Positions 1 to 64,000 of a DNA stretch of 64,000 nucleotides are shown piece after piece. Origin of the DNA: Arhodomonas aquaeolei DSM 8974 (lineage in GTDB: Bacteria > Pseudomonadota > Gammaproteobacteria > Nitrococcales > Nitrococcaceae); the NCBI RefSeq assembly GCF_000374645.1, contig NZ_KB894807.1, forward strand, positions 1-64,000, in the 5' to 3' direction. The position numbers were made by a program, and so were the translations under genes. The notes below the pieces were generated by a model. The model was not told the DNA's origin. It did not search any database and saw only the letters and a program-made list of their open reading frames with translations. Each line of letters starts with the position of its first letter. Within the stretch, counting starts at the first letter, position 1.

Positions 1-529
1 TCATGGCCACATGCCACTTCGTGGTGCTGCCACGATGCTCGGCGCGCTTGCTCACGCCCTGATAGGCCGAGTCGCCGAAGGCGTGTTGCTCGGCGCCATG
101 GAGCAGGTGGTGCGCCTGGGTGATGTCGGCGGCATTGGCGGGCGTGGCGACCATCGAGTGCACCAGCCCCGAGCCGGCGTCCACGCCGATATGCGCCTTC
201 ATGCCGAAGTAGTACTGCTTGCCTTTCTTCGTCTGATGCATCTCGGGGTCGCGCGCCTTGTCCCTGTTCTTCGTCGACGGCGGTGCAGCAATGAGTGTGG
301 CATCGACGATGGTGCCCTCGCGCAGCATCAACCCCTGCTCGGCGAGGTGGGCGTTGATCGCCTCAAAGATCCGCCGCGTGAGCCCGTGGCGCTCCAGGAG
401 CCGGCGGAACTTCAACAGCGTGGTCGCATCCGGCGCCGCCTCCCGCGCAAGGTCGATGCCCACAAACCGCCGGATCGCCTGGCTGTCGTAGATCGCATCC
501 TCGATGCCCTCGCCGGAGAGCCCGAAGCA
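1..529 (-). pseudogene. IS5-family transposase, N-terminally truncated, runs off left edge
   Basis: Read on the minus strand, 529 down to 1 is open in one frame and gives an IS5-group DDE transposase: GLSGEGIEDAIYDSQAIRRF near the start, then the FRRLLERHGL segment, IVDATLIAAPPSTKNRD with the first catalytic Asp, KGKQYYFGMKAHIGVDAG, and finally FGDSAYQGV. An in-frame TAG lies at 530-532, directly before the conserved region, and only about 30 bases separate it from what looks like the element's terminal inverted repeat. The first 50-60 residues of a normal transposase (the DNA-binding part) are therefore missing, so this copy should be inactive. The other end lies outside the window, so it is unknown whether the C-terminus is complete. 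The frame and family are clear; the exact group within IS5 is not. Confidence 0.85.
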
Positions 530-558
530 CTACCCCCGCCCGGTACAGCCGGGAGGGA

Positions 559-584
559 ATAAATCAGTGTTTCCTTAGGGCTCG
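559..584 (-). repeat. Putative terminal inverted repeat of the IS5-family element
   Basis: On the minus strand the sequence GAGCCCTAAGGAAACACTG (about 584-566) followed by ATTTATTC resembles the outer ends of IS5-group elements and sits just upstream of the transposase remnant. It marks the likely right boundary of the insertion. The partner end is outside the window, so the exact outer base and the target duplication cannot be confirmed. Confidence 0.5.
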
Positions 585-617
585 ATCAACGTAGTATTTT
601 CTTAGCACCTGTTAAAT
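585..617 (-). other. Remnant of attC site of the SIR2-HerA cassette, cut by the IS
   Basis: The herA stop codon (TAA, 612-614) lies inside ATTTAAC (617-611 on the minus strand), which fits the R'' core consensus RYYYAAC. In the other cassettes of this array the stop codon also sits in or beside R''. Only about 27 bases follow before the IS end, so the rest of the attC is missing or displaced. This reading depends on the array context; a 7-base core alone would not be convincing. Confidence 0.4.
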
Positions 618-2342
618 ATTTTGCTTACGCCAGTTACCCACTGCAATTGACAGGCGTTTATCCTTGGCGGGCTGTTGCCATTCATCCCAAAAGTCGACCG
701 TGCCGCTGTTTGGTTTATTGTGAGGCTCGCCGACTCTGATCCGGCTTGGTAGCAAGCTAGCATCACCAACAACAAGCGCTTCACCCGTATCGAGGGTCGG
801 CAGAATGTCGCTAAATCCGCCTAGACTATCCGGAAGGAGACGCTTTATAACGCCCTGATCCTCGGCGTTGGTCAACCTCATGGATACGAAGTTGCTGCAT
901 TGGCTGAGCATAGTTTTATTTACCTCAGACGGACGCTGACTGATCACCACCAAACTCACGCCGTATTTACGCCCCTCCTTCGCGATTCGCTCGAAAATAT
1001 CGAGTGAGATGTCGTCAGCAGATTCAGCCATGTTGCGTTGAGGCATGTAGAGATGCGCCTCGTCACACAAAAGCGCTATAGGATGACGTAACTCCGATGG
1101 CGTCCACTGTTGGACGGAGAACGTGACCCGCGCAACCAGAGATACGATCAGGGGCAGAACGTCAGAAGGCACTTCAGAGAAGTTAATTATCTTTATGCCT
1201 GCCTTGCCATTCTCGTCGGTACTCCCAAGTACCGCCGTGACGAATTTATCGAGCCAAGTGAAGTCCAGGACGTCGGCACCACCATTGAACATAAAGCCAA
1301 GACGTCTATCGGAGATCTTGTTCTCAAGGCGAGAAATCATACGGGCGAGTTTTCCGTAGAATTCACCTTGCTTCTCGCTGCCAGATCTTGCTCCAGGAAC
1401 CATTTCGACGTTGATTTCATTCAGGCGTGCCATCAGGACATCCAGCTCGAATGGGACCGGACTATCAACCGTGAAGTGCTTCAACACATCGTTCTGACTA
1501 TTTTCTTCGAGGTACCTTTGCTTCGCCTGATTGATTTCGCGAGCCATGATCATGGCTTGGTTGGGAGCATTTTGGTCGCTTCGATCGACGAACATAGATA
1601 CCAGCGCCTCGTACGAAAGAAGCCAGTATGGTAGGTAGAACACACCGTCGGCGATAGTTTTCTTGTCCTCAACGTCTGCTGGCCCAGCGACTTTAAAGTG
1701 CTGGATGCCTTCCCCTACCAAGGGCGAATATTCGCCATGGAGGTCGAATACGATGGCATTAGCTGAAGAAAGCGCCGACATCTGCTCGATGATTTTGGCA
1801 GTCGTCCAGGATTTACCCGAGCCGGTGCTTCCACCAACAAAAGCATGGCGCTGGAAAAACTTGTTACCGTTGAGATAAGCAACCGCGTTTTCATCCAGAG
1901 TATATTTACCGAGGGTCAAGGCATTTCCATCGGCCGAGATACTGGAGAGCGTGCGCATAAACCCAGTGAGGTTTTCGCCTTCGAGTGAGAAACAATTCGC
2001 GTCGATTTCGGGAACGCTTTCTAGAGTGCGGCGGAATACATTTTCCTTTTCACCATCACGATCCAGCATAGTGCCAATCAGAGCTATACGACACATATTT
2101 AGCTCTGATGCTTGGTCGTTGATACCGTCACCAACAACTTCCTCAATGCCACGCTTACGGGTGACTTGCGTGATAACACCGATGAGGTGTTGCCCCGGTT
2201 TGCTACTTTGGAGCACGGCTAGATGGTTAACCTGCAACCTTTTTAGCTGGTCAACATTCTCAACCTCTACGATCACATTTGTTGTGTCGACGGAAGCTAC
2301 TTTCCCAAGTGTCTCCTCATCGCTAAAGTTAAATATCGCCAT
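612..2342 (-). CDS. herA: HerA-like ATPase of a SIR2-HerA anti-phage system
   Basis: A 576-residue HerA/FtsK-superfamily ATPase. Residues 1-100 resemble the HAS-barrel domain; Walker A is GGSTGSGKS at about 170-178, and Walker B with its acidic pair is ALLCDEAH in the second half. HerA proteins form hexameric DNA-translocating rings. The gene starts 9 bases after the stop of a SIR2-domain gene, the pair known as the SIR2-HerA defence system, in which the two proteins assemble into a large complex that depletes NAD+ and acts as a nuclease/ATPase on infection. The stop codon overlaps an attC-type core, which suggests the pair is one integron cassette. The N-terminal methionine is good (MAIFNFSDEE). 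The pairing is established; function here is inferred by homology. Confidence 0.92.
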   Translation of the reverse strand: MAIFNFSDEETLGKVASVDTTNVIVEVENVDQLKRLQVNHLAVLQSSKPGQHLIGVITQVTRKRGIEEVVGDGINDQASELNMCRIALIGTMLDRDGEKENVFRRTLESVPEIDANCFSLEGENLTGFMRTLSSISADGNALTLGKYTLDENAVAYLNGNKFFQRHAFVGGSTGSGKSWTTAKIIEQMSALSSANAIVFDLHGEYSPLVGEGIQHFKVAGPADVEDKKTIADGVFYLPYWLLSYEALVSMFVDRSDQNAPNQAMIMAREINQAKQRYLEENSQNDVLKHFTVDSPVPFELDVLMARLNEINVEMVPGARSGSEKQGEFYGKLARMISRLENKISDRRLGFMFNGGADVLDFTWLDKFVTAVLGSTDENGKAGIKIINFSEVPSDVLPLIVSLVARVTFSVQQWTPSELRHPIALLCDEAHLYMPQRNMAESADDISLDIFERIAKEGRKYGVSLVVISQRPSEVNKTMLSQCSNFVSMRLTNAEDQGVIKRLLPDSLGGFSDILPTLDTGEALVVGDASLLPSRIRVGEPHNKPNSGTVDFWDEWQQPAKDKRLSIAVGNWRKQNI

Positions 2343-2351
2343 ATCTTCTTC

Positions 2352-3365
2352 CTACATAATGAGTGATAGGTAGCCTTCAAGAGTCCAGAGATTCTCTTCT
2401 ACCTTCAGCGGATTATTATCCAGAGAGGAATAGACGATGGATTGATCGTCTGTTTCGCCCCGTTCTATCGCCAAGTAGTTCTGTGCTTTTCCCTCAATAA
2501 TTAGCTTCTTGGCAGAATCAGAAAGGGCGTATGTGATGATGGTGATCGGAACATTCTTCCGGAGGCAATTTACCATCAGTTTCGGCTGAATGTGCTCGTC
2601 ATTAAAACCGTAACCAACACAAAGATAAGAGCCCGCCTCGTTGAGAGCTTGATCAGCGTTACGAATAATGGAACGGAATGGCTCAAGATGGGTTTTTTGG
2701 TATTTTTGTGTTCCAGGAGTTACGATCTGCGGCTGGTAGTTATCAGGTACGTCATTGATACTTGAGAGAGCAACAGTATCTCCCAAAGGGGACTGAAACC
2801 AATCCAGAGACCCATGGACTTTCCAAATGTTAGCTCTACGGGCTGAGGTTATTTCTGTAGGGTCGGCCAACTGACGAAAGAAGCCGTGGGTAAACCCGGT
2901 AAAATGGTGGATCCGCCCTTGATCGCAGGCATACTCTGCTAGACGATCATAGTTTGTAGTGACAATGTTCACAGTTTTAAGGCTGCTTTTGAACATATGC
3001 TGAATAAGGCGAGTCAATGGAAACATCGCATTATCTTCAAGGCCATTTCTAAATATTCCGTTATCTTCAGATTTAATCAGTACCCAGGTCGACTTGACTA
3101 TTCTTGATGTCAGCTCTTCAGAAGCTGTTACGCGATATAAGGCAGATTCCAAGTCAACATCATCTTTTAACAACTGGCAGAATTCGTCCCATGTCTTGAT
3201 ATCGGTACTATTTAGCCCCGAAATTTCAGTATTCTCAACCAGATGGTTAGCCAGTGCCGACATTCCAGACATGCCGTGCGCAGCCGAGGCACCACTGCCC
3301 AAAATGAGGACAGGTGCTTTTCCATAGAAGTCCTGAGCTTGTTTTTGGTAGTTCAAACCAGACAT
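2352..3365 (-). CDS. sir2: SIR2-domain NADase effector of a SIR2-HerA anti-phage system
   Basis: A 337-residue protein with a SIR2-type Rossmann fold. The NAD-binding glycine motif is VLILGSGASAAHG (residues 19-31), TTNYDRL (136-142) carries the conserved Asn/Asp, and KVHGSLDWF (182-190) has the His expected at the catalytic position. In defence-associated SIR2 proteins these residues hydrolyse NAD+. The gene is followed after 9 bases by herA, so the two are probably cotranscribed. It starts about 68 bases inside the cassette boundary at 3438/3439, with GAGAGAG as a plausible ribosome binding site 4-10 bases before the ATG. GC content is much lower than the chromosome average, consistent with transfer. 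Confidence 0.92.
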   Translation of the reverse strand: MSGLNYQKQAQDFYGKAPVLILGSGASAAHGMSGMSALANHLVENTEISGLNSTDIKTWDEFCQLLKDDVDLESALYRVTASEELTSRIVKSTWVLIKSEDNGIFRNGLEDNAMFPLTRLIQHMFKSSLKTVNIVTTNYDRLAEYACDQGRIHHFTGFTHGFFRQLADPTEITSARRANIWKVHGSLDWFQSPLGDTVALSSINDVPDNYQPQIVTPGTQKYQKTHLEPFRSIIRNADQALNEAGSYLCVGYGFNDEHIQPKLMVNCLRKNVPITIITYALSDSAKKLIIEGKAQNYLAIERGETDDQSIVYSSLDNNPLKVEENLWTLEGYLSLIM

Positions 3366-3432
3366 ATCACTCTCTCAATTATTGCACCTGTATCCTTCGT
3401 TTTAACGTACGGCATGTCGAAAGCCCCAGTAG

Positions 3433-3504
3433 CCCTAACGCTAATGCTCAGCCGACGCGAAACCGCGTAGCGGTTGAGCGGTCGGCTGCAGCGCGTGGTT
3501 GGGC
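3433..3504 (-). other. attC site between the Cas2-like cassette and the SIR2-HerA cassette
   Basis: On the minus strand it runs from GCCCAAC (3504-3498, fits RYYYAAC) to GTTAGGG (3439-3433, one deviation from GTTRRRY). In between, CAGCCGAC and GTCGGCTG form an 8-bp inverted repeat at the L''/L' positions, around a central imperfect palindrome (AACCGC/GCGGTT). Length is 72 bp. The upstream cassette's stop codon (3509-3511) lies four bases before R''. Confidence 0.8.
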
Positions 3505-3508
3505 CAAA

Positions 3509-3805
3509 TCACGTCGATCCGGCACCCCATGCCCAGTCGCCGCCAACAACGACGAAAATCTCAGAGCTAAAACCTCTCCGCTTAAAAGCAGCCTGCACTT
3601 GATTTCTGATGTCGTCTCGAACCGACGTCGAACTGTTTCCGTTGAAGGTTCCCATGACTGATGTCGTCGGAATCACAACATCCCCTCCCTGGTCCGATTT
3701 TATGACCTTTTTCAGGCCGATAGTTGCCAAATCGGAGTACGCGTTCTCGTAATCCTGCCTAGACGCGTTCTCTAAATCGAACATGCAAAACACTAGGTAA
3801 CTCAT
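3509..3805 (-). CDS. Cassette protein of unknown function, possible Cas2/SinR-like fold
   Basis: A 98-residue protein when started at the ATG at 3805 (MSYLVFCMFDLE), which has GGAG 7 bases upstream and lies inside the cassette; the longer open frame from 3883 would begin within the upstream attC and is rejected. The layout is a first strand ending in FDLE, a helix, a strand at VVIPTTSVMG, a helix at SVRDDIRNQVQAAF, and a last strand FVVVGGDWAWG. This strand-helix order and the Asp after strand 1 recall the ferredoxin-like Cas2/SinR/VapD group, small proteins common as free-standing cassettes or toxins. That is inference from pattern only; no catalytic activity is claimed. Confidence 0.7.
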   Translation of the reverse strand: MSYLVFCMFDLENASRQDYENAYSDLATIGLKKVIKSDQGGDVVIPTTSVMGTFNGNSSTSVRDDIRNQVQAAFKRRGFSSEIFVVVGGDWAWGAGST

Positions 3806-3823
3806 GAGGGATCTCCACGTACG

Positions 3824-3910
3824 GCCTAACGCCGAAGCTGAGAGGCGTTTGTGGAGTGGAGCGCGAAGCGCGTAACGGAACAAACGTCCCTCTCCAGCGA
3901 TTTGTTATGC
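3824..3910 (-). other. attC site between cassettes 3 and 4
   Basis: On the minus strand it runs from GCATAAC (3910-3904, RYYYAAC with one deviation) to GTTAGGC (3830-3824, GTTRRRY). The interior is strongly self-complementary: CGTTTGT pairs with ACAAACG, and a central GCGC/TTCG/GCGC hairpin follows. Length is 87 bp. The stop codon of cassette 3 (TAA at 3905-3907) lies inside R''. Confidence 0.85.
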
Positions 3911-4330
3911 CTCATCAATATCGATAACTCGGGCATTGTTTCGTTGCACCCAAGGCTCAACTTCGCTTTCGATCCAAGAGAGAACCACGATTGCTGACGC
4001 TAACCTACAAGCATCGACTTTTTTTAGCATTTTGTCGCCGCCCCAAAGAGCCAGAACAACTCCTCGCTCCGATAGCGGATTTACCGTCTGCATTGATTTG
4101 ATGTTTACGGGGCGATCATGGAACGTGCAATGCTGGCCCTTAACCATGTTCTTAACGAATTTTTCCCCAAGAACATCCGCAAGCACCGTGTTTTCGCAAT
4201 GCTTAAGCGCGGGAACCAGAAGCGTGATGTTGAGGGAGCGATCTTCTGCGAGTACGGCAGCAGCACCCAGGGCGGTATTTAGCTTCGCCTTATCTGGACC
4301 ATAAGCAAGTACTGCGAATAAATCACGCAT
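3905..4330 (-). CDS. Integron cassette protein of unknown function, Rossmann-like pattern
   Basis: I do not recognise this family. Started at the ATG at 4330 (MRDLFAVLAYGPDK) it has 141 residues; AAGGA lies 6 bases upstream and the start is just inside the cassette boundary. A longer frame from 4405 would begin inside the previous attC and is rejected. Hydrophobic strands alternate with helices (ITLLVPAL, IKSMQTV, GVVLALWGG, AIVVLSWIE, ARVIDI), the pattern of a parallel Rossmann-like sheet. There is no glycine-rich nucleotide motif, signal peptide or membrane segment. The TAA overlaps the attC R'' core. One-gene cassette in the array; function unknown. Confidence 0.75.
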   Translation of the reverse strand: MRDLFAVLAYGPDKAKLNTALGAAAVLAEDRSLNITLLVPALKHCENTVLADVLGEKFVKNMVKGQHCTFHDRPVNIKSMQTVNPLSERGVVLALWGGDKMLKKVDACRLASAIVVLSWIESEVEPWVQRNNARVIDIDEA

Positions 4331-4344
4331 AAGATTTCCTTGTG

Positions 4345-4414
4345 GCATAACGCTTGGCTTTGCGGCACACCGGAGCGCAGCGTAGGCGTGTCCGACAACA
4401 GCCACTGGTTATGC
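4345..4414 (-). other. attC site between cassettes 2 and 3
   Basis: On the minus strand it runs from GCATAAC (4414-4408) to GTTATGC (4351-4345), which are exact reverse complements of each other. The interior has the inverted segments GTCGGACACGCC and GGTGTGCCG. Length is 70 bp. The stop codon of cassette 2 (4409-4411) lies inside R''. This is the clearest attC of the array. Confidence 0.87.
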
Positions 4415-4843
4415 GGGTACATGCACCGAATTTATGGGGACAATTCTCTCATGATCGACAAGAATCTCTCTCCCAGACCATACAAGCGCACCGATGCCAT
4501 GGTTTGATAACACCTTCATTATCTGCTTATCCACTCTGGGTCTGACAACATCACCAACCTTTTGGGAAAGCTCTAGAAGACAATCATCCCCAATATCCAC
4601 CATCACAATATCGTCCTTTGCAAAAAACTCCGTGCAGTGAATTTCAAACTTACCCTGACACCTTGAAAAGTTTCTATACTTGTACGACTCCTCAAGTAAA
4701 TCGCTAACCCACATTGGTCGATCAAGGGTATGCAGGTGACAAGCATAGACTCCGTAGTGGTGAAGTTTGGTGCTCTTGGCGATGATTTCTCGTGGTCTAG
4801 TTTGTAAATCCAAAAATCTTTCGATTATTTCGAGCGCTTCCAC
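4409..4843 (-). CDS. Integron cassette protein of unknown function
   Basis: Not recognised. Open from a TTG at 4870 (153 residues), but that codon lies inside the preceding attC. A GTG at 4843, preceded by TAGAGGA, gives 144 residues beginning VEALEIIERFLDLQTRP and is preferred because it lies within the cassette body; the choice is uncertain. The protein is soluble and mixed alpha/beta, with several isolated Cys and His residues (VYACHLH, CQGKFEIHCTEFF) and no clear metal site. The C-terminal part (VWSGREILVDHERIVPI) could be a small beta domain. No function can be offered. Confidence 0.7.
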   Translation of the reverse strand: MEALEIIERFLDLQTRPREIIAKSTKLHHYGVYACHLHTLDRPMWVSDLLEESYKYRNFSRCQGKFEIHCTEFFAKDDIVMVDIGDDCLLELSQKVGDVVRPRVDKQIMKVLSNHGIGALVWSGREILVDHERIVPINSVHVPA

Positions 4844-4855
4844 AATTTCCTCTAC

Positions 4856-4928
4856 GTATAACGCCCGCAACAGCGGAAAATTAGGAGCGCCAGCGAGTAA
4901 TTTGTCCGACTGCTTGCGCTGGTTAAAT
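4856..4928 (-). other. attC site between cassettes 1 and 2
   Basis: On the minus strand it runs from ATTTAAC (4928-4922, fits RYYYAAC) to GTTATAC (4862-4856, one deviation from GTTRRRY). Inverted segments CAGCGCAAGCAGTCGGAC and TTGCGGGCG-side bases give partial pairing. Length is 73 bp. R'' is the exact reverse complement of the GTTAAAT at the attI-cassette 1 junction (5570-5564), as expected if both came from one attC when the cassette was a circle. Confidence 0.7.
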
Positions 4929-4932
4929 TCAT

Positions 4933-5544
4933 CTATAGATCTGGCAGGACAGTTGGGTCAAAGCCCCACATATGATCAGGATTTCGTGTACACCTAACCA
5001 CTGTAGTTTTATTGTTTTTTGGGCCTATCGATCTAAGCTTGAGCCTGCCCGTGCACTTAGGGCAGCTGCCTTCTATTTTAGTGACGTATATTTCGCCCTT
5101 AGAACCAGATTCAAGGTTGAAAAACGGCGGAAAGCTTATGTGCTTGGTTTGCACTAACACCATGCCAATAGGAAATAAAATCGCGCCTATTGCCATAGAT
5201 ACAATAAAGAAGAACTGATATCCAGTACCTATAAACCCAAGAATACTCGCGACACTACCAAAAAAACCAATTAAGCCGGAAATAACCAGCCACGAAGCTT
5301 TCAGCTGGGTCCCTGCCAGGGACAGGGGTCTGACTTTTGTACGATCGATATACGCTTTTTCGGAACCATCTTGATTCGAATTAATATTAATCGTATTGCC
5401 AGTAACCCGGTTTTTATTGCCGAAGTTTACTGAATTATCTCCAGTCGATATTTTAACGCTACCGGCAGCATTCAAAGTGTGACCACATTCGGAGCAAAAC
5501 TTTGCTTGTTCAGTAGCTTCCGTTCCACATTCAGTACAGTGCAT
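4933..5544 (-). CDS. Double zinc-ribbon membrane protein (first integron cassette)
   Basis: A 203-residue protein. The N-terminus is a classic zinc ribbon (MHCTECGTEATEQAKFCSEC, two CxxC pairs), followed by a Ser/Asn/Gly-rich beta-like stretch with repeated N-x-I/V (about residues 30-60). Two membrane segments follow (WLVISGLIGFFGSVASILGF and FFFIVSMAIGAILFPIGMVL, about 84-140), then a second ribbon CPKCTGRLKLRS with C-x-RNPDH near the end. It begins 20 bases after the attI junction with GAGGAGA upstream, so it is the cassette best placed for transcription. A membrane-anchored zinc-ribbon sensor or adaptor is plausible, but no specific role can be assigned. Confidence 0.82.
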   Translation of the reverse strand: MHCTECGTEATEQAKFCSECGHTLNAAGSVKISTGDNSVNFGNKNRVTGNTININSNQDGSEKAYIDRTKVRPLSLAGTQLKASWLVISGLIGFFGSVASILGFIGTGYQFFFIVSMAIGAILFPIGMVLVQTKHISFPPFFNLESGSKGEIYVTKIEGSCPKCTGRLKLRSIGPKNNKTTVVRCTRNPDHMWGFDPTVLPDL

Positions 5545-5563
5545 CGTTACTATTTCTCCTCAA

Positions 5564-5720
5564 ATTTAACAGTGATTAGGTAGCGCGCACGGATATTCAA
5601 TAAACGTGCGCGCACGATATTGCAGGCTGCGGGCTTGCGTTTTCCACTGTAACCTACTGATTTTATAGACCATCCGTCTCCGCGCCGCCAGGCCTGCCGC
5701 AATATCGTGCGCGCAGTTTG
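5564..5720. other. attI-like site with iterated integrase-binding-like repeats
   Basis: Cassette 1 begins at GTTAAAT (minus strand, 5570-5564), a good GTTRRRY core, which places the recombination point here. Next to it are three copies of a GCGCGCACG(G)ATATT motif: two direct copies at 5583-5597 and 5609-5622 and one inverted at 5702-5715. The last two form a 17-bp perfect inverted repeat. In studied integrons attI contains the core plus direct-repeat integrase sites, so this arrangement fits, but binding is inferred. Confidence 0.6.
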
Positions 5721-5746
5721 AGTCCGCGTCATTGATACTGTATATA
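5718..5746 (+). promoter_or_regulatory. Promoter of the integrase gene remnant
   Basis: TTGAGT (5718-5723) and TATATA (5741-5746) are separated by exactly 17 bases and point to the ATG at 5776. The -10 box lies inside the LexA operator. Confidence 0.6.
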
Positions 5747-5753
5747 TATACAG
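5738..5753 (+). promoter_or_regulatory. LexA (SOS) box
   Basis: CTGTATATATATACAG is a perfect CTG-N10-CAG LexA operator with the alternating TA core of the gammaproteobacterial consensus. It overlaps the -10 of the integrase promoter, the position known for SOS-controlled integron integrases. Confidence 0.9.
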
Positions 5754-5775
5754 TATTCAACATGGAGGTGATGTC

Positions 5776-5946
5776 ATGGACTCGACACGCAAGCGCCGGC
5801 TGATGGATCAGGTCCGCCGGGCGTTGCGGGTGTTCCTCGAATACCTGGCGGTGGAGCGCAAGGTGGCCGCGGCGACTGCGTCGGTGATAGCGGATTCGGG
5901 AGACACCCTCTCCCCCAGCCCCTCTCCCGTGAAGGGAGAGGGGTGA
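5776..5946 (+). pseudogene. intI: Integron integrase remnant
   Basis: The open frame begins MDSTRKRRLMDQVRRALRV, matching the start of integron tyrosine recombinases (LLDQVR...), then jumps to FLEYLAVERKVAAAT, matching the segment near residues 60-75 of IntI (FLTHLAVERxVAxxT). About 40 residues between them are missing, and after AAAT the frame enters the 114-bp repeat array and stops at 5944-5946. The catalytic R-H-R-Y domain is absent, so the protein would be inactive. GGAGGTG lies 7-13 bases before the ATG. Its position and direction relative to the attI and cassettes, and the SOS promoter, support the identification. Confidence 0.8.
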
Positions 5947-6300
5947 ACAGTGGGTCGCGCCTTGCTGGGGCGGGCCGGTCGTTCGGCTGCCGGGTGAGTG
6001 TGTGCGGATTCGGGCGACACCCTCTCCCCCAGCCCCTCTCCCGTGGAGGGAGAGGGGTGAACAGTGGGTCGCGCCTCGCTGGGGCGGGCGGGTCGCTCGG
6101 CTGTCGGGTGAGTGCCTGCGGATTTCGGGGACGCCCGCTCCCCTGGCCTCTCTCCCTTGCAGGGAGGGGGGTGAACGGCGGATCGCGCTCTGGTGGGGCG
6201 GACGGGCTGATCGGCTGCCGGGTGGGTGGGTGCGGATTTCGGAGAGCCCCTCTCCACCGGCCCCTCTCCCTGAAGGGAGCGGTGAGCGGCTGCTCGGCAG
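5890..6300. repeat. Tandem array of 114-bp GC-rich repeats
   Basis: GCGGATT(T/C)CGGG recurs at 5890, 6004, 6118 and 6232, an exact 114-bp period with a partial fourth unit. Each unit holds a palindrome of the type CCCTCTCCC...GGGAGAGGG followed by a GGTCGCGC / GGGCGG spacer. The sequence type (CTCTCCC palindromes) is widespread in intergenic DNA of GC-rich gammaproteobacteria. The array has interrupted intI. Open frames across it on both strands are repeat artefacts. The remainder to 6475 shows no gene. Confidence 0.88.
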
Positions 6301-6421
6301 TCTGTCCACCGGGGACTGGCGTCCCCCGGCTAGTTGTGCGCGCTGCCGTCCGTGGCTGGTGTCCATTCCCTCATCCCCTCACCCCTCGGCGTGCCGGCGC
6401 ACGCCCGGTTAGCTCAAGGCT

Positions 6422-6459
6422 GCCCCGGCCGGCATGGTGTTGTCCAGTCGGCCGGGGCG
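6422..6459 (-). terminator. Hairpin downstream of nrdJb, possible terminator
   Basis: GCCCCGGCCG (6422-6431) and CGGCCGGGGC (6450-6459) form a 10-bp perfect stem just after the nrdJb stop. No T-run follows on the minus strand, so it may be a 3'-end stabiliser instead. Confidence 0.4.
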
Positions 6460-6475
6460 ATCCCGCGCGGGATCG

Positions 6476-7189
6476 TCACCCGCACTTGCTGTCGCCGCAG
6501 TTGAGGCAGGTCAGGCAGCCGTCCATGACGACCATGGCCTTGGTGTGGCACTTGCCGCAGAGCTGGGCGCCCTCGGGGTAGGCGTCGGTGCTGTCGTCGC
6601 AGTCGGCGGCGGTCGGCTCCGGGGCGGCCTTGGCCTCGGCCTCGGCGCGCTTCTGCTCGATGAACGCCTTCTGGTGCTCGTCGAGGCCGTCCTGCTCCAT
6701 CATGCCGATCTTCTTGAGGTGCTGGTCGATGACGTCGCCGATCTCGGCCACCAGCGAGGGCATGAACCGGCCGCCGCGCTTGAAGTAGCCGCCGCGGGGA
6801 TCGAATACGCTCTTGAGCTCCTCGACGAGGAAGGTGCAGTCGCCGCCCTTGCGGAACACGGCGGAGACGATGCGCGTGAGCGCGACGATCCACTGGAAGT
6901 GGTCCATGTTCTTGGAGTTGATGAAGATCTCGAACGGCCGCCGGATCTCGTGCTCCGTGCCCTGGTTGAGCACCACGTCGTTGATGGTGACGTAGAGTGC
7001 GTGCTCGGACAGCGGGGTCTTGATCTTGTAGGTCGACCCCTCGAGCATTTCCGGCCGCTCGATACGCTCGTGCATGTGCTGGATCGACGACTCCGCCGGC
7101 GCTTCGGACTGCTGTCCCTGAGTCTGGTTCGCCGCCTCGGGTTTCACCACCTCGTAGTCAACGATCTTGCTGCCGATGTGGATCGCCAT
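6476..7189 (-). CDS. nrdJb: Class II ribonucleotide reductase second subunit, TSCPD-domain protein
   Basis: A 237-residue protein from the ATG at 7189 (MAIHIGSKIVDYEVV), which has GGGGAAGAG just upstream; an earlier ATG at 7243 is possible. The centre (about 55-165) is a TSCPD domain (TPLSEHALYVTINDV, NSKNMDHFQWIVALTRI). The C-terminus has a Cys cluster (LCGKCHTKAM, CLTCLNCGDSKCG), like the C-terminal redox/zinc region of single-chain NrdJ. Together with the preceding gene it forms the split adenosylcobalamin-dependent reductase known from Pseudomonas. It follows nrdJa by about 107 bases on the same strand and is presumably cotranscribed. Confidence 0.85.
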   Translation of the reverse strand: MAIHIGSKIVDYEVVKPEAANQTQGQQSEAPAESSIQHMHERIERPEMLEGSTYKIKTPLSEHALYVTINDVVLNQGTEHEIRRPFEIFINSKNMDHFQWIVALTRIVSAVFRKGGDCTFLVEELKSVFDPRGGYFKRGGRFMPSLVAEIGDVIDQHLKKIGMMEQDGLDEHQKAFIEQKRAEAEAKAAPEPTAADCDDSTDAYPEGAQLCGKCHTKAMVVMDGCLTCLNCGDSKCG

Positions 7190-7296
7190 GGTCTCTTCCC
7201 CGTCGGGCGCGTCCGCGCCGATGTTGTCCTGTCGTGCTGCCATCGTACTCGCTCGCTCGGTTGGCCCGCACCCAGCGGGGGCGGGCCGTATGTGCG

Positions 7297-10200
7297 TCAG
7301 AAACGGCCGTAGTAGCCTTCCTTGAGGGCGTCGTAGAGGTTCGCCGCGGTGTGGATCTCGCCGTCGTACTCCACCTCGTCGCCGCCCTTGGCCTCGACGA
7401 CGCTGCCGTCATCGAGCACGAAGCGGTAGGTGGTGTTGGCGAGGTCGCTGTCCTTGACGAGCACGCCCTGGAACGCCTCCGGGTTGAAGCGGAAGGTGGT
7501 GCAGCCCTTCAGCCCCTGCTCGTAGGCGTAGCGGTAGATGTCCTTGAAGTCCTGGTACGGGTAGTCCGTGGGGACATTGGCCGTCTTGGAGATCGAGGAG
7601 TCGATCCAGCGCTGCGCGGCGGCCTGGATGTCGACGTGCTGCTTGGGCGTGACGTCGTCCGCGGTGATGAAGTAGTCCGGGAGATTGCGCGTCTCCGGAT
7701 CGGTGCTCGGCAGCGCCTCCGGGTCAACGAAGTAGCGGTACGCGAGCAGCTCGAAGCTGTAGACGCCCACGCTTTCCTTGGACTTTTTGCCCTCGCGGAT
7801 GACGTTGCGCGTGTAGTGATGCGCGAAGCTCGGCTCGATGCCGTTGGCGGCGTTATTCGCCAGCGACAGCGAGATCGTGCCCGTGGGCGCGATGGAGCTG
7901 TGGTGGGTGAAACGCGCGCCGCGCTCGGCGAGCTCGTCGACGAGCTCCGGCTCGGCCTCGGCCACGCGCTGCATGTAGCGGCTGTAGCGCGCCCACAGGA
8001 CCTTGCCGGCGATGGTGTCGCCCGGGGCGTAGCCGTCCTTCTCCATCTCCGGGCGCTTGGCGAGCATTTCCCTGGTGACGGTGAACTCCTCGTCCATGAG
8101 CGGCGCCGCACCCTTCTCGTCCGCCAGCGACAGGCCGGTGCGCCAGCCCTCCAGCGCCATCTCCTTGGCGGCGCGCTCGGTGAACTCCAGCGAGGCCTCG
8201 TCGCCGTAGCGCATGCGCAGCATGGTCAGTGTCGAACCCAGGCCGAGGAAGCCCATGCCGTGGCGGCGCTTGCGCATGATCTCCTCCTGCTGCCTGGGCA
8301 GCGGGAGGCCGTTGATCTCCACCACGTTGTCGAGCAGCCGCGTGAAGATGCTCACCACCCGGCGATACTCCTCCCAGTCGAAGTGAGCCTTCTCGGTGAA
8401 GGGCTCGCGCACGAACTTGGTGAGGTTGATCGAGCCGAGCAGGCAGGCGCCGTAGGGCGGCAGCGGCTGCTCGCCGCAGTTGTGGGCGTGCAGGCCGTTG
8501 GCATCGAAGGTGTTAATCCCCGGCACCTGGACGTCATAGACGTCCTCCACGCCGTCGTCCTCGACACCCGTGACGCGGGCGACGAAGCGCTCCCGGTTCA
8601 GCCGCCGCGAGTAACTGTCGAGCAGCGCGTCGAGGCGGCTCATCTTGTCGCTGTCAGAAAAACCGATCCGCTCGCGGAACCGGGCGATGCCCTCGCCGGC
8701 GAGGACCAGCTCATGCTGCGGCCGGATGGCGTAGTCCGCGTGGCCGCCACGGCCGTCGGGCATGCGCGCCGCGTTGGCACGGCGGCGGTCGCGGTAGATC
8801 GTCGCCGTAATGCCCAGGCGCAGGAGCATCCGCTGAACGGCCTCGAGACGCGAGAGATCGGACTGGGCGAGCCGCACGCTCACACCCTTCGCCTGGGTGC
8901 CCTGCACGGAACCATCCGCGTCGAACAGGCCGCGCAGGAAACCGCGATAGCCATCGCTCGATGCCTGCTCGAGCGCCGGGGTGATCGCCTTGTCGCCGGG
9001 AGACATGCCGAGCGACTCCGCGAGCTGCTTGAGTGCACCGAGCGCAAGGCGATACTCGCCACGGCCGGCGACCTGCTGCCAGCCCGCGAAGTCCGCGCGG
9101 TGCGGGAGCGTCCCGGCGGCGCGCATGCCGGCGTCCATCACGGCACGGGCGCCGGCGCTCAGCCCGCCCTCATCGCCGTTGCCGACGGCGGCCGACTCCC
9201 ACACGGAAAGCACGGCCTTGTCCGCCTTGAGCGTGCCGTCGCCCACGAGCAGGCCAAGGAGGTAACCCTCGTCCTCGTTGACGGCACCGCCCCACTCGGC
9301 ATTGTCGCGGTGATCGTTGAGCAGCACCCGGTCGCCGGCACGGAGCTCGCCGGCGGCGCACCATTCCGTCTCGGTGGTGTAGCGGGTGAAGCGGCTCACG
9401 CGGCGCACGCGGTGGTCCTCGGTGAGCCGAAGGCTGTAGCCCTCTGCGGTCTGCAGCCGCACGACCGGTTTGGTGGCCGTGCGGAAGAAGCCCTCCTCGC
9501 CGGAGGCATGTGCCTGTCCGTCGACCCGGGCGACGAACGAGCGGCCGATGAGATTGCGCACCTGGCGCGGCCCCTCATCGGTCTGCACCCAGGTATCCGC
9601 CGTCACGCACGGGTTGGTGGCGCGGATCTCCTCGCAGAACCAGTTGTTGTTCATCTCGTTGACGCGGTCGATGAGGATGAACCCGGGCTCGGCGTAGTCG
9701 TAGGTGGAGGTCATGATCATGTCCCAGATGCGCTGGGCCTTGATCCGCTTGTAGATCCGGCAGGCGACGAGGCCGTCCTCGCGGGTGATGTAGCCCTCGC
9801 GCCGCGGCCACTCGCGCCAGACCACCTGCTCCGGGTCGTTGAGGTCGACGCCGTCCATCTCCGCCTCCTTGGGCGAGAGCGGGAAGGCGAGCGGCCACAT
9901 CTCGCCGTTCTCCACGGCCTTCATGAAGCCGTCGGTGATCAGCAGCGAGAGGTTGAACTGGCGCAGGCGCCCGTCCTCGCGCTTGGCGCGGATGAAGTCG
10001 AGCACGTCCGGGTGGCCGACGTCGAAGGTGGCCATCTGCGCGCCGCGCCGCCCGCCCGCGGAGGAGACGGTGAAGCACATGCGGTCGTAGATGTCCATGA
10101 ACGACAGCGGCCCGGAGGTGTAGGCGCCGGCGCCGGAGACGTACGCCCCGCGCGGGCGCAGGGTGGAAAACTCGTAGCCGATGCCGCAGCCGGCCTTCAG

Positions 10201-10581
10201 CGTCAGCCCCGCCTCGTGGACCTTGTCGAGGATGTCGTCCATCGAGTCGCCGATGGTCGAGGACACGGTGCAGTTGATCGTGGAGGTGGCCGGCTTGTGG
10301 TCCCAGGCGCCGGCGTTGGAGGTGATCCGCCCGGCGGGGATCGCGCCGTGACGCAGCGCCCAGAGGAAGTTCTCGTACCACTCGTCCCGCTTCTCGGGCA
10401 CCTCGACCTCGGCGATCGCGCGCGCGATGCGCTTGTAGGTGTCGTCCACGGTCTCGTCCAGGACGGTGCCGTCCTTGGTCTTGAGCCGATACTTCTTGTC
10501 CCAGATGTCCTGGGAGGCGGGCTGTATCGGGATCTCGTTAACGCTCTTGGGCAGCACGCGCACCTTCGCAGCGGAACTCAT
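7297..10581 (-). CDS. nrdJa: Adenosylcobalamin-dependent ribonucleotide reductase, intein-containing
   Basis: A 1094-residue precursor; after removal of a 377-residue intein the mature enzyme is 717 residues. It makes deoxyribonucleotides with an adenosylcobalamin-generated thiyl radical and needs no oxygen. Recognisable segments: PAGRITSNAGAW (about 82), TINCTVSSTIGDSMDDILDK (about 101, with a redox Cys), GRRGAQMATFDVGHPD, the active-site NP|CGEQPLPPYG split by the intein, and TGTISLSLANNAANGIEPSF. The start MSSAAKVRVLPKS is good. C-terminal functions appear to be carried by the downstream nrdJb. The upstream region carries an inverted repeat that might be an NrdR operator. The intein lies immediately before the radical-forming Cys, so activity depends on splicing. 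Confidence 0.93.
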   Translation of the reverse strand: MSSAAKVRVLPKSVNEIPIQPASQDIWDKKYRLKTKDGTVLDETVDDTYKRIARAIAEVEVPEKRDEWYENFLWALRHGAIPAGRITSNAGAWDHKPATSTINCTVSSTIGDSMDDILDKVHEAGLTLKAGCGIGYEFSTLRPRGAYVSGAGAYTSGPLSFMDIYDRMCFTVSSAGGRRGAQMATFDVGHPDVLDFIRAKREDGRLRQFNLSLLITDGFMKAVENGEMWPLAFPLSPKEAEMDGVDLNDPEQVVWREWPRREGYITREDGLVACRIYKRIKAQRIWDMIMTSTYDYAEPGFILIDRVNEMNNNWFCEEIRATNPCVTADTWVQTDEGPRQVRNLIGRSFVARVDGQAHASGEEGFFRTATKPVVRLQTAEGYSLRLTEDHRVRRVSRFTRYTTETEWCAAGELRAGDRVLLNDHRDNAEWGGAVNEDEGYLLGLLVGDGTLKADKAVLSVWESAAVGNGDEGGLSAGARAVMDAGMRAAGTLPHRADFAGWQQVAGRGEYRLALGALKQLAESLGMSPGDKAITPALEQASSDGYRGFLRGLFDADGSVQGTQAKGVSVRLAQSDLSRLEAVQRMLLRLGITATIYRDRRRANAARMPDGRGGHADYAIRPQHELVLAGEGIARFRERIGFSDSDKMSRLDALLDSYSRRLNRERFVARVTGVEDDGVEDVYDVQVPGINTFDANGLHAHNCGEQPLPPYGACLLGSINLTKFVREPFTEKAHFDWEEYRRVVSIFTRLLDNVVEINGLPLPRQQEEIMRKRRHGMGFLGLGSTLTMLRMRYGDEASLEFTERAAKEMALEGWRTGLSLADEKGAAPLMDEEFTVTREMLAKRPEMEKDGYAPGDTIAGKVLWARYSRYMQRVAEAEPELVDELAERGARFTHHSSIAPTGTISLSLANNAANGIEPSFAHHYTRNVIREGKKSKESVGVYSFELLAYRYFVDPEALPSTDPETRNLPDYFITADDVTPKQHVDIQAAAQRWIDSSISKTANVPTDYPYQDFKDIYRYAYEQGLKGCTTFRFNPEAFQGVLVKDSDLANTTYRFVLDDGSVVEAKGGDEVEYDGEIHTAANLYDALKEGYYGRF
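8479..9609 (-). other. Intein with LAGLIDADG homing endonuclease domain within NrdJa
   Basis: Intein residues are 325-701 of the precursor. It begins with Cys1 (CVTADTWVQTDEG), has a splicing block B TEDHRV with the conserved His, and ends HAHN followed by Cys+1 of the host enzyme. The endonuclease domain has two dodecapeptide motifs, GYLLGLLVGDG and GFLRGLFDADG. All splicing residues (Cys1, block B His, penultimate His, terminal Asn, Cys+1) are present, so splicing is expected. The site, inside NPCGEQPL, is a conserved insertion point used by inteins in ribonucleotide reductases. Confidence 0.93.
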
Positions 10582-10650
10582 GTGGCCATTCCCCCTGAAT
10601 CGGGTTGACAGATTCGAACAGTGGAGTAGTCAACGGCTTATGCCGTTTTT

Positions 10651-10698
10651 CCACAACATATAAACACGGCCATCCCCAGTCGGCCCCATATGTTGTGG
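10651..10698. promoter_or_regulatory. Inverted repeat upstream of nrdJa, candidate NrdR sites
   Basis: CCACAACATAT (10651-10661) and ATATGTTGTGG (10688-10698) are perfect 11-bp inverted copies about three and a half turns apart, 70-117 bases upstream of the nrdJa start. NrdR boxes occur in pairs with a CaAtAtatTGTG-like core before nrd genes; the match is partial, so NrdR is only the leading guess. No cobalamin riboswitch was seen in the region. Confidence 0.4.
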
Positions 10699-10780
10699 TT
10701 GGTACCGAAATGGTATACCAGAAATCGTCGCTGTCAACGCCGCGCCGGATGGCGGTGATGTGACGTTTGTGTACAGGTAT

Positions 10781-10925
10781 TTGACAGTAATAAACAAACC
10801 CTATACGCTTTGTACAACCTTACGGACGGGGTTGCGTTCAGAACGGTTGTCTCTTCCCTTCCTCGACAACGACGAGGAGCCGCGCAAGCGGCGTGGCCGG
10901 GCCTTCGGACCCGGCCGTTTTTTTT
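10781..10925 (+). ncRNA. Candidate small RNA with intrinsic terminator
   Basis: A TTGACA (10781-10786) with a weak TACGCT-like -10 at 10804-10809 (17-base spacer) is followed about 85 bases later by a strong intrinsic terminator (10895-10925). No upstream + strand gene needs this terminator, because nrdJa reads the other way. The transcript would be about 105-110 nt, with a GCCGC-GCAA-GCGGC hairpin just before the terminator. It holds no convincing open frame. It does not match 6S, tmRNA, SRP or RNase P signatures that I know. Confidence 0.45.
10895..10925 (+). terminator. Intrinsic terminator
   Basis: GGCCGGG...CCCGGCC stem with a TTCG tetraloop followed by eight T residues (10918-10925). 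A textbook Rho-independent terminator on the + strand. Confidence 0.85.
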
Positions 10926-11077
10926 GGTTCAGCGCAAAGCGGCGGGAGGCCCCGACCACGACCGGCGCCGCCATTCAGCCGGCAGGTTGTGCGCCGAAGG
11001 CATGCAACGTTTCGTGCTTTGCCAGAGGAACGCCGCATACGGCCTGGTGGCTGTGCCCGACCTACGCGGCAACGGGC

Positions 11078-11482
11078 AATGCGTACGGACCGGGGCGCTG
11101 CGGCAACCCGGTCCTGTCGGTTGCCAGGAGCAACCGATCTACCGGAACGAGACAGCGGGCATAACCGCACAGCCGTGACGTCGGGTAGGTCGGTTGCTCG
11201 AAGGCAACCGACAGCCAAGTGGCGGTATCGCCCGGTGTACCGTGGCGACACCCGCGCACGACCTCCGGCGTAACACCGCCCACGCGGCGTCATACCCCGA
11301 ACAATGCCCACGGACCGGGGCGCTGCGGCAATCCGGTCCTGTCGGTTGCCAGGAGCAACCGACCTACCGGAACGAGACAGTGGGCATAACCGCACAGCCG
11401 TGACGTCGGGTAGGTCGGTTGCTCGAAGGCAACCGACAGCCGAAGCGGCATATCGCCCGGCATACCGGCGCGGCAGCCCGTG
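11078..11482. repeat. Duplicated REP/BIME-like element, 225-bp period
   Basis: Two copies of about 178 bp (11078-11255 and 11303-11482), offset by exactly 225 bases and nearly identical over their centres. Each contains two inverted REP-like palindromes, GTCGGTTGC-N-GCAACCGA followed by CTACC, and GGTAG followed by GTCGGTTGC-N-GCAACCGAC. The pair in opposite orientation is a BIME-type layout. Open frames over this region on both strands are repeat artefacts; I see no gene between 10926 and 11556. Confidence 0.85.
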
Positions 11483-11556
11483 CACGCCATCCCGGCGCGA
11501 CACCCGCGGCCGCAGGCGTTACCCTTGCGCCTCAGCGAACTAGGGAGGGCGACGCC

Positions 11557-12912
11557 TTGGCAGGCACCACGCAGACCACGGCACACGAGCACTGGGGCTC
11601 CAGGCTGGCATTCGTTCTCGCCGCGGTGGGATCCGCGGTCGGACTCGGCAACGTCTGGAAATTCCCCTACATCACCGGCGAGAACGGCGGCGGCGCCTTC
11701 GTGGTGGTGTACCTGGCATGCATCGCGCTGATCGGCCTGCCCATCCTGATCGCCGAGATCCTGCTCGGGCGCCGCGGCCGCATGAGCCCGATCAACGCCG
11801 TGGCGGCGACCGCCCGCCGCGAGGGCCGCTCGCCGGCCTGGGCCGGGGTCGGCCTGCTCGGCATGGCCGGCTCGTTCGTCATCCTCTCGTTCTACAGCGT
11901 CATTGCCGGCTGGGCCCTCGCCTACGTCGGCCGCACGGCCACGGGCACCTTCGCCGGGGCCGACGCCGCGACGGTGAAGGCCGCCTTCGACGCGCTCAAG
12001 GCGAGCCCGTGGCAGCTCGTGCTCTGGCACACGGCGTTCATGGCGCTGACGGCGGTGGTGGTGGGCCGCGGGGTGCGCCACGGCCTGGAGCGCGCCGCCA
12101 AGATACTCATGCCCGGACTGGCGCTGCTGCTGGTGATCCTGATCGGCTACGCCGCCACCACGTCCGGCTTCAGCGCCGGCGTGGACTTCCTATTCACCCC
12201 GGACTTCTCGAAGCTCAGTACCCATTCCGTGCTGATCGCGCTGGGCCACGCCTTCTTCACCCTGAGCCTGGGCATGGGGATCATGATCGCCTACGGCTCC
12301 TACCTCGCTCCGGGGACCTCCATCGCCGGCACGGCGCTGTCCGTGGTGGTGCTCGACACGGTCATCGCGCTGATGGCGGGCACCGCGATCTTTCCGGTGG
12401 TGTTCGCCAACGGCCTGGAGCCCGCCGTAGGCCCGGGCCTGATCTTCCAGACCCTGCCCCTGGCCTTCGGGTCGATGCCCGGCGGTGCGCTGTTCGGGGC
12501 GCTGTTCTTCCTGCTGCTGACCTTCGCGGCGTGGACGTCCACGATCTCGCTGCTGGAGCCCACGGTGGAGTGGCTGCAGGAGCGCGGCCAGGGCCGCTGG
12601 CCGGCGACGATCAAGGCGGCGGTGACGATCTGGGCCCTGGGCGTGGCCTCGGCGCTGTCGTTCAACGTGTGGTCCGGCTACACGGTGTTCGGCCAGAACC
12701 TGTTTGGCGCGCTCGATTTCCTCACCGCGAACGTCATGCTGCCCCTCACCGGGCTCGGCGTCGCGCTGTTCGTGGGCTGGGGCATGTCCACGGCCAGCGC
12801 CAGCGAGGAGCTGGGCCTGGGTGAGACCCTGGGCTTCCGGCTCTGGCACCTGGCGATCCGCTTCGTCGCGCCGGTCGCGGTGGTGGTGGTGTTCGTCTAC
12901 AACCTGCTCTAA
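11557..12912 (+). CDS. Sodium-dependent transporter, NSS/SNF family
   Basis: A 451-residue integral membrane protein of the neurotransmitter:sodium symporter family (LeuT/MhsT relatives), which imports amino acids or related compounds with Na+. The family signature in helix 1 is complete: GSAVGLGNVWKFPYITGENG, with the unwound Na+/substrate site. About 11-12 hydrophobic segments follow to the C-terminus (VAVVVVFVYNLL), a bacterial-type length. The start is a TTG at 11557, with AGGGAGGG ending 7 bases before it; longer frames would run into the repeats. The substrate cannot be told. A GC-rich hairpin at 12973-12992 follows. Confidence 0.9.
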   Translation: MAGTTQTTAHEHWGSRLAFVLAAVGSAVGLGNVWKFPYITGENGGGAFVVVYLACIALIGLPILIAEILLGRRGRMSPINAVAATARREGRSPAWAGVGLLGMAGSFVILSFYSVIAGWALAYVGRTATGTFAGADAATVKAAFDALKASPWQLVLWHTAFMALTAVVVGRGVRHGLERAAKILMPGLALLLVILIGYAATTSGFSAGVDFLFTPDFSKLSTHSVLIALGHAFFTLSLGMGIMIAYGSYLAPGTSIAGTALSVVVLDTVIALMAGTAIFPVVFANGLEPAVGPGLIFQTLPLAFGSMPGGALFGALFFLLLTFAAWTSTISLLEPTVEWLQERGQGRWPATIKAAVTIWALGVASALSFNVWSGYTVFGQNLFGALDFLTANVMLPLTGLGVALFVGWGMSTASASEELGLGETLGFRLWHLAIRFVAPVAVVVVFVYNLL

Positions 12913-12972
12913 CACCGTTCCGCCGGCGAGTGGGCGGCGGGGCGGACGACGTGATCGCCCCGGCCGGGACCG

Positions 12973-12992
12973 CCCGCCCCCCGTGGGGCGGG
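12973..12992. terminator. GC-rich hairpin after the NSS transporter
   Basis: CCCGCCCC and GGGGCGGG separated by four bases, 60 bases after the transporter stop. No T-run, so termination is possible but unproven. Confidence 0.35.
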
Positions 12993-13029
12993 CCCGCCCG
13001 CCGGGGCACCATGGATGCCGGGCGGCGCG

Positions 13030-13059
13030 TTGCCCGGTTTCCCCCGCCGTCGCTATAAT
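13030..13059 (+). promoter_or_regulatory. Promoter upstream of the 788-residue envelope protein
   Basis: TTGCCC (13030-13035) and a perfect TATAAT (13054-13059) with 18-base spacing. A transcript from about 13066 would have a leader of more than 500 bases before the gene at 13603. The leader has a GCCCA/TGGGC hairpin near 13091-13106 but no riboswitch I recognise. Confidence 0.5.
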
Positions 13060-13236
13060 CGCTAGCCGAGAATCGGAGGAAGCTGCGGCCCAGGGAAATG
13101 GGCTTCACCCGCCGTGCCCCCGGAAACGCGCTTTCCCGAAGGTCGCGTCGGGCCTCGCAGGCTGTCCTTCCGTCCCCATCAGGGACTGATCTCTCCCGGC
13201 TCATAGAGCTGCAATGGACGCTGCAACGGGGAAACA

Positions 13237-13572
13237 ATGACGTCAGTCCCTTCTTCGGGCCCATCGCTCACACGCCCGGCCTCTACCCAGCCGATACCGG
13301 AAACTGCGGGTGTCGCCGGCGACACCTCGACATGGGCCGCCGATCGCAATCCGTCGCCGTTACCGCCCACCGCCGGATTCAACCGGGCAATTCAGGATTT
13401 CGGGTCGCGCCTTCAGCGTATTATCCCGACGACCGCACATCGCGCGCCACGCATGGACACCCTGTCGGGCCCGCTCGCCGGTGTGGCGGGCCCGTGGCGC
13501 ATTGACTCCCGTCGGGACCAGGGCAACGGACACCCCATTGCCCGTTTCGCGGGTCTCACCAACGCCGCTTAG
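13237..13572 (+). CDS. Possible small protein of unknown function
   Basis: A 111-residue open frame between the promoter at 13030 and the gene at 13603, 30 bases before it and on the same strand. The ATG has only a weak GGGGAAA upstream. The sequence is rich in Pro, Ser, Thr and Arg, with no signal peptide, membrane segment or motif. Codon third positions are less GC-biased than in neighbouring genes, so it may be a non-coding leader rather than a gene. Confidence 0.25.
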   Translation: MTSVPSSGPSLTRPASTQPIPETAGVAGDTSTWAADRNPSPLPPTAGFNRAIQDFGSRLQRIIPTTAHRAPRMDTLSGPLAGVAGPWRIDSRRDQGNGHPIARFAGLTNAA

Positions 13573-13602
13573 CCGGCCCCTTTACCTGTTCCGGAGTTCT
13601 TC

Positions 13603-15969
13603 GTGTCTACCAGAACCATCGTGCTGTCCGTGCTCTCGGTCGCCGTGCTCATCGGCGTCGGCACCACCATCGTGGAGCTGTCCGCACCGGACGAGATCCG
13701 CTTCAGCCCCGCCGTCGGCGAGCAGCGCGACTACCGCATCGACGTGAGTGCGGTGATGCGGGAGGACGACAGCCAGTCTTCATCGTCGGACACGCAGGCG
13801 GTGACCGTGCAGAGCGTCATGCGTTACCGGGTCGACTCGGCCCGCCCGTCCCTGACGGTGCATCTCGACCCGCGTTTCATTCGGGCCCGGGAAGGCCGGC
13901 AAACCTTCTTCTCGAGTGCCCGCTCGGGTGGTCTGTTCCGCGGCCCCGTGCGCGACCTGATCACCGGGGGATTCGACCTGACCATGGAGCCCGACGGCGA
14001 AACACGGCTGACCGCCACCAACCACGCCGCCTGGAACCTGATCACCAAACAGTTGACCGGCACGCTGGGCAGGCAGCTGGAACAGCACATGCTCGCACCG
14101 TCGGTGCCGTTGAGCCTGCCGGCACGCGAGGGCGCGCAGGTCACGCTGGACGGATTCCAGGGCATGCCGGGGCTGCGTCTGACCGTCGCCGATATCGACG
14201 AGGACGGCGTGTTCGTCGACATCACCAGGGCCGAAGACGGGTCCACCAGGGTGGACCCCCTGCGCATCATGGGTCACAACCTGTTCATACAGTTCACCAA
14301 CGTATCCGGACGCATGCGCCTGGAGCGCGACAGTGGTTGGATCCAGTCGCTGACACTGATCAGCGATCAACGGATCGACGGCTTCGGCACGGCGCTGAAC
14401 GTTCACACGCAGCTCGCCATGAACGCCGACGATGACCCGACAACCGGCGCCTGGGCGGACAGCCTGGAATGGTTCACCTGGACGAGCGGACTGGCGGGCG
14501 TGAGCGATGGCTACTCGCTGTTCCTGCCGCAAACCGACGGCGAGGCCACCGACCTGCCGCTGATCGAACCGGCGGAGGCCCCGCTCGCCGACGCCGGCAC
14601 CACTTTCCGTATCGACGGCAAGGACAACGCGCTCGCGCTGACCATCGATCACGGCATCAACGGCGACGGGAAGCTCGGCCAACTGACCCTCCAGGAATTG
14701 ACACTGCGAGACGCCGATGGACAGGCCCTCACGATTCCGCTGGTACTCGAGTCCATCGGCATCGACTACGGCGACGACGACCGGCAGAACACCGTCATCC
14801 GGCTACTCCCGCTCGGCTGGGCCGACCCGGGGCTGGAACGCATCGCCAGCGTCGATGCCACCGTTATCTATAGGCCGGCGGAGGAACCCACGCATACACA
14901 ACTCCCCCTGGCCGACGAACCGACGGAAATCCGCGACGGGTCGGTCTCCGCCCGGGCAGTGCCGGTCGACGGCCAGCCCGGTCACTGGCGCATCCTGTTC
15001 GCCGGCAAAGACAACCGTTACTACACCTACGACAGGACGCGGAACTACGCTGGTCTCTCCGGACGCCTCATCGACCAGGCCGTCGACGGCGGCCTGTCGG
15101 CCTCCGACCGGACGCTCATGCAGCGCGTGGACGATCCCGACCGCTGGTTTCAGCAGTACGCTGTCGAGGGGGACGGGGACACCTTCGGCCTGGCGCTGTT
15201 CACCGAAAGCACCGAGAGCAGCAGGCACATCCTCCATTTCACCAGCCGCGCCCTGCGGTTCTCCAATCGCGATATGCCGCCCCCTGAAACCCGTTACCTG
15301 GACCGGTCCACGACGCCGGGCAAGGCACCGCTGAACCTGGACGATCTCGCCGTCCGCGACGCAGACCGGAATCAGCTCCGCCTGACGCTGCCGCGCGGTA
15401 TCGGTTCGGCCTGTGAGCTCACCGCCAGCGCGCCGCCGCTGGAGGGGCACGAACTGGTCTGGCAGCCCGCCTTTCAGCGCCACCCGGATTTCATCAGCGA
15501 GACCTGGACCCCGGACGGCGAGACCACGGACTGGCTGTTGATGACCGACGACGGCGTGCGCGTGTTCTTCTACGGGATCGAGGTGGACACCCGCCTGAGC
15601 TGCCCCGGCCAGCCGGCGTGGCACACGGAACCAGCCCCCACACCGCCGGACAGGCCCTGGCTGGTGGACATCGCCGCCGCCGTCGGCGATGACGTCGACC
15701 CCGAAACCCCGGCCGCGCTCTTCTTCCGCGGCACGCGTTTCCTTGACGCCAGCGGCCGGCCACTACGTCCCATGCCGCTGGATGCCTCCCCCGATGCCCC
15801 GTCCACCCCGTGGTCCAGGGAGCAGATGCAGACCACGCTTGCCGACTACCTGGCCGACGACGGCACGATCCGTTTCTGGGGGAAAGTGACGGCGGTTGAG
15901 ACCATTACGTTCTCCGGCGAGCCCATCGAGCGGACCTGGCACAATCGGCTGGAAGGCCTGCAGGAATGA
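13603..15969 (+). CDS. Large uncharacterised envelope protein
   Basis: 788 residues from a GTG start. Not recognised. An N-terminal hydrophobic segment (IVLSVLSVAVLIGVGTTIVE, about 5-24) should be a signal anchor or uncleaved signal peptide, with no lipobox Cys. The rest is hydrophilic and beta-rich, acidic, with many Asp/Glu/Thr and few Cys. A repeated style of short segments (GQALTIPLVLESIGIDYGDD; YYTYDRTRNYAGLSGRLID) suggests several beta domains exposed to the periplasm. The stop overlaps the start of the next gene (ATGA), so the two are translationally coupled and probably act together at the envelope. No enzyme motif is visible. Confidence 0.8.
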   Translation: MSTRTIVLSVLSVAVLIGVGTTIVELSAPDEIRFSPAVGEQRDYRIDVSAVMREDDSQSSSSDTQAVTVQSVMRYRVDSARPSLTVHLDPRFIRAREGRQTFFSSARSGGLFRGPVRDLITGGFDLTMEPDGETRLTATNHAAWNLITKQLTGTLGRQLEQHMLAPSVPLSLPAREGAQVTLDGFQGMPGLRLTVADIDEDGVFVDITRAEDGSTRVDPLRIMGHNLFIQFTNVSGRMRLERDSGWIQSLTLISDQRIDGFGTALNVHTQLAMNADDDPTTGAWADSLEWFTWTSGLAGVSDGYSLFLPQTDGEATDLPLIEPAEAPLADAGTTFRIDGKDNALALTIDHGINGDGKLGQLTLQELTLRDADGQALTIPLVLESIGIDYGDDDRQNTVIRLLPLGWADPGLERIASVDATVIYRPAEEPTHTQLPLADEPTEIRDGSVSARAVPVDGQPGHWRILFAGKDNRYYTYDRTRNYAGLSGRLIDQAVDGGLSASDRTLMQRVDDPDRWFQQYAVEGDGDTFGLALFTESTESSRHILHFTSRALRFSNRDMPPPETRYLDRSTTPGKAPLNLDDLAVRDADRNQLRLTLPRGIGSACELTASAPPLEGHELVWQPAFQRHPDFISETWTPDGETTDWLLMTDDGVRVFFYGIEVDTRLSCPGQPAWHTEPAPTPPDRPWLVDIAAAVGDDVDPETPAALFFRGTRFLDASGRPLRPMPLDASPDAPSTPWSREQMQTTLADYLADDGTIRFWGKVTAVETITFSGEPIERTWHNRLEGLQE

Positions 15970-16976
15970 CGTATCCCCGGTTCAGATTCCGACTGCTCGG
16001 CCCGCTGGCCGTCGTTGCGCTGTGCCACGGCGGCGTCGCGGTCGCCGCACAACGGCCCGCCGCCGAGGGGGCGGCCAACGCTAACCCGGCGGCGGCACCC
16101 ACCGCCGGAACAGGGGCCGTTCACGACGCCGCGGCGCCGCGCTCGCGTATACGCACCGTCGGTACCGGCAGCGACCGCCGCGAGATCCACGAGGAGATCG
16201 ACGGCTACGGCTACGTAAACGCGCGGCACACGGTCTTCCCCGGACTGGCGCGCGAGATCGACGTGCGCTTCGCGCCCAACGGGCGGGTCAGCCATCGCCG
16301 CGAGCGCCGCGACGGCCATCGGGTGGGCCTGTTCATCGAGACCGTTTCACCGGGGCACTACGTCCGCCGCCACTACGACGCGCAGGGTCGCCGCCATGGC
16401 ACCGAGACCGAGGTCATCGATGGCCGCACGGTCACCTCGGTGACCTACGTCCACGGCAGTCCTGTCGGTCCATTTCACCGGACCGACACCGAGGGGCGTC
16501 GCACTGAAGGCCACTACGTCGACGGTGAGCTGGATGGTGCCTACCGAATCACCAGGGACGGCCGCACCGTCGAGCGCAGTCACTATGACCACGGCGTCAA
16601 AGACGGCCCCCACGTGCGCTACGACAGCGAGGGCAACATCCTCGAGAAGGGCCGTTACGTCGACGGCGACCGGGAAGGCCCCTGGATCGAGCCGGCCCGG
16701 CTCGGCGATCACTGGCGGGGCGACTACCGCCACGGCAAGCGTCGCGGCCGCTGGCGGATCGTCGATGCCCGGGGCTATCCGGTGGAGGAAGGCGTATACG
16801 ACGACGCCGGCCGACGCACCGGTCTGTGGGCCGTCTACCGCGACAACGGTGAACTCCGGGACTGCCCGCTATACCGCGACGACGAGCGGGTCGAACACCC
16901 CGACTACGATTACGATTCCGGGCAGACCGCCATCGAATACTGCAACGGTCAGCTCGAGGCCGCGCCGGAACGCTAG
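15966..16976 (+). CDS. Secreted MORN-like repeat protein
   Basis: 336 residues. An N-terminal hydrophobic segment (FRLLGPLAVVALCHGGVAVA) ends in a probable signal cleavage site. From about residue 80 onward it is built of degenerate YwqK/MORN-type repeats of about 22 residues of the form G-x-Y-x-D-G-x-x-x-G-x-W/Y, for example EGHYVDGELDGAY, EKGRYVDGDREGPWIE, YRHGKRRGRWRIVDARG and EGVYDDAGRRTGLWAVY. Such repeats form elongated beta-hairpin solenoids that bind proteins or membranes. It overlaps the preceding gene by four bases, which suggests a common function at the envelope. The name antitoxin given to some YwqK relatives is not supported by this context. Confidence 0.8.
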   Translation: MTYPRFRFRLLGPLAVVALCHGGVAVAAQRPAAEGAANANPAAAPTAGTGAVHDAAAPRSRIRTVGTGSDRREIHEEIDGYGYVNARHTVFPGLAREIDVRFAPNGRVSHRRERRDGHRVGLFIETVSPGHYVRRHYDAQGRRHGTETEVIDGRTVTSVTYVHGSPVGPFHRTDTEGRRTEGHYVDGELDGAYRITRDGRTVERSHYDHGVKDGPHVRYDSEGNILEKGRYVDGDREGPWIEPARLGDHWRGDYRHGKRRGRWRIVDARGYPVEEGVYDDAGRRTGLWAVYRDNGELRDCPLYRDDERVEHPDYDYDSGQTAIEYCNGQLEAAPER

Positions 16977-16998
16977 ACCGCGGTAGCGCGGGGCACGG

Positions 16999-18204
16999 CT
17001 ACCAGAGGTCCGGCGGCACCGCGCCGCCGGGCCCGCGGCTGACGGCGGGCTCGTAGCCGAGGAAGCGCATGATCTCCGCCTCGCGCGCGAGTGCATCGCT
17101 GTAGCCCAGGCGAATGGCCGCACGGCAGAAGCCGGCCTCGAAGAGCAGGTAGCTCATCACCACCGACCCCGGGTCGTCCGCACCGCTGCCGCGGAGGTAG
17201 AAGCGCATCGCCCGCGGCAGCTCGGCGGCATGGGCGGCGGCCAGGCCGGTGAGCGAGGTGCTGGGCTGGATCACCAGCGTCTCCACCGGGCGCAGGCCGG
17301 TTTCGCCGTGGCGCCGCGCCCGGCCGGGCACCAGCGAGAGGGTGCGGTTGATGCGTTCCAGGCGCTCGACATCCGCCGCCAGTGAGTCCAGGAAGGCGCT
17401 GTCGAGCATGTGGCCGGCGATCTCCGCCACCGACGGCGGATGCGACGCCACCGTCTGTGCCGGCGCGGCCGCCTCGTTGTCCGCCACGCCCACGACCAGG
17501 ATCCGGTCCGCGCCCAGGTGCAGTGCCGGGCTAAGCGGCGCGAGCTGACGCACCGCACCGTCGCCGTAGTACTGCGTGCCGATGCGCACCGGCGGGAAGA
17601 TCGCGGGGATGGCGCTGGAGGCCATCAGGTGAGCGACGCCGATGTGCGCCGGCCGCCCCTCCCGCCGGGCCCGCCGCCAGCCCGCCAGGTCCGGCGCGCC
17701 CTGGAAGAAGGCCACGGACTCCCCGGTCGTGTACGACGAGCAGGTGATGCTGAGCGCGCGCAGATCGCCGCGGTCGATGGCCTCGCGCAGCCACGAGAAC
17801 CGGATGGTCCGCGCCAGCAGCCCGCGCAGCGGGGCGTTGTCCAGCAGCGCGTCCGGGCGCTGCGTGCCCAGCCCGGAGAAGAACAGCGCCGCGAGCCAGC
17901 GCGCCGCGCTGCGGGTCAGCCGCATGCCGCCGGCCTCGTAGACCTGGCCCACACGGAAGTGCCGCCACACACGCTCCAGCCCCCGGGCACCGGTGGAGAA
18001 GCGCCGGGCGTGGGTGGCGATGGCGGCGGCATTGATCGCCCCGGCGGAGGTCCCGGAGATCACCGGGAACGGGGACGGCGCCCGCGGCGGAAGCATGTCC
18101 GCGATCGCACGCAGCACCCCCACCTGGTAGGCGGCGCGGGCACCACCCCCGGTGAGCACCAGCCCCGCGGTGGGGCGCTCCGTCGAGTGACGGCGGCCGA
18201 TCAC
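16999..18204 (-). CDS. Patatin-like phospholipase (RssA-like)
   Basis: 401 residues from a GTG start. Patatin/RssA lipid acyl hydrolase: oxyanion motif GGGARAAYQVG (19-29), nucleophile elbow GTSAG (Ser53), and YYGDGAVRQ with the catalytic Asp of the Ser-Asp dyad. The C-terminal third (VVMSYLLFEAGFCRAAIRLG) is typical of longer bacterial patatins. No signal peptide, so the enzyme probably acts from the cytosol on membrane lipids. The start lies 2 bases after the stop of a 48-residue membrane protein gene, which argues for translational coupling. Confidence 0.9.
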   Translation of the reverse strand: MIGRRHSTERPTAGLVLTGGGARAAYQVGVLRAIADMLPPRAPSPFPVISGTSAGAINAAAIATHARRFSTGARGLERVWRHFRVGQVYEAGGMRLTRSAARWLAALFFSGLGTQRPDALLDNAPLRGLLARTIRFSWLREAIDRGDLRALSITCSSYTTGESVAFFQGAPDLAGWRRARREGRPAHIGVAHLMASSAIPAIFPPVRIGTQYYGDGAVRQLAPLSPALHLGADRILVVGVADNEAAAPAQTVASHPPSVAEIAGHMLDSAFLDSLAADVERLERINRTLSLVPGRARRHGETGLRPVETLVIQPSTSLTGLAAAHAAELPRAMRFYLRGSGADDPGSVVMSYLLFEAGFCRAAIRLGYSDALAREAEIMRFLGYEPAVSRGPGGAVPPDLW

Positions 18205-18206
18205 CG

Positions 18207-18353
18207 TCAGCGGCGGATGAACAGCAGCGCACCCGCGACGATGGCCAGCGCGCCCATGGCGAGGTCGTCGTAGCGGAACGTGAGGTGGATGATGTCGCGC
18301 AGGCCGTGAACGATCAGCCAGACGCCGAGGAGTATCGAGCCGAGATGTCGCAT
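18207..18353 (-). CDS. 48-residue membrane protein coupled to the patatin gene
   Basis: MRHLGSILLGVWLIVHGLRD begins a 48-residue protein with two hydrophobic segments (about 5-17 and 31-45) and a short charged loop HLTFRYDD, ending LLFIRR. It is preceded by GGGG at a suitable distance from the ATG and ends 2 bases before the GTG of the patatin gene. The family is unknown; small two-helix proteins of this kind are often overlooked. Its placement suggests it anchors or modulates the phospholipase, but this is inference. Confidence 0.75.
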   Translation of the reverse strand: MRHLGSILLGVWLIVHGLRDIIHLTFRYDDLAMGALAIVAGALLFIRR

Positions 18354-18429
18354 GTCATCCCCACGGTTGCGACGGGTTTGTGATTGTCTCCGTGGGGATT
18401 ATACCGGTGTCGAACGCGCCTGCGGGGCT

Positions 18430-19167
18430 TCAGACGTGTTCGTGCAGGCCGCACTCGCGCTTGAGCCCGAAGAAGCGCGTCTGCTCCTCGGTGAGGTCAT
18501 CGCTGAGCGGGCGGCTGGTGTGCCAGTCGCCGATGGACACGTACCCCTCGTGCCACAGCGGGTGGTACGGCAGCCCGTGGCGGCGGAGGTAGTAGTAGAC
18601 GTCCCGGTCGCTCCAGTCGATGATCGGGTGGACCTTGTAGCGCCCGTTCTGCACCGCGACCACGTCCAGCTCCGCGCGGGAGCTCGCCTGCTGGCGGCGC
18701 AGGCCGGCGAGCCAGGCATCCGCGCCAAGCTCGCTGAGCGCGCGCTGCATGGGCTCGACCTTGTTCATGCGGTTATAGCGCTCTATGCCCTCGACCCCCT
18801 GCTCCCAGAGACGGCCGTATCGCGCCTCCTGCCAGGCCGCGCTCAGCGGGCTGCGGTAGACGTGCAGGTTGAGCGCCAGCCGCTCGGTGAGCTCGTCTAC
18901 GAAACGGTAGGTCTCGGCAAAGAGATAACCCGTGTCGATCAGCACCACCGGGATGTCCGGGCGCTGGCGGGTGACCAGGTGCAGCATGACCGCCGCCTGG
19001 GCGCCGAAGCTCGACGAGAGCACCAGTCGGCCGGGGAAGTGCGCAAGGGCCCAGGCGACCCGCGCGGTGGCGTCCGCACCGGCGAGCTCCCGGTTGAGCG
19101 CCTCCAGCTCGTCCGCCCCGGGGGCGTCGTGGCGGGTGTGCGTATCGATGGCCGTTGCTGCCGTCAT
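18430..19167 (-). CDS. cysH: Phosphoadenylyl-sulfate (PAPS) reductase
   Basis: 245 residues from the ATG at 19167. Reduces PAPS to sulfite with thioredoxin in assimilatory sulfate reduction. Motifs: the PP-loop-like [44 protein letters not shown], and the C-terminal catalytic ECGLHEHV. The two CC pairs that bind a 4Fe-4S cluster in APS reductases are absent, so it is the PAPS type. It stands alone here; no cysIJ or cysDN neighbours. The AT-rich stretch upstream (19200-19280) probably holds its promoter. Confidence 0.92.
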
Positions 19168-19281
19168 CCTGATCCTCCGCATCGCCTGAAGGGGCGGTTC
19201 GCGTGAGGGTCACGATAAGCAACGGCCCTTAATCGATAAAGGAATCAATACCTCTATATTCAAACTATATCGTTATAAACC

Positions 19282-20040
19282 TCACCGCACCGGCTTCACC
19301 GGCAACGCCCCCCAGGACTGGCTGACAGGCATGATCTCCATGCTGTTGATGTTCACGTGGGGCGGCAGGTGCACCACCCAGTGAATGATCTCGGCGAGGT
19401 CGTCGGCCACGATGGGGTCGTTGCCGCGGTACAGTGAGGCCGCGCGCTCGGCATCACCGCGGAAGCGCTGGATGGAGAACTCGGTCTCGCACAGCCCCGG
19501 CTCCAGGTTGGTCACCCGTACCCGCGTGCCCAGCAGGTCCGCGCGCAGGTTGCCCGAGAACTGTGCGACGAACGCCTTGGTCGCGCCGTAGACGTTGCCG
19601 CCGGGATAGGGCCAGCGCCCGGCGATGGAGCCGAGGTCGACGACATGGCCGCGATTGCGCTCCACCATCCCGGGCAGCACCGCACGGGTGGCGTACATCA
19701 GCCCCTTCACGTTGGTGTCGACCATCGCCTCCCACTCGTCCACATCGGACTCCCAGGCGGGCTCCAGTCCGCGCCCGATGCCGGCGTTGTTCACCAGCAC
19801 GTCCGGCTCGTCGAAGGGCGCGGGCAGCGCGCCGAGGCGCTCCATCACCGCCTCGCGGTCACGCATGTCGAGCTCGACGGCGTGCACATGCTCGGGCCCG
19901 CCGAGCTCCTCGGTGAGCCGCGCCAGGCGCTCGCGCCGGCGGGCCGTGGCGACGACGCGCCAGCCCTCGGCGGCAAAGCGCCGGGCGGTGGCCTCGCCGA
20001 AACCGGACGACGCCCCGGTGATCAGAATGGTCCGTGTCAT
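19282..20040 (-). CDS. NADP-dependent short-chain dehydrogenase (YdfG-like)
   Basis: 252 residues from the ATG at 20040 (MTRTILITGASSGFG). Classical SDR: TGASSGFGEA cofactor loop, Arg-rich RRRERL region indicating NADP(H), NNAGIG, catalytic Ser in DLGSIAGRWPYP and YGATK with the Tyr/Lys pair. The ending HVNINSMEIMPVSQS matches YdfG-type 3-hydroxy acid/serine dehydrogenases. YdfG members reduce malonic semialdehyde and oxidise L-allo-threonine. The open frame continues upstream to 20283, but those residues are out of family. Confidence 0.9.
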   Translation of the reverse strand: MTRTILITGASSGFGEATARRFAAEGWRVVATARRRERLARLTEELGGPEHVHAVELDMRDREAVMERLGALPAPFDEPDVLVNNAGIGRGLEPAWESDVDEWEAMVDTNVKGLMYATRAVLPGMVERNRGHVVDLGSIAGRWPYPGGNVYGATKAFVAQFSGNLRADLLGTRVRVTNLEPGLCETEFSIQRFRGDAERAASLYRGNDPIVADDLAEIIHWVVHLPPHVNINSMEIMPVSQSWGALPVKPVR

Positions 20041-20050
20041 CCGCCTCTCC

Positions 20051-20473
20051 TCAGCATTCGATCTCGTCCTCGAGCACGGGCTGGAAGCGCGTGCCGTCGA
20101 GCTCCGGCTGCAGCACCACGATGTCGCCCTTGGCGAACACCCCGGGCCCGAGCCCCTGGCTGGCATGGGACAGGGCCTCGGCGGTGGCGCTCTCGTCCTC
20201 CACCCCGGGCGGCAGGACGATGAAGAACCCGACCACCTTGTCGTCCGCGCCGGCGAGGGCCCAGCGGGCCTCGCGGCGGGCACGGTCGACCTCGCGCTGG
20301 AGGTCGCGGTCGTCGGGGTGACGCATGGCGCCGGCCCGTAACGCGCGGATCAGCCGCTCGCCGAGCGCCCGGGCCTCGTCCCCGGCGTCCGGCCGGCCGG
20401 GGATCTGCACCCCGCCGGCGCCCACGAACGCCCGCGCAAACGCGAGCACGCCGCCCTCCGGGTCGGCGCGCAC
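20051..20473 (-). CDS. Protein of unknown function
   Basis: About 140 residues. The frame is open from 20569; the GTG at 20473 is a convenient start but has no good ribosome binding site, so the true start may be further upstream (the residues before it, HYRARQIATIRDAV, look protein-like). Features include a Gly/Ala-rich N-terminal half and a beta-rich end (VVGFFIVLPPGVEDES, GVFAKGDIVVLQPELDG). It sits between the TerB-like gene and the SDR gene on the same strand, 10 bases from the latter. No family recognised. Confidence 0.55.
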   Translation of the reverse strand: MRADPEGGVLAFARAFVGAGGVQIPGRPDAGDEARALGERLIRALRAGAMRHPDDRDLQREVDRARREARWALAGADDKVVGFFIVLPPGVEDESATAEALSHASQGLGPGVFAKGDIVVLQPELDGTRFQPVLEDEIEC

Positions 20474-20546
20474 CGCGTCGCGCCCGGACGCGACGGCATC
20501 TCGGATCGTCGCGATCTGCCGGGCCCGGTAGTGGCCCGCGCCGGTA

Positions 20547-21038
20547 TCACTCGAAATGGTCGTACTCGTTCATGTAGCTCGTGGAGTAGGCCTGCTGCAC
20601 ACGGATCTTGGCCGCGATGAAGTCGCGGTGCTGGACGTGCAGCAGCTCGGCGATCTTGCGCACGAGCTGTTCCTCGTAGCGGTTCATGTCCTCGTCGGCG
20701 AGGCACACGCGCCAGAGCAGCTCGACCACGCCGCACTTGCGCTCGTAGTCGAAGTTCTCGTTGATCAGGCGGGTGAACTCGAAATGATCCGTCGCCTCGT
20801 GGGCCTCGTGGTCGGCCAGCTCGATGAGGGCGGTGGTGTCCTCGTCGGACAGGCCGAACACCTCGCGGATGCCCTCGTGGATGGCCTGGAATTCCATGCT
20901 GTGCCGCTCGTTGTCCTCCTGCGCCATCTCGATGAGCAGCGCGGCGGTGGCGAGCTGCAGGCGGTGCTGAGGGTCGTTTTCGGGGTGGTCGTTGAGCTGG
21001 ATCCGCTCCTGGTAGAAGCGCTTGATGGCCTCGAGCAT
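20547..21038 (-). CDS. TerB-like protein
   Basis: 163 residues from the ATG at 21038 (MLEAIKRFYQERIQL). An all-helical TerB/DjlA-N type fold: NDPQHRLQLATAALLIEMAQ, the acidic EDNERHSMEFQAI segment, DEDTTALIELADHEAHEATD, and LVRKIAELLHVQHRDFIAAK. TerB-domain proteins bind metal at acidic helix ends and are linked to tellurite or stress responses, though many are simply uncharacterised. An in-frame ATG 27 bases upstream is possible but poorly placed. The region 21039-21310 upstream has no gene. Confidence 0.85.
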   Translation of the reverse strand: MLEAIKRFYQERIQLNDHPENDPQHRLQLATAALLIEMAQEDNERHSMEFQAIHEGIREVFGLSDEDTTALIELADHEAHEATDHFEFTRLINENFDYERKCGVVELLWRVCLADEDMNRYEEQLVRKIAELLHVQHRDFIAAKIRVQQAYSTSYMNEYDHFE

Positions 21039-21220
21039 GTCGGCTCCCGGTTTCCGTGCATGCACGGCCTGCCCCGTGTGCCACCACGGGCGGCAAGCCG
21101 CCGGGCCAGCTTTCTGGCCCTTCGCCCCCCGGCGGACCGGCCACCGGGGCCTGGGAGTCCGGGCAGCGGGACTCCTGACTCTAATATCGGACGCCGGTTT
21201 GCTCAGTGCAAGTCATGGAA

Positions 21221-21252
21221 CCGCCCCGCCGGCGCAGAACCGGCGGGGCGGG
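21221..21252. terminator. GC-rich hairpin downstream of the lytic transglycosylase
   Basis: CCGCCCCGCCGG and CCGGCGGGGCGG form a perfect 12-bp stem with an 8-base loop, 60 bases after the transglycosylase stop. No T-run. Confidence 0.4.
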
Positions 21253-21310
21253 AAGGGCGGACGGCCCGGGCGGGAGACCCGCGTGACGCCGTCGGCTCCC
21301 GCCGCGCGGC

Positions 21311-22837
21311 CTAGTAGTTACCGGCAACCCGCGTCGGCAGCGGGGCCTCGCGGACCACAAGCTCCTGGCCGGGCCGGATCAGGTCGGGATCGCCGATATC
21401 GTTGGTGGCGATCAGGTCGTCGACACCCATGTCGTAGCGCCGGGCGATGGCGGCCAGGGTGTCGCCGCTCTGCACGGTATAGACCGCGCCGCCCTCGTCC
21501 ACCGAGAGCTTCGACAGCGGCTTCGGCGGCTTGCCGGCCATGGGTACGCGCAGGCGCTGGCCGATGCGGATGTGGTCGGGCCGGGTAATGCCGTTGACCG
21601 CCGCCAGCGCCAGGGTGGAGACGTCGTGCCGCGCGGCGATCGCCGACAGGCTCTCGCCGGAGCGCACGCGGTGGTGCTGATCCGGCCACTGCTCGGCGTA
21701 GCGCTGGTCCAGGGATACCCCGGCCAGGGCCTGGCGCACATCGCCGGGCTCGCGGGCGGGCACGCGCAGGGGATAGCCCTCGGGGACGAACTTCTCGCCG
21801 GCCCAGATCCCCCGGCCCAGGCCGAGGTTATAGCGGCGCAGGGTATCCTCGTCGATATCCAGGGCGCTGGCGATGGCCTTGGCGGGCATGAAGTCCGGCA
21901 CCTTGACGATCACCGGCTCCCAGGCGGACTCCGGCTTCACGTCCGCGAAGTAGCGCCCGGGCGCCTGGGCGACGTCCACGGCGGCCAGGATCGCCGGATA
22001 GAAATTACGCGAGGCGAAGCCGAAATACGGGCCGTCGTACTGGTGGATGATGGCGCCGATATCACTGCTGCCGACCGTCTCCACCGCACGCTGCATGCCG
22101 TTGGCGCCGTGGTTGTAGGCGGTGACGGCCAGCGGCCAGCTGCCCAGGCGGGCATAGTTGTCGGCGAGCAGCCGGGCGGCCGCCTCGGAGGCGCTCCAGG
22201 GATCGAGGCGCTCGTCGATGACGCCGTCGATGCGCAGATACTGGCGGCCCGTGCCCCGGGTGAACTGCCACATGCCGGCGGCACCCGCGTGGGAGCGGGC
22301 CGCCGGGTTGAACGAGGACTCCACGTGGGGCATCGCCGCCAGCGCTTCGGGCACCCCGTGCTCGCGCAGGGTCCGGCGGATGTAGCCACGCCAGCGCCCG
22401 GAGCGGACCAGTCCCTCGCGGAAGCGGTCGCGCAGACCGCCCTGCACCCGGAGGCGGTCCGCGGCCTCGCGGAAATCATCGGCGACGGCATCGCGGGGGA
22501 AGACCGCCCGCACCCGCCGTTCCAGCGCCGAGTCCGGGGCATCCGGGTGCGCCGCCAGGCGTTCGAGCACGCCGCGGTATACCGACACCGCCGCCTTCAC
22601 CGCATCACGCCGGGGCTCCGGCTCGCTGCGCGGCGGCAGATCGATAACGGCATAGATGCGCCCGAGCTCGCGCCGGTCGTGGATTATCGCCTGATCACCG
22701 GACACCTGGGTGTAGACGCGTTTCCAGAAGGCGATCTCCGGCGCGAGGTTGTCCGGCCGCGGCAGCTCCGTGGCCGACACCCGCAAAGCCAGCCCCATCA
22801 AGGCGGTCACCACCGCCGTCACAAGGACCCTTCTCAT
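21311..22837 (-). CDS. mltD: Membrane-bound lytic transglycosylase with LysM domains (MltD-type)
   Basis: 508 residues from the ATG at 22837. A signal peptide (RRVLVTAVVTALMGLALRVS) is followed by a helical N-terminal region, then the SLT domain: MPHVESSFNPAARSHAGAAG with the catalytic Glu, GMWQFTRGTGRQYL, and AVTAYNHGANGM. Two LysM motifs lie at the C-terminus (HHRVRSGESLSAIAARH and YTVQSGDTLAAIARRY). It cleaves peptidoglycan glycan strands to 1,6-anhydromuramyl products. Unlike E. coli MltD I see no lipobox Cys, so it may be soluble in the periplasm. Transcribed divergently from the cardiolipin synthase gene. Confidence 0.92.
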   Translation of the reverse strand: MRRVLVTAVVTALMGLALRVSATELPRPDNLAPEIAFWKRVYTQVSGDQAIIHDRRELGRIYAVIDLPPRSEPEPRRDAVKAAVSVYRGVLERLAAHPDAPDSALERRVRAVFPRDAVADDFREAADRLRVQGGLRDRFREGLVRSGRWRGYIRRTLREHGVPEALAAMPHVESSFNPAARSHAGAAGMWQFTRGTGRQYLRIDGVIDERLDPWSASEAAARLLADNYARLGSWPLAVTAYNHGANGMQRAVETVGSSDIGAIIHQYDGPYFGFASRNFYPAILAAVDVAQAPGRYFADVKPESAWEPVIVKVPDFMPAKAIASALDIDEDTLRRYNLGLGRGIWAGEKFVPEGYPLRVPAREPGDVRQALAGVSLDQRYAEQWPDQHHRVRSGESLSAIAARHDVSTLALAAVNGITRPDHIRIGQRLRVPMAGKPPKPLSKLSVDEGGAVYTVQSGDTLAAIARRYDMGVDDLIATNDIGDPDLIRPGQELVVREAPLPTRVAGNY

Positions 22838-22968
22838 CGCCCCCTCCCCCAGGACGTGCACCATTTCGCAAGCATAACCGCGATTTAGCGCTACGCCTAC
22901 AAGTTCTGTCATAGCTGTGACGCCGATCACGACAGCCCTGCGACCGGGCGCTGTGCTACCGTCGCGCC

Positions 22969-24384
22969 ATGACCGAGACCGTCAGCCCTGGCCTTGCCGG
23001 CTGGCTGGTGATCATCGCCTCCGGGCTGATCGCCACCGCCGCCGCCCTGCACGCGCTGCTGCACAAGCGCGATCCGGCCGCCGCATTCGGGTGGGTGGCG
23101 GTGTGCCTGCTCTTCCCGCTGGCCGGGCCGGTGCTCTATTTCCTCTTCGGAGTCAACCGCATACGTACCCGGGCGCGGGTCCTGCGCGCCGAGCAGCTGC
23201 CGCCGGCAAGCGGCGTACCGGCGGACGAGCATCTCGCCGTGCATCCCGAGTTCACCCAGCAGGCGCGCATCTCCGGGGCGGTCACCGGCGTGCCGCTGAC
23301 CGCGGGCAACGCAGTGACCGTCCTCCACGACGGCGAGGAGGCCTACCCCGCCATGCTCGAGGCCATCGAGCAGGCCCGCGATCGGATCTACCTCGCCACC
23401 TATATCTTTGAGAGCAACCGCACCGGCATACGCTTCGTCCGGGCACTGGCCCGGGCGGTCGAGCGCGGCGTGGACGTGCGCGTGCTGCTCGACGGCGCCG
23501 GGGAATGGTACTCCTGGCCGCGCATCCGTCACCGGCTGCGCCGCGAGGGGGTGCCGGTGGCGCGGTTCCTGCCACCCGGGCTGCTGCCGCCACGGCCGTT
23601 CGTGAACCTGCGCAATCACCGCAAGATACTGGTGGTGGACGGTGTGACCGCCTTTGTCGGCGGCATGAACATCGGCGACCGCCACCTGGCCCGCAGCCGC
23701 GGCGGCACCCGCGACGCCCACTTCCGCCTGCGCGGCGCGGTGGTGGAGCAGATCGAGACGGTGTTCCTGGACGACTGGCAGTTCACGACCGGTGACCGCC
23801 GGCGGCCCCCGCCGCGGCCCGCCGCCGAGGAAGGCGAGGCCATGTGCCGCACCCTCATCGACGGCCCCAACGAGGACCTGGACCGCCTGAGCATGGTGCT
23901 GGTGGGCGCCATCGCGGCCGCCCGCCAGCGCGTGCTGATCATGACGCCCTACTTCCTGCCGCCGCGGGAGCTCACCGCCGCGCTGCAGGCGGCCGCGATC
24001 CGCGGCGTGCACGTCGACATCGTGCTGCCCGGACACAACAACCTGCCGTTCATGCACTGGGCGACACGCAACGTGCTCTGGGAGCTGGTCAAGTGGGGCG
24101 TGCACGTGCACTACCAGCGCGGGCCGTTTGCGCACACCAAGCTGCTGGTCGTGGACGACCACTACGCCCAGATCGGCTCGGCGAACCTCGACCCGCGGAG
24201 CCTGCGGCTGAACTTCGAGCTGGTGGTGGAGGTGTTCGACGCCGCCTTCGCCCGGCGCATCGCCGCCCATATCAGGCACGCCGTGGAACACGGCCACAAC
24301 ATCACGCTCACGGAGCTCTCGGGACGGCCGTTCCTCGCCCGGGTGCGCGACGCCTTCTTCTGGCTGTTCACGCCCTACCTTTGA
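22969..24384 (+). CDS. cls: Cardiolipin synthase
   Basis: 471 residues. Two N-terminal membrane segments (LAGWLVIIASGLIATAAALH and FGWVAVCLLFPLAGPVLYFL), then two phospholipase D HKD motifs, NHRKILVVDG...GGMNIGD (about 215-240) and HTKLLVVDDH...GSANLDPRS (about 388-410). ClsA-type enzymes condense two phosphatidylglycerols to cardiolipin. Length and layout are normal for the family. It reads divergently from the transglycosylase gene, 131 bases apart. Confidence 0.92.
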   Translation: MTETVSPGLAGWLVIIASGLIATAAALHALLHKRDPAAAFGWVAVCLLFPLAGPVLYFLFGVNRIRTRARVLRAEQLPPASGVPADEHLAVHPEFTQQARISGAVTGVPLTAGNAVTVLHDGEEAYPAMLEAIEQARDRIYLATYIFESNRTGIRFVRALARAVERGVDVRVLLDGAGEWYSWPRIRHRLRREGVPVARFLPPGLLPPRPFVNLRNHRKILVVDGVTAFVGGMNIGDRHLARSRGGTRDAHFRLRGAVVEQIETVFLDDWQFTTGDRRRPPPRPAAEEGEAMCRTLIDGPNEDLDRLSMVLVGAIAAARQRVLIMTPYFLPPRELTAALQAAAIRGVHVDIVLPGHNNLPFMHWATRNVLWELVKWGVHVHYQRGPFAHTKLLVVDDHYAQIGSANLDPRSLRLNFELVVEVFDAAFARRIAAHIRHAVEHGHNITLTELSGRPFLARVRDAFFWLFTPYL

Positions 24385-24450
24385 AAACCCTCGCCCCGCC
24401 CCCATCCCGGGGCAGGTCGATCATACAGCCAACGACTCAAGGAGGACTGC

Positions 24451-24999
24451 ATGTCCCGTCACTTCGAGCAGGCCCCGGGACTGTGCGAGAGCCCGGACCC
24501 GGAGACGCAGCAGTACGTATTCAACCAGACCATGGTGCGCATCAAGTCGCCGGAGCGCTCACTGGACTTCTACACCCGGGTGCTGGGCATGCGCCTGGTC
24601 CGCAAGCTCGACTTCCCGGAGATGCGCTTCACGCTGTACTTCCTGGGCTACGTGGACGGCAACGACGCGGCCGGCGTGCCCGCCAACGACGACGCGCGCA
24701 CCACCTGGACCTTCGGGCGCGAGGCGATGCTCGAGCTCACCCACAACTGGGGCACCGAGGACGACCCGGAGTTCAGCTACCACAACGGTAACGACGAACC
24801 CCAGGGGTACGGGCACATCGGCATTACCGTGCCGGACGTTTATCAGGCGGCCGAGCGGCTCGAGCGCCTGGACGTGCCGTTCGTCAAGCGCCCGGACGAC
24901 GGCCGGATGAAGGGCCTGGCGTTCATCAAGGACCCGGACGGCTACTGGATCGAGATCCTCCAGGCCGACATGATGGAGCGCCAGAAGCGCGGCGGCTGA
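24451..24999 (+). CDS. gloA: Lactoylglutathione lyase (glyoxalase I)
   Basis: 182 residues, the long proteobacterial/eukaryotic form. Converts the methylglyoxal-glutathione hemithioacetal to S-lactoylglutathione. Segments: [20 protein letters not shown], a metal ligand Glu in [28 protein letters not shown] and [11 protein letters not shown] with the catalytic Glu. Long forms usually bind Zn2+. AAGGAGGA stands 5 bases before the ATG. Single gene, monocistronic. Confidence 0.94.
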
Positions 25000-25085
25000 A
25001 CGGATCACCGGGTCCCCGGGCGTCAGGAGGGACGGAACCGCCCGGGGCACCCCGGTGCCCGGTTACCCATCGACCCGCGCAGGGC

Positions 25086-25292
25086 TCAGGCCACCATGGC
25101 CGGGGGGCCGCCGGTCTCCCGGCGGGCGCGGTGACGCTCCCAGAGCTTCTCGTGGAAGAAGAACGCCACGGTATTGCACATCGGCTCGATCAGGCCCACC
25201 AGCCCGCCGACGGCGAGGCTGCCCGTCAGCATGTAGACGACGCTGACGGCGATACTGAAGTGCATCATGGCGAAGGTCAGCGTCTTGATCAT
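25086..25292 (-). CDS. DUF2061 small membrane protein
   Basis: 68 residues: KTLTFAMMHFSIAVSVVYML, then SLAVGGLVGLIEPMCNTVAF followed by FFHEKLWERHR. The two-helix layout and the LxxPxxNTxxFFxHEKxW ending are those of the DUF2061 family (function unknown). An AT-rich stretch upstream (25310-25400) may carry its promoter. Confidence 0.85.
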   Translation of the reverse strand: MIKTLTFAMMHFSIAVSVVYMLTGSLAVGGLVGLIEPMCNTVAFFFHEKLWERHRARRETGGPPAMVA

Positions 25293-25426
25293 GGCATTAC
25301 CCTCCGGGACGGGTGTTCGATGCGTTCATTTAAATATTAGTGATTCGCATTTATATTTACAATCGAAGTTCCCTTCCCTTTCGATAGCCACCATCTATTC
25401 AACCCGGTTCGGGCCGCCCGCTGCGC

Positions 25427-26125
25427 TCAGGCCAGCCCTATCCCGACCGCCCCCAGCATCAGCGAGACCACCGCGCCGGCGGTAAGGTGATCGCGCAGCC
25501 GGCGGAACCAGCCCGGGAAACCGTCATCACCCCAGCCAAGACGCTCCACCGCCCGCCAGCCCGCGAGGGCCGCGGCCAGTACCACCATCCCGGGGAGCGG
25601 CGGCAGGAGCACGCCCGGCCAGGCCAGCAACGCGGGGACCACGGAGAGCGCCATCCTCGGCGGCGACGGCGCCGGTGCGGCCACCGCCATGCCCCAGTGG
25701 ACCGCGCCGACGAAGCTCAGGATCACCGCGGCGTAGCCGAGCAGCGCCGCCGCCACCGTCGGCCCGCCCCCGGCGAGCAGCGCGATCGCCCCGGCCGCGA
25801 AGGGGATGAGGCCGCCGTAGCCGCACGCCGCGGCCACCGCCGGCATCCGCGTGTCCAGCGTACGCAGTCGCGCCGCCGCCTCGATGCCGCCGGCGAACCG
25901 CCGGTCCACGAACACCAGCGGCAGCGTGGGATGGTCCACCGCCTCGCGCAGGGCGCGGTAGCGGGCCCTCGCCGTCTCGTCGCCCATGCCCAGGACCACC
26001 TCCGCGCAGTCCGGCCCCAGCCGGGCGGCGGCGTCCCCCAGCGGGCCCAGGTCCGTTATCGGCGAGCGCACCACCACGACCCGGGCCCTGCCGGTGATCT
26101 CGTCCATCCACGCCGTGTCGTTCAT
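25427..26125 (-). CDS. Thioredoxin-fold-like N-terminus fused to DUF3429 membrane domain
   Basis: 232 residues. The first 90 (VVVVRSPITDLGPLG...VVLGMGDETARARYRAL...LPLVFVDRRFAGGIEAAARL) follow a glutaredoxin-like strand-helix pattern with FVDRRFAGG in the place of the usual cis-Pro/GG region, but no CxxC active site. The second part has five hydrophobic segments including PFAAGAIALL, LLGYAAVILSFVGAVHWGMA and the last GAVVSLMLGAVGIGLA; VxFxGAVHWG is typical of DUF3429. Redox catalysis is therefore unlikely; the role is unknown. Confidence 0.75.
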   Translation of the reverse strand: MNDTAWMDEITGRARVVVVRSPITDLGPLGDAAARLGPDCAEVVLGMGDETARARYRALREAVDHPTLPLVFVDRRFAGGIEAAARLRTLDTRMPAVAAACGYGGLIPFAAGAIALLAGGGPTVAAALLGYAAVILSFVGAVHWGMAVAAPAPSPPRMALSVVPALLAWPGVLLPPLPGMVVLAAALAGWRAVERLGWGDDGFPGWFRRLRDHLTAGAVVSLMLGAVGIGLA

Positions 26126-26199
26126 CGTTCCGGCCTCGTCACTGCCCGATTACTGTCCTATCATACCTATACATTACCGATACAAATATGGAACACGCC

Positions 26200-26742
26200 A
26201 TGCAGCGACGTGCCGCCCTCCTCGCCATCATCATGTCTGCGCTGCTCGTCACCGCCTGCGCCGGGCCGCAGCCGCGGGACTACGCCGACACCGGGCCCCG
26301 TTTCGACCTCGCCGCGTTCTTCACCGGCCCGGTGCGGGCCTGGGGGATCTTCCAGGGCCGCGACGGTGAGGTCCGCCGGCGCTTCACCGTGGACATCGAG
26401 GGCCGGATGGAGGGCGACACGCTGGTGCTCGACGAGCGCTTCCGCTACGCCGACGGCGAACGCCAGCAACGGGTGTGGCGCATCGAGCGCGTGGACGCGC
26501 ACCACTGGCAGGGCGAGGCCGGGGACATCGTGGGCACCGCCGCGGGCTCGGAATACGGCTTCGCGCTCAACTGGCGCTACACCCTGAAGCTGGCGGTCGA
26601 TGGCACGGAGTGGCAGCTCGCCTTCGACGACTGGATGTACCGCATCGACGAGGACACGGTCATCAACCGCGCGCAGGTGTCGAAATGGGGCTTCAACGTG
26701 GGCGAGGTCACGCTGTTCTTCAGAAAGGGGGCGTCGTCGTGA
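26200..26742 (+). CDS. DUF3833 lipoprotein
   Basis: 180 residues from the ATG at 26200, which has GGAA upstream (an ATG at 26188 is also in frame). Lipoprotein signal LLAIIMSALLVTAC with the acylated Cys. The mature part has FFTGPVRAWGIFQGRDGEVR, VDIEGRMEGDTLVLDERFRY and GSEYGFALNWRYTLKLAVDG, as in DUF3833, a beta-rich outer-membrane-associated family of unknown function. The stop overlaps the next gene's start by four bases. Confidence 0.85.
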   Translation: MQRRAALLAIIMSALLVTACAGPQPRDYADTGPRFDLAAFFTGPVRAWGIFQGRDGEVRRRFTVDIEGRMEGDTLVLDERFRYADGERQQRVWRIERVDAHHWQGEAGDIVGTAAGSEYGFALNWRYTLKLAVDGTEWQLAFDDWMYRIDEDTVINRAQVSKWGFNVGEVTLFFRKGASS

Positions 26743-27317
26743 CGCGGCTCGCGGCGTTCTGCCTGGCGCTGGCGCTCGCCGTCCCGTTCGCCAACGCGGC
26801 GCCGGTGCTCGAGCACGGCGCGCGGTTCGAGCGCACGCAGCAGACCGAGGCGGGGCGGCTGCGCCTGGCGGGCACCGGCGTGGCGACCTACCGGGTGCTG
26901 TTCACCGTCTACGCGGCGGCGCTCTACGTCCCGCCGGGGACGCCGTCGTCACAGGTACTGGACGACGACACCCCGCGGCAGCTCGCCATCGAGTACTTCT
27001 ACGACATCAGCACGGCCGACCTGGTGCGCGCGGCCAATACCGTGCTGGAGCGCCAGCTGGACGACGCCACCCGCCGCGAGCTGGCACCGGCGATCCGGCG
27101 TTTCCACGCCCTGTACAAACCGGTCAGGGAAGGCGACCGCTACACCATGACCTACCGCCCCGGGCACGGCACGCGCCTGGCGCTCAACGGCCGGACCCTC
27201 GGCAGCGTGCCGGGGGCGGCGTTCGCCCGGGTCTACTTCGGTATCTGGCTGGCCGACGGGGCGCTGTCGGCGTCACTGCGCGCGGACCTCACCTCACGCC
27301 TGCCGCCCTCCGGCTGA
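26739..27317 (+). CDS. Chalcone isomerase-like periplasmic protein
   Basis: 192 residues from the GTG at 26739, which overlaps the stop of the lipoprotein gene. Signal peptide LAAFCLALALAVPFANA. The mature part (LRLAGTGVATYRVLFTVYAA, ALYVPPGTPSSQVL, RQLAIEYFYDISTADLVRA, FARVYFGIWLAD) matches the bacterial chalcone-isomerase-like family, which keeps the fold but lacks flavonoid chemistry. DUF3833 and this family commonly sit side by side, often with a cyclopropane-fatty-acid synthase cluster; no such gene is seen here. Probably involved in envelope lipid handling (inference). Confidence 0.83.
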   Translation: MTRLAAFCLALALAVPFANAAPVLEHGARFERTQQTEAGRLRLAGTGVATYRVLFTVYAAALYVPPGTPSSQVLDDDTPRQLAIEYFYDISTADLVRAANTVLERQLDDATRRELAPAIRRFHALYKPVREGDRYTMTYRPGHGTRLALNGRTLGSVPGAAFARVYFGIWLADGALSASLRADLTSRLPPSG

Positions 27318-27336
27318 GACGGACACCGGGGGGCGG

Positions 27337-28869
27337 TCACCCCCGCCCGGAGGCGGCATCCCCGCTGCTGCCGGTGTCCTCCTCCCCGTCCCCGCCCTCG
27401 TCCTCTTCATCCGCACCCGCATCGGCCACCAGGTCCGCGTTGAGGCGCTTGCGGGGATTGAGGCCGAGGCGGCGGAGCTGCTCGACCTGGCGTACGAGGT
27501 TGCCGCGCCCGTCCACGAGGCGCCCGCGGGCGGTGTGATAGCTCTGCTCGGCGCGCTGCAGGTGGGTGCCGACCTCGTCCAGGGCCTCGACGAAACCCAC
27601 GAACTTGTCGTGGAGCTGGCCGGCGCGCTCGATGATGCGCTCGACATTGCGGTTTTGGCGCTCGTACTGCCAGATCCGCTCGATGGTCTTGAGCACGGCG
27701 AGCAGCGTGGTCGCGCACACCGGGATGACCCGGCGCTCCATGGCCCGGTCCACCAGGCCGGGATCCGCCTCCATGGCCGCGAAGTACGCCGGCTCCACCG
27801 GCACCCACATGAGGATGTAGTCCAGGGTACGGTTCTCCGGCAGGCGCTCGTAGCCCTTGCCGGCGAGCTCATCGATGTGGCGGCGCACCGAGCTCACGTG
27901 GGCACGCAGCTGCTCCTCCCGCGTCGACTCGTCCTCCGCGTTCGCATAGCGCTCGTAGGCGGTCAGCGAGACCTTGGAGTCGATGATCACGTCGCGCTGC
28001 TCCGGCAGGTGGATGACCACGTCCGGGCGCAGGCGGCGACCGTCGCCGTCGGTGTACTGGGGCTGGATCTCGTACTCCTCGCCCCGGCGCAGTCCGGCGG
28101 TCTCCAGCAGCCGCTCCAGGACCAGCTCGCCCCAGTCGCCCTGGTACTTGGTGTCACCGCGCAGGGCGTTGGTGAGGGCGCTGGTCTCGCTGACGATGCG
28201 CGAGATCTCGTCGCGCAGGGTGTGGCGCTCCTTGCTGGCCTCGCGCACGTCCCGGTGCAGGCCCTCGATCTGCTCGCGGAACGGGCGTAGCAGGTGGGTG
28301 AGCTGCTCGCTGCTGGTCTGGCGGAAGGCCTCGCTCTTGTGCTCGAAGATGCGGTTGGCGAGGTTTTCGAACTGTTCGCTCAGGCGCTTCTCCGCGTCCG
28401 CCAGGCTGCGCTCGCGCTCGGCGAAGGCCCTCTGGCGCTCCTCCGCTTCGGTCTCCATGCGGCCGATGCGCTCGCGCAGCTCGCCGGCCTCGCGGGCGTG
28501 GCGGTCACGCTCGCGGACGGTCTCGTCGTAGCCCTCGCGCAGCTCGGCGACACGCTGCTCCAGCGCCTCGGCCCGGCTGGCCAGCGCCGCGTGCTCGCGC
28601 TGCAGGCGGTCGCGCTCTGCCACGTAGGGCTGCAGACGCTCGCACTCCCGCTCCAGGGCCTGGCGTTCACCCTCGCGGGCCGCGAGATCCTCCCGCAGGG
28701 CGTGCTCGCGGGCCTCCGCCTCGGCCAGCGCGCGGCGTGCCCGGCGCCCCCCGAGCAACGCGGCGGGCAGCACGAGCATCGCCGCGGCCACCGCGGCGGC
28801 GACGGCCGCCACCGTCCACTGCGCTGGCGTCCACGAGGCGATCCCGGCGAACAGGGCGTCGACGCTCAT
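27337..28869 (-). CDS. rmuC: DNA recombination protein RmuC
   Basis: 510 residues. N-terminal membrane segment (WTVAAVAAAVAAAMLVLPAA, about 17-37), a long coiled coil (about 42-215), then the nuclease-like RmuC domain with the signature KYQGDWGELVLERLLE, GEEYEIQPQY, RLRPDVVIHLPEQRDVIIDS and LDYILMWVPVEPAYFAA. RmuC limits DNA inversions at short repeats and is also linked to defence against invading DNA in some hosts. The acidic tail (ADEEDEGGDGEEDTG) is unusual in composition. It overlaps the next gene upstream by four bases (ATGA). Confidence 0.93.
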   Translation of the reverse strand: MSVDALFAGIASWTPAQWTVAAVAAAVAAAMLVLPAALLGGRRARRALAEAEAREHALREDLAAREGERQALERECERLQPYVAERDRLQREHAALASRAEALEQRVAELREGYDETVRERDRHAREAGELRERIGRMETEAEERQRAFAERERSLADAEKRLSEQFENLANRIFEHKSEAFRQTSSEQLTHLLRPFREQIEGLHRDVREASKERHTLRDEISRIVSETSALTNALRGDTKYQGDWGELVLERLLETAGLRRGEEYEIQPQYTDGDGRRLRPDVVIHLPEQRDVIIDSKVSLTAYERYANAEDESTREEQLRAHVSSVRRHIDELAGKGYERLPENRTLDYILMWVPVEPAYFAAMEADPGLVDRAMERRVIPVCATTLLAVLKTIERIWQYERQNRNVERIIERAGQLHDKFVGFVEALDEVGTHLQRAEQSYHTARGRLVDGRGNLVRQVEQLRRLGLNPRKRLNADLVADAGADEEDEGGDGEEDTGSSGDAASGRG

Positions 28870-29252
28870 GCGTCGTCCCCGCGGTCAGCGGCGTCGCCGC
28901 TGTGTGCCTCGCCGGCCTCGGAGCACACCCGCCGGGGCTTGCCCCCCGGGCCGCGCCGGATCTCCTGGGGCGCCCCGCAGACCGGGCAGACCAGCGAATG
29001 CGAGCCACCACCGGCGACCCGGCCCGCACCGCGGCCGTGCCCGCCGCGGCGGTTGTAGACGGCCCCGCCGGCGGCGGCGATCAGCCAGAGCACCAGCCAC
29101 ACCGGGGCCAGGCGCGCCAGCACGCCCAGCACCGCACCGGCGTCGCCACCGGGGTCCGGCAGGCCCTCGTGACCGAAGACCAGGAAGAGGTAGCCGGCGA
29201 CGCCGACGATCACGAAGGTGTACACCGGCACGCGCACGCGTCGTTCGCTCAT
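28866..29252 (-). CDS. Membrane protein with C-terminal zinc-ribbon-like segment
   Basis: 128 residues. Two hydrophobic segments (YTFVIVGVAGYLFLVF and LAPVWLVLWLIAAAGGAVY), then a Gly/Arg-rich linker and CPVCGAPQEIRRGPGGKPRRVC, a CxxC plus a lone Cys that could form part of a metal site. Not a recognised family. Directly upstream of rmuC with a four-base overlap, so probably coexpressed. Confidence 0.7.
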   Translation of the reverse strand: MSERRVRVPVYTFVIVGVAGYLFLVFGHEGLPDPGGDAGAVLGVLARLAPVWLVLWLIAAAGGAVYNRRGGHGRGAGRVAGGGSHSLVCPVCGAPQEIRRGPGGKPRRVCSEAGEAHSGDAADRGDDA

Positions 29253-29366
29253 GTCATCCCGCTTTCAAGATTCATCCCGTAACATACTAACCGGTTCACG
29301 GGAGACGCCACCGTCAGGGCACCCGTGACCGCACGATACGCCCCACGCCCGCACCGGAGGAACGCA

Positions 29367-30191
29367 ATGACCGCCACCACCACCGTCGACGCCCTGCTCG
29401 AGCGCTACGACGCGGTGCTGCTGGACGCCTACGGCGTGCTCGTCACCGGCGACGGCGCCCTGCCCGGCGCACCGGCCCTGGTCGGGCGACTGACCCGCGA
29501 GGGTCGGCCGTGGTACGTGGTCACCAACGCCGCCTCCCACGTGCCTGAGCACCTGGCGGAGCGCTTCGCGCGCCTGGGCGTGCCGGTGCCCGCGGAACGG
29601 ATCATCAGCTCCGGGGCGATGCTGGCGCACCACCTCGTGAGCAACGGCCTCGCGGGACGGCGCTGTGCGGTGCTCGGCCCCGCCGGGAGCGCGGATTACG
29701 TGCGCCGCGGCGGCGGCGACGTCGTCGCCCTGGAGGACGACTTCGACGTACTCTGCGTCTGCGACGAGGCCGGCGGCGACTTCCTCGCCGACGCGGAGGC
29801 CGCCCTGAGTGGGGTCTGCCGGGCCGTGGACACCGGGCGCGACGTCACCCTGCTGCTGACCAACCCGGACGTGATCTACCCCACCGCCCCTGGGCGTTTC
29901 GGCTTCACCGCCGGTGCCCTGGCGCTGCTCATCCAGCGCGGCCTGGAGCTGCGCTACGCCGCGCCGCCCCGGTTCACGCCCCTGGGCAAGCCGGAGCCGG
30001 TCATGTTCCGGCGTGCGCTGGAGCTCGCGGGCACGGCCAACGCCGTGATGATCGGCGACCAGCGCCATACCGATATCCTCGGCGCCCACCGCGCCGGTAT
30101 CGACAATGCCCTGGTCGCCAGCGGCGTCGCCTCGGCGGACGCCCACGATGACCTGCCGGCACCGGACTGGCTGCTAGCCGGGCTCAGCTGA
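29367..30191 (+). CDS. HAD-superfamily phosphatase, NagD/IIA-like
   Basis: 274 residues from the ATG at 29367, with GGAGGAA 6 bases upstream. HAD fold with a class IIA cap: motif I is LLDAYGVLVTGDG (Asp nucleophile, general acid position Tyr-Gly instead of a second Asp), motif II VVTNAAS, the Lys in GKPEPVMF, and motif IV MIGDQRHTDILGAHRAGI. Such enzymes dephosphorylate sugar phosphates, nucleotides or pyridoxal phosphate. The DxYG rather than DxDG motif is common in the NagD group. Convergent and overlapping by 8 bases with the permease gene. Confidence 0.85.
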   Translation: MTATTTVDALLERYDAVLLDAYGVLVTGDGALPGAPALVGRLTREGRPWYVVTNAASHVPEHLAERFARLGVPVPAERIISSGAMLAHHLVSNGLAGRRCAVLGPAGSADYVRRGGGDVVALEDDFDVLCVCDEAGGDFLADAEAALSGVCRAVDTGRDVTLLLTNPDVIYPTAPGRFGFTAGALALLIQRGLELRYAAPPRFTPLGKPEPVMFRRALELAGTANAVMIGDQRHTDILGAHRAGIDNALVASGVASADAHDDLPAPDWLLAGLS

Positions 30192-31293
30192 GCCCCGGCA
30201 GGCGCATCAGCACCAGCGCGATCACCACGGCACCGGCGAGCACCGGCAGCGACCAGGCATGAAAGCGCCACCACAGCCCGGGCGCTCGCGCGAGCCGCAG
30301 GGCAATGAGGTTGGCCATCGAGCCGACGGCCAGCCCGAACCCGCCGACGTTCGCGCCCCAGGCGAGCCGCCCCCAGTCGTCCGTGAACGCCGCCAGGAAC
30401 AGCGTCGCCGGCACGTTGGACATCCCCTGGGAGGCGGCCACCGCAGCGGTGAACGCGCCGCCGGGCAGTCCGAGCAGCCAGCGCGCGGCGGCCGCCGCCC
30501 CCGGCAGGCGCGCCAGGAGCGCGAGGTCGAGGAACATGAGGACGAACACGGCCAGCGTCGCCCAGTCCACCCGCGCCAGCACCCCGGCCCGCGTCACCGC
30601 GATCACGGCAATCACCGCCAGCGCGGCGGCCAGCGCGAAGCCCGCATCCACCAGCACCAGGAACACCGGGTAGACGGCCAGCGCCACCGAGAGCAGCGTC
30701 CGGTCCACTCCGGCGGCCGGTGGCGTGTGCGCGCCAAGCGCGGCACGGGGAAACGCCAGAGGCACCAGCGCGAGCAGCATCGCGGTGAGCGCGAGCCCGA
30801 GCGGTAGCAGGGTGGCCGTGAAGGCGGTGAAGCCCGCGTCGGCGTGCTGCCAGAGGAAGAGGTTCTGCGGGTTGCCCACCGGGCTGGCAGCGGAGCCCGC
30901 GTTCACCGCGAGGGCCTCGAAGACCACCAGCCGCGCCACCGGCAGCGGCGTCATCAGGCCGGCGGCGAGGGTCAGCGGCACGACCACGAACAGCGCGATG
31001 TCGTTGGTGATCACCGCGGCGAGCAGCGCGGAGACGGCCACCAGCACCGCCGCCAGGCGGCGCTGGTCCCCCGCCCGGGCGAGCAGCCAGCCGCCGGCGC
31101 GGGCCAGGCTGCCGCTGTCCTCCAGCGCCCGGCTGAGGACCATGAGCCCGGCGAGCGCGGCAATGGTGTACCAGTCGACAAGCGCCGGGAGACAGGCCGC
31201 CGGTATTCCCGTCACGATAACCAGTGCCGGTGCCGCCACGGCGAGCGCCACCAGCAGGCGCTCACGGCGCAGCCACGCCCGGGCGCGGCTCAT
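30184..31293 (-). CDS. Anion permease of the ArsB/NhaD (IT) superfamily
   Basis: 369 residues with about ten hydrophobic segments. The NP-containing repeats of the ion transporter superfamily are visible: FEALAVNAGSAASPVGNPQN in the first half and AASQGMSNVPATLFLAAFTD in the second, plus VITNDIALFVVVPLTLAAG. The protein resembles E. coli YbiR, a putative anion transporter of unknown substrate. The start overlaps the yoaA stop by four bases, as the last gene of the dsbB operon. Confidence 0.83.
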   Translation of the reverse strand: MSRARAWLRRERLLVALAVAAPALVIVTGIPAACLPALVDWYTIAALAGLMVLSRALEDSGSLARAGGWLLARAGDQRRLAAVLVAVSALLAAVITNDIALFVVVPLTLAAGLMTPLPVARLVVFEALAVNAGSAASPVGNPQNLFLWQHADAGFTAFTATLLPLGLALTAMLLALVPLAFPRAALGAHTPPAAGVDRTLLSVALAVYPVFLVLVDAGFALAAALAVIAVIAVTRAGVLARVDWATLAVFVLMFLDLALLARLPGAAAAARWLLGLPGGAFTAAVAASQGMSNVPATLFLAAFTDDWGRLAWGANVGGFGLAVGSMANLIALRLARAPGLWWRFHAWSLPVLAGAVVIALVLMRLPGLS

Positions 31294-33254
31294 GCGGGGC
31301 TGGAGTCGCGCTCGTCGGTGTCCGCGGCCGCCTCGCCCATGGCGGCGAAGAACGCCTGGACCTGGCGGAAGCTCCGCGTCAGCGGCATCGGCGGGAGGCT
31401 GTCGAGGAACACCCGCCCGTAGCCCTTGGTCACGACGCGGTTGTCGCCGATCACCAACACCCCCTTGTCGGAGGCGTCACGGATGAGGCGGCCCACGCCC
31501 TGGCGCAGGGCAATCACCGCCTGGGGGAGCTGGAAGTGGGCGAAGGGGTTGCCCTCGCCGGCACGCAGCGCCTCGATGCGCGCCTGGGTGACCGGATCGG
31601 AGGGCGAGGCGAAGGGCAGGCGGTCGATGATCACGCAGGACAGCGCCTCGCCACGCACATCCACACCCTCCCAGAAGCTCTGGGTGCCCAGCAGCACCGC
31701 ATCGCCGGCCTCGCGGAAACGCTCCAGCAGCCGCGCCTGGGCCGCCTCGCCCTGGACCAGCAGCGGATGGTCGGTGCGCTCGCGCAGGTACTCGGCGGCC
31801 GCGCGCAGGGCCCGGTGGCTGGTGAACAGCACGAACGCCCGGCCCCGGCTCTCGCGCAGGGTCCACTCCACCATCACCAGGAAGCGCTCGAGGTAGTCCG
31901 GGGCGTTCGGCGGCGGCAGCTTGCCCGGCACGTAGAGCAGCGCGTTGTGCTCGTAGTCGAACGGACTCTCCAGTCGCAGGGTCTGCGGCTCGCCGAGCCC
32001 GAGCCGGGCAATGTAGTGCTCGAAGCGCCCGCCCACCGACAGCGTCGCCGAGGTGAACACCCAGCTCCCCGGGTGCTTGGCCATCTGCTTGCGGAACGTG
32101 CCGGCCACCTCCAGCGGCGTGAGCCGCAGGATGAACGACTGCTGGTGGGTCTCGAACCACTGCACCTGCTCGTCGTCGTCACCGCCTTCGAGGAAGCTCC
32201 CGAGGGCGTCCTGGAGCTCCGCGGCCCGGCGCCACACGCTCTCCACCCCCTTGCCGCGCTGGGCGTGGGGCGCGAGGTGCTCGTGGAGCCCGGCCAGGCG
32301 CTCGCGCACGGTGGCGACCGCGTCGGTGACCGTCTCCTCGCCGGCGATGCCCGCCCAGGGCTCACGCCGGCCGGCGCTGCCGAGGGTGAGGCGGAAGTCC
32401 AGCACCGCCTTCTGCAGCGCTTCGGCGGCATCGGCGATGTCCGTGGCCTCCTTCGCCTCGCGAACCTGCTCCACGCGGGCGTCACGGGCCAGCTCCACGA
32501 GCTGGCGGCTGCTCACGGACAGGCCGAAGAACTGGGCCGCGGTGTCCGGGAGCTGGTGCGCCTCGTCGAGGATCCAGGCGTCGGCGGCGGGGAGCACCTC
32601 GCCGAAGCCGCCGTCGCGGACCGCCCAGTCCGCCATCAGCAGGTGGTGGTTCACCACCACCACGTCCGCCTCCTGGGCCCGGCGGCGTGCCTCCATGAGG
32701 TGGCACTCGGCGTGGAACGGGCACTCCTGGCCGAGGCAGTTGTCCGGCGTGGAGGTCACCTTGCCGAGCAGTCCGCCCTCGATCCCGGCAACCGGCGCCT
32801 CGGCGAGATCGCCGCTGCGGGTCTGGCCGGCCCACTCACGGATGCGCTGGAACCGCGAGGCCTCCTCGCGGGAGTCGAACCGTCCCTCGGCGGCGGCGGC
32901 CTCCATGCGGTAGAGGCAGAGATAGTTGCTGCGGCCCTTGAGCAGCGCGCGGCGCACCGGGTGCTCCAGCGCCCGCGAGACCAGCGGGAGGTCGCGGTGA
33001 TAGAGCTGATCCTGCAGCGTCCGGGTGCCGGTGGAGACGATCACCTTCTGCCCGGAGAGCAACGCCGGGACGAGATAGGCGAAGGTCTTGCCGGTACCCG
33101 TGCCCGCCTCGGCCACGAGCACACCGCCCTCCTCGATCACCCCGCCCACGGCCTCCGCCATGGTCTGCTGCTCGCCGCGGGGCGAGAAGCCGTCGACGGC
33201 CCGGGCGAGCGCGCCGTCACCGCCAAGGGCGTCACGGGCGTGGGCGCCGATCAC
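31290..33254 (-). CDS. yoaA: ATP-dependent DNA helicase YoaA (DinG/XPD family)
   Basis: 654 residues. XPD-like superfamily 2 helicase with an Fe-S cluster: Walker A VAEAGTGTGKTFAY (about 47-60), cluster cysteines in NYLCLYR and NCLGQECPFHAECHL, the DEAH box WILDEAHQLPD, and motif VI QGVGRLIRDASDKG. YoaA helps repair replication damage, in E. coli together with DNA polymerase III chi. Four-base overlaps join it to the TPR gene before and the permease gene after. The start GTG/ATG at 33254 is fixed by that overlap. Confidence 0.93.
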   Translation of the reverse strand: MIGAHARDALGGDGALARAVDGFSPRGEQQTMAEAVGGVIEEGGVLVAEAGTGTGKTFAYLVPALLSGQKVIVSTGTRTLQDQLYHRDLPLVSRALEHPVRRALLKGRSNYLCLYRMEAAAAEGRFDSREEASRFQRIREWAGQTRSGDLAEAPVAGIEGGLLGKVTSTPDNCLGQECPFHAECHLMEARRRAQEADVVVVNHHLLMADWAVRDGGFGEVLPAADAWILDEAHQLPDTAAQFFGLSVSSRQLVELARDARVEQVREAKEATDIADAAEALQKAVLDFRLTLGSAGRREPWAGIAGEETVTDAVATVRERLAGLHEHLAPHAQRGKGVESVWRRAAELQDALGSFLEGGDDDEQVQWFETHQQSFILRLTPLEVAGTFRKQMAKHPGSWVFTSATLSVGGRFEHYIARLGLGEPQTLRLESPFDYEHNALLYVPGKLPPPNAPDYLERFLVMVEWTLRESRGRAFVLFTSHRALRAAAEYLRERTDHPLLVQGEAAQARLLERFREAGDAVLLGTQSFWEGVDVRGEALSCVIIDRLPFASPSDPVTQARIEALRAGEGNPFAHFQLPQAVIALRQGVGRLIRDASDKGVLVIGDNRVVTKGYGRVFLDSLPPMPLTRSFRQVQAFFAAMGEAAADTDERDSSPA

Positions 33255-33739
33255 TGCCCGCCCCCGAGCTCACGGGCCCGCGACGCCGCCTCGCTGGCCC
33301 CTTCGGTGTCGCCGTTCATGCGCCGGCAGGCGGCGATGAGCCGCCAGTTACGAGCCATGAGCCGGCGATCATCGGTGAGCTCACTGGAGCGCCGGGCGAG
33401 CTGGATGGCCTGGTCGCAGCGGTCCTGGCGGTAGCGCACGACGGCGAGGTTCTGCCAGACCGCGGCGTTGTCCGGGGCGAGCCGCACGGCGCGTTCCAGG
33501 ACATCCGCGGCGCGATCGTTGTCGCCGGCGGCGGAGGCGGACGCCGCCTTCGCCACCAGCCCGCGCACCGCCGGGGGCAGGGTCTGGCCGCCGCCGGCGG
33601 GCGGCGGCTGCGCCCGGCGCTGCTCCTTCGGCGGCGGTGCCGGCACGCTCTCGCCCGTGCCGCCGCCCGGCGGCGCGGTGGAACAGGCGGCGAGGAGGAC
33701 GGCCAGGAGGGCGGCCGCGAGGAGCGCTCTTGCGGACAT
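33251..33739 (-). CDS. TPR lipoprotein
   Basis: 162 residues from the ATG at 33739. Lipoprotein signal LLAAALLAVLLAACS with the acylated Cys, a Pro/Gly-rich linker (about 20-55), then two or three tetratricopeptide repeats (NDRAADVLERAVRLAPDNAA, VWQNLAVVRYRQDRCDQAIQ, WRLIAACRRMNGDTEGASEA). Located between mrcB and yoaA; by position it could assist the penicillin-binding protein, as LpoB does, though it is not a LpoB homologue. Confidence 0.85.
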   Translation of the reverse strand: MSARALLAAALLAVLLAACSTAPPGGGTGESVPAPPPKEQRRAQPPPAGGGQTLPPAVRGLVAKAASASAAGDNDRAADVLERAVRLAPDNAAVWQNLAVVRYRQDRCDQAIQLARRSSELTDDRRLMARNWRLIAACRRMNGDTEGASEAASRARELGGGQ

Positions 33740-33768
33740 GTCGGGGTTCTCCCTGCTCGGCGGCGGCG

Positions 33769-36093
33769 TCAGTCGACCAGCCCGCGCAGCCACGCCCCGG
33801 CCCGTTGGACCGCATCGCCGCGGCGCGCGCACGCGGCACGCTCGTCGGGCTCGGCGCCACGCGCGTAGGGCAGTTGCACGGCATCCGGGCAGTCGGCGCT
33901 CGCCAGCCGTCCGGTGTCGGGATCGATCCAGACCTGCTCGATCCCGTCTGGCATGCGCGGGTTCAACGGCTTGTAGGGTAACGCAGCGAAGAGCTCGGCC
34001 CATACCGTGAGTGCGCCGGTGGCCCCGGTCAGGCCGGTCCGCCCGTTGTCGTCCCGCCCCACCCAGACGACGCCGAGGCGGTCGGCGGAGAACCCGGCGA
34101 ACCAGCTGTCACGCAGGTCATCGGTGGTCCCGGTCTTGCCCGCGACGCCCGGGCCGGCGCCGAGCCAGCGCTGCACCCCGCGCCCGGTGCCTTCCCGGAC
34201 CACCCGCTGCATCGCGCGGCGCAGCAGATACATCGGCACGCGCTCGACCGTGCGCTCGACGGTCAGGGGGTAACGGCTGAGGACCGCCCCGTCCCGCGTC
34301 ATCACCGTGCGTACCGCACGCAGCGGGGTCTCGTAGCCACCGGTGGCGATGGTCTCGTAGACCCCGGCCACCTCCAGCGGCGTGTACGACACGGCACCGA
34401 GCAGCAACGAGGGGTAGACGGTGTCCGGCAGCGAGCCGCCGAGGCGCGAGAGCGTGTCCGCGACCGCGCGCAGACCGAGGTTCAGGCCCAGGCGGACGGT
34501 GGGTACGTTGTAGGAATGCGCCAGCGCCGCCCACAGCGGGACGTCCCCGTGGCGCTCGCGGTCGTAGTTGCGCGGCGTCCATGTCTGCCCGTCGGCACCC
34601 TGCACGGTCACCGGGCGGTCGCGGATCACGCTGCCGAGGCCGTATTGCCCCGGGCGCTCCAGCGCTGTCAGGTACACCGCAGGCTTGACCAGCGAGCCGA
34701 TCGGCCGGGCGGCATCGAGGGCGCGGTTGAATCCCGGGAAGCGCGGGTCGCGCCCGCCGACCACTGCCTCCACCTCACCGGTATCCACACCGACCACCAC
34801 GGCCGCGGCCTGGGTATCGTCCTTCCAGTCCCGGGTGCGGCGAATCACCGCCTGCTCGGCGGCGTACTGTACCGACGGCGCCAGGGTGGTGAAGATGCGC
34901 AGGCCGTCGCTGTTGAGATCCTCGCGGCGGTAGTCCCGGGAGAGGTCGCGGCGGACCAGATCCATGAACGCCGGGTAGGCCGTGCGCGCCTCCGGCGGGC
35001 TCTCGTGGACACCGAGCGGTTGTTTGCGTGCCCGGGCGACGGCGTCGGCGTCGGCGAATCCGCCCTCGGCCATCACGTCCAGCACCAGGTCGCGGCGTTT
35101 GCGCGCGCGCTCCGGATGGCGCCGCGGGTCATACCACGACGGTCCCTTCACCATCGCCACGAGCAGCGCCTGCTCGGCGAGGTCGGTGCGCTCCAGCGGC
35201 TTGCCGAAGTAGAACCGGCTCGCCAGGCCGAAACCGTGGATGGCGCGGTCGCCGTCCTGACCCAGATAGACCTCGTTGAGGTAGGTTTCGAGGATCGTAC
35301 GCTTGTCGTAGTGCCATTCCAGCAGCATGGCCATGACGGCCTCGTTGGCCTTGCGCCAGAGGGTACGTTCGTTGCTCAGGAACAGGTTCTTCACCAGCTG
35401 CTGGGTGAGCGTGCTGCCGCCCTGCACGATCTCGCCGGCACGGATGTTGGCGACCGCCGCGCGCAGGATCGCCAGCGGCGAGATGCCGAAGTGCTCGGTG
35501 AAACGCCGGTCCTCCACCGCGAGCAGTGCGGCAACCAGGCTGCGGGGCATGTCCGAGAGCGCCATCGGCTCGCGGTCCGCGCGCTGGCCCGGGTAGACGC
35601 TACCGATGCGTGCCGGGTCCAGCCGGAACAGGTCCAGGGCATTGCCGTCGGCATCGCGCAGCCGGGCGACGCGGCCACCGTCGAAGGTGACACGGATGCG
35701 GCGCTCGCCGGCGCGGCCGTCGGGGAAGCGGAAGGCCCGGCGATGGACCTCGAAGGTCGCACCGTTGCGGCTGTAAGAACCCGGCGTCTTCGGCTCGCGC
35801 ACGCGCTGGTAGTCCGCGGCGGCGAGCTCCCGGGCGAAGGCCTCGGCGTCCAGGGCCCGCCCCTGGTAGAGCTCCAGCGGCCGGGCGTAGACGTCCGCGG
35901 GCAGCGCCCACTGGCGGTTCTCGAACTCCGCCACCACCCGCTGGTTGAGCCACCAGGTCCAGCCCGCGCCGGCCACCACGGCCAGCACCACGGCGAGCAG
36001 CAGGCCACGCCGGAGCAAACGTGCGACCGGGCCACGCTGCCGACCCCGACGACCGTTGCCGCGGCCGCCCTTGCTGCGCTTGCGCGCCGCCAT
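33769..36093 (-). CDS. mrcB: Penicillin-binding protein 1B, bifunctional
   Basis: 774 residues from the ATG at 36093 (MAARKRSKGGRGNGRR). A basic cytosolic tail, one membrane segment (GLLLAVVLAVVAGAGWTWWL), a UB2H-like domain (about 60-150), glycosyltransferase family 51 with VEDRRFTEHFGIS and GGSTLTQQLVKNLFLS, and a transpeptidase domain with SxxK (GSLVKP), SxN (SYN) and KTG (AGKTGTTDD). Polymerises and cross-links peptidoglycan. Starts 2 bases after the dsbB stop. The open frame upstream of 36093 is out of family. Confidence 0.95.
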   Translation of the reverse strand: MAARKRSKGGRGNGRRGRQRGPVARLLRRGLLLAVVLAVVAGAGWTWWLNQRVVAEFENRQWALPADVYARPLELYQGRALDAEAFARELAAADYQRVREPKTPGSYSRNGATFEVHRRAFRFPDGRAGERRIRVTFDGGRVARLRDADGNALDLFRLDPARIGSVYPGQRADREPMALSDMPRSLVAALLAVEDRRFTEHFGISPLAILRAAVANIRAGEIVQGGSTLTQQLVKNLFLSNERTLWRKANEAVMAMLLEWHYDKRTILETYLNEVYLGQDGDRAIHGFGLASRFYFGKPLERTDLAEQALLVAMVKGPSWYDPRRHPERARKRRDLVLDVMAEGGFADADAVARARKQPLGVHESPPEARTAYPAFMDLVRRDLSRDYRREDLNSDGLRIFTTLAPSVQYAAEQAVIRRTRDWKDDTQAAAVVVGVDTGEVEAVVGGRDPRFPGFNRALDAARPIGSLVKPAVYLTALERPGQYGLGSVIRDRPVTVQGADGQTWTPRNYDRERHGDVPLWAALAHSYNVPTVRLGLNLGLRAVADTLSRLGGSLPDTVYPSLLLGAVSYTPLEVAGVYETIATGGYETPLRAVRTVMTRDGAVLSRYPLTVERTVERVPMYLLRRAMQRVVREGTGRGVQRWLGAGPGVAGKTGTTDDLRDSWFAGFSADRLGVVWVGRDDNGRTGLTGATGALTVWAELFAALPYKPLNPRMPDGIEQVWIDPDTGRLASADCPDAVQLPYARGAEPDERAACARRGDAVQRAGAWLRGLVD

Positions 36094-36095
36094 GC

Positions 36096-36599
36096 TCAGC
36101 GCCGGCGTGCCGGCCAGTTGACCAGCACGCCCCCGACCCCGACCAACACGAAGGCGGCCAGCGTCCAGACCGGGATGCTGACCCCGAGGAAGCGGTCCAC
36201 CTGCGCACACTCACCGGAGCCGGTGAGCACCATTTGCAGCGCCTGTGTGAGCGGGAAGGTCTCGAGCATGTAGCCCAACCCGGGACCGCAGGCCGGCACC
36301 TGGTCCGGCGGCAGTGACTGCAGCCAGAGCTGGCGAAGCGCGAGCCCGACGCCCAGCGCCGCGGCCAGCAGCGCGAGCACGGCGTAGACGCGACCGCCCC
36401 AGCGCCGCGGCGCGTGCAGGCCGGCGACGAGCAGCACCAGCCCCAGGGCGACGAAGGCGATGCGCTGGAAGATGCACAGCGGACAGGGCTCCAGGCCCTG
36501 CACGTACTCCAGGTAGACGGCGAAGGCTAGCAGCCCGGCGCAGAACGCGAACCCCACGAGGTTGAGGCCGCGGCGGTGATCGACGAGTGTTGTGGTCAT
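36096..36599 (-). CDS. dsbB: Disulfide bond formation protein DsbB
   Basis: 167 residues from the ATG at 36599 (an ATG 9 bases earlier is equally possible). Four membrane segments with both redox pairs: EPCPLCIFQR in the first loop, and Cys residues in VPACGPGLGY and GSGECAQVD in the second. Reoxidises DsbA using ubiquinone. First gene of the operon dsbB-mrcB-TPR-yoaA-permease, a grouping that puts envelope redox and wall synthesis under one promoter. Confidence 0.94.
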   Translation of the reverse strand: MTTTLVDHRRGLNLVGFAFCAGLLAFAVYLEYVQGLEPCPLCIFQRIAFVALGLVLLVAGLHAPRRWGGRVYAVLALLAAALGVGLALRQLWLQSLPPDQVPACGPGLGYMLETFPLTQALQMVLTGSGECAQVDRFLGVSIPVWTLAAFVLVGVGGVLVNWPARRR

Positions 36600-36752
36600 G
36601 GACGGCAACCGGATCCGACAGTGGTGACGAGGTCCGCATGGTAGCAGACCGCCGCCTCACGACGTTCCTCGGGCGGCCGCCATACGCTAGAGTATGGTTG
36701 CGACGTCGCCCCCCGGCGACAGCCCTCGGACAACACGGCAACGGAGGCGGGC

Positions 36753-39176
36753 ATGATCCCGGTATTCTGGCTCCTGGCGTTCCTGGCACTGCTCGGCACA
36801 CTCGCCTATCGGCGTGCGTCCCTGAGAGCGGCCACGGCGGCCGTCGCCGCCTACCTCGTGGTGTTCACCCTCCTCGGCCGCCACGCACCGGGCTGGGACG
36901 TCCTCGCGTGGGCCGTGTTCGCGGCGGTGGCGGCGACGCTGAACAGCGTCCGACTACGGCGGCGGCTGATCAGCGAGCCGGCATTCGCGCGGGCGGCCAC
37001 CGCGATGCCGACGATCTCCGAGACCGAGCGCATCGCGCTGGATGCGGGCACGGTATGGTGGGACGCGGTGCTGTTCACCGGCAGGCCGGACTGGGACCGC
37101 CTGCTGGACTACCCGGCACCGTCGCTGAGCACCGAGGAGCGGGCGTTCCTCGACGGCCCCTGCGAGACCCTGTGCGCGATGGTGGACGACTGGGAGGTGA
37201 CCCACGAGCGCATGGACCTGCCGCCGCAGACCTGGGCATACATCCGCGAGCAGGGCTTTTTCGGGCTCATCATCCCCCGCGCCTACGGCGGCAAGGGCTT
37301 CTCCGCCCAGGCCCACTCGGCGGTCGCCATGAAGCTCGCCAGCCGCAGCGGCGACCTGGGCTCCACGGTGATGGTGCCGAACTCCCTCGGTCCCGCCGAG
37401 CTGCTGCTGCGCTACGGCAGCGACACCCAGCGCGATTACTACCTGCCGCGGCTCGCCCGCGGCGAGGAGATCCCCTGCTTCGCCCTGACCGGGCCGCTCG
37501 CCGGCTCCGACGCCGGCGCCATCCCCGATACCGGCGTGGTCTGCCACGGCGAAGTCAACGGCGAGCAGGTGCTCGGCCTGCGCCTCAACTGGGAGAAGCG
37601 CTACATCACCCTCGGCCCGGTGGCGACCCTGCTGGGCCTGGCCTTCCGGGCCCGCGACCCCGAGGGCCTGCTCGGCGCGCCCGGCGAGCTCGGCATCACC
37701 CTGGCACTGATCCCCACGGACACCCCCGGGGTGGAGATCGGCCGGCGCCACTTCCCGCTGAACGCGGCGTTCATGAACGGACCCAACCGCGGCCACGACG
37801 TGTTCATCCCGCTGGGACAGGTGATCGGCGGGCGTGAGGGCATCGGCGAGGGCTGGCGCATGCTGATGAACTGCCTCTCCGTGGGGCGCTCCATCAGCCT
37901 GCCGTCGGCGGGCACCGCGCAGGCGCGCATGGCCGCGTGGACCACCGGTGCCTATGCCCGGGTGCGCGTACAGTTCGGTCTGCCCATCGGCGAGTTCGAG
38001 GGCGTTCAGGAGGCGCTCGCACGGATCACCGGCAACGCCTACCTCACTGAGGCCGCCCGCGCCCTGACCGCCACCGCGGTGGACCAGGGCGAGGCGCCGG
38101 CGGTGCTCTCGGCAGTGGTGAAGTACCACCTCACCGAGCGCGCCCGGGCCTCGGTCACCGACGCCATGGACGTCCACGGCGGCAAGGGGATCTGCCTCGG
38201 CCCGAACAACTACCTCGGCCGCGCCTGGCAGACCGCGCCCATCCCCATCACCGTGGAGGGCAGCAACATCCTCACGCGCAACATGATGATCTTCGGCCAG
38301 GGCGCGATCCGCTGCCATCCCCACGTCCTCGCCGAGATGCGCGCGCTGCACGACGGCGACCGCGCGGGCTTCGACCGCGAGCTCTTCGCCCACGCCGGCT
38401 TCACCCTGTCCAACGCCGCACGCTCGCTGATCCTCGGGCTCACCGGCGCCCGCATCGCCGGGACCCCGGAGAGCGCCGAGACCACCCGCGACGAGTTCCG
38501 CGCCCTGTCCCGCTACGCCGCCGCCTTCGCCCTGTGCGCGGACGCCGCCATGCTCTCGCTGGGGGGCACACTCAAGCGCCGCGAGCGGCTTTCGGCGCGG
38601 CTCGGCGACGTGCTCTCGCTGCTCTACCTGGGCTCGGCGACCCTCAAGCACTTCCACGACGACGGCTCGCACCGCAGCGACCTGCCGGTGGTCCGGTGGG
38701 TCATGGCGGAGACCCTGGCGCTGATCGAAGCCCGCCTGGACGCGGTGATCGCCAACCTCCCCGCTCGGCCGCTCGCCTGGCTACTGCGGGGACTGCTCTT
38801 CCCGCTGGGCCGACGTCGGCGCGGGCCGGACGACGCCCTGGGGCGTACTGTGGCCGCGGTGCCGATGCAGCCCGGCGGCGCGCGGGACCGCCTGCTCCGC
38901 GGCATCTACCGCAGTGCCGACCCCGGCGAGGCCACCGGCGCGCTGGAGGACGCCCTGCAGCGCACGGTGGCGGCCGCGCCGCTGGAGCGGCGACTGCACG
39001 ACGCCCTGCGCGCCGGGACCCTCAGGGTCGACACGGACGGCGACGATATCGCCGCGGCACGGGCCGCGGGACTGGTGGACGACGCCGAGGCAGAGAAGCT
39101 GAGAACCGCCCGGCGGGCCCGCCGGACGGTGATCGACGTGGACGACTTCGATCCCGGGGCGTTAGGGAAACGCTGA
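36753..39176 (+). CDS. fadE: Acyl-CoA dehydrogenase, FadE type
   Basis: 807 residues, the length of E. coli FadE (814). Two N-terminal hydrophobic segments (VFWLLAFLALLGTLAYRRAS, AVAAYLVVFTLLG) anchor it to the membrane. The dehydrogenase domain has CFALTGPLAGSDAGAIPDTG, RLNWEKRYITLGPVA, VGRSISLPSAGTAQAR and MDVHGGKGICLGPNNYLG, followed by the DUF1974 C-terminal domain. It performs the first oxidation of beta-oxidation. Divergent from dsbB with 150 bases between; a strong hairpin (39210-39236) follows. Confidence 0.95.
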   Translation: MIPVFWLLAFLALLGTLAYRRASLRAATAAVAAYLVVFTLLGRHAPGWDVLAWAVFAAVAATLNSVRLRRRLISEPAFARAATAMPTISETERIALDAGTVWWDAVLFTGRPDWDRLLDYPAPSLSTEERAFLDGPCETLCAMVDDWEVTHERMDLPPQTWAYIREQGFFGLIIPRAYGGKGFSAQAHSAVAMKLASRSGDLGSTVMVPNSLGPAELLLRYGSDTQRDYYLPRLARGEEIPCFALTGPLAGSDAGAIPDTGVVCHGEVNGEQVLGLRLNWEKRYITLGPVATLLGLAFRARDPEGLLGAPGELGITLALIPTDTPGVEIGRRHFPLNAAFMNGPNRGHDVFIPLGQVIGGREGIGEGWRMLMNCLSVGRSISLPSAGTAQARMAAWTTGAYARVRVQFGLPIGEFEGVQEALARITGNAYLTEAARALTATAVDQGEAPAVLSAVVKYHLTERARASVTDAMDVHGGKGICLGPNNYLGRAWQTAPIPITVEGSNILTRNMMIFGQGAIRCHPHVLAEMRALHDGDRAGFDRELFAHAGFTLSNAARSLILGLTGARIAGTPESAETTRDEFRALSRYAAAFALCADAAMLSLGGTLKRRERLSARLGDVLSLLYLGSATLKHFHDDGSHRSDLPVVRWVMAETLALIEARLDAVIANLPARPLAWLLRGLLFPLGRRRRGPDDALGRTVAAVPMQPGGARDRLLRGIYRSADPGEATGALEDALQRTVAAAPLERRLHDALRAGTLRVDTDGDDIAAARAAGLVDDAEAEKLRTARRARRTVIDVDDFDPGALGKR

Positions 39177-39209
39177 ACCGTTCCCGCGTGCCCGACGGCA
39201 TCAGTCGGT

Positions 39210-39236
39210 GCAGGGGCGGCCGGCGGCCGCCCCTGC
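39210..39236. terminator. Bidirectional hairpin between fadE and the Spy-like gene
   Basis: GCAGGGGCGGCC and GGCCGCCCCTGC with a three-base loop, between two convergent genes. No T-run on either side; placement suggests a shared 3' end signal. Confidence 0.5.
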
Positions 39237-39239
39237 GGC

Positions 39240-39893
39240 TCACCAGCCGCCGTGCATCCCGCCCCAGGGCATCGGGGCCTCGCGCAGCTGCTCGCGCTGC
39301 TCGTCGGTGAGCAGGCCGGTGAGCTCGTTGCGCAGGCGCACCGCCTGGGCGATCTGCTCGCCCTGGAGATCGGCCATCTGGTCGTGGAGATCACGGATCC
39401 GGGCGGGATCGGGCTTGTCCCCGGCCATTGCGGCGCGGAACTCGTCCATCAGCGTGCCCATCTTCGCCATCCGCTCGTAGGCGGCCTCCCGGTAGGTACG
39501 GCGCAGCTCGAGCATACGCTCGCGCTGCTCGTCGCTGAGGTCCAGGGCCTGCAGCCAGTAGCCCATGCCACCGGCCATGCCGCCACCGCCCATCATCGGG
39601 CCGCCGTACATCATACCCATTCCGGCGCCGTAACCGCCCATCATCATGCCCGGGCCGCCGTGCATCATGCCCATGCCGGGGCCATAACCGCCATACGGGG
39701 CGGCACCGCCCATCATGCCGGGACCGTAGCCGGCACCCGGGGCGCCACGCCCGCCCATCATGGAGGGCATACCGCCGGCGCCGTTGTGCCACATGGGCAT
39801 ATCATCGTCAGAGCCGCCGTGGCCGGCGGCAACGCCGGCCACACCGAGGGCCGCGGCCATCGTCACAGCAAGCAGTGGTGTCTTGTATCTCAT
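39240..39893 (-). CDS. Spy/CpxP-like periplasmic protein with Met/Gly-rich repeats
   Basis: 217 residues. Signal peptide LLAVTMAAALGVAGVAAGHG, then a long low-complexity stretch (about 30-110) of GMM, GYGPGM and MMHGGPG repeats with His and Met that could bind Cu(I), then the Spy/CpxP LTxxQ-type helices (LDLSDEQRERMLELRRTYRE, LTDEQREQLREAP). Spy-like proteins act as periplasmic chaperones or heavy-metal sensors. The tail HGGW also carries a potential metal ligand. Followed upstream by the DUF411 gene, likely one metal-response unit. Confidence 0.85.
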   Translation of the reverse strand: MRYKTPLLAVTMAAALGVAGVAAGHGGSDDDMPMWHNGAGGMPSMMGGRGAPGAGYGPGMMGGAAPYGGYGPGMGMMHGGPGMMMGGYGAGMGMMYGGPMMGGGGMAGGMGYWLQALDLSDEQRERMLELRRTYREAAYERMAKMGTLMDEFRAAMAGDKPDPARIRDLHDQMADLQGEQIAQAVRLRNELTGLLTDEQREQLREAPMPWGGMHGGW

Positions 39894-39926
39894 CGGTGTA
39901 TTCCTCCTGAAAACCGAGCCATTCGA

Positions 39927-40412
39927 TCAGCGTTGGCCATGGGTGGCGTACACCCGGGTACCACCCGCCCCGTCGAGCGCCAGTACCTGATAACGCTCGG
40001 AACGGCCGGGCACGTCCATCCCCGGGGCGCTGAGCGGCATCCCCGGGACGGTGAGACCGCGCACGCCGTCGGGCGCGTCCGCCAGGACCCGCCGCACGTC
40101 CCGCGCCGGCACGTGCCCCTCGATCACATAATCGTTGATAAACGCCGTATGGCAAGAGGCCGCCTCCCGGCCGATGCCGGCGGCCTGCTTGATCTCGTAG
40201 AGGCGGGCCTGGGTGACGTCTTTCGCCGCCACCTCGAAGCCCGATTCGCGCATGTGGGTTACCCACGCCTCGCAGCAGCCGCAGGTGGCGGTCTTGTAGA
40301 CGGTGACGGGTGCGGCCACGGCGGCCGAGCTCCCCAGCACCGCGGTGACGAAGGCCATGGCAGACAGCATCCGGCGTGCACGCCCGCGCACCCGTACGAT
40401 TCGATGATTCAT
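39927..40412 (-). CDS. DUF411 periplasmic metal-binding protein
   Basis: 161 residues from the ATG at 40412. Signal peptide ending SSAAVAA, then the DUF411 hallmark VYKTATCGCCEAWVTHM with a CxCC metal site. Further segments (GIGREAASCHTAFINDYVIE, GHVPARDVRRVLADAPDGVR, GLTVPGMPLSAPGMD) follow the family. DUF411 proteins are found with copper resistance genes and are thought to bind copper in the periplasm. The Met-rich Spy-like neighbour supports a copper role. Confidence 0.88.
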   Translation of the reverse strand: MNHRIVRVRGRARRMLSAMAFVTAVLGSSAAVAAPVTVYKTATCGCCEAWVTHMRESGFEVAAKDVTQARLYEIKQAAGIGREAASCHTAFINDYVIEGHVPARDVRRVLADAPDGVRGLTVPGMPLSAPGMDVPGRSERYQVLALDGAGGTRVYATHGQR

Positions 40413-40494
40413 GTTGAAGACTCCGTTTCGATTCGCTGAACGGCGACACCGGCACCTGGAACGGCGGCGACCGGGTCGGATAATCCGGGAGGAA

Positions 40495-40812
40495 TCAGCC
40501 GCGGAGCGCGGGGGGACGGTAGTGGGGATCGGTCCAGGCCGCACGCAGCGCCGGGACCGGCGCCCGGACGGGCGCCACCGCCCGCGCGAACGCCGTCAGG
40601 GCGGAAACGGGGGAACGGGAGATGACCGCGGCCTGCGGGCACGTCGGGCATTGCTCCGGGGCAACGGTCATGCAGCCGCCGGTATCGGCGTCCGCAACGC
40701 TCCGTGCACAGGGCGCCTCGTTGGCGGGCACCCGCACCGACGCGACGCCGACGCCGCCGGAGGCAAGCGCCAGAACGAGCATCACGAGCAGTGAACGCAG
40801 CAGGACGGTCAT
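40495..40812 (-). CDS. Small Cys-rich secreted protein
   Basis: 105 residues from the ATG at 40812. Signal peptide LLVMLVLALASGGVGVASV, then EAPCARSVADADTGGCMTV and EQCPTCPQAAVI with four Cys including CPTC, and a Pro/Arg-rich end DPHYRPPALRG. Not firmly assigned; small DUF2946-like proteins with similar layout occur beside copper genes. It precedes the DUF411 gene on the same strand by 82 bases. Confidence 0.6.
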   Translation of the reverse strand: MTVLLRSLLVMLVLALASGGVGVASVRVPANEAPCARSVADADTGGCMTVAPEQCPTCPQAAVISRSPVSALTAFARAVAPVRAPVPALRAAWTDPHYRPPALRG

Positions 40813-40892
40813 GGCAGCAAGGTTACCACCGGGGACAGGGCGCGCCCATCCCCTCGGCAGCACGACCGGCACCGGCCCGGCAGCCGGCCTGT

Positions 40893-41102
40893 CTATCCGT
40901 CACCCTCGCGCCTGGAGGGACACGGCGCACCACAGGGCGCGCAGGCGCTCTCATCGAGCTGGGAATAGCTGGTTTCCACCCCGCCCTGCCCGCTGTTGAG
41001 CGCGAACGTCGCCGAGTTGATATGGTCGGCAAGGATGAGCACGAGCAGCCCGAAGAGGACCGCGAGCACCCGCCACCGGCTGTAGTCGCGTCGCTGTGTC
41101 AT
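40893..41102 (-). CDS. Small membrane protein in the sulfur-permease operon
   Basis: 69 residues from the ATG at 41102: MTQRRDYSRWRVLAVLFGLL begins a protein with one membrane segment (about 11-26) and a C-terminal Cys cluster SACAPCGAPCPS. It follows the YeeE/YedE gene by 10 bases and is part of the rhodanese-permease operon. The CxPCxxPC cluster might carry or bind sulfane sulfur (inference). Not a known family. Confidence 0.65.
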   Translation of the reverse strand: MTQRRDYSRWRVLAVLFGLLVLILADHINSATFALNSGQGGVETSYSQLDESACAPCGAPCPSRREGDG

Positions 41103-41112
41103 CACCGCCCCC

Positions 41113-42351
41113 TCAGTTCTCGAGACCCATCCGGGGCCGCAGCCGGATACCCAACAGCGAACCCGCGAAGGCGCAGGCGAACCAGATCCAGCCGTGCAGG
41201 CTGGCCGAGGCGATGCCGCTGAACATCGCACCGATGTTGCAGCCAAAGCCGAGCCGTGCCCCGTAGCCCATCGCCAGACCGCCGAGCACCGCGGAGGCCA
41301 CCGGCCCGGCGGACAACCGCCGCCGGCTGGCGCGGTTGAAGCGCCCGGCCATGCCGGCGGCGAGCATCGCGCCGAGAAGCAGCCCGAAGTCCATCACCGA
41401 GACGATGTTCACCAGCAGGCTGTCTTTCAGCGCCAGCGATGGGTAATCCCAGGTCCAGAATTCCCAGTGGGCCATGTCCACGCCCACCGCCTGGAGGATC
41501 TTCGCCCCCCACAGGCCGAAGGCGAAGGTGATGCCCCAGGGGTAGCCGGCGACCACCAGGGTCGCGAGGTTGAGCACCGCCAGCGCCACCGCGCCCCAGA
41601 GCAGCGGCCAGCTGCCCTTGAACAGGGTCGCCGCCCAGCCGTTCTCCGGCCGGCGCAGGATCACCCGGTCCACCGCGCCGTGATGACGGCGCTCGATGCG
41701 CGCGAACCACCACGCCAGCGCGGCCAGCACGGCAAGCTGCAACGCCACCGCGGGGACCACGCCCAGGCCGGTGACCAGGTTCACCGGGTCGAACCCGGGC
41801 TGGTCCAGCCACCAGGGCAGGTGCATGGTGCCGAGTACGGAGCCGGCGATGAACGCCGCCAGCGTGATCACCATGCGCACATTCCCCGCGCCCACCGTAA
41901 ACAGCGTCCCGGAGCCGCAGCCGCCGCCGAGCTGCATGCCGAAACCGAACAGGAACGAGCCCACGACCAGCGACGTGCCCACCGGCGCGAGGGTGCCGCT
42001 GATACCGGCGAGCCCGAGCTCCCCGGCGAAGCCGAGCACCGGCACGATCAGCACGGTGGCGATGCCGAGCAGCAGCATCTGCGCACGCATGCCGCCGCTG
42101 CGGCGCTTGGTTACCAGGTTGCGCCAGCCGGCGGTGAAGCCGAAGGCCGCGTGGTAGAGCGCGACGCCCAGGCCGGCACCGATGAGCAGCAGCCAGAGCC
42201 GGTCGATCGGGGCCTCGAGCCAGATCAGCGCGCCGAGCAGTGCCAGGCCGGCGAGCGCGGTGGCAACGACGAAGCCATCCACCCGGCGGGCGCCGTCGAC
42301 GGCGGCGGCCCCCGGTGAGGTGGTGGCGGAGGTTGGATTGACGCTGGCCAT
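41113..42351 (-). CDS. YeeE/YedE (TsuA-type) sulfur transporter
   Basis: 412 residues with about ten membrane segments. Conserved Cys motifs of the YeeE/YedE family are present: LGGGCGSGTLFTVGAGNVR in the first half and LGFGCNIGAMFSGIASASLH near the end. The characterised relative TsuA takes up thiosulfate via these cysteines. Long form with a central cytosolic stretch (RIERRHHGAVDRVILRRPEN). Starts 2 bases after the rhodanese stop, so the pair probably imports and processes thiosulfate. Confidence 0.9.
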   Translation of the reverse strand: MASVNPTSATTSPGAAAVDGARRVDGFVVATALAGLALLGALIWLEAPIDRLWLLLIGAGLGVALYHAAFGFTAGWRNLVTKRRSGGMRAQMLLLGIATVLIVPVLGFAGELGLAGISGTLAPVGTSLVVGSFLFGFGMQLGGGCGSGTLFTVGAGNVRMVITLAAFIAGSVLGTMHLPWWLDQPGFDPVNLVTGLGVVPAVALQLAVLAALAWWFARIERRHHGAVDRVILRRPENGWAATLFKGSWPLLWGAVALAVLNLATLVVAGYPWGITFAFGLWGAKILQAVGVDMAHWEFWTWDYPSLALKDSLLVNIVSVMDFGLLLGAMLAAGMAGRFNRASRRRLSAGPVASAVLGGLAMGYGARLGFGCNIGAMFSGIASASLHGWIWFACAFAGSLLGIRLRPRMGLEN

Positions 42352-42353
42352 GG

Positions 42354-43310
42354 TCAGCCGCCGAAGAAGTCGAGGATCCGCGCCAGGCCCTGCTTGGCGA
42401 CCTGCACCGGGTGCGACTCGTCAGCGGTCCACTCCACCATGGAACCGTCGTAGAGGCCGACGTTGTCTTCGCCGCGGACCTCGGAGAGCGCAAACCAGGT
42501 CGTCGACGCCCAGTGGCCGGTGTTGCAGAAGCTCACCGGGCGGCGGTCGCCATCCAGGGAGACGTCACCGAGCACCGCGTCCACGCGGTCCTGGTCGAAG
42601 CGCCAGACGTCGCCGCCGGAGAGGAAACGCTGGTGCTGGATGTTGACCGCGTCCGGGATGGTGCCGGCCACCCGTGCCTCGGGATGCTTCTTGTCACCCT
42701 TGAAGTAGTCCGACGGCCGCGCGTCCACGAGCTGGATTCCGCGGGTCTCCGCGTTCTCCACGTCCCGCGTGGACACGACCATGCCCTCGCGGAAATCCGC
42801 ATCGAAATAACCCGGCTGGGGAGAGACGGTACCGGTCGCCACCTCGTTGCCCGCCGCGACCCAGCCGCGATAGCCGCCGTTGAGAATGGTCACGCGGTCG
42901 TGCCCGAGCACGCGGAAGGTCCAGTACACGCGGGCGGCGCTGCCGAAGTCCGTCGGGCCCGTGCCGGCAGGGACGATCACCACCGTATCGCCGTTGTCCA
43001 CGCCCAGCCCCCCGACCAGGGACTCCAGCTCGCTGACGGGCGGCAGCTTGCCGACAACGCCGTCCTTCGTCACCCGCCAGGGATGGCTGGTGTAGCCGGC
43101 GTCCACCGAGCCCGGGATGTGGCCGTCGGCGAAGGCGACCTCGTCACCGCCGTCGATCGGGCTGCGCACGTCCAGCACCGCGACGTCCGCGTCGCCCCGG
43201 TGACCGGCGAGCCAGTCCGGACCGACCAGCGGCGGCACTGCCGCGGCCGCCACGCCGCCGGCGAGCAGTACGGCAAGGGCCACGCCGGCCCTGAACATGT
43301 TCCTGATCAT
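42354..43310 (-). CDS. Periplasmic tandem-rhodanese sulfurtransferase
   Basis: 318 residues. Signal peptide VALAVLLAGGVAAAAVPPLV. Two rhodanese domains: the first (DVAVLDVRSPIDG, HIPGSVDAGY) lacks a catalytic Cys, the second (IQLVDARPSDYFKG) has the active-site Cys in VSFCNTGHWASTTWF. Sulfurtransferases of this type move sulfane sulfur from thiosulfate to an acceptor. First gene of the operon with the sulfur permease; the AT-rich region 43320-43420 upstream probably holds the promoter. Confidence 0.9.
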   Translation of the reverse strand: MIRNMFRAGVALAVLLAGGVAAAAVPPLVGPDWLAGHRGDADVAVLDVRSPIDGGDEVAFADGHIPGSVDAGYTSHPWRVTKDGVVGKLPPVSELESLVGGLGVDNGDTVVIVPAGTGPTDFGSAARVYWTFRVLGHDRVTILNGGYRGWVAAGNEVATGTVSPQPGYFDADFREGMVVSTRDVENAETRGIQLVDARPSDYFKGDKKHPEARVAGTIPDAVNIQHQRFLSGGDVWRFDQDRVDAVLGDVSLDGDRRPVSFCNTGHWASTTWFALSEVRGEDNVGLYDGSMVEWTADESHPVQVAKQGLARILDFFGG

Positions 43311-43532
43311 TGCAGTGACTCCACGAAACCGGTATCTGGATGCGCGTATTCAAATATACTCAAAGGGATTAAGCAACCCCATTTTTATACCCAATACGCA
43401 TTATCCGTGTCCGCGGGTCATGGGATGGCGCAATGCCCACCCCTCAAATTTTTCTTATGGTGCCGATAACATGTGCGTATAGGAATAGAACATACGCCGG
43501 GATCGGCGACACTGATGAGGAAGGGGACAGGC

Positions 43533-44969
43533 ATGCGCTGGTTGCGTCGAAACGATGCGGCGGAAGCCGCAGAGGAACGCCCGGGAGAAGGCGGCGAGCA
43601 GGAGCTGATGCAAAGGATTGCCGAGCGGACCGGCCGTCTCGGCATCGAGCTGGTGGATATCGCCGGCTCGGTGGAGAGCGTCAGCGCCCATGTCGATCAT
43701 GAGGCCGGGGAATTCTCGCGCCTGCGCGAGCTCGCCGACCGCCTCGCGGAGAACAATGAGACCGTGCGCACGGCCGCACACACCACGCAGGAGCTCGCCA
43801 GCAACGCAGCCTCCGAGATGGAGGATTCGCGGGCGACCATCGAGCGCTCCATCGATGACATTCAGGAGCTCGCAGGCACGGTCACGGAGACCAGCAGCGA
43901 GCTCTCCAGCCTCGACGAGGCCCTGAACCGGATCAGCGAGGTCGCCCGGGGGATAGCGGCCATCGCCAAGCAGACCAACCTGCTGGCGCTGAACGCCACC
44001 ATCGAGGCGAGCCGCGCCGGGGAGGCCGGCCGCGGCTTCGCCGTGGTCGCCGAACAGGTCAAGCAGCTCGCGGACCAGACCGGCGATGCCACCGGCGAGA
44101 TCGACCACACCCTCTCCGACCTGGGCGAACGGGTACGCAACCTCGTCGCCCGCGGTGAGGCGAGCCATACCCAGGCCGAGCGGGTGACCGAGGGCGCCCA
44201 GACCATCCGCCAGGTCATCAACACGATGACTGACACGGTAAGCAACGTCGATGCCCACGCGCGCGAGATCAGCACGGCGGTCGGAGCCATCGACGAACAC
44301 TGCGGCGAGACCGTCTCCGGGCTCAACGCGCTGACCGACGAGGTCAACGGTTCCGCGGAGAACCTGCGCCAGACCAACGAGCGGGTCCAGCGGCTCCTCG
44401 GCATTACCGAGGAGATCGTCAATATCACCTGCGAGAGCGAGGCGGAGACCCCGGACCACCCCTACATCACCACGGCGCAGGAGACCGCCGACGCGGTGAG
44501 CCGCGCCTTCGAGGCGGCCGTCGCCGCGGGGGAGATCAGCGAGCGGGACCTCTTCGACCGGGACTACCGGCCTATCGACGGGACCGACCCGCAGCAGTAC
44601 CTCAGCCGCTACACGGAGTTCACGGACCGGGTGCTGCCGCCGATCCAGGAACCGGTGCACAACGGCGACGAGCACATCAGCGCGTGCTGCACCACGGACG
44701 ACCACGGCTACATCGCCACCCACGCGCTGCACGTCTCCCACGCGCAGCGCCCGGGCGAGCCCCAGTGGAACGCGGCCAATGCGCGGAACCGCCGGATCTT
44801 CAGCGACCGGGTCGGTCTCGCCGCGGCCCGCAACCGCAAGCCGTTCCTGCTGCAGGTCTACCGCCGGGACATGGGCGGCGGCGAGTTCCGGCTGGTGCGC
44901 GACGCCTCCGCGCCGGTGACGGTCAACGGCCGCCACTGGGGCGCGGTTCGCGTCATCTATCGCCTGTAG
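43533..44969 (+). CDS. Soluble methyl-accepting chemotaxis protein
   Basis: 478 residues from the ATG at 43533, which has AGGGGAC upstream. No membrane segment. Residues about 25-330 are a methyl-accepting coiled coil with the hairpin tip [20 protein letters not shown] and [20 protein letters not shown]. The C-terminal 130 residues ([68 protein letters not shown]) look like a Cache/PAS-type sensor. Having the sensor after the signalling domain is an arrangement known from cytosolic chemoreceptors. Signal unknown. Confidence 0.88.
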
Positions 44970-44993
44970 CGGCCGCCACCGTAGCTTCGCGGC

Positions 44994-47249
44994 TCACTCC
45001 TCCGCCGGGATGACCTCCAGCGGCGTGGTGGCGATGATCCGCCGGCCTTCGTGCTGGATATAGCGCAGCTCATAGGCGCCCGGCTCCGCCGGCGTGGACA
45101 GGGATAACGGGTTGCCATCACGGGTGTAGGTGTAGCTCTCGTAGTCCCGCGGCCCGTCGTCCGGGCGCGCCAGGGTGACGTAGTCGTCCCGGTAGTCCGG
45201 TCCCTGCCAGCGCACCTGGATCGACCCACCGGCGGCTGCCCTGGCCGGCGCGTCGAGGCTCGCCTCCACGGGCTCGACGGTGATCCGGCGCTGCGCGAGG
45301 ACCTTCCGGCCCTCGTGCTGGATGTAGCGCAGCTCGTAGGTGCCCGCCTCCGGCGGCATGGTCAGCCTCAGCGGGTTGCCGTCGCGGGTGTAGGTATAGC
45401 CCTCGTAATCCCGCGCCCCGTCATCCGGGCGGGCAACGGTGACGTAGTCGTCCTGGTAGTCCGGACCCTGCCAGGTAACCAGGACGGGCTCCGCGGCCTT
45501 CGCCGTCTCCGGGGCATCCAGGCCGGCCTCTACCGCCTCCACGATGATCTCACGCCGCGCCAGGACCTTCCGGCCCTCGTGCTGGATGTAACGCAGCTCG
45601 TAGGTGCCCGCCTCCGGCGGCATGGTCAGCCTCAGCGGGTTGCCGTCGCGGGTGTAGGTATAGCCCTCGTAATCCCGCGCCCCATCATCCGGGCGGGCGA
45701 CGGTCACGTAGTCGTCCTGGTAGTCCGGGCCCTGCCAGCGCACCTGCACCGGCGCGGCGGCCTTCGCGGTCTCCGGGGCATCCAGGCTCGCCGACACCGC
45801 CTCGACGGTAATATCGCGCCGGGCCAGGACCTTGCGGCCCTCGTGCTGGATGTAGCGCAGCTCGTAGGTGCCCGGCTCCGGCGGCATGGTGAGGGTCAGC
45901 GGGTTGCCCTTCCGGGTATAGGTGTAACCCTCGTAGTCCCGGGCATCGGCATCCGGACGGGCGACGGTCACATAGTCGTCCTGGTAGTCCGGGCCCTGCC
46001 AGCGCACCTGCACCGGCGCGGCGACGTTCGCCGTCTCCGGCGCGTCCAGGCTCGCCTCCACGGGCTCGACGGTGATCTCCCGACGCGCGAGGATCCTGTG
46101 GCCCTCTTGCTGGATGTAGCGCAACTCGTAGGTCCCCGCCTCCGGCGGCATGGTGAGGGTCACCGGATCCCCGTCACGGGTGTAGCTGTAGTTGATCGAG
46201 TCCCGGGCCTCTGCCTCGGGGCGCGCCACGGCGACATAGTCGTCTTTGCCGTCAGGGCCGTCCCACCCGACCTGGACGCTCGACGCCGCCAGGGCCGAGG
46301 CCGGGCCGTCCAGGCTCGCCGGGGGACGCAGCGGCGGCAGCACCACGGTGACGGTACGCTGGCCGCTGCCCTCCTCGATGACGACGTCCCGCCCGGCACT
46401 GGCCTCATCCTCGATACGGAGCACTTCCGCGTGATAACGGCCGGGGTCCAGGGCCATGTTCACCGCCGCCATGCCCTCGTTGTCGAGGAGCCGCTCGCCG
46501 TCGCCATCCCGGGTCAGGCCCCAGCGCAGACCGTGGCCGATCACCGGACCGCCCTCGCCGTCCACGGCCTCGATACGCACGTCCACGGTGGCCGGTGCGG
46601 CACTGACCGTCTCCAGCGCCCGGGAGAGCTCGTTGGCAGTGTCGGCGGTGAGGTAACGCCCGCCGGTGGACTCGGCGAGACAGGCGAGCTGACTGCGGGT
46701 GTTCTTCTCCTCGATGCCGAAGCCGATCACATGGGCGGTGAAGCCCACGCCGGTCTCCTCCAGCCGCCGCCCCACCTCGCAGGGATCGAGGTCGCAGGTC
46801 TCGCGCCCGTCGGAGATCAGGATCACGCTGGCGCGGTCCTCTCGGTACTTGAGCGTCTCCGCCGCCTGCCGGACGGCCGCACTGAGCGGTGTCTTGCCCT
46901 TGGGCGAGAGCCCCTCGACCGCCTTGCGGATCGCCGCCCCCGTCCCTGCCCCTGGCTCGACGAGGACCTCGATATCGCTGCAGTCGCCCTTGCGGCGATG
47001 GCCGTAGGCAACGAGGCCGAGCACATCCGCCGGGTCCCGGGCCTCGATCAGGTCACCGAGCACGCGCCGGGCGATGGCGATCTTGGGCTCGCCGTCGATC
47101 CGGCCCCACATGGACCCGGAGGCGTCGAGGACGAACACGGTATTGGGTGCGGCCGGCGGGGCCCGGTCCGCAGCCGGGGCCACCGCGGAGGCGGCGAGCG
47201 TCACGACGGCGGCGCACGCCGCGCGGCAGCAGGTTCGCAGCAGGGACAT
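44994..47249 (-). CDS. Secreted von Willebrand factor A protein with five C-terminal repeats
   Basis: 751 residues from the ATG at 47249 (MSLLRTCCRAACAAVV, signal peptide). VWA domain with a full metal site: VFVLDASGSMWG (DxSxS), a Thr in GKTPLSAAVRQ and LISDGRETCDLDP. After a linker domain (about 205-310) come five repeats of exactly 88 residues, each with WxGPDYxDDYVTVARPD, YTYTRxGxPLxLTMP, and GTYELRYIQHEGRKVLARR. The repeats are beta-sandwich-like and occur in similar VWA proteins of other proteobacteria. Probably an adhesive or scaffold protein in the periplasm or outside. Confidence 0.85.
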   Translation of the reverse strand: MSLLRTCCRAACAAVVTLAASAVAPAADRAPPAAPNTVFVLDASGSMWGRIDGEPKIAIARRVLGDLIEARDPADVLGLVAYGHRRKGDCSDIEVLVEPGAGTGAAIRKAVEGLSPKGKTPLSAAVRQAAETLKYREDRASVILISDGRETCDLDPCEVGRRLEETGVGFTAHVIGFGIEEKNTRSQLACLAESTGGRYLTADTANELSRALETVSAAPATVDVRIEAVDGEGGPVIGHGLRWGLTRDGDGERLLDNEGMAAVNMALDPGRYHAEVLRIEDEASAGRDVVIEEGSGQRTVTVVLPPLRPPASLDGPASALAASSVQVGWDGPDGKDDYVAVARPEAEARDSINYSYTRDGDPVTLTMPPEAGTYELRYIQQEGHRILARREITVEPVEASLDAPETANVAAPVQVRWQGPDYQDDYVTVARPDADARDYEGYTYTRKGNPLTLTMPPEPGTYELRYIQHEGRKVLARRDITVEAVSASLDAPETAKAAAPVQVRWQGPDYQDDYVTVARPDDGARDYEGYTYTRDGNPLRLTMPPEAGTYELRYIQHEGRKVLARREIIVEAVEAGLDAPETAKAAEPVLVTWQGPDYQDDYVTVARPDDGARDYEGYTYTRDGNPLRLTMPPEAGTYELRYIQHEGRKVLAQRRITVEPVEASLDAPARAAAGGSIQVRWQGPDYRDDYVTLARPDDGPRDYESYTYTRDGNPLSLSTPAEPGAYELRYIQHEGRRIIATTPLEVIPAEE
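45000..46320. repeat. Five in-frame 264-bp repeats in the VWA gene
   Basis: The bases coding for the GPDYxDD segment recur at 45187, 45451, 45715, 45979 and 46243, exactly 264 bases apart. The second and third units are nearly identical at the DNA level, while the fifth (first in the protein) is the most diverged. Confidence 0.92.
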
Positions 47250-47384
47250 GGCAGGATGGCTCCCCTGTCGGGCACGTGCAGACGCCACATGGCCGTGACG
47301 GCTGCCGTGCAGTTCTCATGATTTTCCGACAGGATTGCCCAAGGCGTGGTGGGACTCAACCCCCACGCCGGGCGTCACAGAGGA

Positions 47385-47720
47385 TCAGAAGAAGCCGAGC
47401 TGCAGCCGCGCGACCTCGGACATGCGCGCCTGAGTCCACGCCGGCTCCCAGGTCAGCTCCACCTCAGCGGCCACCACGCCCTCCACCTGCTCTACCGCGG
47501 CCTTGACCATGCCGGGCATCTGCCCGGCCACCGGGCAGGACGGGGCAGTGAGGGTCATGATGACGTCCACGAAGCCGTCCGCGTCGGCACGGATCTCGTA
47601 GATCAGCCCGAGCTCGTAGATGTCGACGGGGATCTCCGGGTCGAAGACGCAGCGCAGGGCCTCGACGATACGCCCGCACAGCCCCTCGGGCCCCTCGATG
47701 ACGGTTGCCTGTTCGCTCAT
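47385..47720 (-). CDS. sufT: DUF59 (MIP18/SufT-like) Fe-S assembly protein
   Basis: 111 residues. DUF59 signature: VFDPEIPVDIYELGLIYEIR and LTAPSCPVAGQMPGMVKAAV with the conserved Cys in TAPSCP. SufT-like proteins help mature Fe-S proteins. Last gene of the SUF operon, 48 bases after the sufU-like gene. Confidence 0.9.
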   Translation of the reverse strand: MSEQATVIEGPEGLCGRIVEALRCVFDPEIPVDIYELGLIYEIRADADGFVDVIMTLTAPSCPVAGQMPGMVKAAVEQVEGVVAAEVELTWEPAWTQARMSEVARLQLGFF

Positions 47721-47768
47721 GGTTCTCCGTCGTTCGCTACGCGCGGGACGGCCCGCGGCGCCGTGCGC

Positions 47769-48215
47769 TCACTCCGCGGTGAATTCGCCCGCCTCCCGGA
47801 TCGCCGCGTCGAAGGTGTGCCACGCCAGCGTGGCGCATTTCACGCGCATGGGGAATTCGCGCACGCCGGCGAGCACGGCCACCTTGCCCATGGACGGGTC
47901 CACCTCGGCGTCGTCCTCGGTCACCAGGTGGCGGAAGCGCTCGAACAGTGCCTTCGCCTCCTCGACCGTGTGGCCCTTGAGCGCCTCGGTCATGATCGAG
48001 GCGGAGGCGGTGGAGATGGCACAGCCGTCGCCCTGGAACCCGATGGACTCGATCACCCCGTTGTCGTCGACCTGCAGCTCCAGGTGGACGCGGTCGCCGC
48101 ACAGCGGGTTGTAACCGTCCGCCTCGTGGGAGTGCGGATCCACCGGATGGAAGTTCCGGGGGTGCTTGTTGTGGTCGAGGATGACCTCCTGATACAGATC
48201 GCGCAGCTCAGACAT
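47769..48215 (-). CDS. sufU: SufU-like Fe-S scaffold/sulfur-transfer protein
   Basis: 148 residues. Cys ligands in NPLCGDRVHLEL, FQGDGCAISTASASIMTEAL and MRVKCATLAWHTF; the stretch AKALFERFRHLVTED includes the insertion that separates SufU from IscU. SufU accepts sulfur from SufS. The start abuts the sufS stop. No sufA or sufE is present in the cluster, so SufU probably serves as the SufS partner. Confidence 0.9.
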   Translation of the reverse strand: MSELRDLYQEVILDHNKHPRNFHPVDPHSHEADGYNPLCGDRVHLELQVDDNGVIESIGFQGDGCAISTASASIMTEALKGHTVEEAKALFERFRHLVTEDDAEVDPSMGKVAVLAGVREFPMRVKCATLAWHTFDAAIREAGEFTAE

Positions 48216-49463
48216 TCAGCCGAAGAACTCCTTGACTCGATGGAGGGCGTTGACCAGCGCGTCAACGTCTTCCCGGCTATTGTACAGGCCGAAGGAGGCG
48301 CGCACCGTCGCCGGCACGCCGAAGCGGTCCATCACCGGCTGGGCGCAGTGGTGCCCCGCACGCACGGCGACCCCTTCCTGGTCCAGGATGGTGCCGATAT
48401 CGTGGGGATGGACGCCGTCGAGGACGAAGGAGATCACCCCCGCCTTGTGCGTGGCGTTGCCGATGATGCGCAGCCCCTCGATGGCCTCCAGGCGCTCGGT
48501 GGCATAGGCCAGCAGCGCCTGCTCGTGGGCACCGATGCGCTCCAGCCCGATGCCGCGCACGTAGTCCACGGCCTCGCCCAGGGCGATGGCACCGGCGATG
48601 TTCGGCGTGCCCGCCTCGAAGCGCTGGGGCGGCGGCGCGAAATCGGACTTCTCGAAGGTCACGTAGCGGATCATCTCGCCGCCGCCCTGGTAGGGCCGCA
48701 TGCCGCGCAGCAGCTCGAAACGCCCCCACAGGGCGCCGACGCCCGAGGGGCCGTAGAGCTTGTGCCCCGAGAAGCAGTAGAAATCGCAGCCCAGAGCCTG
48801 CACGTCCACCGCCATGTGGGGCACGCCCTGGGCACCGTCCACCAGCGTCGGCACGTCGGCCTCCCGGGCGGCCGCGATCATCTCGGCAACGGGATTGATC
48901 GTACCCAGGGCATTGGAGACGTGGGCGATGCTCGCGAACCGGGTCCGCGGGCCGAGCCGGCCGCGGAAGTCCTCGAGGTCCACCTCGCCGGTGTCGGTCA
49001 CCGGCGAAACCACCAGCTTCGCCCCGGTCTCCTCGCAGATGAGCTGCCACGGCACGATGTTGGAGTGGTGCTCCATGCCGGTGATCAGGATCTCGTCACC
49101 CGGCTGCAGCTGCGGGCGCACGAAGCTGTGGGCGACGAGGTTGATCGCCTCGGTGGTGCCCCGCACGAACGCGACCTCGCGGTGGTCCGGGGCGTTGAGC
49201 AGCTCCGCCACGCGTTTGCGCGCGCCCTCGTAGGCGTCCGTCGAGCGCTGCGAGAGCTGATAGACGCCGCGGTGGATGTTCGCGTAGTACTCGCGGTAGC
49301 ACCGGGCCTCGGCGTCGATCACGCACGCCGGCTTCTGCGCACTCGCCGCGCTGTCGAGGAACGCCAGCGGCCGGCCGTTCATCGGCCGGGCAAGGATCGG
49401 GAAGTCCTCGCGATGGGCCGACACCGGCGCCTGATGCTCCGTCACGGGCTCCACGGTGCTCAT
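48216..49463 (-). CDS. sufS: Cysteine desulfurase SufS
   Basis: 415 residues from the ATG at 49463, which overlaps the sufD stop by four bases. PLP enzyme: FCFSGHKLYGPSGVGALW with the PLP Lys, HHSNIVPWQ, and RAGHHCAQPVMDRFG with the catalytic Cys. Converts cysteine to alanine, passing persulfide to SufU. Longer open frames extend upstream inside sufD and are rejected. Confidence 0.94.
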   Translation of the reverse strand: MSTVEPVTEHQAPVSAHREDFPILARPMNGRPLAFLDSAASAQKPACVIDAEARCYREYYANIHRGVYQLSQRSTDAYEGARKRVAELLNAPDHREVAFVRGTTEAINLVAHSFVRPQLQPGDEILITGMEHHSNIVPWQLICEETGAKLVVSPVTDTGEVDLEDFRGRLGPRTRFASIAHVSNALGTINPVAEMIAAAREADVPTLVDGAQGVPHMAVDVQALGCDFYCFSGHKLYGPSGVGALWGRFELLRGMRPYQGGGEMIRYVTFEKSDFAPPPQRFEAGTPNIAGAIALGEAVDYVRGIGLERIGAHEQALLAYATERLEAIEGLRIIGNATHKAGVISFVLDGVHPHDIGTILDQEGVAVRAGHHCAQPVMDRFGVPATVRASFGLYNSREDVDALVNALHRVKEFFG

Positions 49464-50788
49464 ATCACGCTCCTCACCGTCTCGTCGCCGGGCAGCCACT
49501 CGAGCAGCCGTCCCCGCACGTGATCGTGAACCGCCTGCAGCCGGATGGGCTGCAGCATCTCGCTGGCGTAGGCCAGGGTCAGCATGGCCCGGGCGTCCGC
49601 CGGGCCGATGCCCCGGGAGCGCAGGTAGAACAGCGCCTCGTCGTCGAGCTCGCCCACCGTCGAGCCGTGGGCGCACTTGACGTCGTCGGCGTAGATCTCG
49701 AGCCGCGGATTGGAGTGCGCCAGCGCCAGCTTGTCGAGCAGCAGGTTGCGGTTCTGCTGCTGGGCGTCGGTCTTCTGGGCACCCTCGGCCACCCGCACCA
49801 CGCCGTCGAACACCGTCTCGGAGCGGCCCTGGAGCACGCCCTTGAACAGCTGGTGACTGGTGCCGTGCTCGGCGTTGTGGTTCACCCAGGTGTGGAAGTC
49901 GCAGAACTGCCGCCCGCGGGTGAGATACAGGCCGTTGAGGGTGACGTCGGCGCCCGGGCCGTTGATGTCCGCGTGGACGTCGGTGCGCGCCAGACGCGCC
50001 CCGGTGGCGAAGGCATGCAGTGCCACCTGCGCGTCGCGGGCCGCGGCGACGTGGACCGTGCCCACGTGGAGATCGCCGTCTCCGGCCTCCTGCAGGCGGT
50101 AGCCGGTGACGATGGCGCCGTCATCGGCGATGACCTCGGTGACCGGCGCGGTCAGCGTGTTGGCGCCGTCGGCGCCGATGAAGTGCTCGATGAACTGCAC
50201 CTCCGCGGCCGGCTCCGCGTGCACCAGGACACGGGGGTAGACGGCGCGGTCGTCGGCCTCGCCGGTATCCACGTGCACGACGACCACCGGACGCGCCACC
50301 GCCTGACCGCGGGCGACGTGCACGAACGCGCCGTCACGGAAGAAGGCGGTATTGAGCGCCGCGAACGGCTGTTCGGCGATGGGTGCACCGCTGCCGAGGC
50401 GATCGGTGACCGCCGCCGGGGCGTCGTCGCCGTACTCGGACAGCGGCACCACGGTGAGCCCGCGGCCGGGCTCGCCGAGGTTCGACAGCCCGGTGTCCAG
50501 GGTGCCGTCAACGAAGACCAGCAGGTGCGCCTCGCCGGCGAGCTCGCCGACACGCCGCGCCAGCTCCGGCGATACCGAACCACCGCCATCGGCGACCGGA
50601 AAGCTCTGCCCGGTCAGCGGCGCCAGCGGCGTCTTCCGCCAGGGCTCCTGCTTGGGACCGGGCAGGCCGCGGGCCTCAAAGGCCTCGATGGCACGCCGGC
50701 GCAGCGGCGCGAGCCAGGCCGGGCGACCACCGTCGCCGGCATCGAAGGCCTGCCGGTAGACGCTCTGGGTTTCAGCCACTGCTTCCAT
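49460..50788 (-). CDS. sufD: Fe-S assembly scaffold subunit SufD
   Basis: 442 residues. SufBD family beta-helix: FNGLYL-like VTLNGLYLTRGRQFCDFHTW, KGVLQGRSETVFDGVVRV, NRNLLLDKLALAHSNPRLEI, DDVKCAHGSTVGELDDEALF with the conserved Cys/His, and FYLRSRGIGPADARAMLTL. Forms the SufBC2D complex. 9 bases after sufC. Confidence 0.94.
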   Translation of the reverse strand: MEAVAETQSVYRQAFDAGDGGRPAWLAPLRRRAIEAFEARGLPGPKQEPWRKTPLAPLTGQSFPVADGGGSVSPELARRVGELAGEAHLLVFVDGTLDTGLSNLGEPGRGLTVVPLSEYGDDAPAAVTDRLGSGAPIAEQPFAALNTAFFRDGAFVHVARGQAVARPVVVVHVDTGEADDRAVYPRVLVHAEPAAEVQFIEHFIGADGANTLTAPVTEVIADDGAIVTGYRLQEAGDGDLHVGTVHVAAARDAQVALHAFATGARLARTDVHADINGPGADVTLNGLYLTRGRQFCDFHTWVNHNAEHGTSHQLFKGVLQGRSETVFDGVVRVAEGAQKTDAQQQNRNLLLDKLALAHSNPRLEIYADDVKCAHGSTVGELDDEALFYLRSRGIGPADARAMLTLAYASEMLQPIRLQAVHDHVRGRLLEWLPGDETVRSVI

Positions 50789-50797
50789 GGGACCCCC

Positions 50798-51553
50798 TTA
50801 CGCCGCCTCGTCGTCGAACAGCGCATAGCCGGAGCGCTCGAGCTCCTCGGCCAGCTCCTTGCCACCGGTCTGCACGATCCGGCCGTTGACCAGCACGTGC
50901 ACGGTGTCCGGCACGATGTGCTCGAGCAGCCGCTGGTAGTGGGTGATCACCAGGAAGCCGCGCTCGTCGTCGCGCATGGCATTGACGCCGTCGGCGACGG
51001 TGCGCAGCGCGTCGATGTCGAGCCCGGAGTCGGTCTCGTCGAGGATCGCGAGCATGGGCTCGAGCACGGCGAGCTGGAAGACCTCGTTGCGCTTCTTCTC
51101 GCCGCCGGAGAAGCCCTCGTTGACCGGGCGCTGGAGCAGCGACTCGTCGAGCTTCACGGTCTTGGCGCGCTCGCGGATGAGCTGCAGGAACTCCATCGCG
51201 TCGAGCTCCTCCTGGCCGCGGTACTTGCGGATCGCGTTGAGCGCGGCCTTGAGGAAGTAGGTGTTGGACACCCCGGGGATCTCCACCGGGTACTGGAAGC
51301 CGAGGAAGATACCCTCCCGGGCGCGCTCCTCCGGCGCGAGCTCCAGAAGGTTGCGGCCACGGTAGCGGATCTCGCCGGCGGTGACCTCGTAGCGCTCGTC
51401 ACCGGCGAGCACCTTGGAGAGCGTGCTCTTGCCCGAGCCGTTCGGGCCCATGATGGCGTGCACCTTCCCCGGCTCGATGTCGAGGTCGATGCCCTTGAGG
51501 ATCTCGGTGCCGTCCACCGAGGCGTGCAGGTTCCTGATCTCCAGCAGTGCCAT
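50798..51553 (-). CDS. sufC: Fe-S assembly ATPase SufC
   Basis: 251 residues. ABC ATPase: Walker A GPNGSGKSTLS, Q-loop FQYPVEIPGV, signature FSGGEKKRNEV and Walker B LAILDETDSGLDIDAL. Drives the SufB-SufD scaffold. About 84 bases after sufB, the largest gap in the operon. Confidence 0.95.
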   Translation of the reverse strand: MALLEIRNLHASVDGTEILKGIDLDIEPGKVHAIMGPNGSGKSTLSKVLAGDERYEVTAGEIRYRGRNLLELAPEERAREGIFLGFQYPVEIPGVSNTYFLKAALNAIRKYRGQEELDAMEFLQLIRERAKTVKLDESLLQRPVNEGFSGGEKKRNEVFQLAVLEPMLAILDETDSGLDIDALRTVADGVNAMRDDERGFLVITHYQRLLEHIVPDTVHVLVNGRIVQTGGKELAEELERSGYALFDDEAA

Positions 51554-51637
51554 GTCTGGCCTCCAGCGAATTCTTGCGGGTCCGGTTCGGCGGCGCGCCC
51601 TCGTCGCGGGGCGCTGCCACGGTGTCTCGTGCGCGGT

Positions 51638-53060
<1,423 letters not shown>

Positions 53061-53077
<17 letters not shown>

Positions 53078-53552
53078 AGCGGACTCCGGAAAACTCAATG
53101 GGAAATTCGTCACGGGCACCCGGCCCGGCGGTGCCGGGCATGTCGGGCTCCGGGGCACTCATCTCGGCGAGGGTGATGCGCGAGAGCGCCTCGTGCACCA
53201 CCCGGTTGATTCGGGTCCAGTTGCCGCTGACCGTGCAGTAGTTGCTGTACTGGCAGGCCTCGACCCCTTCCTCCACGCACTCGGTGAGCGAAATGGGGCC
53301 TTCCAGCGCGGCAATGATCTCCGCCACCGTGATCTCCTCCGGGCGCCGGGCGAGGCCGTAGCCACCCTTGGCACCACGGTACGAGACCAGGATGCCGGCC
53401 CGTGCCAGGTGCTTGAGGATCTTGCTGACCATCGGCTGCGGCAGCCCACGCCGGTCCGCGAGCGTCGCCGCGGTCACCCGCGCGTCGTCATCGCGTGCCA
53501 GCATCGAGAGGATGCCGATGCCATAGTCGGTTTCACGGTTAATTCGTATCAT
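53061..53552 (-). CDS. Rrf2-family regulator of the SUF operon
   Basis: 163 residues. Winged-helix Rrf2 protein ([60 protein letters not shown]) with three Cys in [16 protein letters not shown], the cluster-binding pattern of IscR-type sensors. It is the first gene of the operon and probably represses it when Fe-S supply is sufficient. A TAGAAT -10-like box lies only about 10 bases before the ATG, which would give a very short leader. Confidence 0.92.
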
Positions 53553-53712
53553 CGCAGTCCGGATTCTAACTCAAAACGGACTCTTTTGGTACAGATTAAA
53601 CCGATGACCGGTCCGGCAGCGGGGTTCACCGCGGCGAGCGGACCTGGAGATGGGGCGGGAATGGCGGGGACGCCCCGGGACGGGACACCCCCGCAACGAA
53701 GAGGCAGGCGCC

Positions 53713-54582
53713 TCAGAGGGTGTCGAGGACCTCACGACGCTTGCGGCTGTACTCCTCATCGGTGATCAGGCCGTCCTCGTGGAGGGACTTCAGCAGCTTC
53801 AGCCGGTCCCGCGCGGTGCGCGACGGTGCCGGGGTATCGGCCGCCGCCGGCGCCGGCTGCTCCGCCGGATCGGTCCCGGCCTTCGCCCCGGCCTCGGGCA
53901 GCGCCGGAAGCTCCCCCTCCGTGGTCTTCACCGCGAGAACGACCCAGTCGTCCCGCTCCATACGCGACTCCCAGCCACGGCTCCAGACGGTGCCGCCCTC
54001 GTTGATCACCTCTTCGCGGGTGCCCACGCGGGCATCGGCGACGAACCCGCGCACCTCGTCCTCGGGCAACGGCTCGGAGACCGTGCCGAAGAGCACGTTG
54101 AGCCGGCCGTCCTCGACGAAGACCCGCGCCGTGGTCAGCCGCACCGGATCGAAGAAGGTGAAGCCGCCGCGCCGGGCCGCGGTGGCGAAGGCGACCGCCT
54201 GGTCCGGACCCGCCTCGGCAAGCCCGCGCACCAGGGTCGGCACCAGAACGTCGAGCTGCGCGACACTGAAGAGCCGGATGGCACGCTCGTTGTCTCCGTC
54301 GCGCTCGACGCGCAGCTTGATGTCATAGAGCGCCTGTCGCAGCCACTGGGGATCGACGTGCACCGGCTGATCATAGCCGCCGCCGCGGGGCTCGGCGGCC
54401 ACGAGCTTCACCCAGCCCCGGTCCGCGTCCGACCAGATGGTCTTCTGGCCGACGACCTCGCCCGGCTGTGCCTGCTCCTGCCCGGCGCCGGGCGGCGGTG
54501 CGGTGGTGCTGCAGCCGGTAACCGCCACGGCCAGCAGCAGGCTCGCGGCAACCCCCGTGATTCCCTTGGTCAGCGTGCCCAT
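53713..54582 (-). CDS. Lipoprotein with C-terminal SHOCT domain
   Basis: 289 residues from the ATG at 54582. Lipoprotein signal GVAASLLLAVAVTGCS. The middle (about 50-190) is a predicted alpha/beta domain (GWVKLVAAEPRGGG, WLRQALYDIKLRVERDGDNE, VFVEDGRLNVLFGTVSEPLP) of unknown function; the end RLKLLKSLHEDGLITDEEYS is a SHOCT domain, an oligomerisation motif. Divergent from glucokinase, 140 bases away. Confidence 0.82.
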   Translation of the reverse strand: MGTLTKGITGVAASLLLAVAVTGCSTTAPPPGAGQEQAQPGEVVGQKTIWSDADRGWVKLVAAEPRGGGYDQPVHVDPQWLRQALYDIKLRVERDGDNERAIRLFSVAQLDVLVPTLVRGLAEAGPDQAVAFATAARRGGFTFFDPVRLTTARVFVEDGRLNVLFGTVSEPLPEDEVRGFVADARVGTREEVINEGGTVWSRGWESRMERDDWVVLAVKTTEGELPALPEAGAKAGTDPAEQPAPAAADTPAPSRTARDRLKLLKSLHEDGLITDEEYSRKRREVLDTL

Positions 54583-54722
54583 GGTCACTCCGTGTTCCTG
54601 TATCGTGATTGGCGTTTCTCCGTGGACGAAGACTATCACCGCCGCCCCGGTGACGTCCGCATCGCCCCGTGACGGAAACGTTACACTCGACGGGGAACCC
54701 ACTCCGGGGAGGCACCCCCACT

Positions 54723-55697
54723 ATGGCGACGGCCCATCACGGCACACCCTGGCTGATCGCCGACATCGGCGGCACCCGGGCCCGCTTCGCACTCGCCGAC
54801 CCGGACGACGGCGCTATCCACCACGTCCGCGAACTGGTCACCGCCGACTTCACCGACCTGGCCACCGCCGCGAATCACTACCTGGACGGTCTCCCCGCCG
54901 CCCCGCGACCACGCCGGGCGCTGTGCGCCGTCGCCGGCCCGGTGGCGGGAGACCGGATCGCGCTGACCAACGGGCCGTGGCGTTTCTCCACGACACAGGC
55001 CCGGGACCGGCTGGGGCTGGAAGGACTGGAGATCGTCAACGACTTCGTGGCCCAGGCGCTGGCGGTGCCGGGCCTGTCACGGTCGGAATGTACACCGGTG
55101 AATCCGGGCGCCGCGGGGCCCGCGGCGCCGATTGCCGTGCTCGGCCCGGGTACCGGGCTGGGCATATCGGTGCTCGTCCCCTGCCCTGGCGGCGGACACC
55201 ACGCCGTCGGCGGCGAAGGCGGACACGCCAGCTTCGCCCCCTGCGACGCCCGCGAGGAGGCCGTCGCACAGGCGCTGCGGCAGCGCTTCGGCCACTGCAG
55301 TGCCGAACGCGTTGCCTCCGGGATGGGGCTGACCGCGGTCCACGACGCCCTCGCCGAACTCGACGGCGCGCCGCCGGAGGCGCTCGCGCCCGCGGCCATC
55401 ATCGCCGCCGCCGACGCGGGCGGCACCCGCGCCGCGGAGACGCTCACGCTGTTCACCCGGGCACTCGCGACCGTCGCCGCGGGGGTCGCTCTGACCACCG
55501 GGGCCCGCGGCGGCGTCTACCTGGGCGGGGGCATCCTGCCCCGTCTGGGCAGCCGCTTCGACCACGCCACGTTCATGGCCCGGTTCACGGCCAAGGGGCG
55601 GATGCACGACTACCTCGCCGGCATCCCCGTATGGCGTATCGACGCACCGTTACCCGCCCTTGCGGGCCTCGCCCGTGCCGTCACGGACCGCCCCTGA
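54723..55697 (+). CDS. glk: Glucokinase
   Basis: 324 residues from the ATG at 54723. ROK-independent Glk family: WLIADIGGTRARFALAD phosphate loop, LTNGPWRFSTTQARDRLGLE, IVNDFVAQALAVPGL, GPGTGLGISVLVPC and GGEGGHASFAP. Phosphorylates glucose with ATP. A longer open frame upstream is not supported by the family. GGGGAGG occurs 13-20 bases before the ATG. Confidence 0.93.
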   Translation: MATAHHGTPWLIADIGGTRARFALADPDDGAIHHVRELVTADFTDLATAANHYLDGLPAAPRPRRALCAVAGPVAGDRIALTNGPWRFSTTQARDRLGLEGLEIVNDFVAQALAVPGLSRSECTPVNPGAAGPAAPIAVLGPGTGLGISVLVPCPGGGHHAVGGEGGHASFAPCDAREEAVAQALRQRFGHCSAERVASGMGLTAVHDALAELDGAPPEALAPAAIIAAADAGGTRAAETLTLFTRALATVAAGVALTTGARGGVYLGGGILPRLGSRFDHATFMARFTAKGRMHDYLAGIPVWRIDAPLPALAGLARAVTDRP

Positions 55698-55770
55698 GCG
55701 GCAAGGCCGGCACGCGGCGGCATGCCCGTGTTACGATTGCGGGCTGACCGAAAGACGACAGGCACGGTCC

Positions 55771-56247
55771 ATGACCCGTTCCCCACAGACCGACGCGGCG
55801 GATATCGACCACCTCGGGCTCATGCTCGCGGAGACCGCCCAGCAGTGGCGCCAGGCCCTGGACACGCGGCTGCGCCCGCTGGGGCTCAGCCAGGCCAAAT
55901 GGCGCACGCTCATGAACATCTCCCGCGGTGGCGAGGGGCTGACCCAGCGCGAGCTCGCTGCACGAACGGGCATCGAGCCGCCGACGGTAGTGCGCCTGCT
56001 CGACCGCCTCGCCGCCGACGGCTGGATCGAGCGCAAGGCCTGCAGCGACGACCGCCGGCGCAACCGCATCTACCTTACCGAGCGCGCCCACCGGGCGCTG
56101 GACCAGATCATGAGCGTCGCCGCGACACTGCGCGACGAGATGGTCGAGGGCCTCGACGAGACGGAGCTGCGCACGACCGTCACCGTGCTCGAGCGGCTGC
56201 GCGAGCGCGCAGCCACGATCACGGAATCCGAACGCGAGCGCGACTGA
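55771..56247 (+). CDS. MarR-family transcriptional regulator
   Basis: 158 residues from the ATG at 55771. Winged helix with SQAKWRTLMNISRGGEGLTQ, RELAARTGIEPPTVVRLLDR (recognition helix), LAADGWIERKACSDDRRRNR (wing) and YLTERAHRALDQIM. Resembles SlyA/MarR repressors of efflux or stress genes. Convergent with the quinone oxidoreductase gene, 18 bases apart; the target is unknown. Confidence 0.9.
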   Translation: MTRSPQTDAADIDHLGLMLAETAQQWRQALDTRLRPLGLSQAKWRTLMNISRGGEGLTQRELAARTGIEPPTVVRLLDRLAADGWIERKACSDDRRRNRIYLTERAHRALDQIMSVAATLRDEMVEGLDETELRTTVTVLERLRERAATITESERERD

Positions 56248-56265
56248 GCCGCACCCTCGGCCGGC

Positions 56266-57252
56266 TCAGCCGTGGGTGAGCACCAGCTTGCCGAGGTGCT
56301 GACCGGACTCCATGATCCGGTGTGCCTCCGGTGCCTGCGCGAACGCCACGGTCCGGTCCAGCACCGGTGCCAGACCGCCGTGCGCGAACAGCGGCAGCAT
56401 CTCCGCCTCGAAGGCACGCACCACCTGGATACGGCGCTCCAGCGGCAGGCTGCGCATGGTCATCGCCCGGAGCGTGAGCCGGCGCATGAGCACCGCGCCG
56501 AGGTTCAGCTCGGTACGGCTGCCGCCCATCATCCCCACCAGCACCAGCGTGCCCTCGGCGCGCAGCGCCTTGAGCGCCGCGGGCAGGCCGTCGCCGCCCA
56601 CCAGGTCCAGGATCACGTCGGCCCCCTCGCCGGCGTTCGCCCCGCGCACCGCATCCGCGAGTGACGCCTCGCCGTCGTCGACGAACGCGGCGTCCATGCC
56701 GTGGGCGCGTACCGCGTCCAGCCGGGCGGCGTCCCGGCCGGTCCCCAGGCTGCGGGCCCCGATGGCGCGGGCCAGCTGCACCGCCGCCGTGCCCACGCCG
56801 GAGGTGGCGGCGCGGATCACGCAGAAGCCGCCCGGGCGCAGCCCCCCCTCCAGGGCGATGGCGCGCCACGCGGTGAGGAAGGCCTCGGGGAGCGCCGCGG
56901 CCCGCGCGTCGTCCATGCCCTCGGGCACCGGCAGGGTCTCGCGCTCGTGCACGAGCACGCGCTCGGCGTAGGCACCGCCGCCGACCAGGCCCATCACCCG
57001 ATCGCCGACCCGGCGCTGCACGCAGCCCTCGCCCACGGCCTCGACCTCGCCCGCGTACTCCAGCCCGGGGACATCCGCCACCACGCCGGGCGGCGCCGGA
57101 TAGTGACCGAGGCGCTGGAGCACGTCGGCACGGTTGACGCCCGCGGCGCGCACGCGCACCACGAGCTGGCCGGGGCCCGGGACCGGGTCCGGACGCTCGG
57201 CAAGGGTCAGCGCTTCGGGGCCACCGGGTTCGGGGATGTGCCAGACCTGCAT
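56266..57252 (-). CDS. NAD(P)H:quinone oxidoreductase (zinc-free MDR family)
   Basis: 328 residues from the ATG at 57252. Medium-chain dehydrogenase/reductase of the quinone oxidoreductase group: VNRADVLQRLGHYPAPPGV, VMGLVGGGAYAERVLV, RAATSGVGTAAVQLARAIGA (nucleotide loop) and the end HRIMESGQHLGKLVLTHG. No zinc ligands. Reduces quinones or related enones with NADPH. The open frame running back to 57960 is a shadow of the next gene. Confidence 0.92.
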   Translation of the reverse strand: MQVWHIPEPGGPEALTLAERPDPVPGPGQLVVRVRAAGVNRADVLQRLGHYPAPPGVVADVPGLEYAGEVEAVGEGCVQRRVGDRVMGLVGGGAYAERVLVHERETLPVPEGMDDARAAALPEAFLTAWRAIALEGGLRPGGFCVIRAATSGVGTAAVQLARAIGARSLGTGRDAARLDAVRAHGMDAAFVDDGEASLADAVRGANAGEGADVILDLVGGDGLPAALKALRAEGTLVLVGMMGGSRTELNLGAVLMRRLTLRAMTMRSLPLERRIQVVRAFEAEMLPLFAHGGLAPVLDRTVAFAQAPEAHRIMESGQHLGKLVLTHG

Positions 57253-57298
57253 CGGCTCGTCTCCTATGGCGGGTGAATGCGTATTCGCGGACGCGGGC

Positions 57299-58735
57299 TC
57301 AGCGCCCGGCCCAGGCCTTGGGGTGAAGGCTGGCGAAGGCCACCCGGCCGTCCGCCTGGCGGCCGCGCACATGGGCCACGCCGATGCCGTGCCCCCGGTG
57401 GCGGACCAGCACGTAGGGTGCCTCGGGGACCTCGGCACGGTCGAGATACAGCGGCCGCCGCGCGATGTAGTCGGCAAGGCCCGCGTCGTCCACGTCCAGG
57501 ATATTCGCCTGCGCCGCCGGCGCCCAGGCCAGCGCGAACGCCGTGGTCGGCTTCGGCGGCCGGGCCTGCGTACCGAGCACCGGCAGACCGGTGGTCTGCG
57601 TCGCGAGCCCCGGCGGCAGGCGGTGGTCCGCGCTGACCGCGCTGAGGTAGCGGCCGCCGCCACGGTGGGTGGTGACGCCGGCAAAGGCGTCTTCATCGAG
57701 CCCGTAGGTCGCCCCGAGCTCGTCGAGCACAGCGTCGTCCGCGCCCGCCGGGTGGACCAGCGCGCCGTCGGGCTCGGGGCCGTCCACCTTCTCCAGCACC
57801 GCCGCGAAAAAGCCGCCGGTGTCGTTCTGGTGCGGCCAGACCCGCGCAGCCCCGGCGAGGGACGGGTCGAAGCCCGCACGCGCCCATTCGGTGATCCCCG
57901 GCGAACACTCGAAGCCGGGCAGCCGGGCCGGGCGCACCGCGAGCTGGCCGGGAAAGGCACGCAGCACCGCGTCCACCACCGCCTCGTTCTCCTCGGGCGC
58001 CACCGTGCAGGTGGAGTAGACGATGCGCGCGCCGACCCGCGCGAGCCGGACCGCCCGGGCGAGCAGCCGCTGCTGGCGCGCCGCCAGGCGCTCGCGCATG
58101 GTCGCGTCGGCGACCTGGAAGTGCTTCATCGCGCGCTCGCCGACGACCTTGCGCCAGATCCCCTCACCGCTGCACGGCGCGTCCACCAGGATCCGGTCGA
58201 AGGGACCGTTCGAGAGCGCCAGGTCCTCGCCGGGGCGCAGGGTGATGCTGACGTTGAGCAGGCCCAGCCGGCGGATCGTGCCCTGCAGCGGCGACAGCCG
58301 CCCGCGCTGGACCTCGTTGGCATGGACGGTGCCGCGATTGCCCATGGCCAGGGCGATCTGGGCGGTCTTGTTCCCCGGCGCCGCGCACATGTCCAGGACG
58401 CGCTCGCCGGGCAAAGGGTCGAGCAGCATCACGGGCACCGTCGCGACCGCCTCCTGGGACTGGTAGAGCCCCGCGAAGTACCCCCAGTGGCCACCCGCCC
58501 CGAACCCCTCGGACAGGCGCAGCGCGCTCGGGTGCCACGGCACCGGCGTGCTCCCGACACCCGCCTCCGACAGCAGGCGCTGCAGCCCGTCACGGCTGAT
58601 CCGCGCGGGGTGGGGCCACACCGTGGGCGCCAGCGGTCGGGTGAGGCTCTCGAGGAAGGCGTCCCAGTCCGGGACGATGGCGCGGTAGCGGCCGTAGACC
58701 CGCTCCGCGGTGGCATTCGGGGCGTCGTCGCTCAT
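57299..58735 (-). CDS. rRNA cytosine-C5 methyltransferase (RsmF-like)
   Basis: 478 residues from the ATG at 58735. NOL1/NOP2/Sun family: VLDMCAAPGNKTAQIALAM (SAM site), VDAPCSGEG with the first Cys, and VYSTCTVAPEENEAVVDAVL with the catalytic Cys. The C-terminal third (AFALAWAPAAQANILDVDDA, RPLYLDRAEVPEAPYVLVRH) is a PUA-like extension like that of RsmF (YebU), which methylates C1407 of 16S rRNA. Confidence 0.9.
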   Translation of the reverse strand: MSDDAPNATAERVYGRYRAIVPDWDAFLESLTRPLAPTVWPHPARISRDGLQRLLSEAGVGSTPVPWHPSALRLSEGFGAGGHWGYFAGLYQSQEAVATVPVMLLDPLPGERVLDMCAAPGNKTAQIALAMGNRGTVHANEVQRGRLSPLQGTIRRLGLLNVSITLRPGEDLALSNGPFDRILVDAPCSGEGIWRKVVGERAMKHFQVADATMRERLAARQQRLLARAVRLARVGARIVYSTCTVAPEENEAVVDAVLRAFPGQLAVRPARLPGFECSPGITEWARAGFDPSLAGAARVWPHQNDTGGFFAAVLEKVDGPEPDGALVHPAGADDAVLDELGATYGLDEDAFAGVTTHRGGGRYLSAVSADHRLPPGLATQTTGLPVLGTQARPPKPTTAFALAWAPAAQANILDVDDAGLADYIARRPLYLDRAEVPEAPYVLVRHRGHGIGVAHVRGRQADGRVAFASLHPKAWAGR

Positions 58736-58795
58736 GGCACCGTCACGGCTCGTGGGGCGCGACAGTATGCCATTCGCCTCGCCGCGCTTCACGGC

Positions 58796-59503
58796 TCAGA
58801 CGGGATCGTGGCCGGCCGCGAAGTCGCGCAGCAGCGCGGCGAAACGGGCGTGATCGTTCGGCTGGTCGAGGCTCGTCCGCGCCCGGCGCTCCGCCTCGGC
58901 ACCCGCCTTCTCGCCGGCCCGGGGCAATAGCGCCGTGAAGAAATCGCGGTCGAACTCCGGGTGGCCCTGGACGGTGAGCACGCCCGGCGCCGCGCTCGCA
59001 TAGTGCGGGCAGAACGCCCCCGCGGCGATCCCCTCCAGCCCCGGCGCGGGCTCGAGGACCTGGTCCTGGTGGACGGAGAGGAGCGCCAGCGGCTCCCCCG
59101 CGGCCCAGGGGCCGAACGCGCGGGTCGCGGCGACCGGGTAGATGCCCAGCCCCCAGCCCTGCGGCGCGCGGCCGACCCGCCCGCCCAGGGCGGCGTGGAC
59201 GATCTGGTGGCCGAAACACACGCCGAGCAGGCGCTGCCCGGCCTCGCGGGCCGCGGCCACGAAGCCCCGCAGCTCCGCCACCCAGCCGGTGTCCGCCCAG
59301 GCATCCGCGCGCGAGCCGCTGACCACCCAGCAGTCGGCCTCGGTGACGCTCTCCGGCCGCTCGCCGGCATGAAACCGCCACGAGCGTACCGGGCCGGCAT
59401 CGCCGAGCATCGCCCCGAACAGCGCGCCGTAGCTCGGCCACGCGGTATCGAGCCCCTCGTGGAGGTCATCGCAGAGCAGCACCCCGATGCGCGGCGTGCT
59501 CAT
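58796..59503 (-). CDS. Class I glutamine amidotransferase-like protein
   Basis: 235 residues. Type 1 GATase fold: LLGVCFGHQIVHAALGGRVG with the nucleophile Cys, and LTVQGHPEFDRDFF with the His-Glu pair, so the triad is complete. Stand-alone members (YfeJ/GuaA-like) hydrolyse gamma-glutamyl compounds; no synthase partner is nearby. The start overlaps the stop of the small gene upstream by four bases. Confidence 0.87.
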   Translation of the reverse strand: MSTPRIGVLLCDDLHEGLDTAWPSYGALFGAMLGDAGPVRSWRFHAGERPESVTEADCWVVSGSRADAWADTGWVAELRGFVAAAREAGQRLLGVCFGHQIVHAALGGRVGRAPQGWGLGIYPVAATRAFGPWAAGEPLALLSVHQDQVLEPAPGLEGIAAGAFCPHYASAAPGVLTVQGHPEFDRDFFTALLPRAGEKAGAEAERRARTSLDQPNDHARFAALLRDFAAGHDPV

Positions 59504-59877
59504 GCCCGCGCCTGCATCCGCCGCCGCAAGCGCGCGAACCAGCCGGTCCGCGCCGCGGGAACCGGCGGCACCGCCGGGGTCTCGCGGGCGGCCTGCTCCG
59601 CCGCCCGTGCCGCCTCGGCGGCGAGGCGCATCTCGTTGCGCAGGAAATGATTCATCGCACCGCGGTTGCCTATCGACTCCACGAACTCGAGGTAGACATT
59701 GCGCACCAGCTTGAGGTCGCGTCGGGCGGATCCCGTCACGCCCCGGCGATCGAGGTATTCCTCCATCGGCGCACTCGTGCCAAAAATCTCCGCGAAGGCC
59801 TCCAGCTTGGCGACCTGGCGGTTGATATCCCAGCCGAGCTCTTCGGCCACCCGCAGAAACTGCTCATCCACAAACAT
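59500..59877 (-). CDS. Protein of unknown function
   Basis: 125 residues from the ATG at 59877 (MFVDEQFLRVAEELGWDINR). All-helical N-terminal 90 residues (KLEAFAEIFGTSAPMEEYLD, DLKLVRNVYLEFVESIGNRG), an Ala/Pro linker, and a basic end WFARLRRRMQARA that could contact membrane or RNA. No family recognised. Overlaps the GATase start by four bases, so it is expressed with it. Region 59878-60356 upstream has no gene; it becomes AT-rich after 60180, likely the sqr promoter area. Confidence 0.65.
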   Translation of the reverse strand: MFVDEQFLRVAEELGWDINRQVAKLEAFAEIFGTSAPMEEYLDRRGVTGSARRDLKLVRNVYLEFVESIGNRGAMNHFLRNEMRLAAEAARAAEQAARETPAVPPVPAARTGWFARLRRRMQARA

Positions 59878-60356
59878 CGCAACGACCCCCGCAACGGGCG
59901 GCGGGCAAACACCCCACCGCGAAAAAGACCCACTGACCCAAACGGAAATACCCCGGGGCGGGCGCCGCCGGGGCAATCGAGCCGGTCATAGGTATTGCCG
60001 CTTCTCGGAGCGTGGCGCATCTGACCGCACGGCGCGCTCATGCGCCGGCGTGGCGGGCCAGGATCAGGCGGGGGCCGGACCACGCATCGGGCCTCCGACA
60101 CACTCCCGGGGAACGGTACGGCAGTACCTATGACCGGATCGGAGACTATTGTCACGCTGCATCGCACAAACGGCAAGACGCTGAGCGATGGGAAATTTCA
60201 ATCGTTCCATTGAGGCGGTGAATCGCTCGCAATGAGCAAACTCAAACCGGTATGGTTTTTTAGTTCCCAACGGTCATAACAAAGAATCCATTATTCCTTC
60301 AAAATATATATAGCCCTGCGTAAGGTTGCCGGAAACGCACAACCGGGGCGAGGGGC

Positions 60357-61541
60357 ATGACGCAATCCCATGACGTTCTCATCGTCGGCGGAGGCACCGC
60401 CGGCATCACCGTGGCCGCCCAGCTGCGCCGACGGCGCAGCGACATCGACGTCGCGGTCATCGAGCCGTCCGACACCCACTACTACCAGCCCGGCTTCACC
60501 CTCGCCGGCGCCGGCGTAGCGCGTCTGCCGGAACTCTCGCGCCCGACGGCCCGGGTGATGCCCGACGGCGTGACCTGGCACCGTGCCGCGGTGACCGCGG
60601 TGGATCCGGCACAGTCCCGGGTGGGCCTCGACGACGGCCGCGAGCTCGGCTACAGCCACCTGGTGCTCGCCCCCGGCCTCACGGTCGACTGGGACGCCAT
60701 CCCCGGCGTCGCCGAGGCCCTCGGGCGCGACGGCGTCTGCAGCAACTACTCACCCGGCACCGTCGGCTACACCTGGGAGTGCCTGCGTGACCACCGCGGC
60801 GGCCGGCTGGTGTTCACGCAGCCGCCGATGCCGATCAAGTGCCCGGGTGCGCCGCAGAAGATCGCCTACCTCGCCGCCGACCACCTGCGTCGGCAGGGAC
60901 ACCGCGACGAGGCACAGATCGATTTCTACACCGCCGGCAAGGCGCTGTTCTCGGTGCCCGAGTTCGTGCCGCCGCTGGAGCGAGTGGCCGAGCGCCACGG
61001 TATCGACGTGCACTACGGCCGCCGCCTCACCGCGGTGGACGGCGCCCGCCGGGAGGCCACGTTCACCGGCGAGGACGGCGACGAGACCGTCGGCTACGAC
61101 GTCCTCCACGTCACCCCGCCCCAGCGCGCCCCGGCGTTCGTGCGCGAGGGACCGCTGGCGGACGAGGCGGGCTGGATCGCCGTCGACAAGGCCACCCTGC
61201 GCCATCCCGACTACCCGGCGGTGTTTGCGCTCGGCGATGCCTGCAACACGCCGAACTCCAAGACCGCCGCGGCGGTGCGCCGCCAGGCGCCGGTGGTGGT
61301 GGACGGCCTGCTCGCCGAGCTCGACGGCCGCACCAGCGAAGCGGCCTACGATGGTTACGGCGCCTGCCCGCTGACCACGGCCTACGGGCGGGTGCTGCTC
61401 GCGGAGTTCCGCTACGGCGGCGAGCTCGCTCCCACCTTCCCCGGTAAGCCGACGGAGGAGCGCCGGAGCATGTGGCACTTCAAGAAGGACTTCCTGCCGC
61501 GCTTCTACTGGCACCACCTGCTGCGCGGCGGCACGCTGTAG
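60357..61541 (+). CDS. sqr: Sulfide:quinone oxidoreductase
   Basis: 394 residues. Flavoprotein of the SQR family: N-terminal FAD loop VLIVGGGTAGITVAAQLRRR, YYQPGFTLAG, a Cys in GVCSNYSPGTVGYTWECLRD, MPIKCPGAPQKIAYLAADHL, and ALGDACNTPNSKTAAAVRRQ with a further Cys and the second FAD contact. The C-terminal FKKDFLPRFYWHHLLRG is a membrane-associated amphipathic end. Oxidises sulfide to sulfane sulfur, feeding electrons to quinone. Two or three of the family Cys are present. GCGAGGGG lies before the ATG. Confidence 0.92.
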   Translation: MTQSHDVLIVGGGTAGITVAAQLRRRRSDIDVAVIEPSDTHYYQPGFTLAGAGVARLPELSRPTARVMPDGVTWHRAAVTAVDPAQSRVGLDDGRELGYSHLVLAPGLTVDWDAIPGVAEALGRDGVCSNYSPGTVGYTWECLRDHRGGRLVFTQPPMPIKCPGAPQKIAYLAADHLRRQGHRDEAQIDFYTAGKALFSVPEFVPPLERVAERHGIDVHYGRRLTAVDGARREATFTGEDGDETVGYDVLHVTPPQRAPAFVREGPLADEAGWIAVDKATLRHPDYPAVFALGDACNTPNSKTAAAVRRQAPVVVDGLLAELDGRTSEAAYDGYGACPLTTAYGRVLLAEFRYGGELAPTFPGKPTEERRSMWHFKKDFLPRFYWHHLLRGGTL

Positions 61542-61623
61542 GCGCGGCCCGGCAGCGGCTTCCGCTGCCTGTGGCAGGCGCGGACCACACCGTGGTTGCC
61601 GCGCATCGACCGATCCGGCCGAT

Positions 61624-62409
61624 TCAGGAGCGGCCCCCGGCGTCGCGCCACTGGAGGAGCTGGGCGGCGACGGCGACGCCGATCTCCGCGGGCCGCTTAC
61701 CACCCACGCCGGGCAGACCGATGGGAATGGTGAGCCCGTCGATGGTGGCCTCGTCGAGCCCGCGCTCGGCGAGGCGGCTGCGGAATCGCGCGCGCTTGGT
61801 CTTCGAGCCAATCGTGCCCACGAACGGGAAACGCCCGGCACGCAGCGCGGCGTCGACGATCTCCAGGTCGATGTCATGGCTGTGGGTCATGGCGATGACG
61901 AAGGCCCCGTCGGGCAGCGACTCGACCTCCTTCTCCGGCTGCTCGGCGAGCACCGGCTCCGCGACACCGGGCACCGCCTCCGGGAACATGCCGGGGCGAG
62001 AATCCACCCAGTGGATCCGGCAGGGCACGTCGGCGAGCACCCGGACCAGCGCCTGACCCACGTGGCCCGCGCCGAACAGGCCGATGCGGAAGGCGGCCGG
62101 CCAGACCGGCTCGAAGAGCAGCGACATGCGCCCGCCGCAGGCCTGGTCGATGGCGTCGTTGAGGGTGAAGGACTCCAGCGCCGGGCCGTCGATATTGCCC
62201 GCACCGGCGGCGAGGATCTCGCGCGCACGCTCCTGCGCCAGGTGCTCGACGGTGCCGCCGCCGAGGGTGCCGCTGGCACCCTCGGCGGTGACCAGCATCT
62301 TCGCCCCGGGCTCCCGGGGCGAGGAGCCCTCGATGGCGACGAGGGTCACCACGACGCAGGCCTCGTCGGCACGGTAGTGCCCGGCCAGGCGCTCGCTCCA
62401 GTGGCTCAT
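61624..62409 (-). CDS. xdhC: Xanthine dehydrogenase accessory protein XdhC
   Basis: 261 residues. XdhC/CoxI family: VVTLVAIEGSSPREPGAKML, GTLGGGTVEHLAQERAREIL, LFGAGHVGQALVRVLADVP (Rossmann loop), HWVDSRPGMFPEAVPG, MTHSHDIDLEIVDAALRAG and IGSKTKRARFRSRLAERGL. Inserts sulfurated molybdenum cofactor into xanthine dehydrogenase. Overlaps the xdhB stop by four bases. Confidence 0.93.
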   Translation of the reverse strand: MSHWSERLAGHYRADEACVVVTLVAIEGSSPREPGAKMLVTAEGASGTLGGGTVEHLAQERAREILAAGAGNIDGPALESFTLNDAIDQACGGRMSLLFEPVWPAAFRIGLFGAGHVGQALVRVLADVPCRIHWVDSRPGMFPEAVPGVAEPVLAEQPEKEVESLPDGAFVIAMTHSHDIDLEIVDAALRAGRFPFVGTIGSKTKRARFRSRLAERGLDEATIDGLTIPIGLPGVGGKRPAEIGVAVAAQLLQWRDAGGRS

Positions 62410-64000
62410 CCGGCGACCTCCGGCTGCGCCGCGGCAACCCCGGCGCCGACGGTCCCGCGCACCGCCTGCACGGCCATGAGCACCGCCTCCGGCGTCGCCG
62501 GGGCGTGCAGCGGCGCGGCCACGCGATAGTCGGCCGCCGAGGCGACCGCGTCCTTCAGCGCGTGGAGTACGGAGATCGCCAGCATCAGCGGCGGCTCGCC
62601 CACCGCCTTGGAACGGTAAAGGGCCTCCTCGACGTTCTCGCCCCGCTCGTAGATGCGGGCGCGGAAGTCGGCGGGCAGGTCACTGCACGCGGGGATCTTG
62701 TAGGTGGACGGCGCGTGGGTCATCAGCCGGCCGTGTTCGTCCCACCACAGCTCCTCGGTGGTCAGCCAGCCCATGCCCTGGATGAAGCCGCCCTCGATCT
62801 GGCCCATGTCGATAGCCGGGTTCAACGAGCGGCCCACGTCGTGGAGGATGTCCACCCGGGTGACGCGATACTCGCCGGTGAGCGTGTCCACCACCACCTC
62901 GGAGCAGGCCGCGCCGTAGGCGAAGTAGTAGAACGGCCGGCCGGTGCCGTCCTCGTTGATCTGGAGCTTCGGCGTGGCGTAGAAGCCCGCCGCGGAGAGC
63001 TGCACGCGGCGGAAGTAGGCGAGGCGTACCACCTCCGCGAAGGACGCGAGCTCGCGGCCGCCGGCGTACACGGCGTTGTCGCGGAAGGTGATGGCGGCGT
63101 CCGTGGACACGTCGAAGTGGTCGCGGATGACCGGAAGCAGCCGGTCGACGATCTTCGTCGCCGCGTTGTAGGCGGCGGCGCCGTTGAGGTCCGAGCCGGA
63201 GGACGCCGCCGTGGGCGAGGTGTTCGGCACCTTGCCGGTATGGGTGGCGGTGATCCGCACCCGCTCGAGGTCGATGCCGAAGACCTCCGCCACCACCTGG
63301 GCCACCTTGATGTGCAGTCCCTGGCCCATCTCGGTGCCGCCGTGATTGAGCTGGACGCTGCCGTCCTGGTAGACAAGCACCAGCGCGCCCGCCTGGTTGA
63401 GGTGCTTGGCGGTGAAGGAGATGCCGAATTTCACCGGCGTCACCGCGATGCCCTTCTTCAGCCAGGGGCTCGCCGCGTTGTACGCACGCACCGCCTCGCG
63501 TCGGCGGGCATACTCGGAGCTCGTCTCCAGCTCGCCGAGCAGCTCGGGGAGGATGTTGTCCTCCACGGTCATGCCGTAGGGGGTGATGTTGCGCTCGTCC
63601 ACGCCGTAGAGGTTACGGCGGCGCACGGCCAGCGGATCCAGGCCGAGCTCGCGGGCGATCTCCTCGATCACGTGCTCCATGCCCACCATCCCCTGGGGCC
63701 CACCGAAGCCGCGGAAGGCGGTGTTGGAGACGGTGTTGGTGCGCAGCCGCCGGGAGGTGATCTCGACGTTCTCCAGGAAGTAGGCGTTGTCCGCGTGGTA
63801 CATCGCCCGATCGGAGACGGAGTGCGAGAGGTCCGGCGCGTAGCCGCAGCGCACTGCCTGCATGAAGGTGATGCCGCGGATGCGGCCGTCGTCGTCGAAG
63901 CCCACCCGGTAGTCGATGCGCAGATCGTGGCGCTTGCCGGTCATGGTCATGTCGTCGTCGCGGTCGAGGCGGTACTTCACCGGCCGCCCCGTGCGCTGCG
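62406..64000 (-). CDS. xdhB: Xanthine dehydrogenase molybdopterin-binding subunit, 5' part outside window
   Basis: 531 codons are visible from the right edge inward, starting within QRTGRPVKYRLDRDDDM; the N-terminal third is cut off by the window end. Molybdenum site segments: NTAFRGFGGPQGMVGMEHVI, NHGGTEMGQGLHIKVAQVVA, ASSGSDLNGAAAYNA, MGQIEGGFIQGMGWLTTEEL and KAVGEPPLMLAISVLHALKD with the catalytic Glu. Oxidises hypoxanthine/xanthine in purine breakdown. The gene order xdhB-xdhC (minus strand) is normal; xdhA should lie beyond the right edge. Confidence 0.94.
   Translation of the reverse strand, partial: QRTGRPVKYRLDRDDDMTMTGKRHDLRIDYRVGFDDDGRIRGITFMQAVRCGYAPDLSHSVSDRAMYHADNAYFLENVEITSRRLRTNTVSNTAFRGFGGPQGMVGMEHVIEEIARELGLDPLAVRRRNLYGVDERNITPYGMTVEDNILPELLGELETSSEYARRREAVRAYNAASPWLKKGIAVTPVKFGISFTAKHLNQAGALVLVYQDGSVQLNHGGTEMGQGLHIKVAQVVAEVFGIDLERVRITATHTGKVPNTSPTAASSGSDLNGAAAYNAATKIVDRLLPVIRDHFDVSTDAAITFRDNAVYAGGRELASFAEVVRLAYFRRVQLSAAGFYATPKLQINEDGTGRPFYYFAYGAACSEVVVDTLTGEYRVTRVDILHDVGRSLNPAIDMGQIEGGFIQGMGWLTTEELWWDEHGRLMTHAPSTYKIPACSDLPADFRARIYERGENVEEALYRSKAVGEPPLMLAISVLHALKDAVASAADYRVAAPLHAPATPEAVLMAVQAVRGTVGAGVAAAQPEVAG

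Follow-up and report, generated by a model that had tools for sequence, protein, structure and literature searches.

The segment at positions 10781-10925 (+ strand) of the window, the 64,000-nucleotide stretch analyzed here (positions 1 to 64,000 of contig NZ_KB894807.1 of Arhodomonas aquaeolei DSM 8974), is a candidate stand-alone small RNA (sRNA) gene, with a probability of about three in four by our estimate, its transcription being predicted from sequence anatomy. The sequence-only reading had proposed an orphan sRNA here, and this proposal is supported by the recurrence of the unit, divergent from nrdJ, in a related halophile of a different genus with a closed genome (G004), by sequence, and in Ectothiorhodospiraceae bacterium WFHF3C12 (G003), by layout; we retain the candidate status. 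In the proposed scheme, the RNA, about 105-110 nt long, would start near 10816 from a sigma-70-type promoter (10781-10809, +) that lies back to back with that of nrdJ, and would terminate within the T run, 10918-10925. The features of the locus are as follows.

7297-10581, - strand: nrdJ, class II ribonucleotide reductase with an intein, the divergent neighbor
10710-10737, - strand: nrdJ promoter-like site TTGACA-N16-TACCAT (promoter scan), back to back with the predicted sRNA promoter
10770-10775, + strand: candidate operator TGTACA, lying 5' of the -35 box (motif counts)
10781-10786, + strand: -35 box TTGACA of the predicted sRNA promoter (read from the sequence)
10804-10809, + strand: weak -10 candidate TACGCT at a spacing of 17, agreeing with the consensus at 3 of 6 positions (sequence)
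10811-10816, + strand: second candidate operator TGTACA, at the predicted start site (motif counts)
10816-10925, + strand: predicted sRNA of about 105-110 nt, beginning about 7 bases past the -10 box and stopping within the T run, as deduced from promoter and terminator; a homologue exists in G004
10850-10859, + strand: C/T-rich stretch, candidate seed, with a predicted unpaired probability of 0.57-0.94 per base; the G004 equivalent is pyrimidine-rich too
10860-10878, + strand: hairpin 1 with the open loop ACAACGA (fold), belonging to the core CAACGACGAGG common with G004
10879-10892, + strand: hairpin 2, GCCGC-GCAA-GCGGC (fold), with pairs kept in G004
10893-10925, + strand: intrinsic terminator, stem-loop 10893-10918 and T8 10918-10925 (scan, strict script, sequence)

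The two elements from which the sequence-only reading had started, the TTGACA box and the strong terminator, were both confirmed by direct reading, the terminator also by scan and strict script. A consensus scan of both strands of 9800-11800 gives 3 terminator-like sites against 1.3 expected, and the sole one on the + strand is 10893-10925. A strict script (stem of 7-14, at most one mismatch, at least six G/C pairs, loop of 3-8, at least six T), run over both strands of the whole 64 kb, picked out this site and no other. The unit possesses an intrinsic terminator of its own, one of the marks of a stand-alone sRNA gene. The about 100 bases between promoter and terminator contain no gene, and upstream on the + strand there is only the antisense of nrdJ, so that, as had been noted, no + strand gene in this region needs termination. 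The promoter is less clear-cut. The scan of 9800-11800 lists the nrdJ promoter and omits the site at 10781, because its -10 box is poor; an alternative -10 box, TATACG, agrees with the consensus at 4 of 6 positions at a spacing of 15. The hexamer TTGACA alone is no rarity (5 copies in the window against 10.7 expected), and three of these five copies fall within 10605-10786. The -35 boxes of the nrdJ and sRNA promoters are about 44 bases apart. The predicted fold of 10816-10927 has an energy that is ordinary for its composition (z -1.25; 23 of 200 shuffled sequences fold as well).

The case for conservation is carried by G004. At the same place upstream of nrdJ, this genome harbors a TTGACA box, a body related to that of the window and a terminator ending in a T-rich tail, and the distance from TTGACA to the start of nrdJ (or of its match) is 199 bases in the window, 205 in G004 and 281 in WFHF3C12. 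Local alignment of promoter, body and terminator between the window and G004 scores 62, which is reached by none of 2000 dinucleotide shuffles (maximum 50), and for the body by itself the score is 42, a value that 2 or 1 of 2000 shuffles reach, depending on which of two stretch settings is used; seven other loci from the family score 18-24. The longest run common to the two sequences is CAACGACGAGG. With a model built from the window alone, the one further match among 11 sources is the G004 copy (24.1 bits; E 2.2e-4 in 124 kb). In the model-fitted alignment, all five pairs of hairpin 2 are kept in G004, one of them changed on both sides, four of the six pairs of hairpin 1 are kept, and the terminator shows one two-sided change. 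This covariation lacks significance, being equalled in 128 of 500 shuffles, and two sequences cannot prove it; in the G004 RNA, moreover, the core can pair with bases further upstream in a competing fold.

Genome-wide searches did not recover this relationship. With blastn at E 0.001, the window and G004 copies are unlinked in either direction, and in a search of 54 genomes of the order, model R1 missed G004; the conservation case therefore rests on similarity combined with the identical place. Across 59 genomes (own included), blastn of the window element finds itself and four short places in three genomes; by eye, these lie within coding sequence, in frames that we take to be FolB-like in three cases and rpsA-like in one, and were rejected as homologues, being apparent chance matches. 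The G004 copy, searched by blastn against the 54 genomes of the order, finds only itself. Model R1 yields weak matches in four other genomes of the same 54 and at a second place in the window's own genome; the best of these matches, in G040, was dropped because it lies across coding frames and has no U tail. Across 23 genomes of the family, model R2 recovers the two sequences that it was built from, those of the window and G004, followed by four matches of 15.6-18.3 bits, one of which looks like a tRNA end followed by a terminator.

WFHF3C12 represents a third genus, in the same family as the window, and carries, at the same place beside nrdJ, a TTGACA box and, like the window, a GGCCGGGC-type terminator. 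The body between them is longer and does not align to the window (1912 of 2000 shuffles score as high), and the 19.8 bits that the unit obtains under model R2 hardly exceed those of the four matches at 15.6-18.3, so this score is not taken as sequence evidence. We count this unit as a positional counterpart, its homology being unproven. Conservation in relatives, which the sequence-only reading had named as a check, thus holds for G004 by sequence and for WFHF3C12 by layout only, the body of the latter being unalignable. The upstream regions of nrdJ were inspected by eye for some members of the family; those read in Spiribacter, in Nitrococcus-like genomes and in G005 show no such unit. Among the relatives, Spiribacter salilacus (G012) and a Nitrococcus MAG (G013) belong to the family of the window. 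In a sample of 80 nrdJ loci, two of them with less than 500 bases upstream, the strongest terminator opposite nrdJ is that of locus L014; eight of the 79 others have weaker matches under loose rules.

Two TGTACA boxes flank the predicted promoter and suggest that it may be controlled by a regulator binding them. All three loci have TGTACA near the promoter (two copies in the window, one in G004 and three in WFHF3C12), compared with five of 79 other nrdJ upstream regions, each with one copy; this is a small sample, and the counts are uncorrected for base composition or kinship. The window and WFHF3C12 share a layout with one box before the -35 box and one after the -10 box, and G004 has the upstream box alone. 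The genome of A. aquaeolei has just one further pair of TGTACA boxes with a separation of 25-55 bases, and this pair lies, by eye, within coding sequence. The open-licence literature yielded no operator paper for TTGTACA with GntR.

The surroundings of the unit show several features of their own. The intein of nrdJ (7297-10581, -) contains a LAGLIDADG domain, with a splicing-domain match just under the cut-off, and open frames as long as 1135-1545 aa suggest that nrdJ has insertions in three relatives as well, G013, G002 and G007. Upstream of nrdJ (-), there are two NrdR-box-like 16-mers, CCACAACATATGGGGC at 10698-10683 and TGTTTATATGTTGTGG at 10666-10651, 32 bases from start to start; paired motifs of this kind are visible also in the relatives read. 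In Pseudomonas aeruginosa, each reductase promoter is reported to have two NrdR boxes (PMC4409342). On the other side, genome-wide intergenic repeats occupy 10979-11070, 11114-11241 and 11339-11443, the later ones being long palindromes, and a 979-base query over this repeat gap gives 74 matches in the same genome, itself included. At 5566-6412, long frames on both strands repeat an SLHGRGAGGEG-like motif; the region has the look of a repeat array, not of a gene.

Several other explanations of the locus have to be weighed, and two of them would make the unit a servant of its neighbors. The back-to-back promoters, with about 44 bases between their -35 boxes, and the way in which the unit stays next to nrdJ in all three genera although its far flank varies would fit a divergent promoter or RNA that acts in cis to tune nrdJ expression. 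However, the RNA does not overlap nrdJ, against the nrdJ leader it pairs only as well as shuffled sequences do (as good in 214 of 300 for the window, 175 of 300 for G004 and 223 of 300 for WFHF3C12), and nrdJ occurs without an sRNA-like unit in the Spiribacter and Nitrococcus-like loci read; we regard such a cis role as unlikely. On the far side, the placement between nrdJ and a sodium:neurotransmitter symporter (NSS) family transporter was borne out: this transporter, with its start between 11419 and 11557, is the next + strand gene, so that the unit could be a leader RNA, an attenuator controlling read-through into it. Against this stand the about 500-630 bases of repeat-rich DNA between the sRNA terminator and the transporter and a pairing with the transporter leader that is no better than in shuffles. 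Moreover, the far-side gene differs in all three genera: it is the + strand transporter in the window, a frame that by eye encodes a LacI-type regulator in G004 and an unrelated frame in WFHF3C12, the latter two reading in the direction of nrdJ, that is, opposite to the RNA; the stretches listed for these two genomes contain no far-side gene in the RNA's direction. The unit stays with nrdJ while the downstream genes change, which argues against attenuation and leaves it highly unlikely.

The other two explanations deny that there is a regulatory RNA. The weak -10 box, the ordinary fold energy and the presence of the unit in few genera would all fit a stray TTGACA that happens to precede a stray hairpin with a T run, but such a coincidence would have to involve the sole strict terminator in 64 kb and to recur with sequence similarity in G004, and we regard it as highly unlikely. 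The locus might also be a gene for a small protein, perhaps a non-stop one with its frame running into the terminator. A frame through the shared core (...NDE..R.KRR..) is present in the window and by eye similar in G004, and closed frames exist in G004 (30 codons opened by a TTG directly ahead of the predicted start site, with the stop preceding the terminator) and in the predicted transcript of WFHF3C12 (8 and 5 codons). The window itself has no closed frame: none of the five ATG, GTG or TTG codons that follow the -35 box ahead of the T run reaches a stop before the transcript end, so the terminator does not end an overlooked short gene there, an outcome that would have spoken against an orphan sRNA. 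In addition, the start of the G004 closed frame lacks a counterpart in the window, as do both WFHF3C12 frames, the conserved-looking frame lacks an ATG, GTG or TTG start in G004, and the window frame through the core has no Pfam match. A small protein gene here is accordingly highly unlikely.

Under the sRNA reading, the predicted RNA combines a C-rich stretch predicted to be mostly unpaired, the open ACAACGA loop and a stable terminator with a long U tail in a genome that encodes Hfq (103 bits against a cut-off of 27), a combination typical of sRNAs that act in trans by blocking ribosome-binding sites; for binding to Hfq, it is the U tail that is suggestive. From this anatomy, an Hfq-dependent trans-acting mode appears the most likely one and somewhat more probable than not. 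The C-rich stretch at 10850-10859 and the ACAACGA loop would pair, with the assistance of Hfq, with purine-rich ribosome-binding sites, and this pairing would block translation of target mRNAs in trans. The complement of the seed, with up to 2 mismatches, occurs at 6 places besides itself compared with 9 and 8 for a reversed control pattern. Three of these six are at ribosome-binding sites, those of an AbiTii-like protein, a methyl-accepting chemotaxis protein (MCP) and an inverse autotransporter; such sites are purine-rich anyway. The MCP gene near 43533 gives the best pairing of 67 starts in the window (-27.0 kcal/mol): its ribosome-binding site at 43517-43533 (+) is nearly complementary to the C-rich stretch, and 13 of 1000 shuffled seeds match this pairing. 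As a conserved target, MCP fails, the G004 orthologue being paired at least as well by 983 of 1000 shuffled seeds. A search for the inverse autotransporter in G004 and G003 found no homologue; it was run without a control, and its empty answer shows little.

None of the families compared accounts for the RNA. An Rfam search, suggested at the outset, gave no match at gathering scores across the 64 kb, and permissive runs produced sub-threshold matches only. The best of these, SorX (RF02784), scores 22.3 bits against a cut-off of 46.6, short of membership, and SorY scores 13.2 bits against 111. Like SorX, the predicted RNA is short and pyrimidine-rich at its start, has a hairpin and closes with a GGCCGGGC-type terminator; unlike an accepted member, it scores below threshold, and much of the match lies within the terminator. 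The unpaired C-rich stretch could mask ribosome-binding sites, as in alpha-r14 and cuckoo RNAs such as NfeR1, but those carry CCUCCUCCC in each of three hairpins (PMC10746234), whereas the window RNA has one CUCUUCCCUUCCUC stretch; CCUCCUCCC is absent from 10816-10925, which places the RNA outside the cuckoo group as defined there. A parallel in architecture is offered by the orphan-terminator sRNAs of Sinorhizobium meliloti, described in PMC2573895 as free-standing intergenic units with a promoter and an intrinsic terminator that are kept in relatives. Unlike the window RNA, which is known from sequence and belongs to another sequence family, the S. meliloti set was tested by Northern blot or microarray (PMC2573895), and these experiments detected 14 of the 18 intergenic candidates that had been selected. 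By analogy, this rate would be a fair prior for such anatomy, although it comes from another bacterial group and a hand-picked set.

A search of the open-licence literature on nrdJ, small RNAs and NrdR found no study of this RNA, and one for Ectothiorhodospiraceae with sRNA and Hfq likewise returned none. For Arhodomonas and small RNAs, the passages of PMC3832224 that were found mention small RNAs only in a remark on another genome. If transcribed, the element would accordingly fall in a bacterial group without an sRNA study in the open-licence literature searched. It would be an sRNA gene outside the Rfam families that has a homologue and a candidate operator: it is ordinary in kind, a bacterial small regulatory RNA, and new as a member. 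It also illustrates how a lone strong terminator can flag an sRNA gene in a GC-rich genome. As a speculation to which we attach a low probability, the unit could belong to a fast-evolving sRNA family residing beside nrdJ in the large-genome members of this halophile family, under a dedicated regulator acting via paired TGTACA operators, and might tie nucleotide supply or stress to the synthesis of chemoreceptors and surface adhesins.
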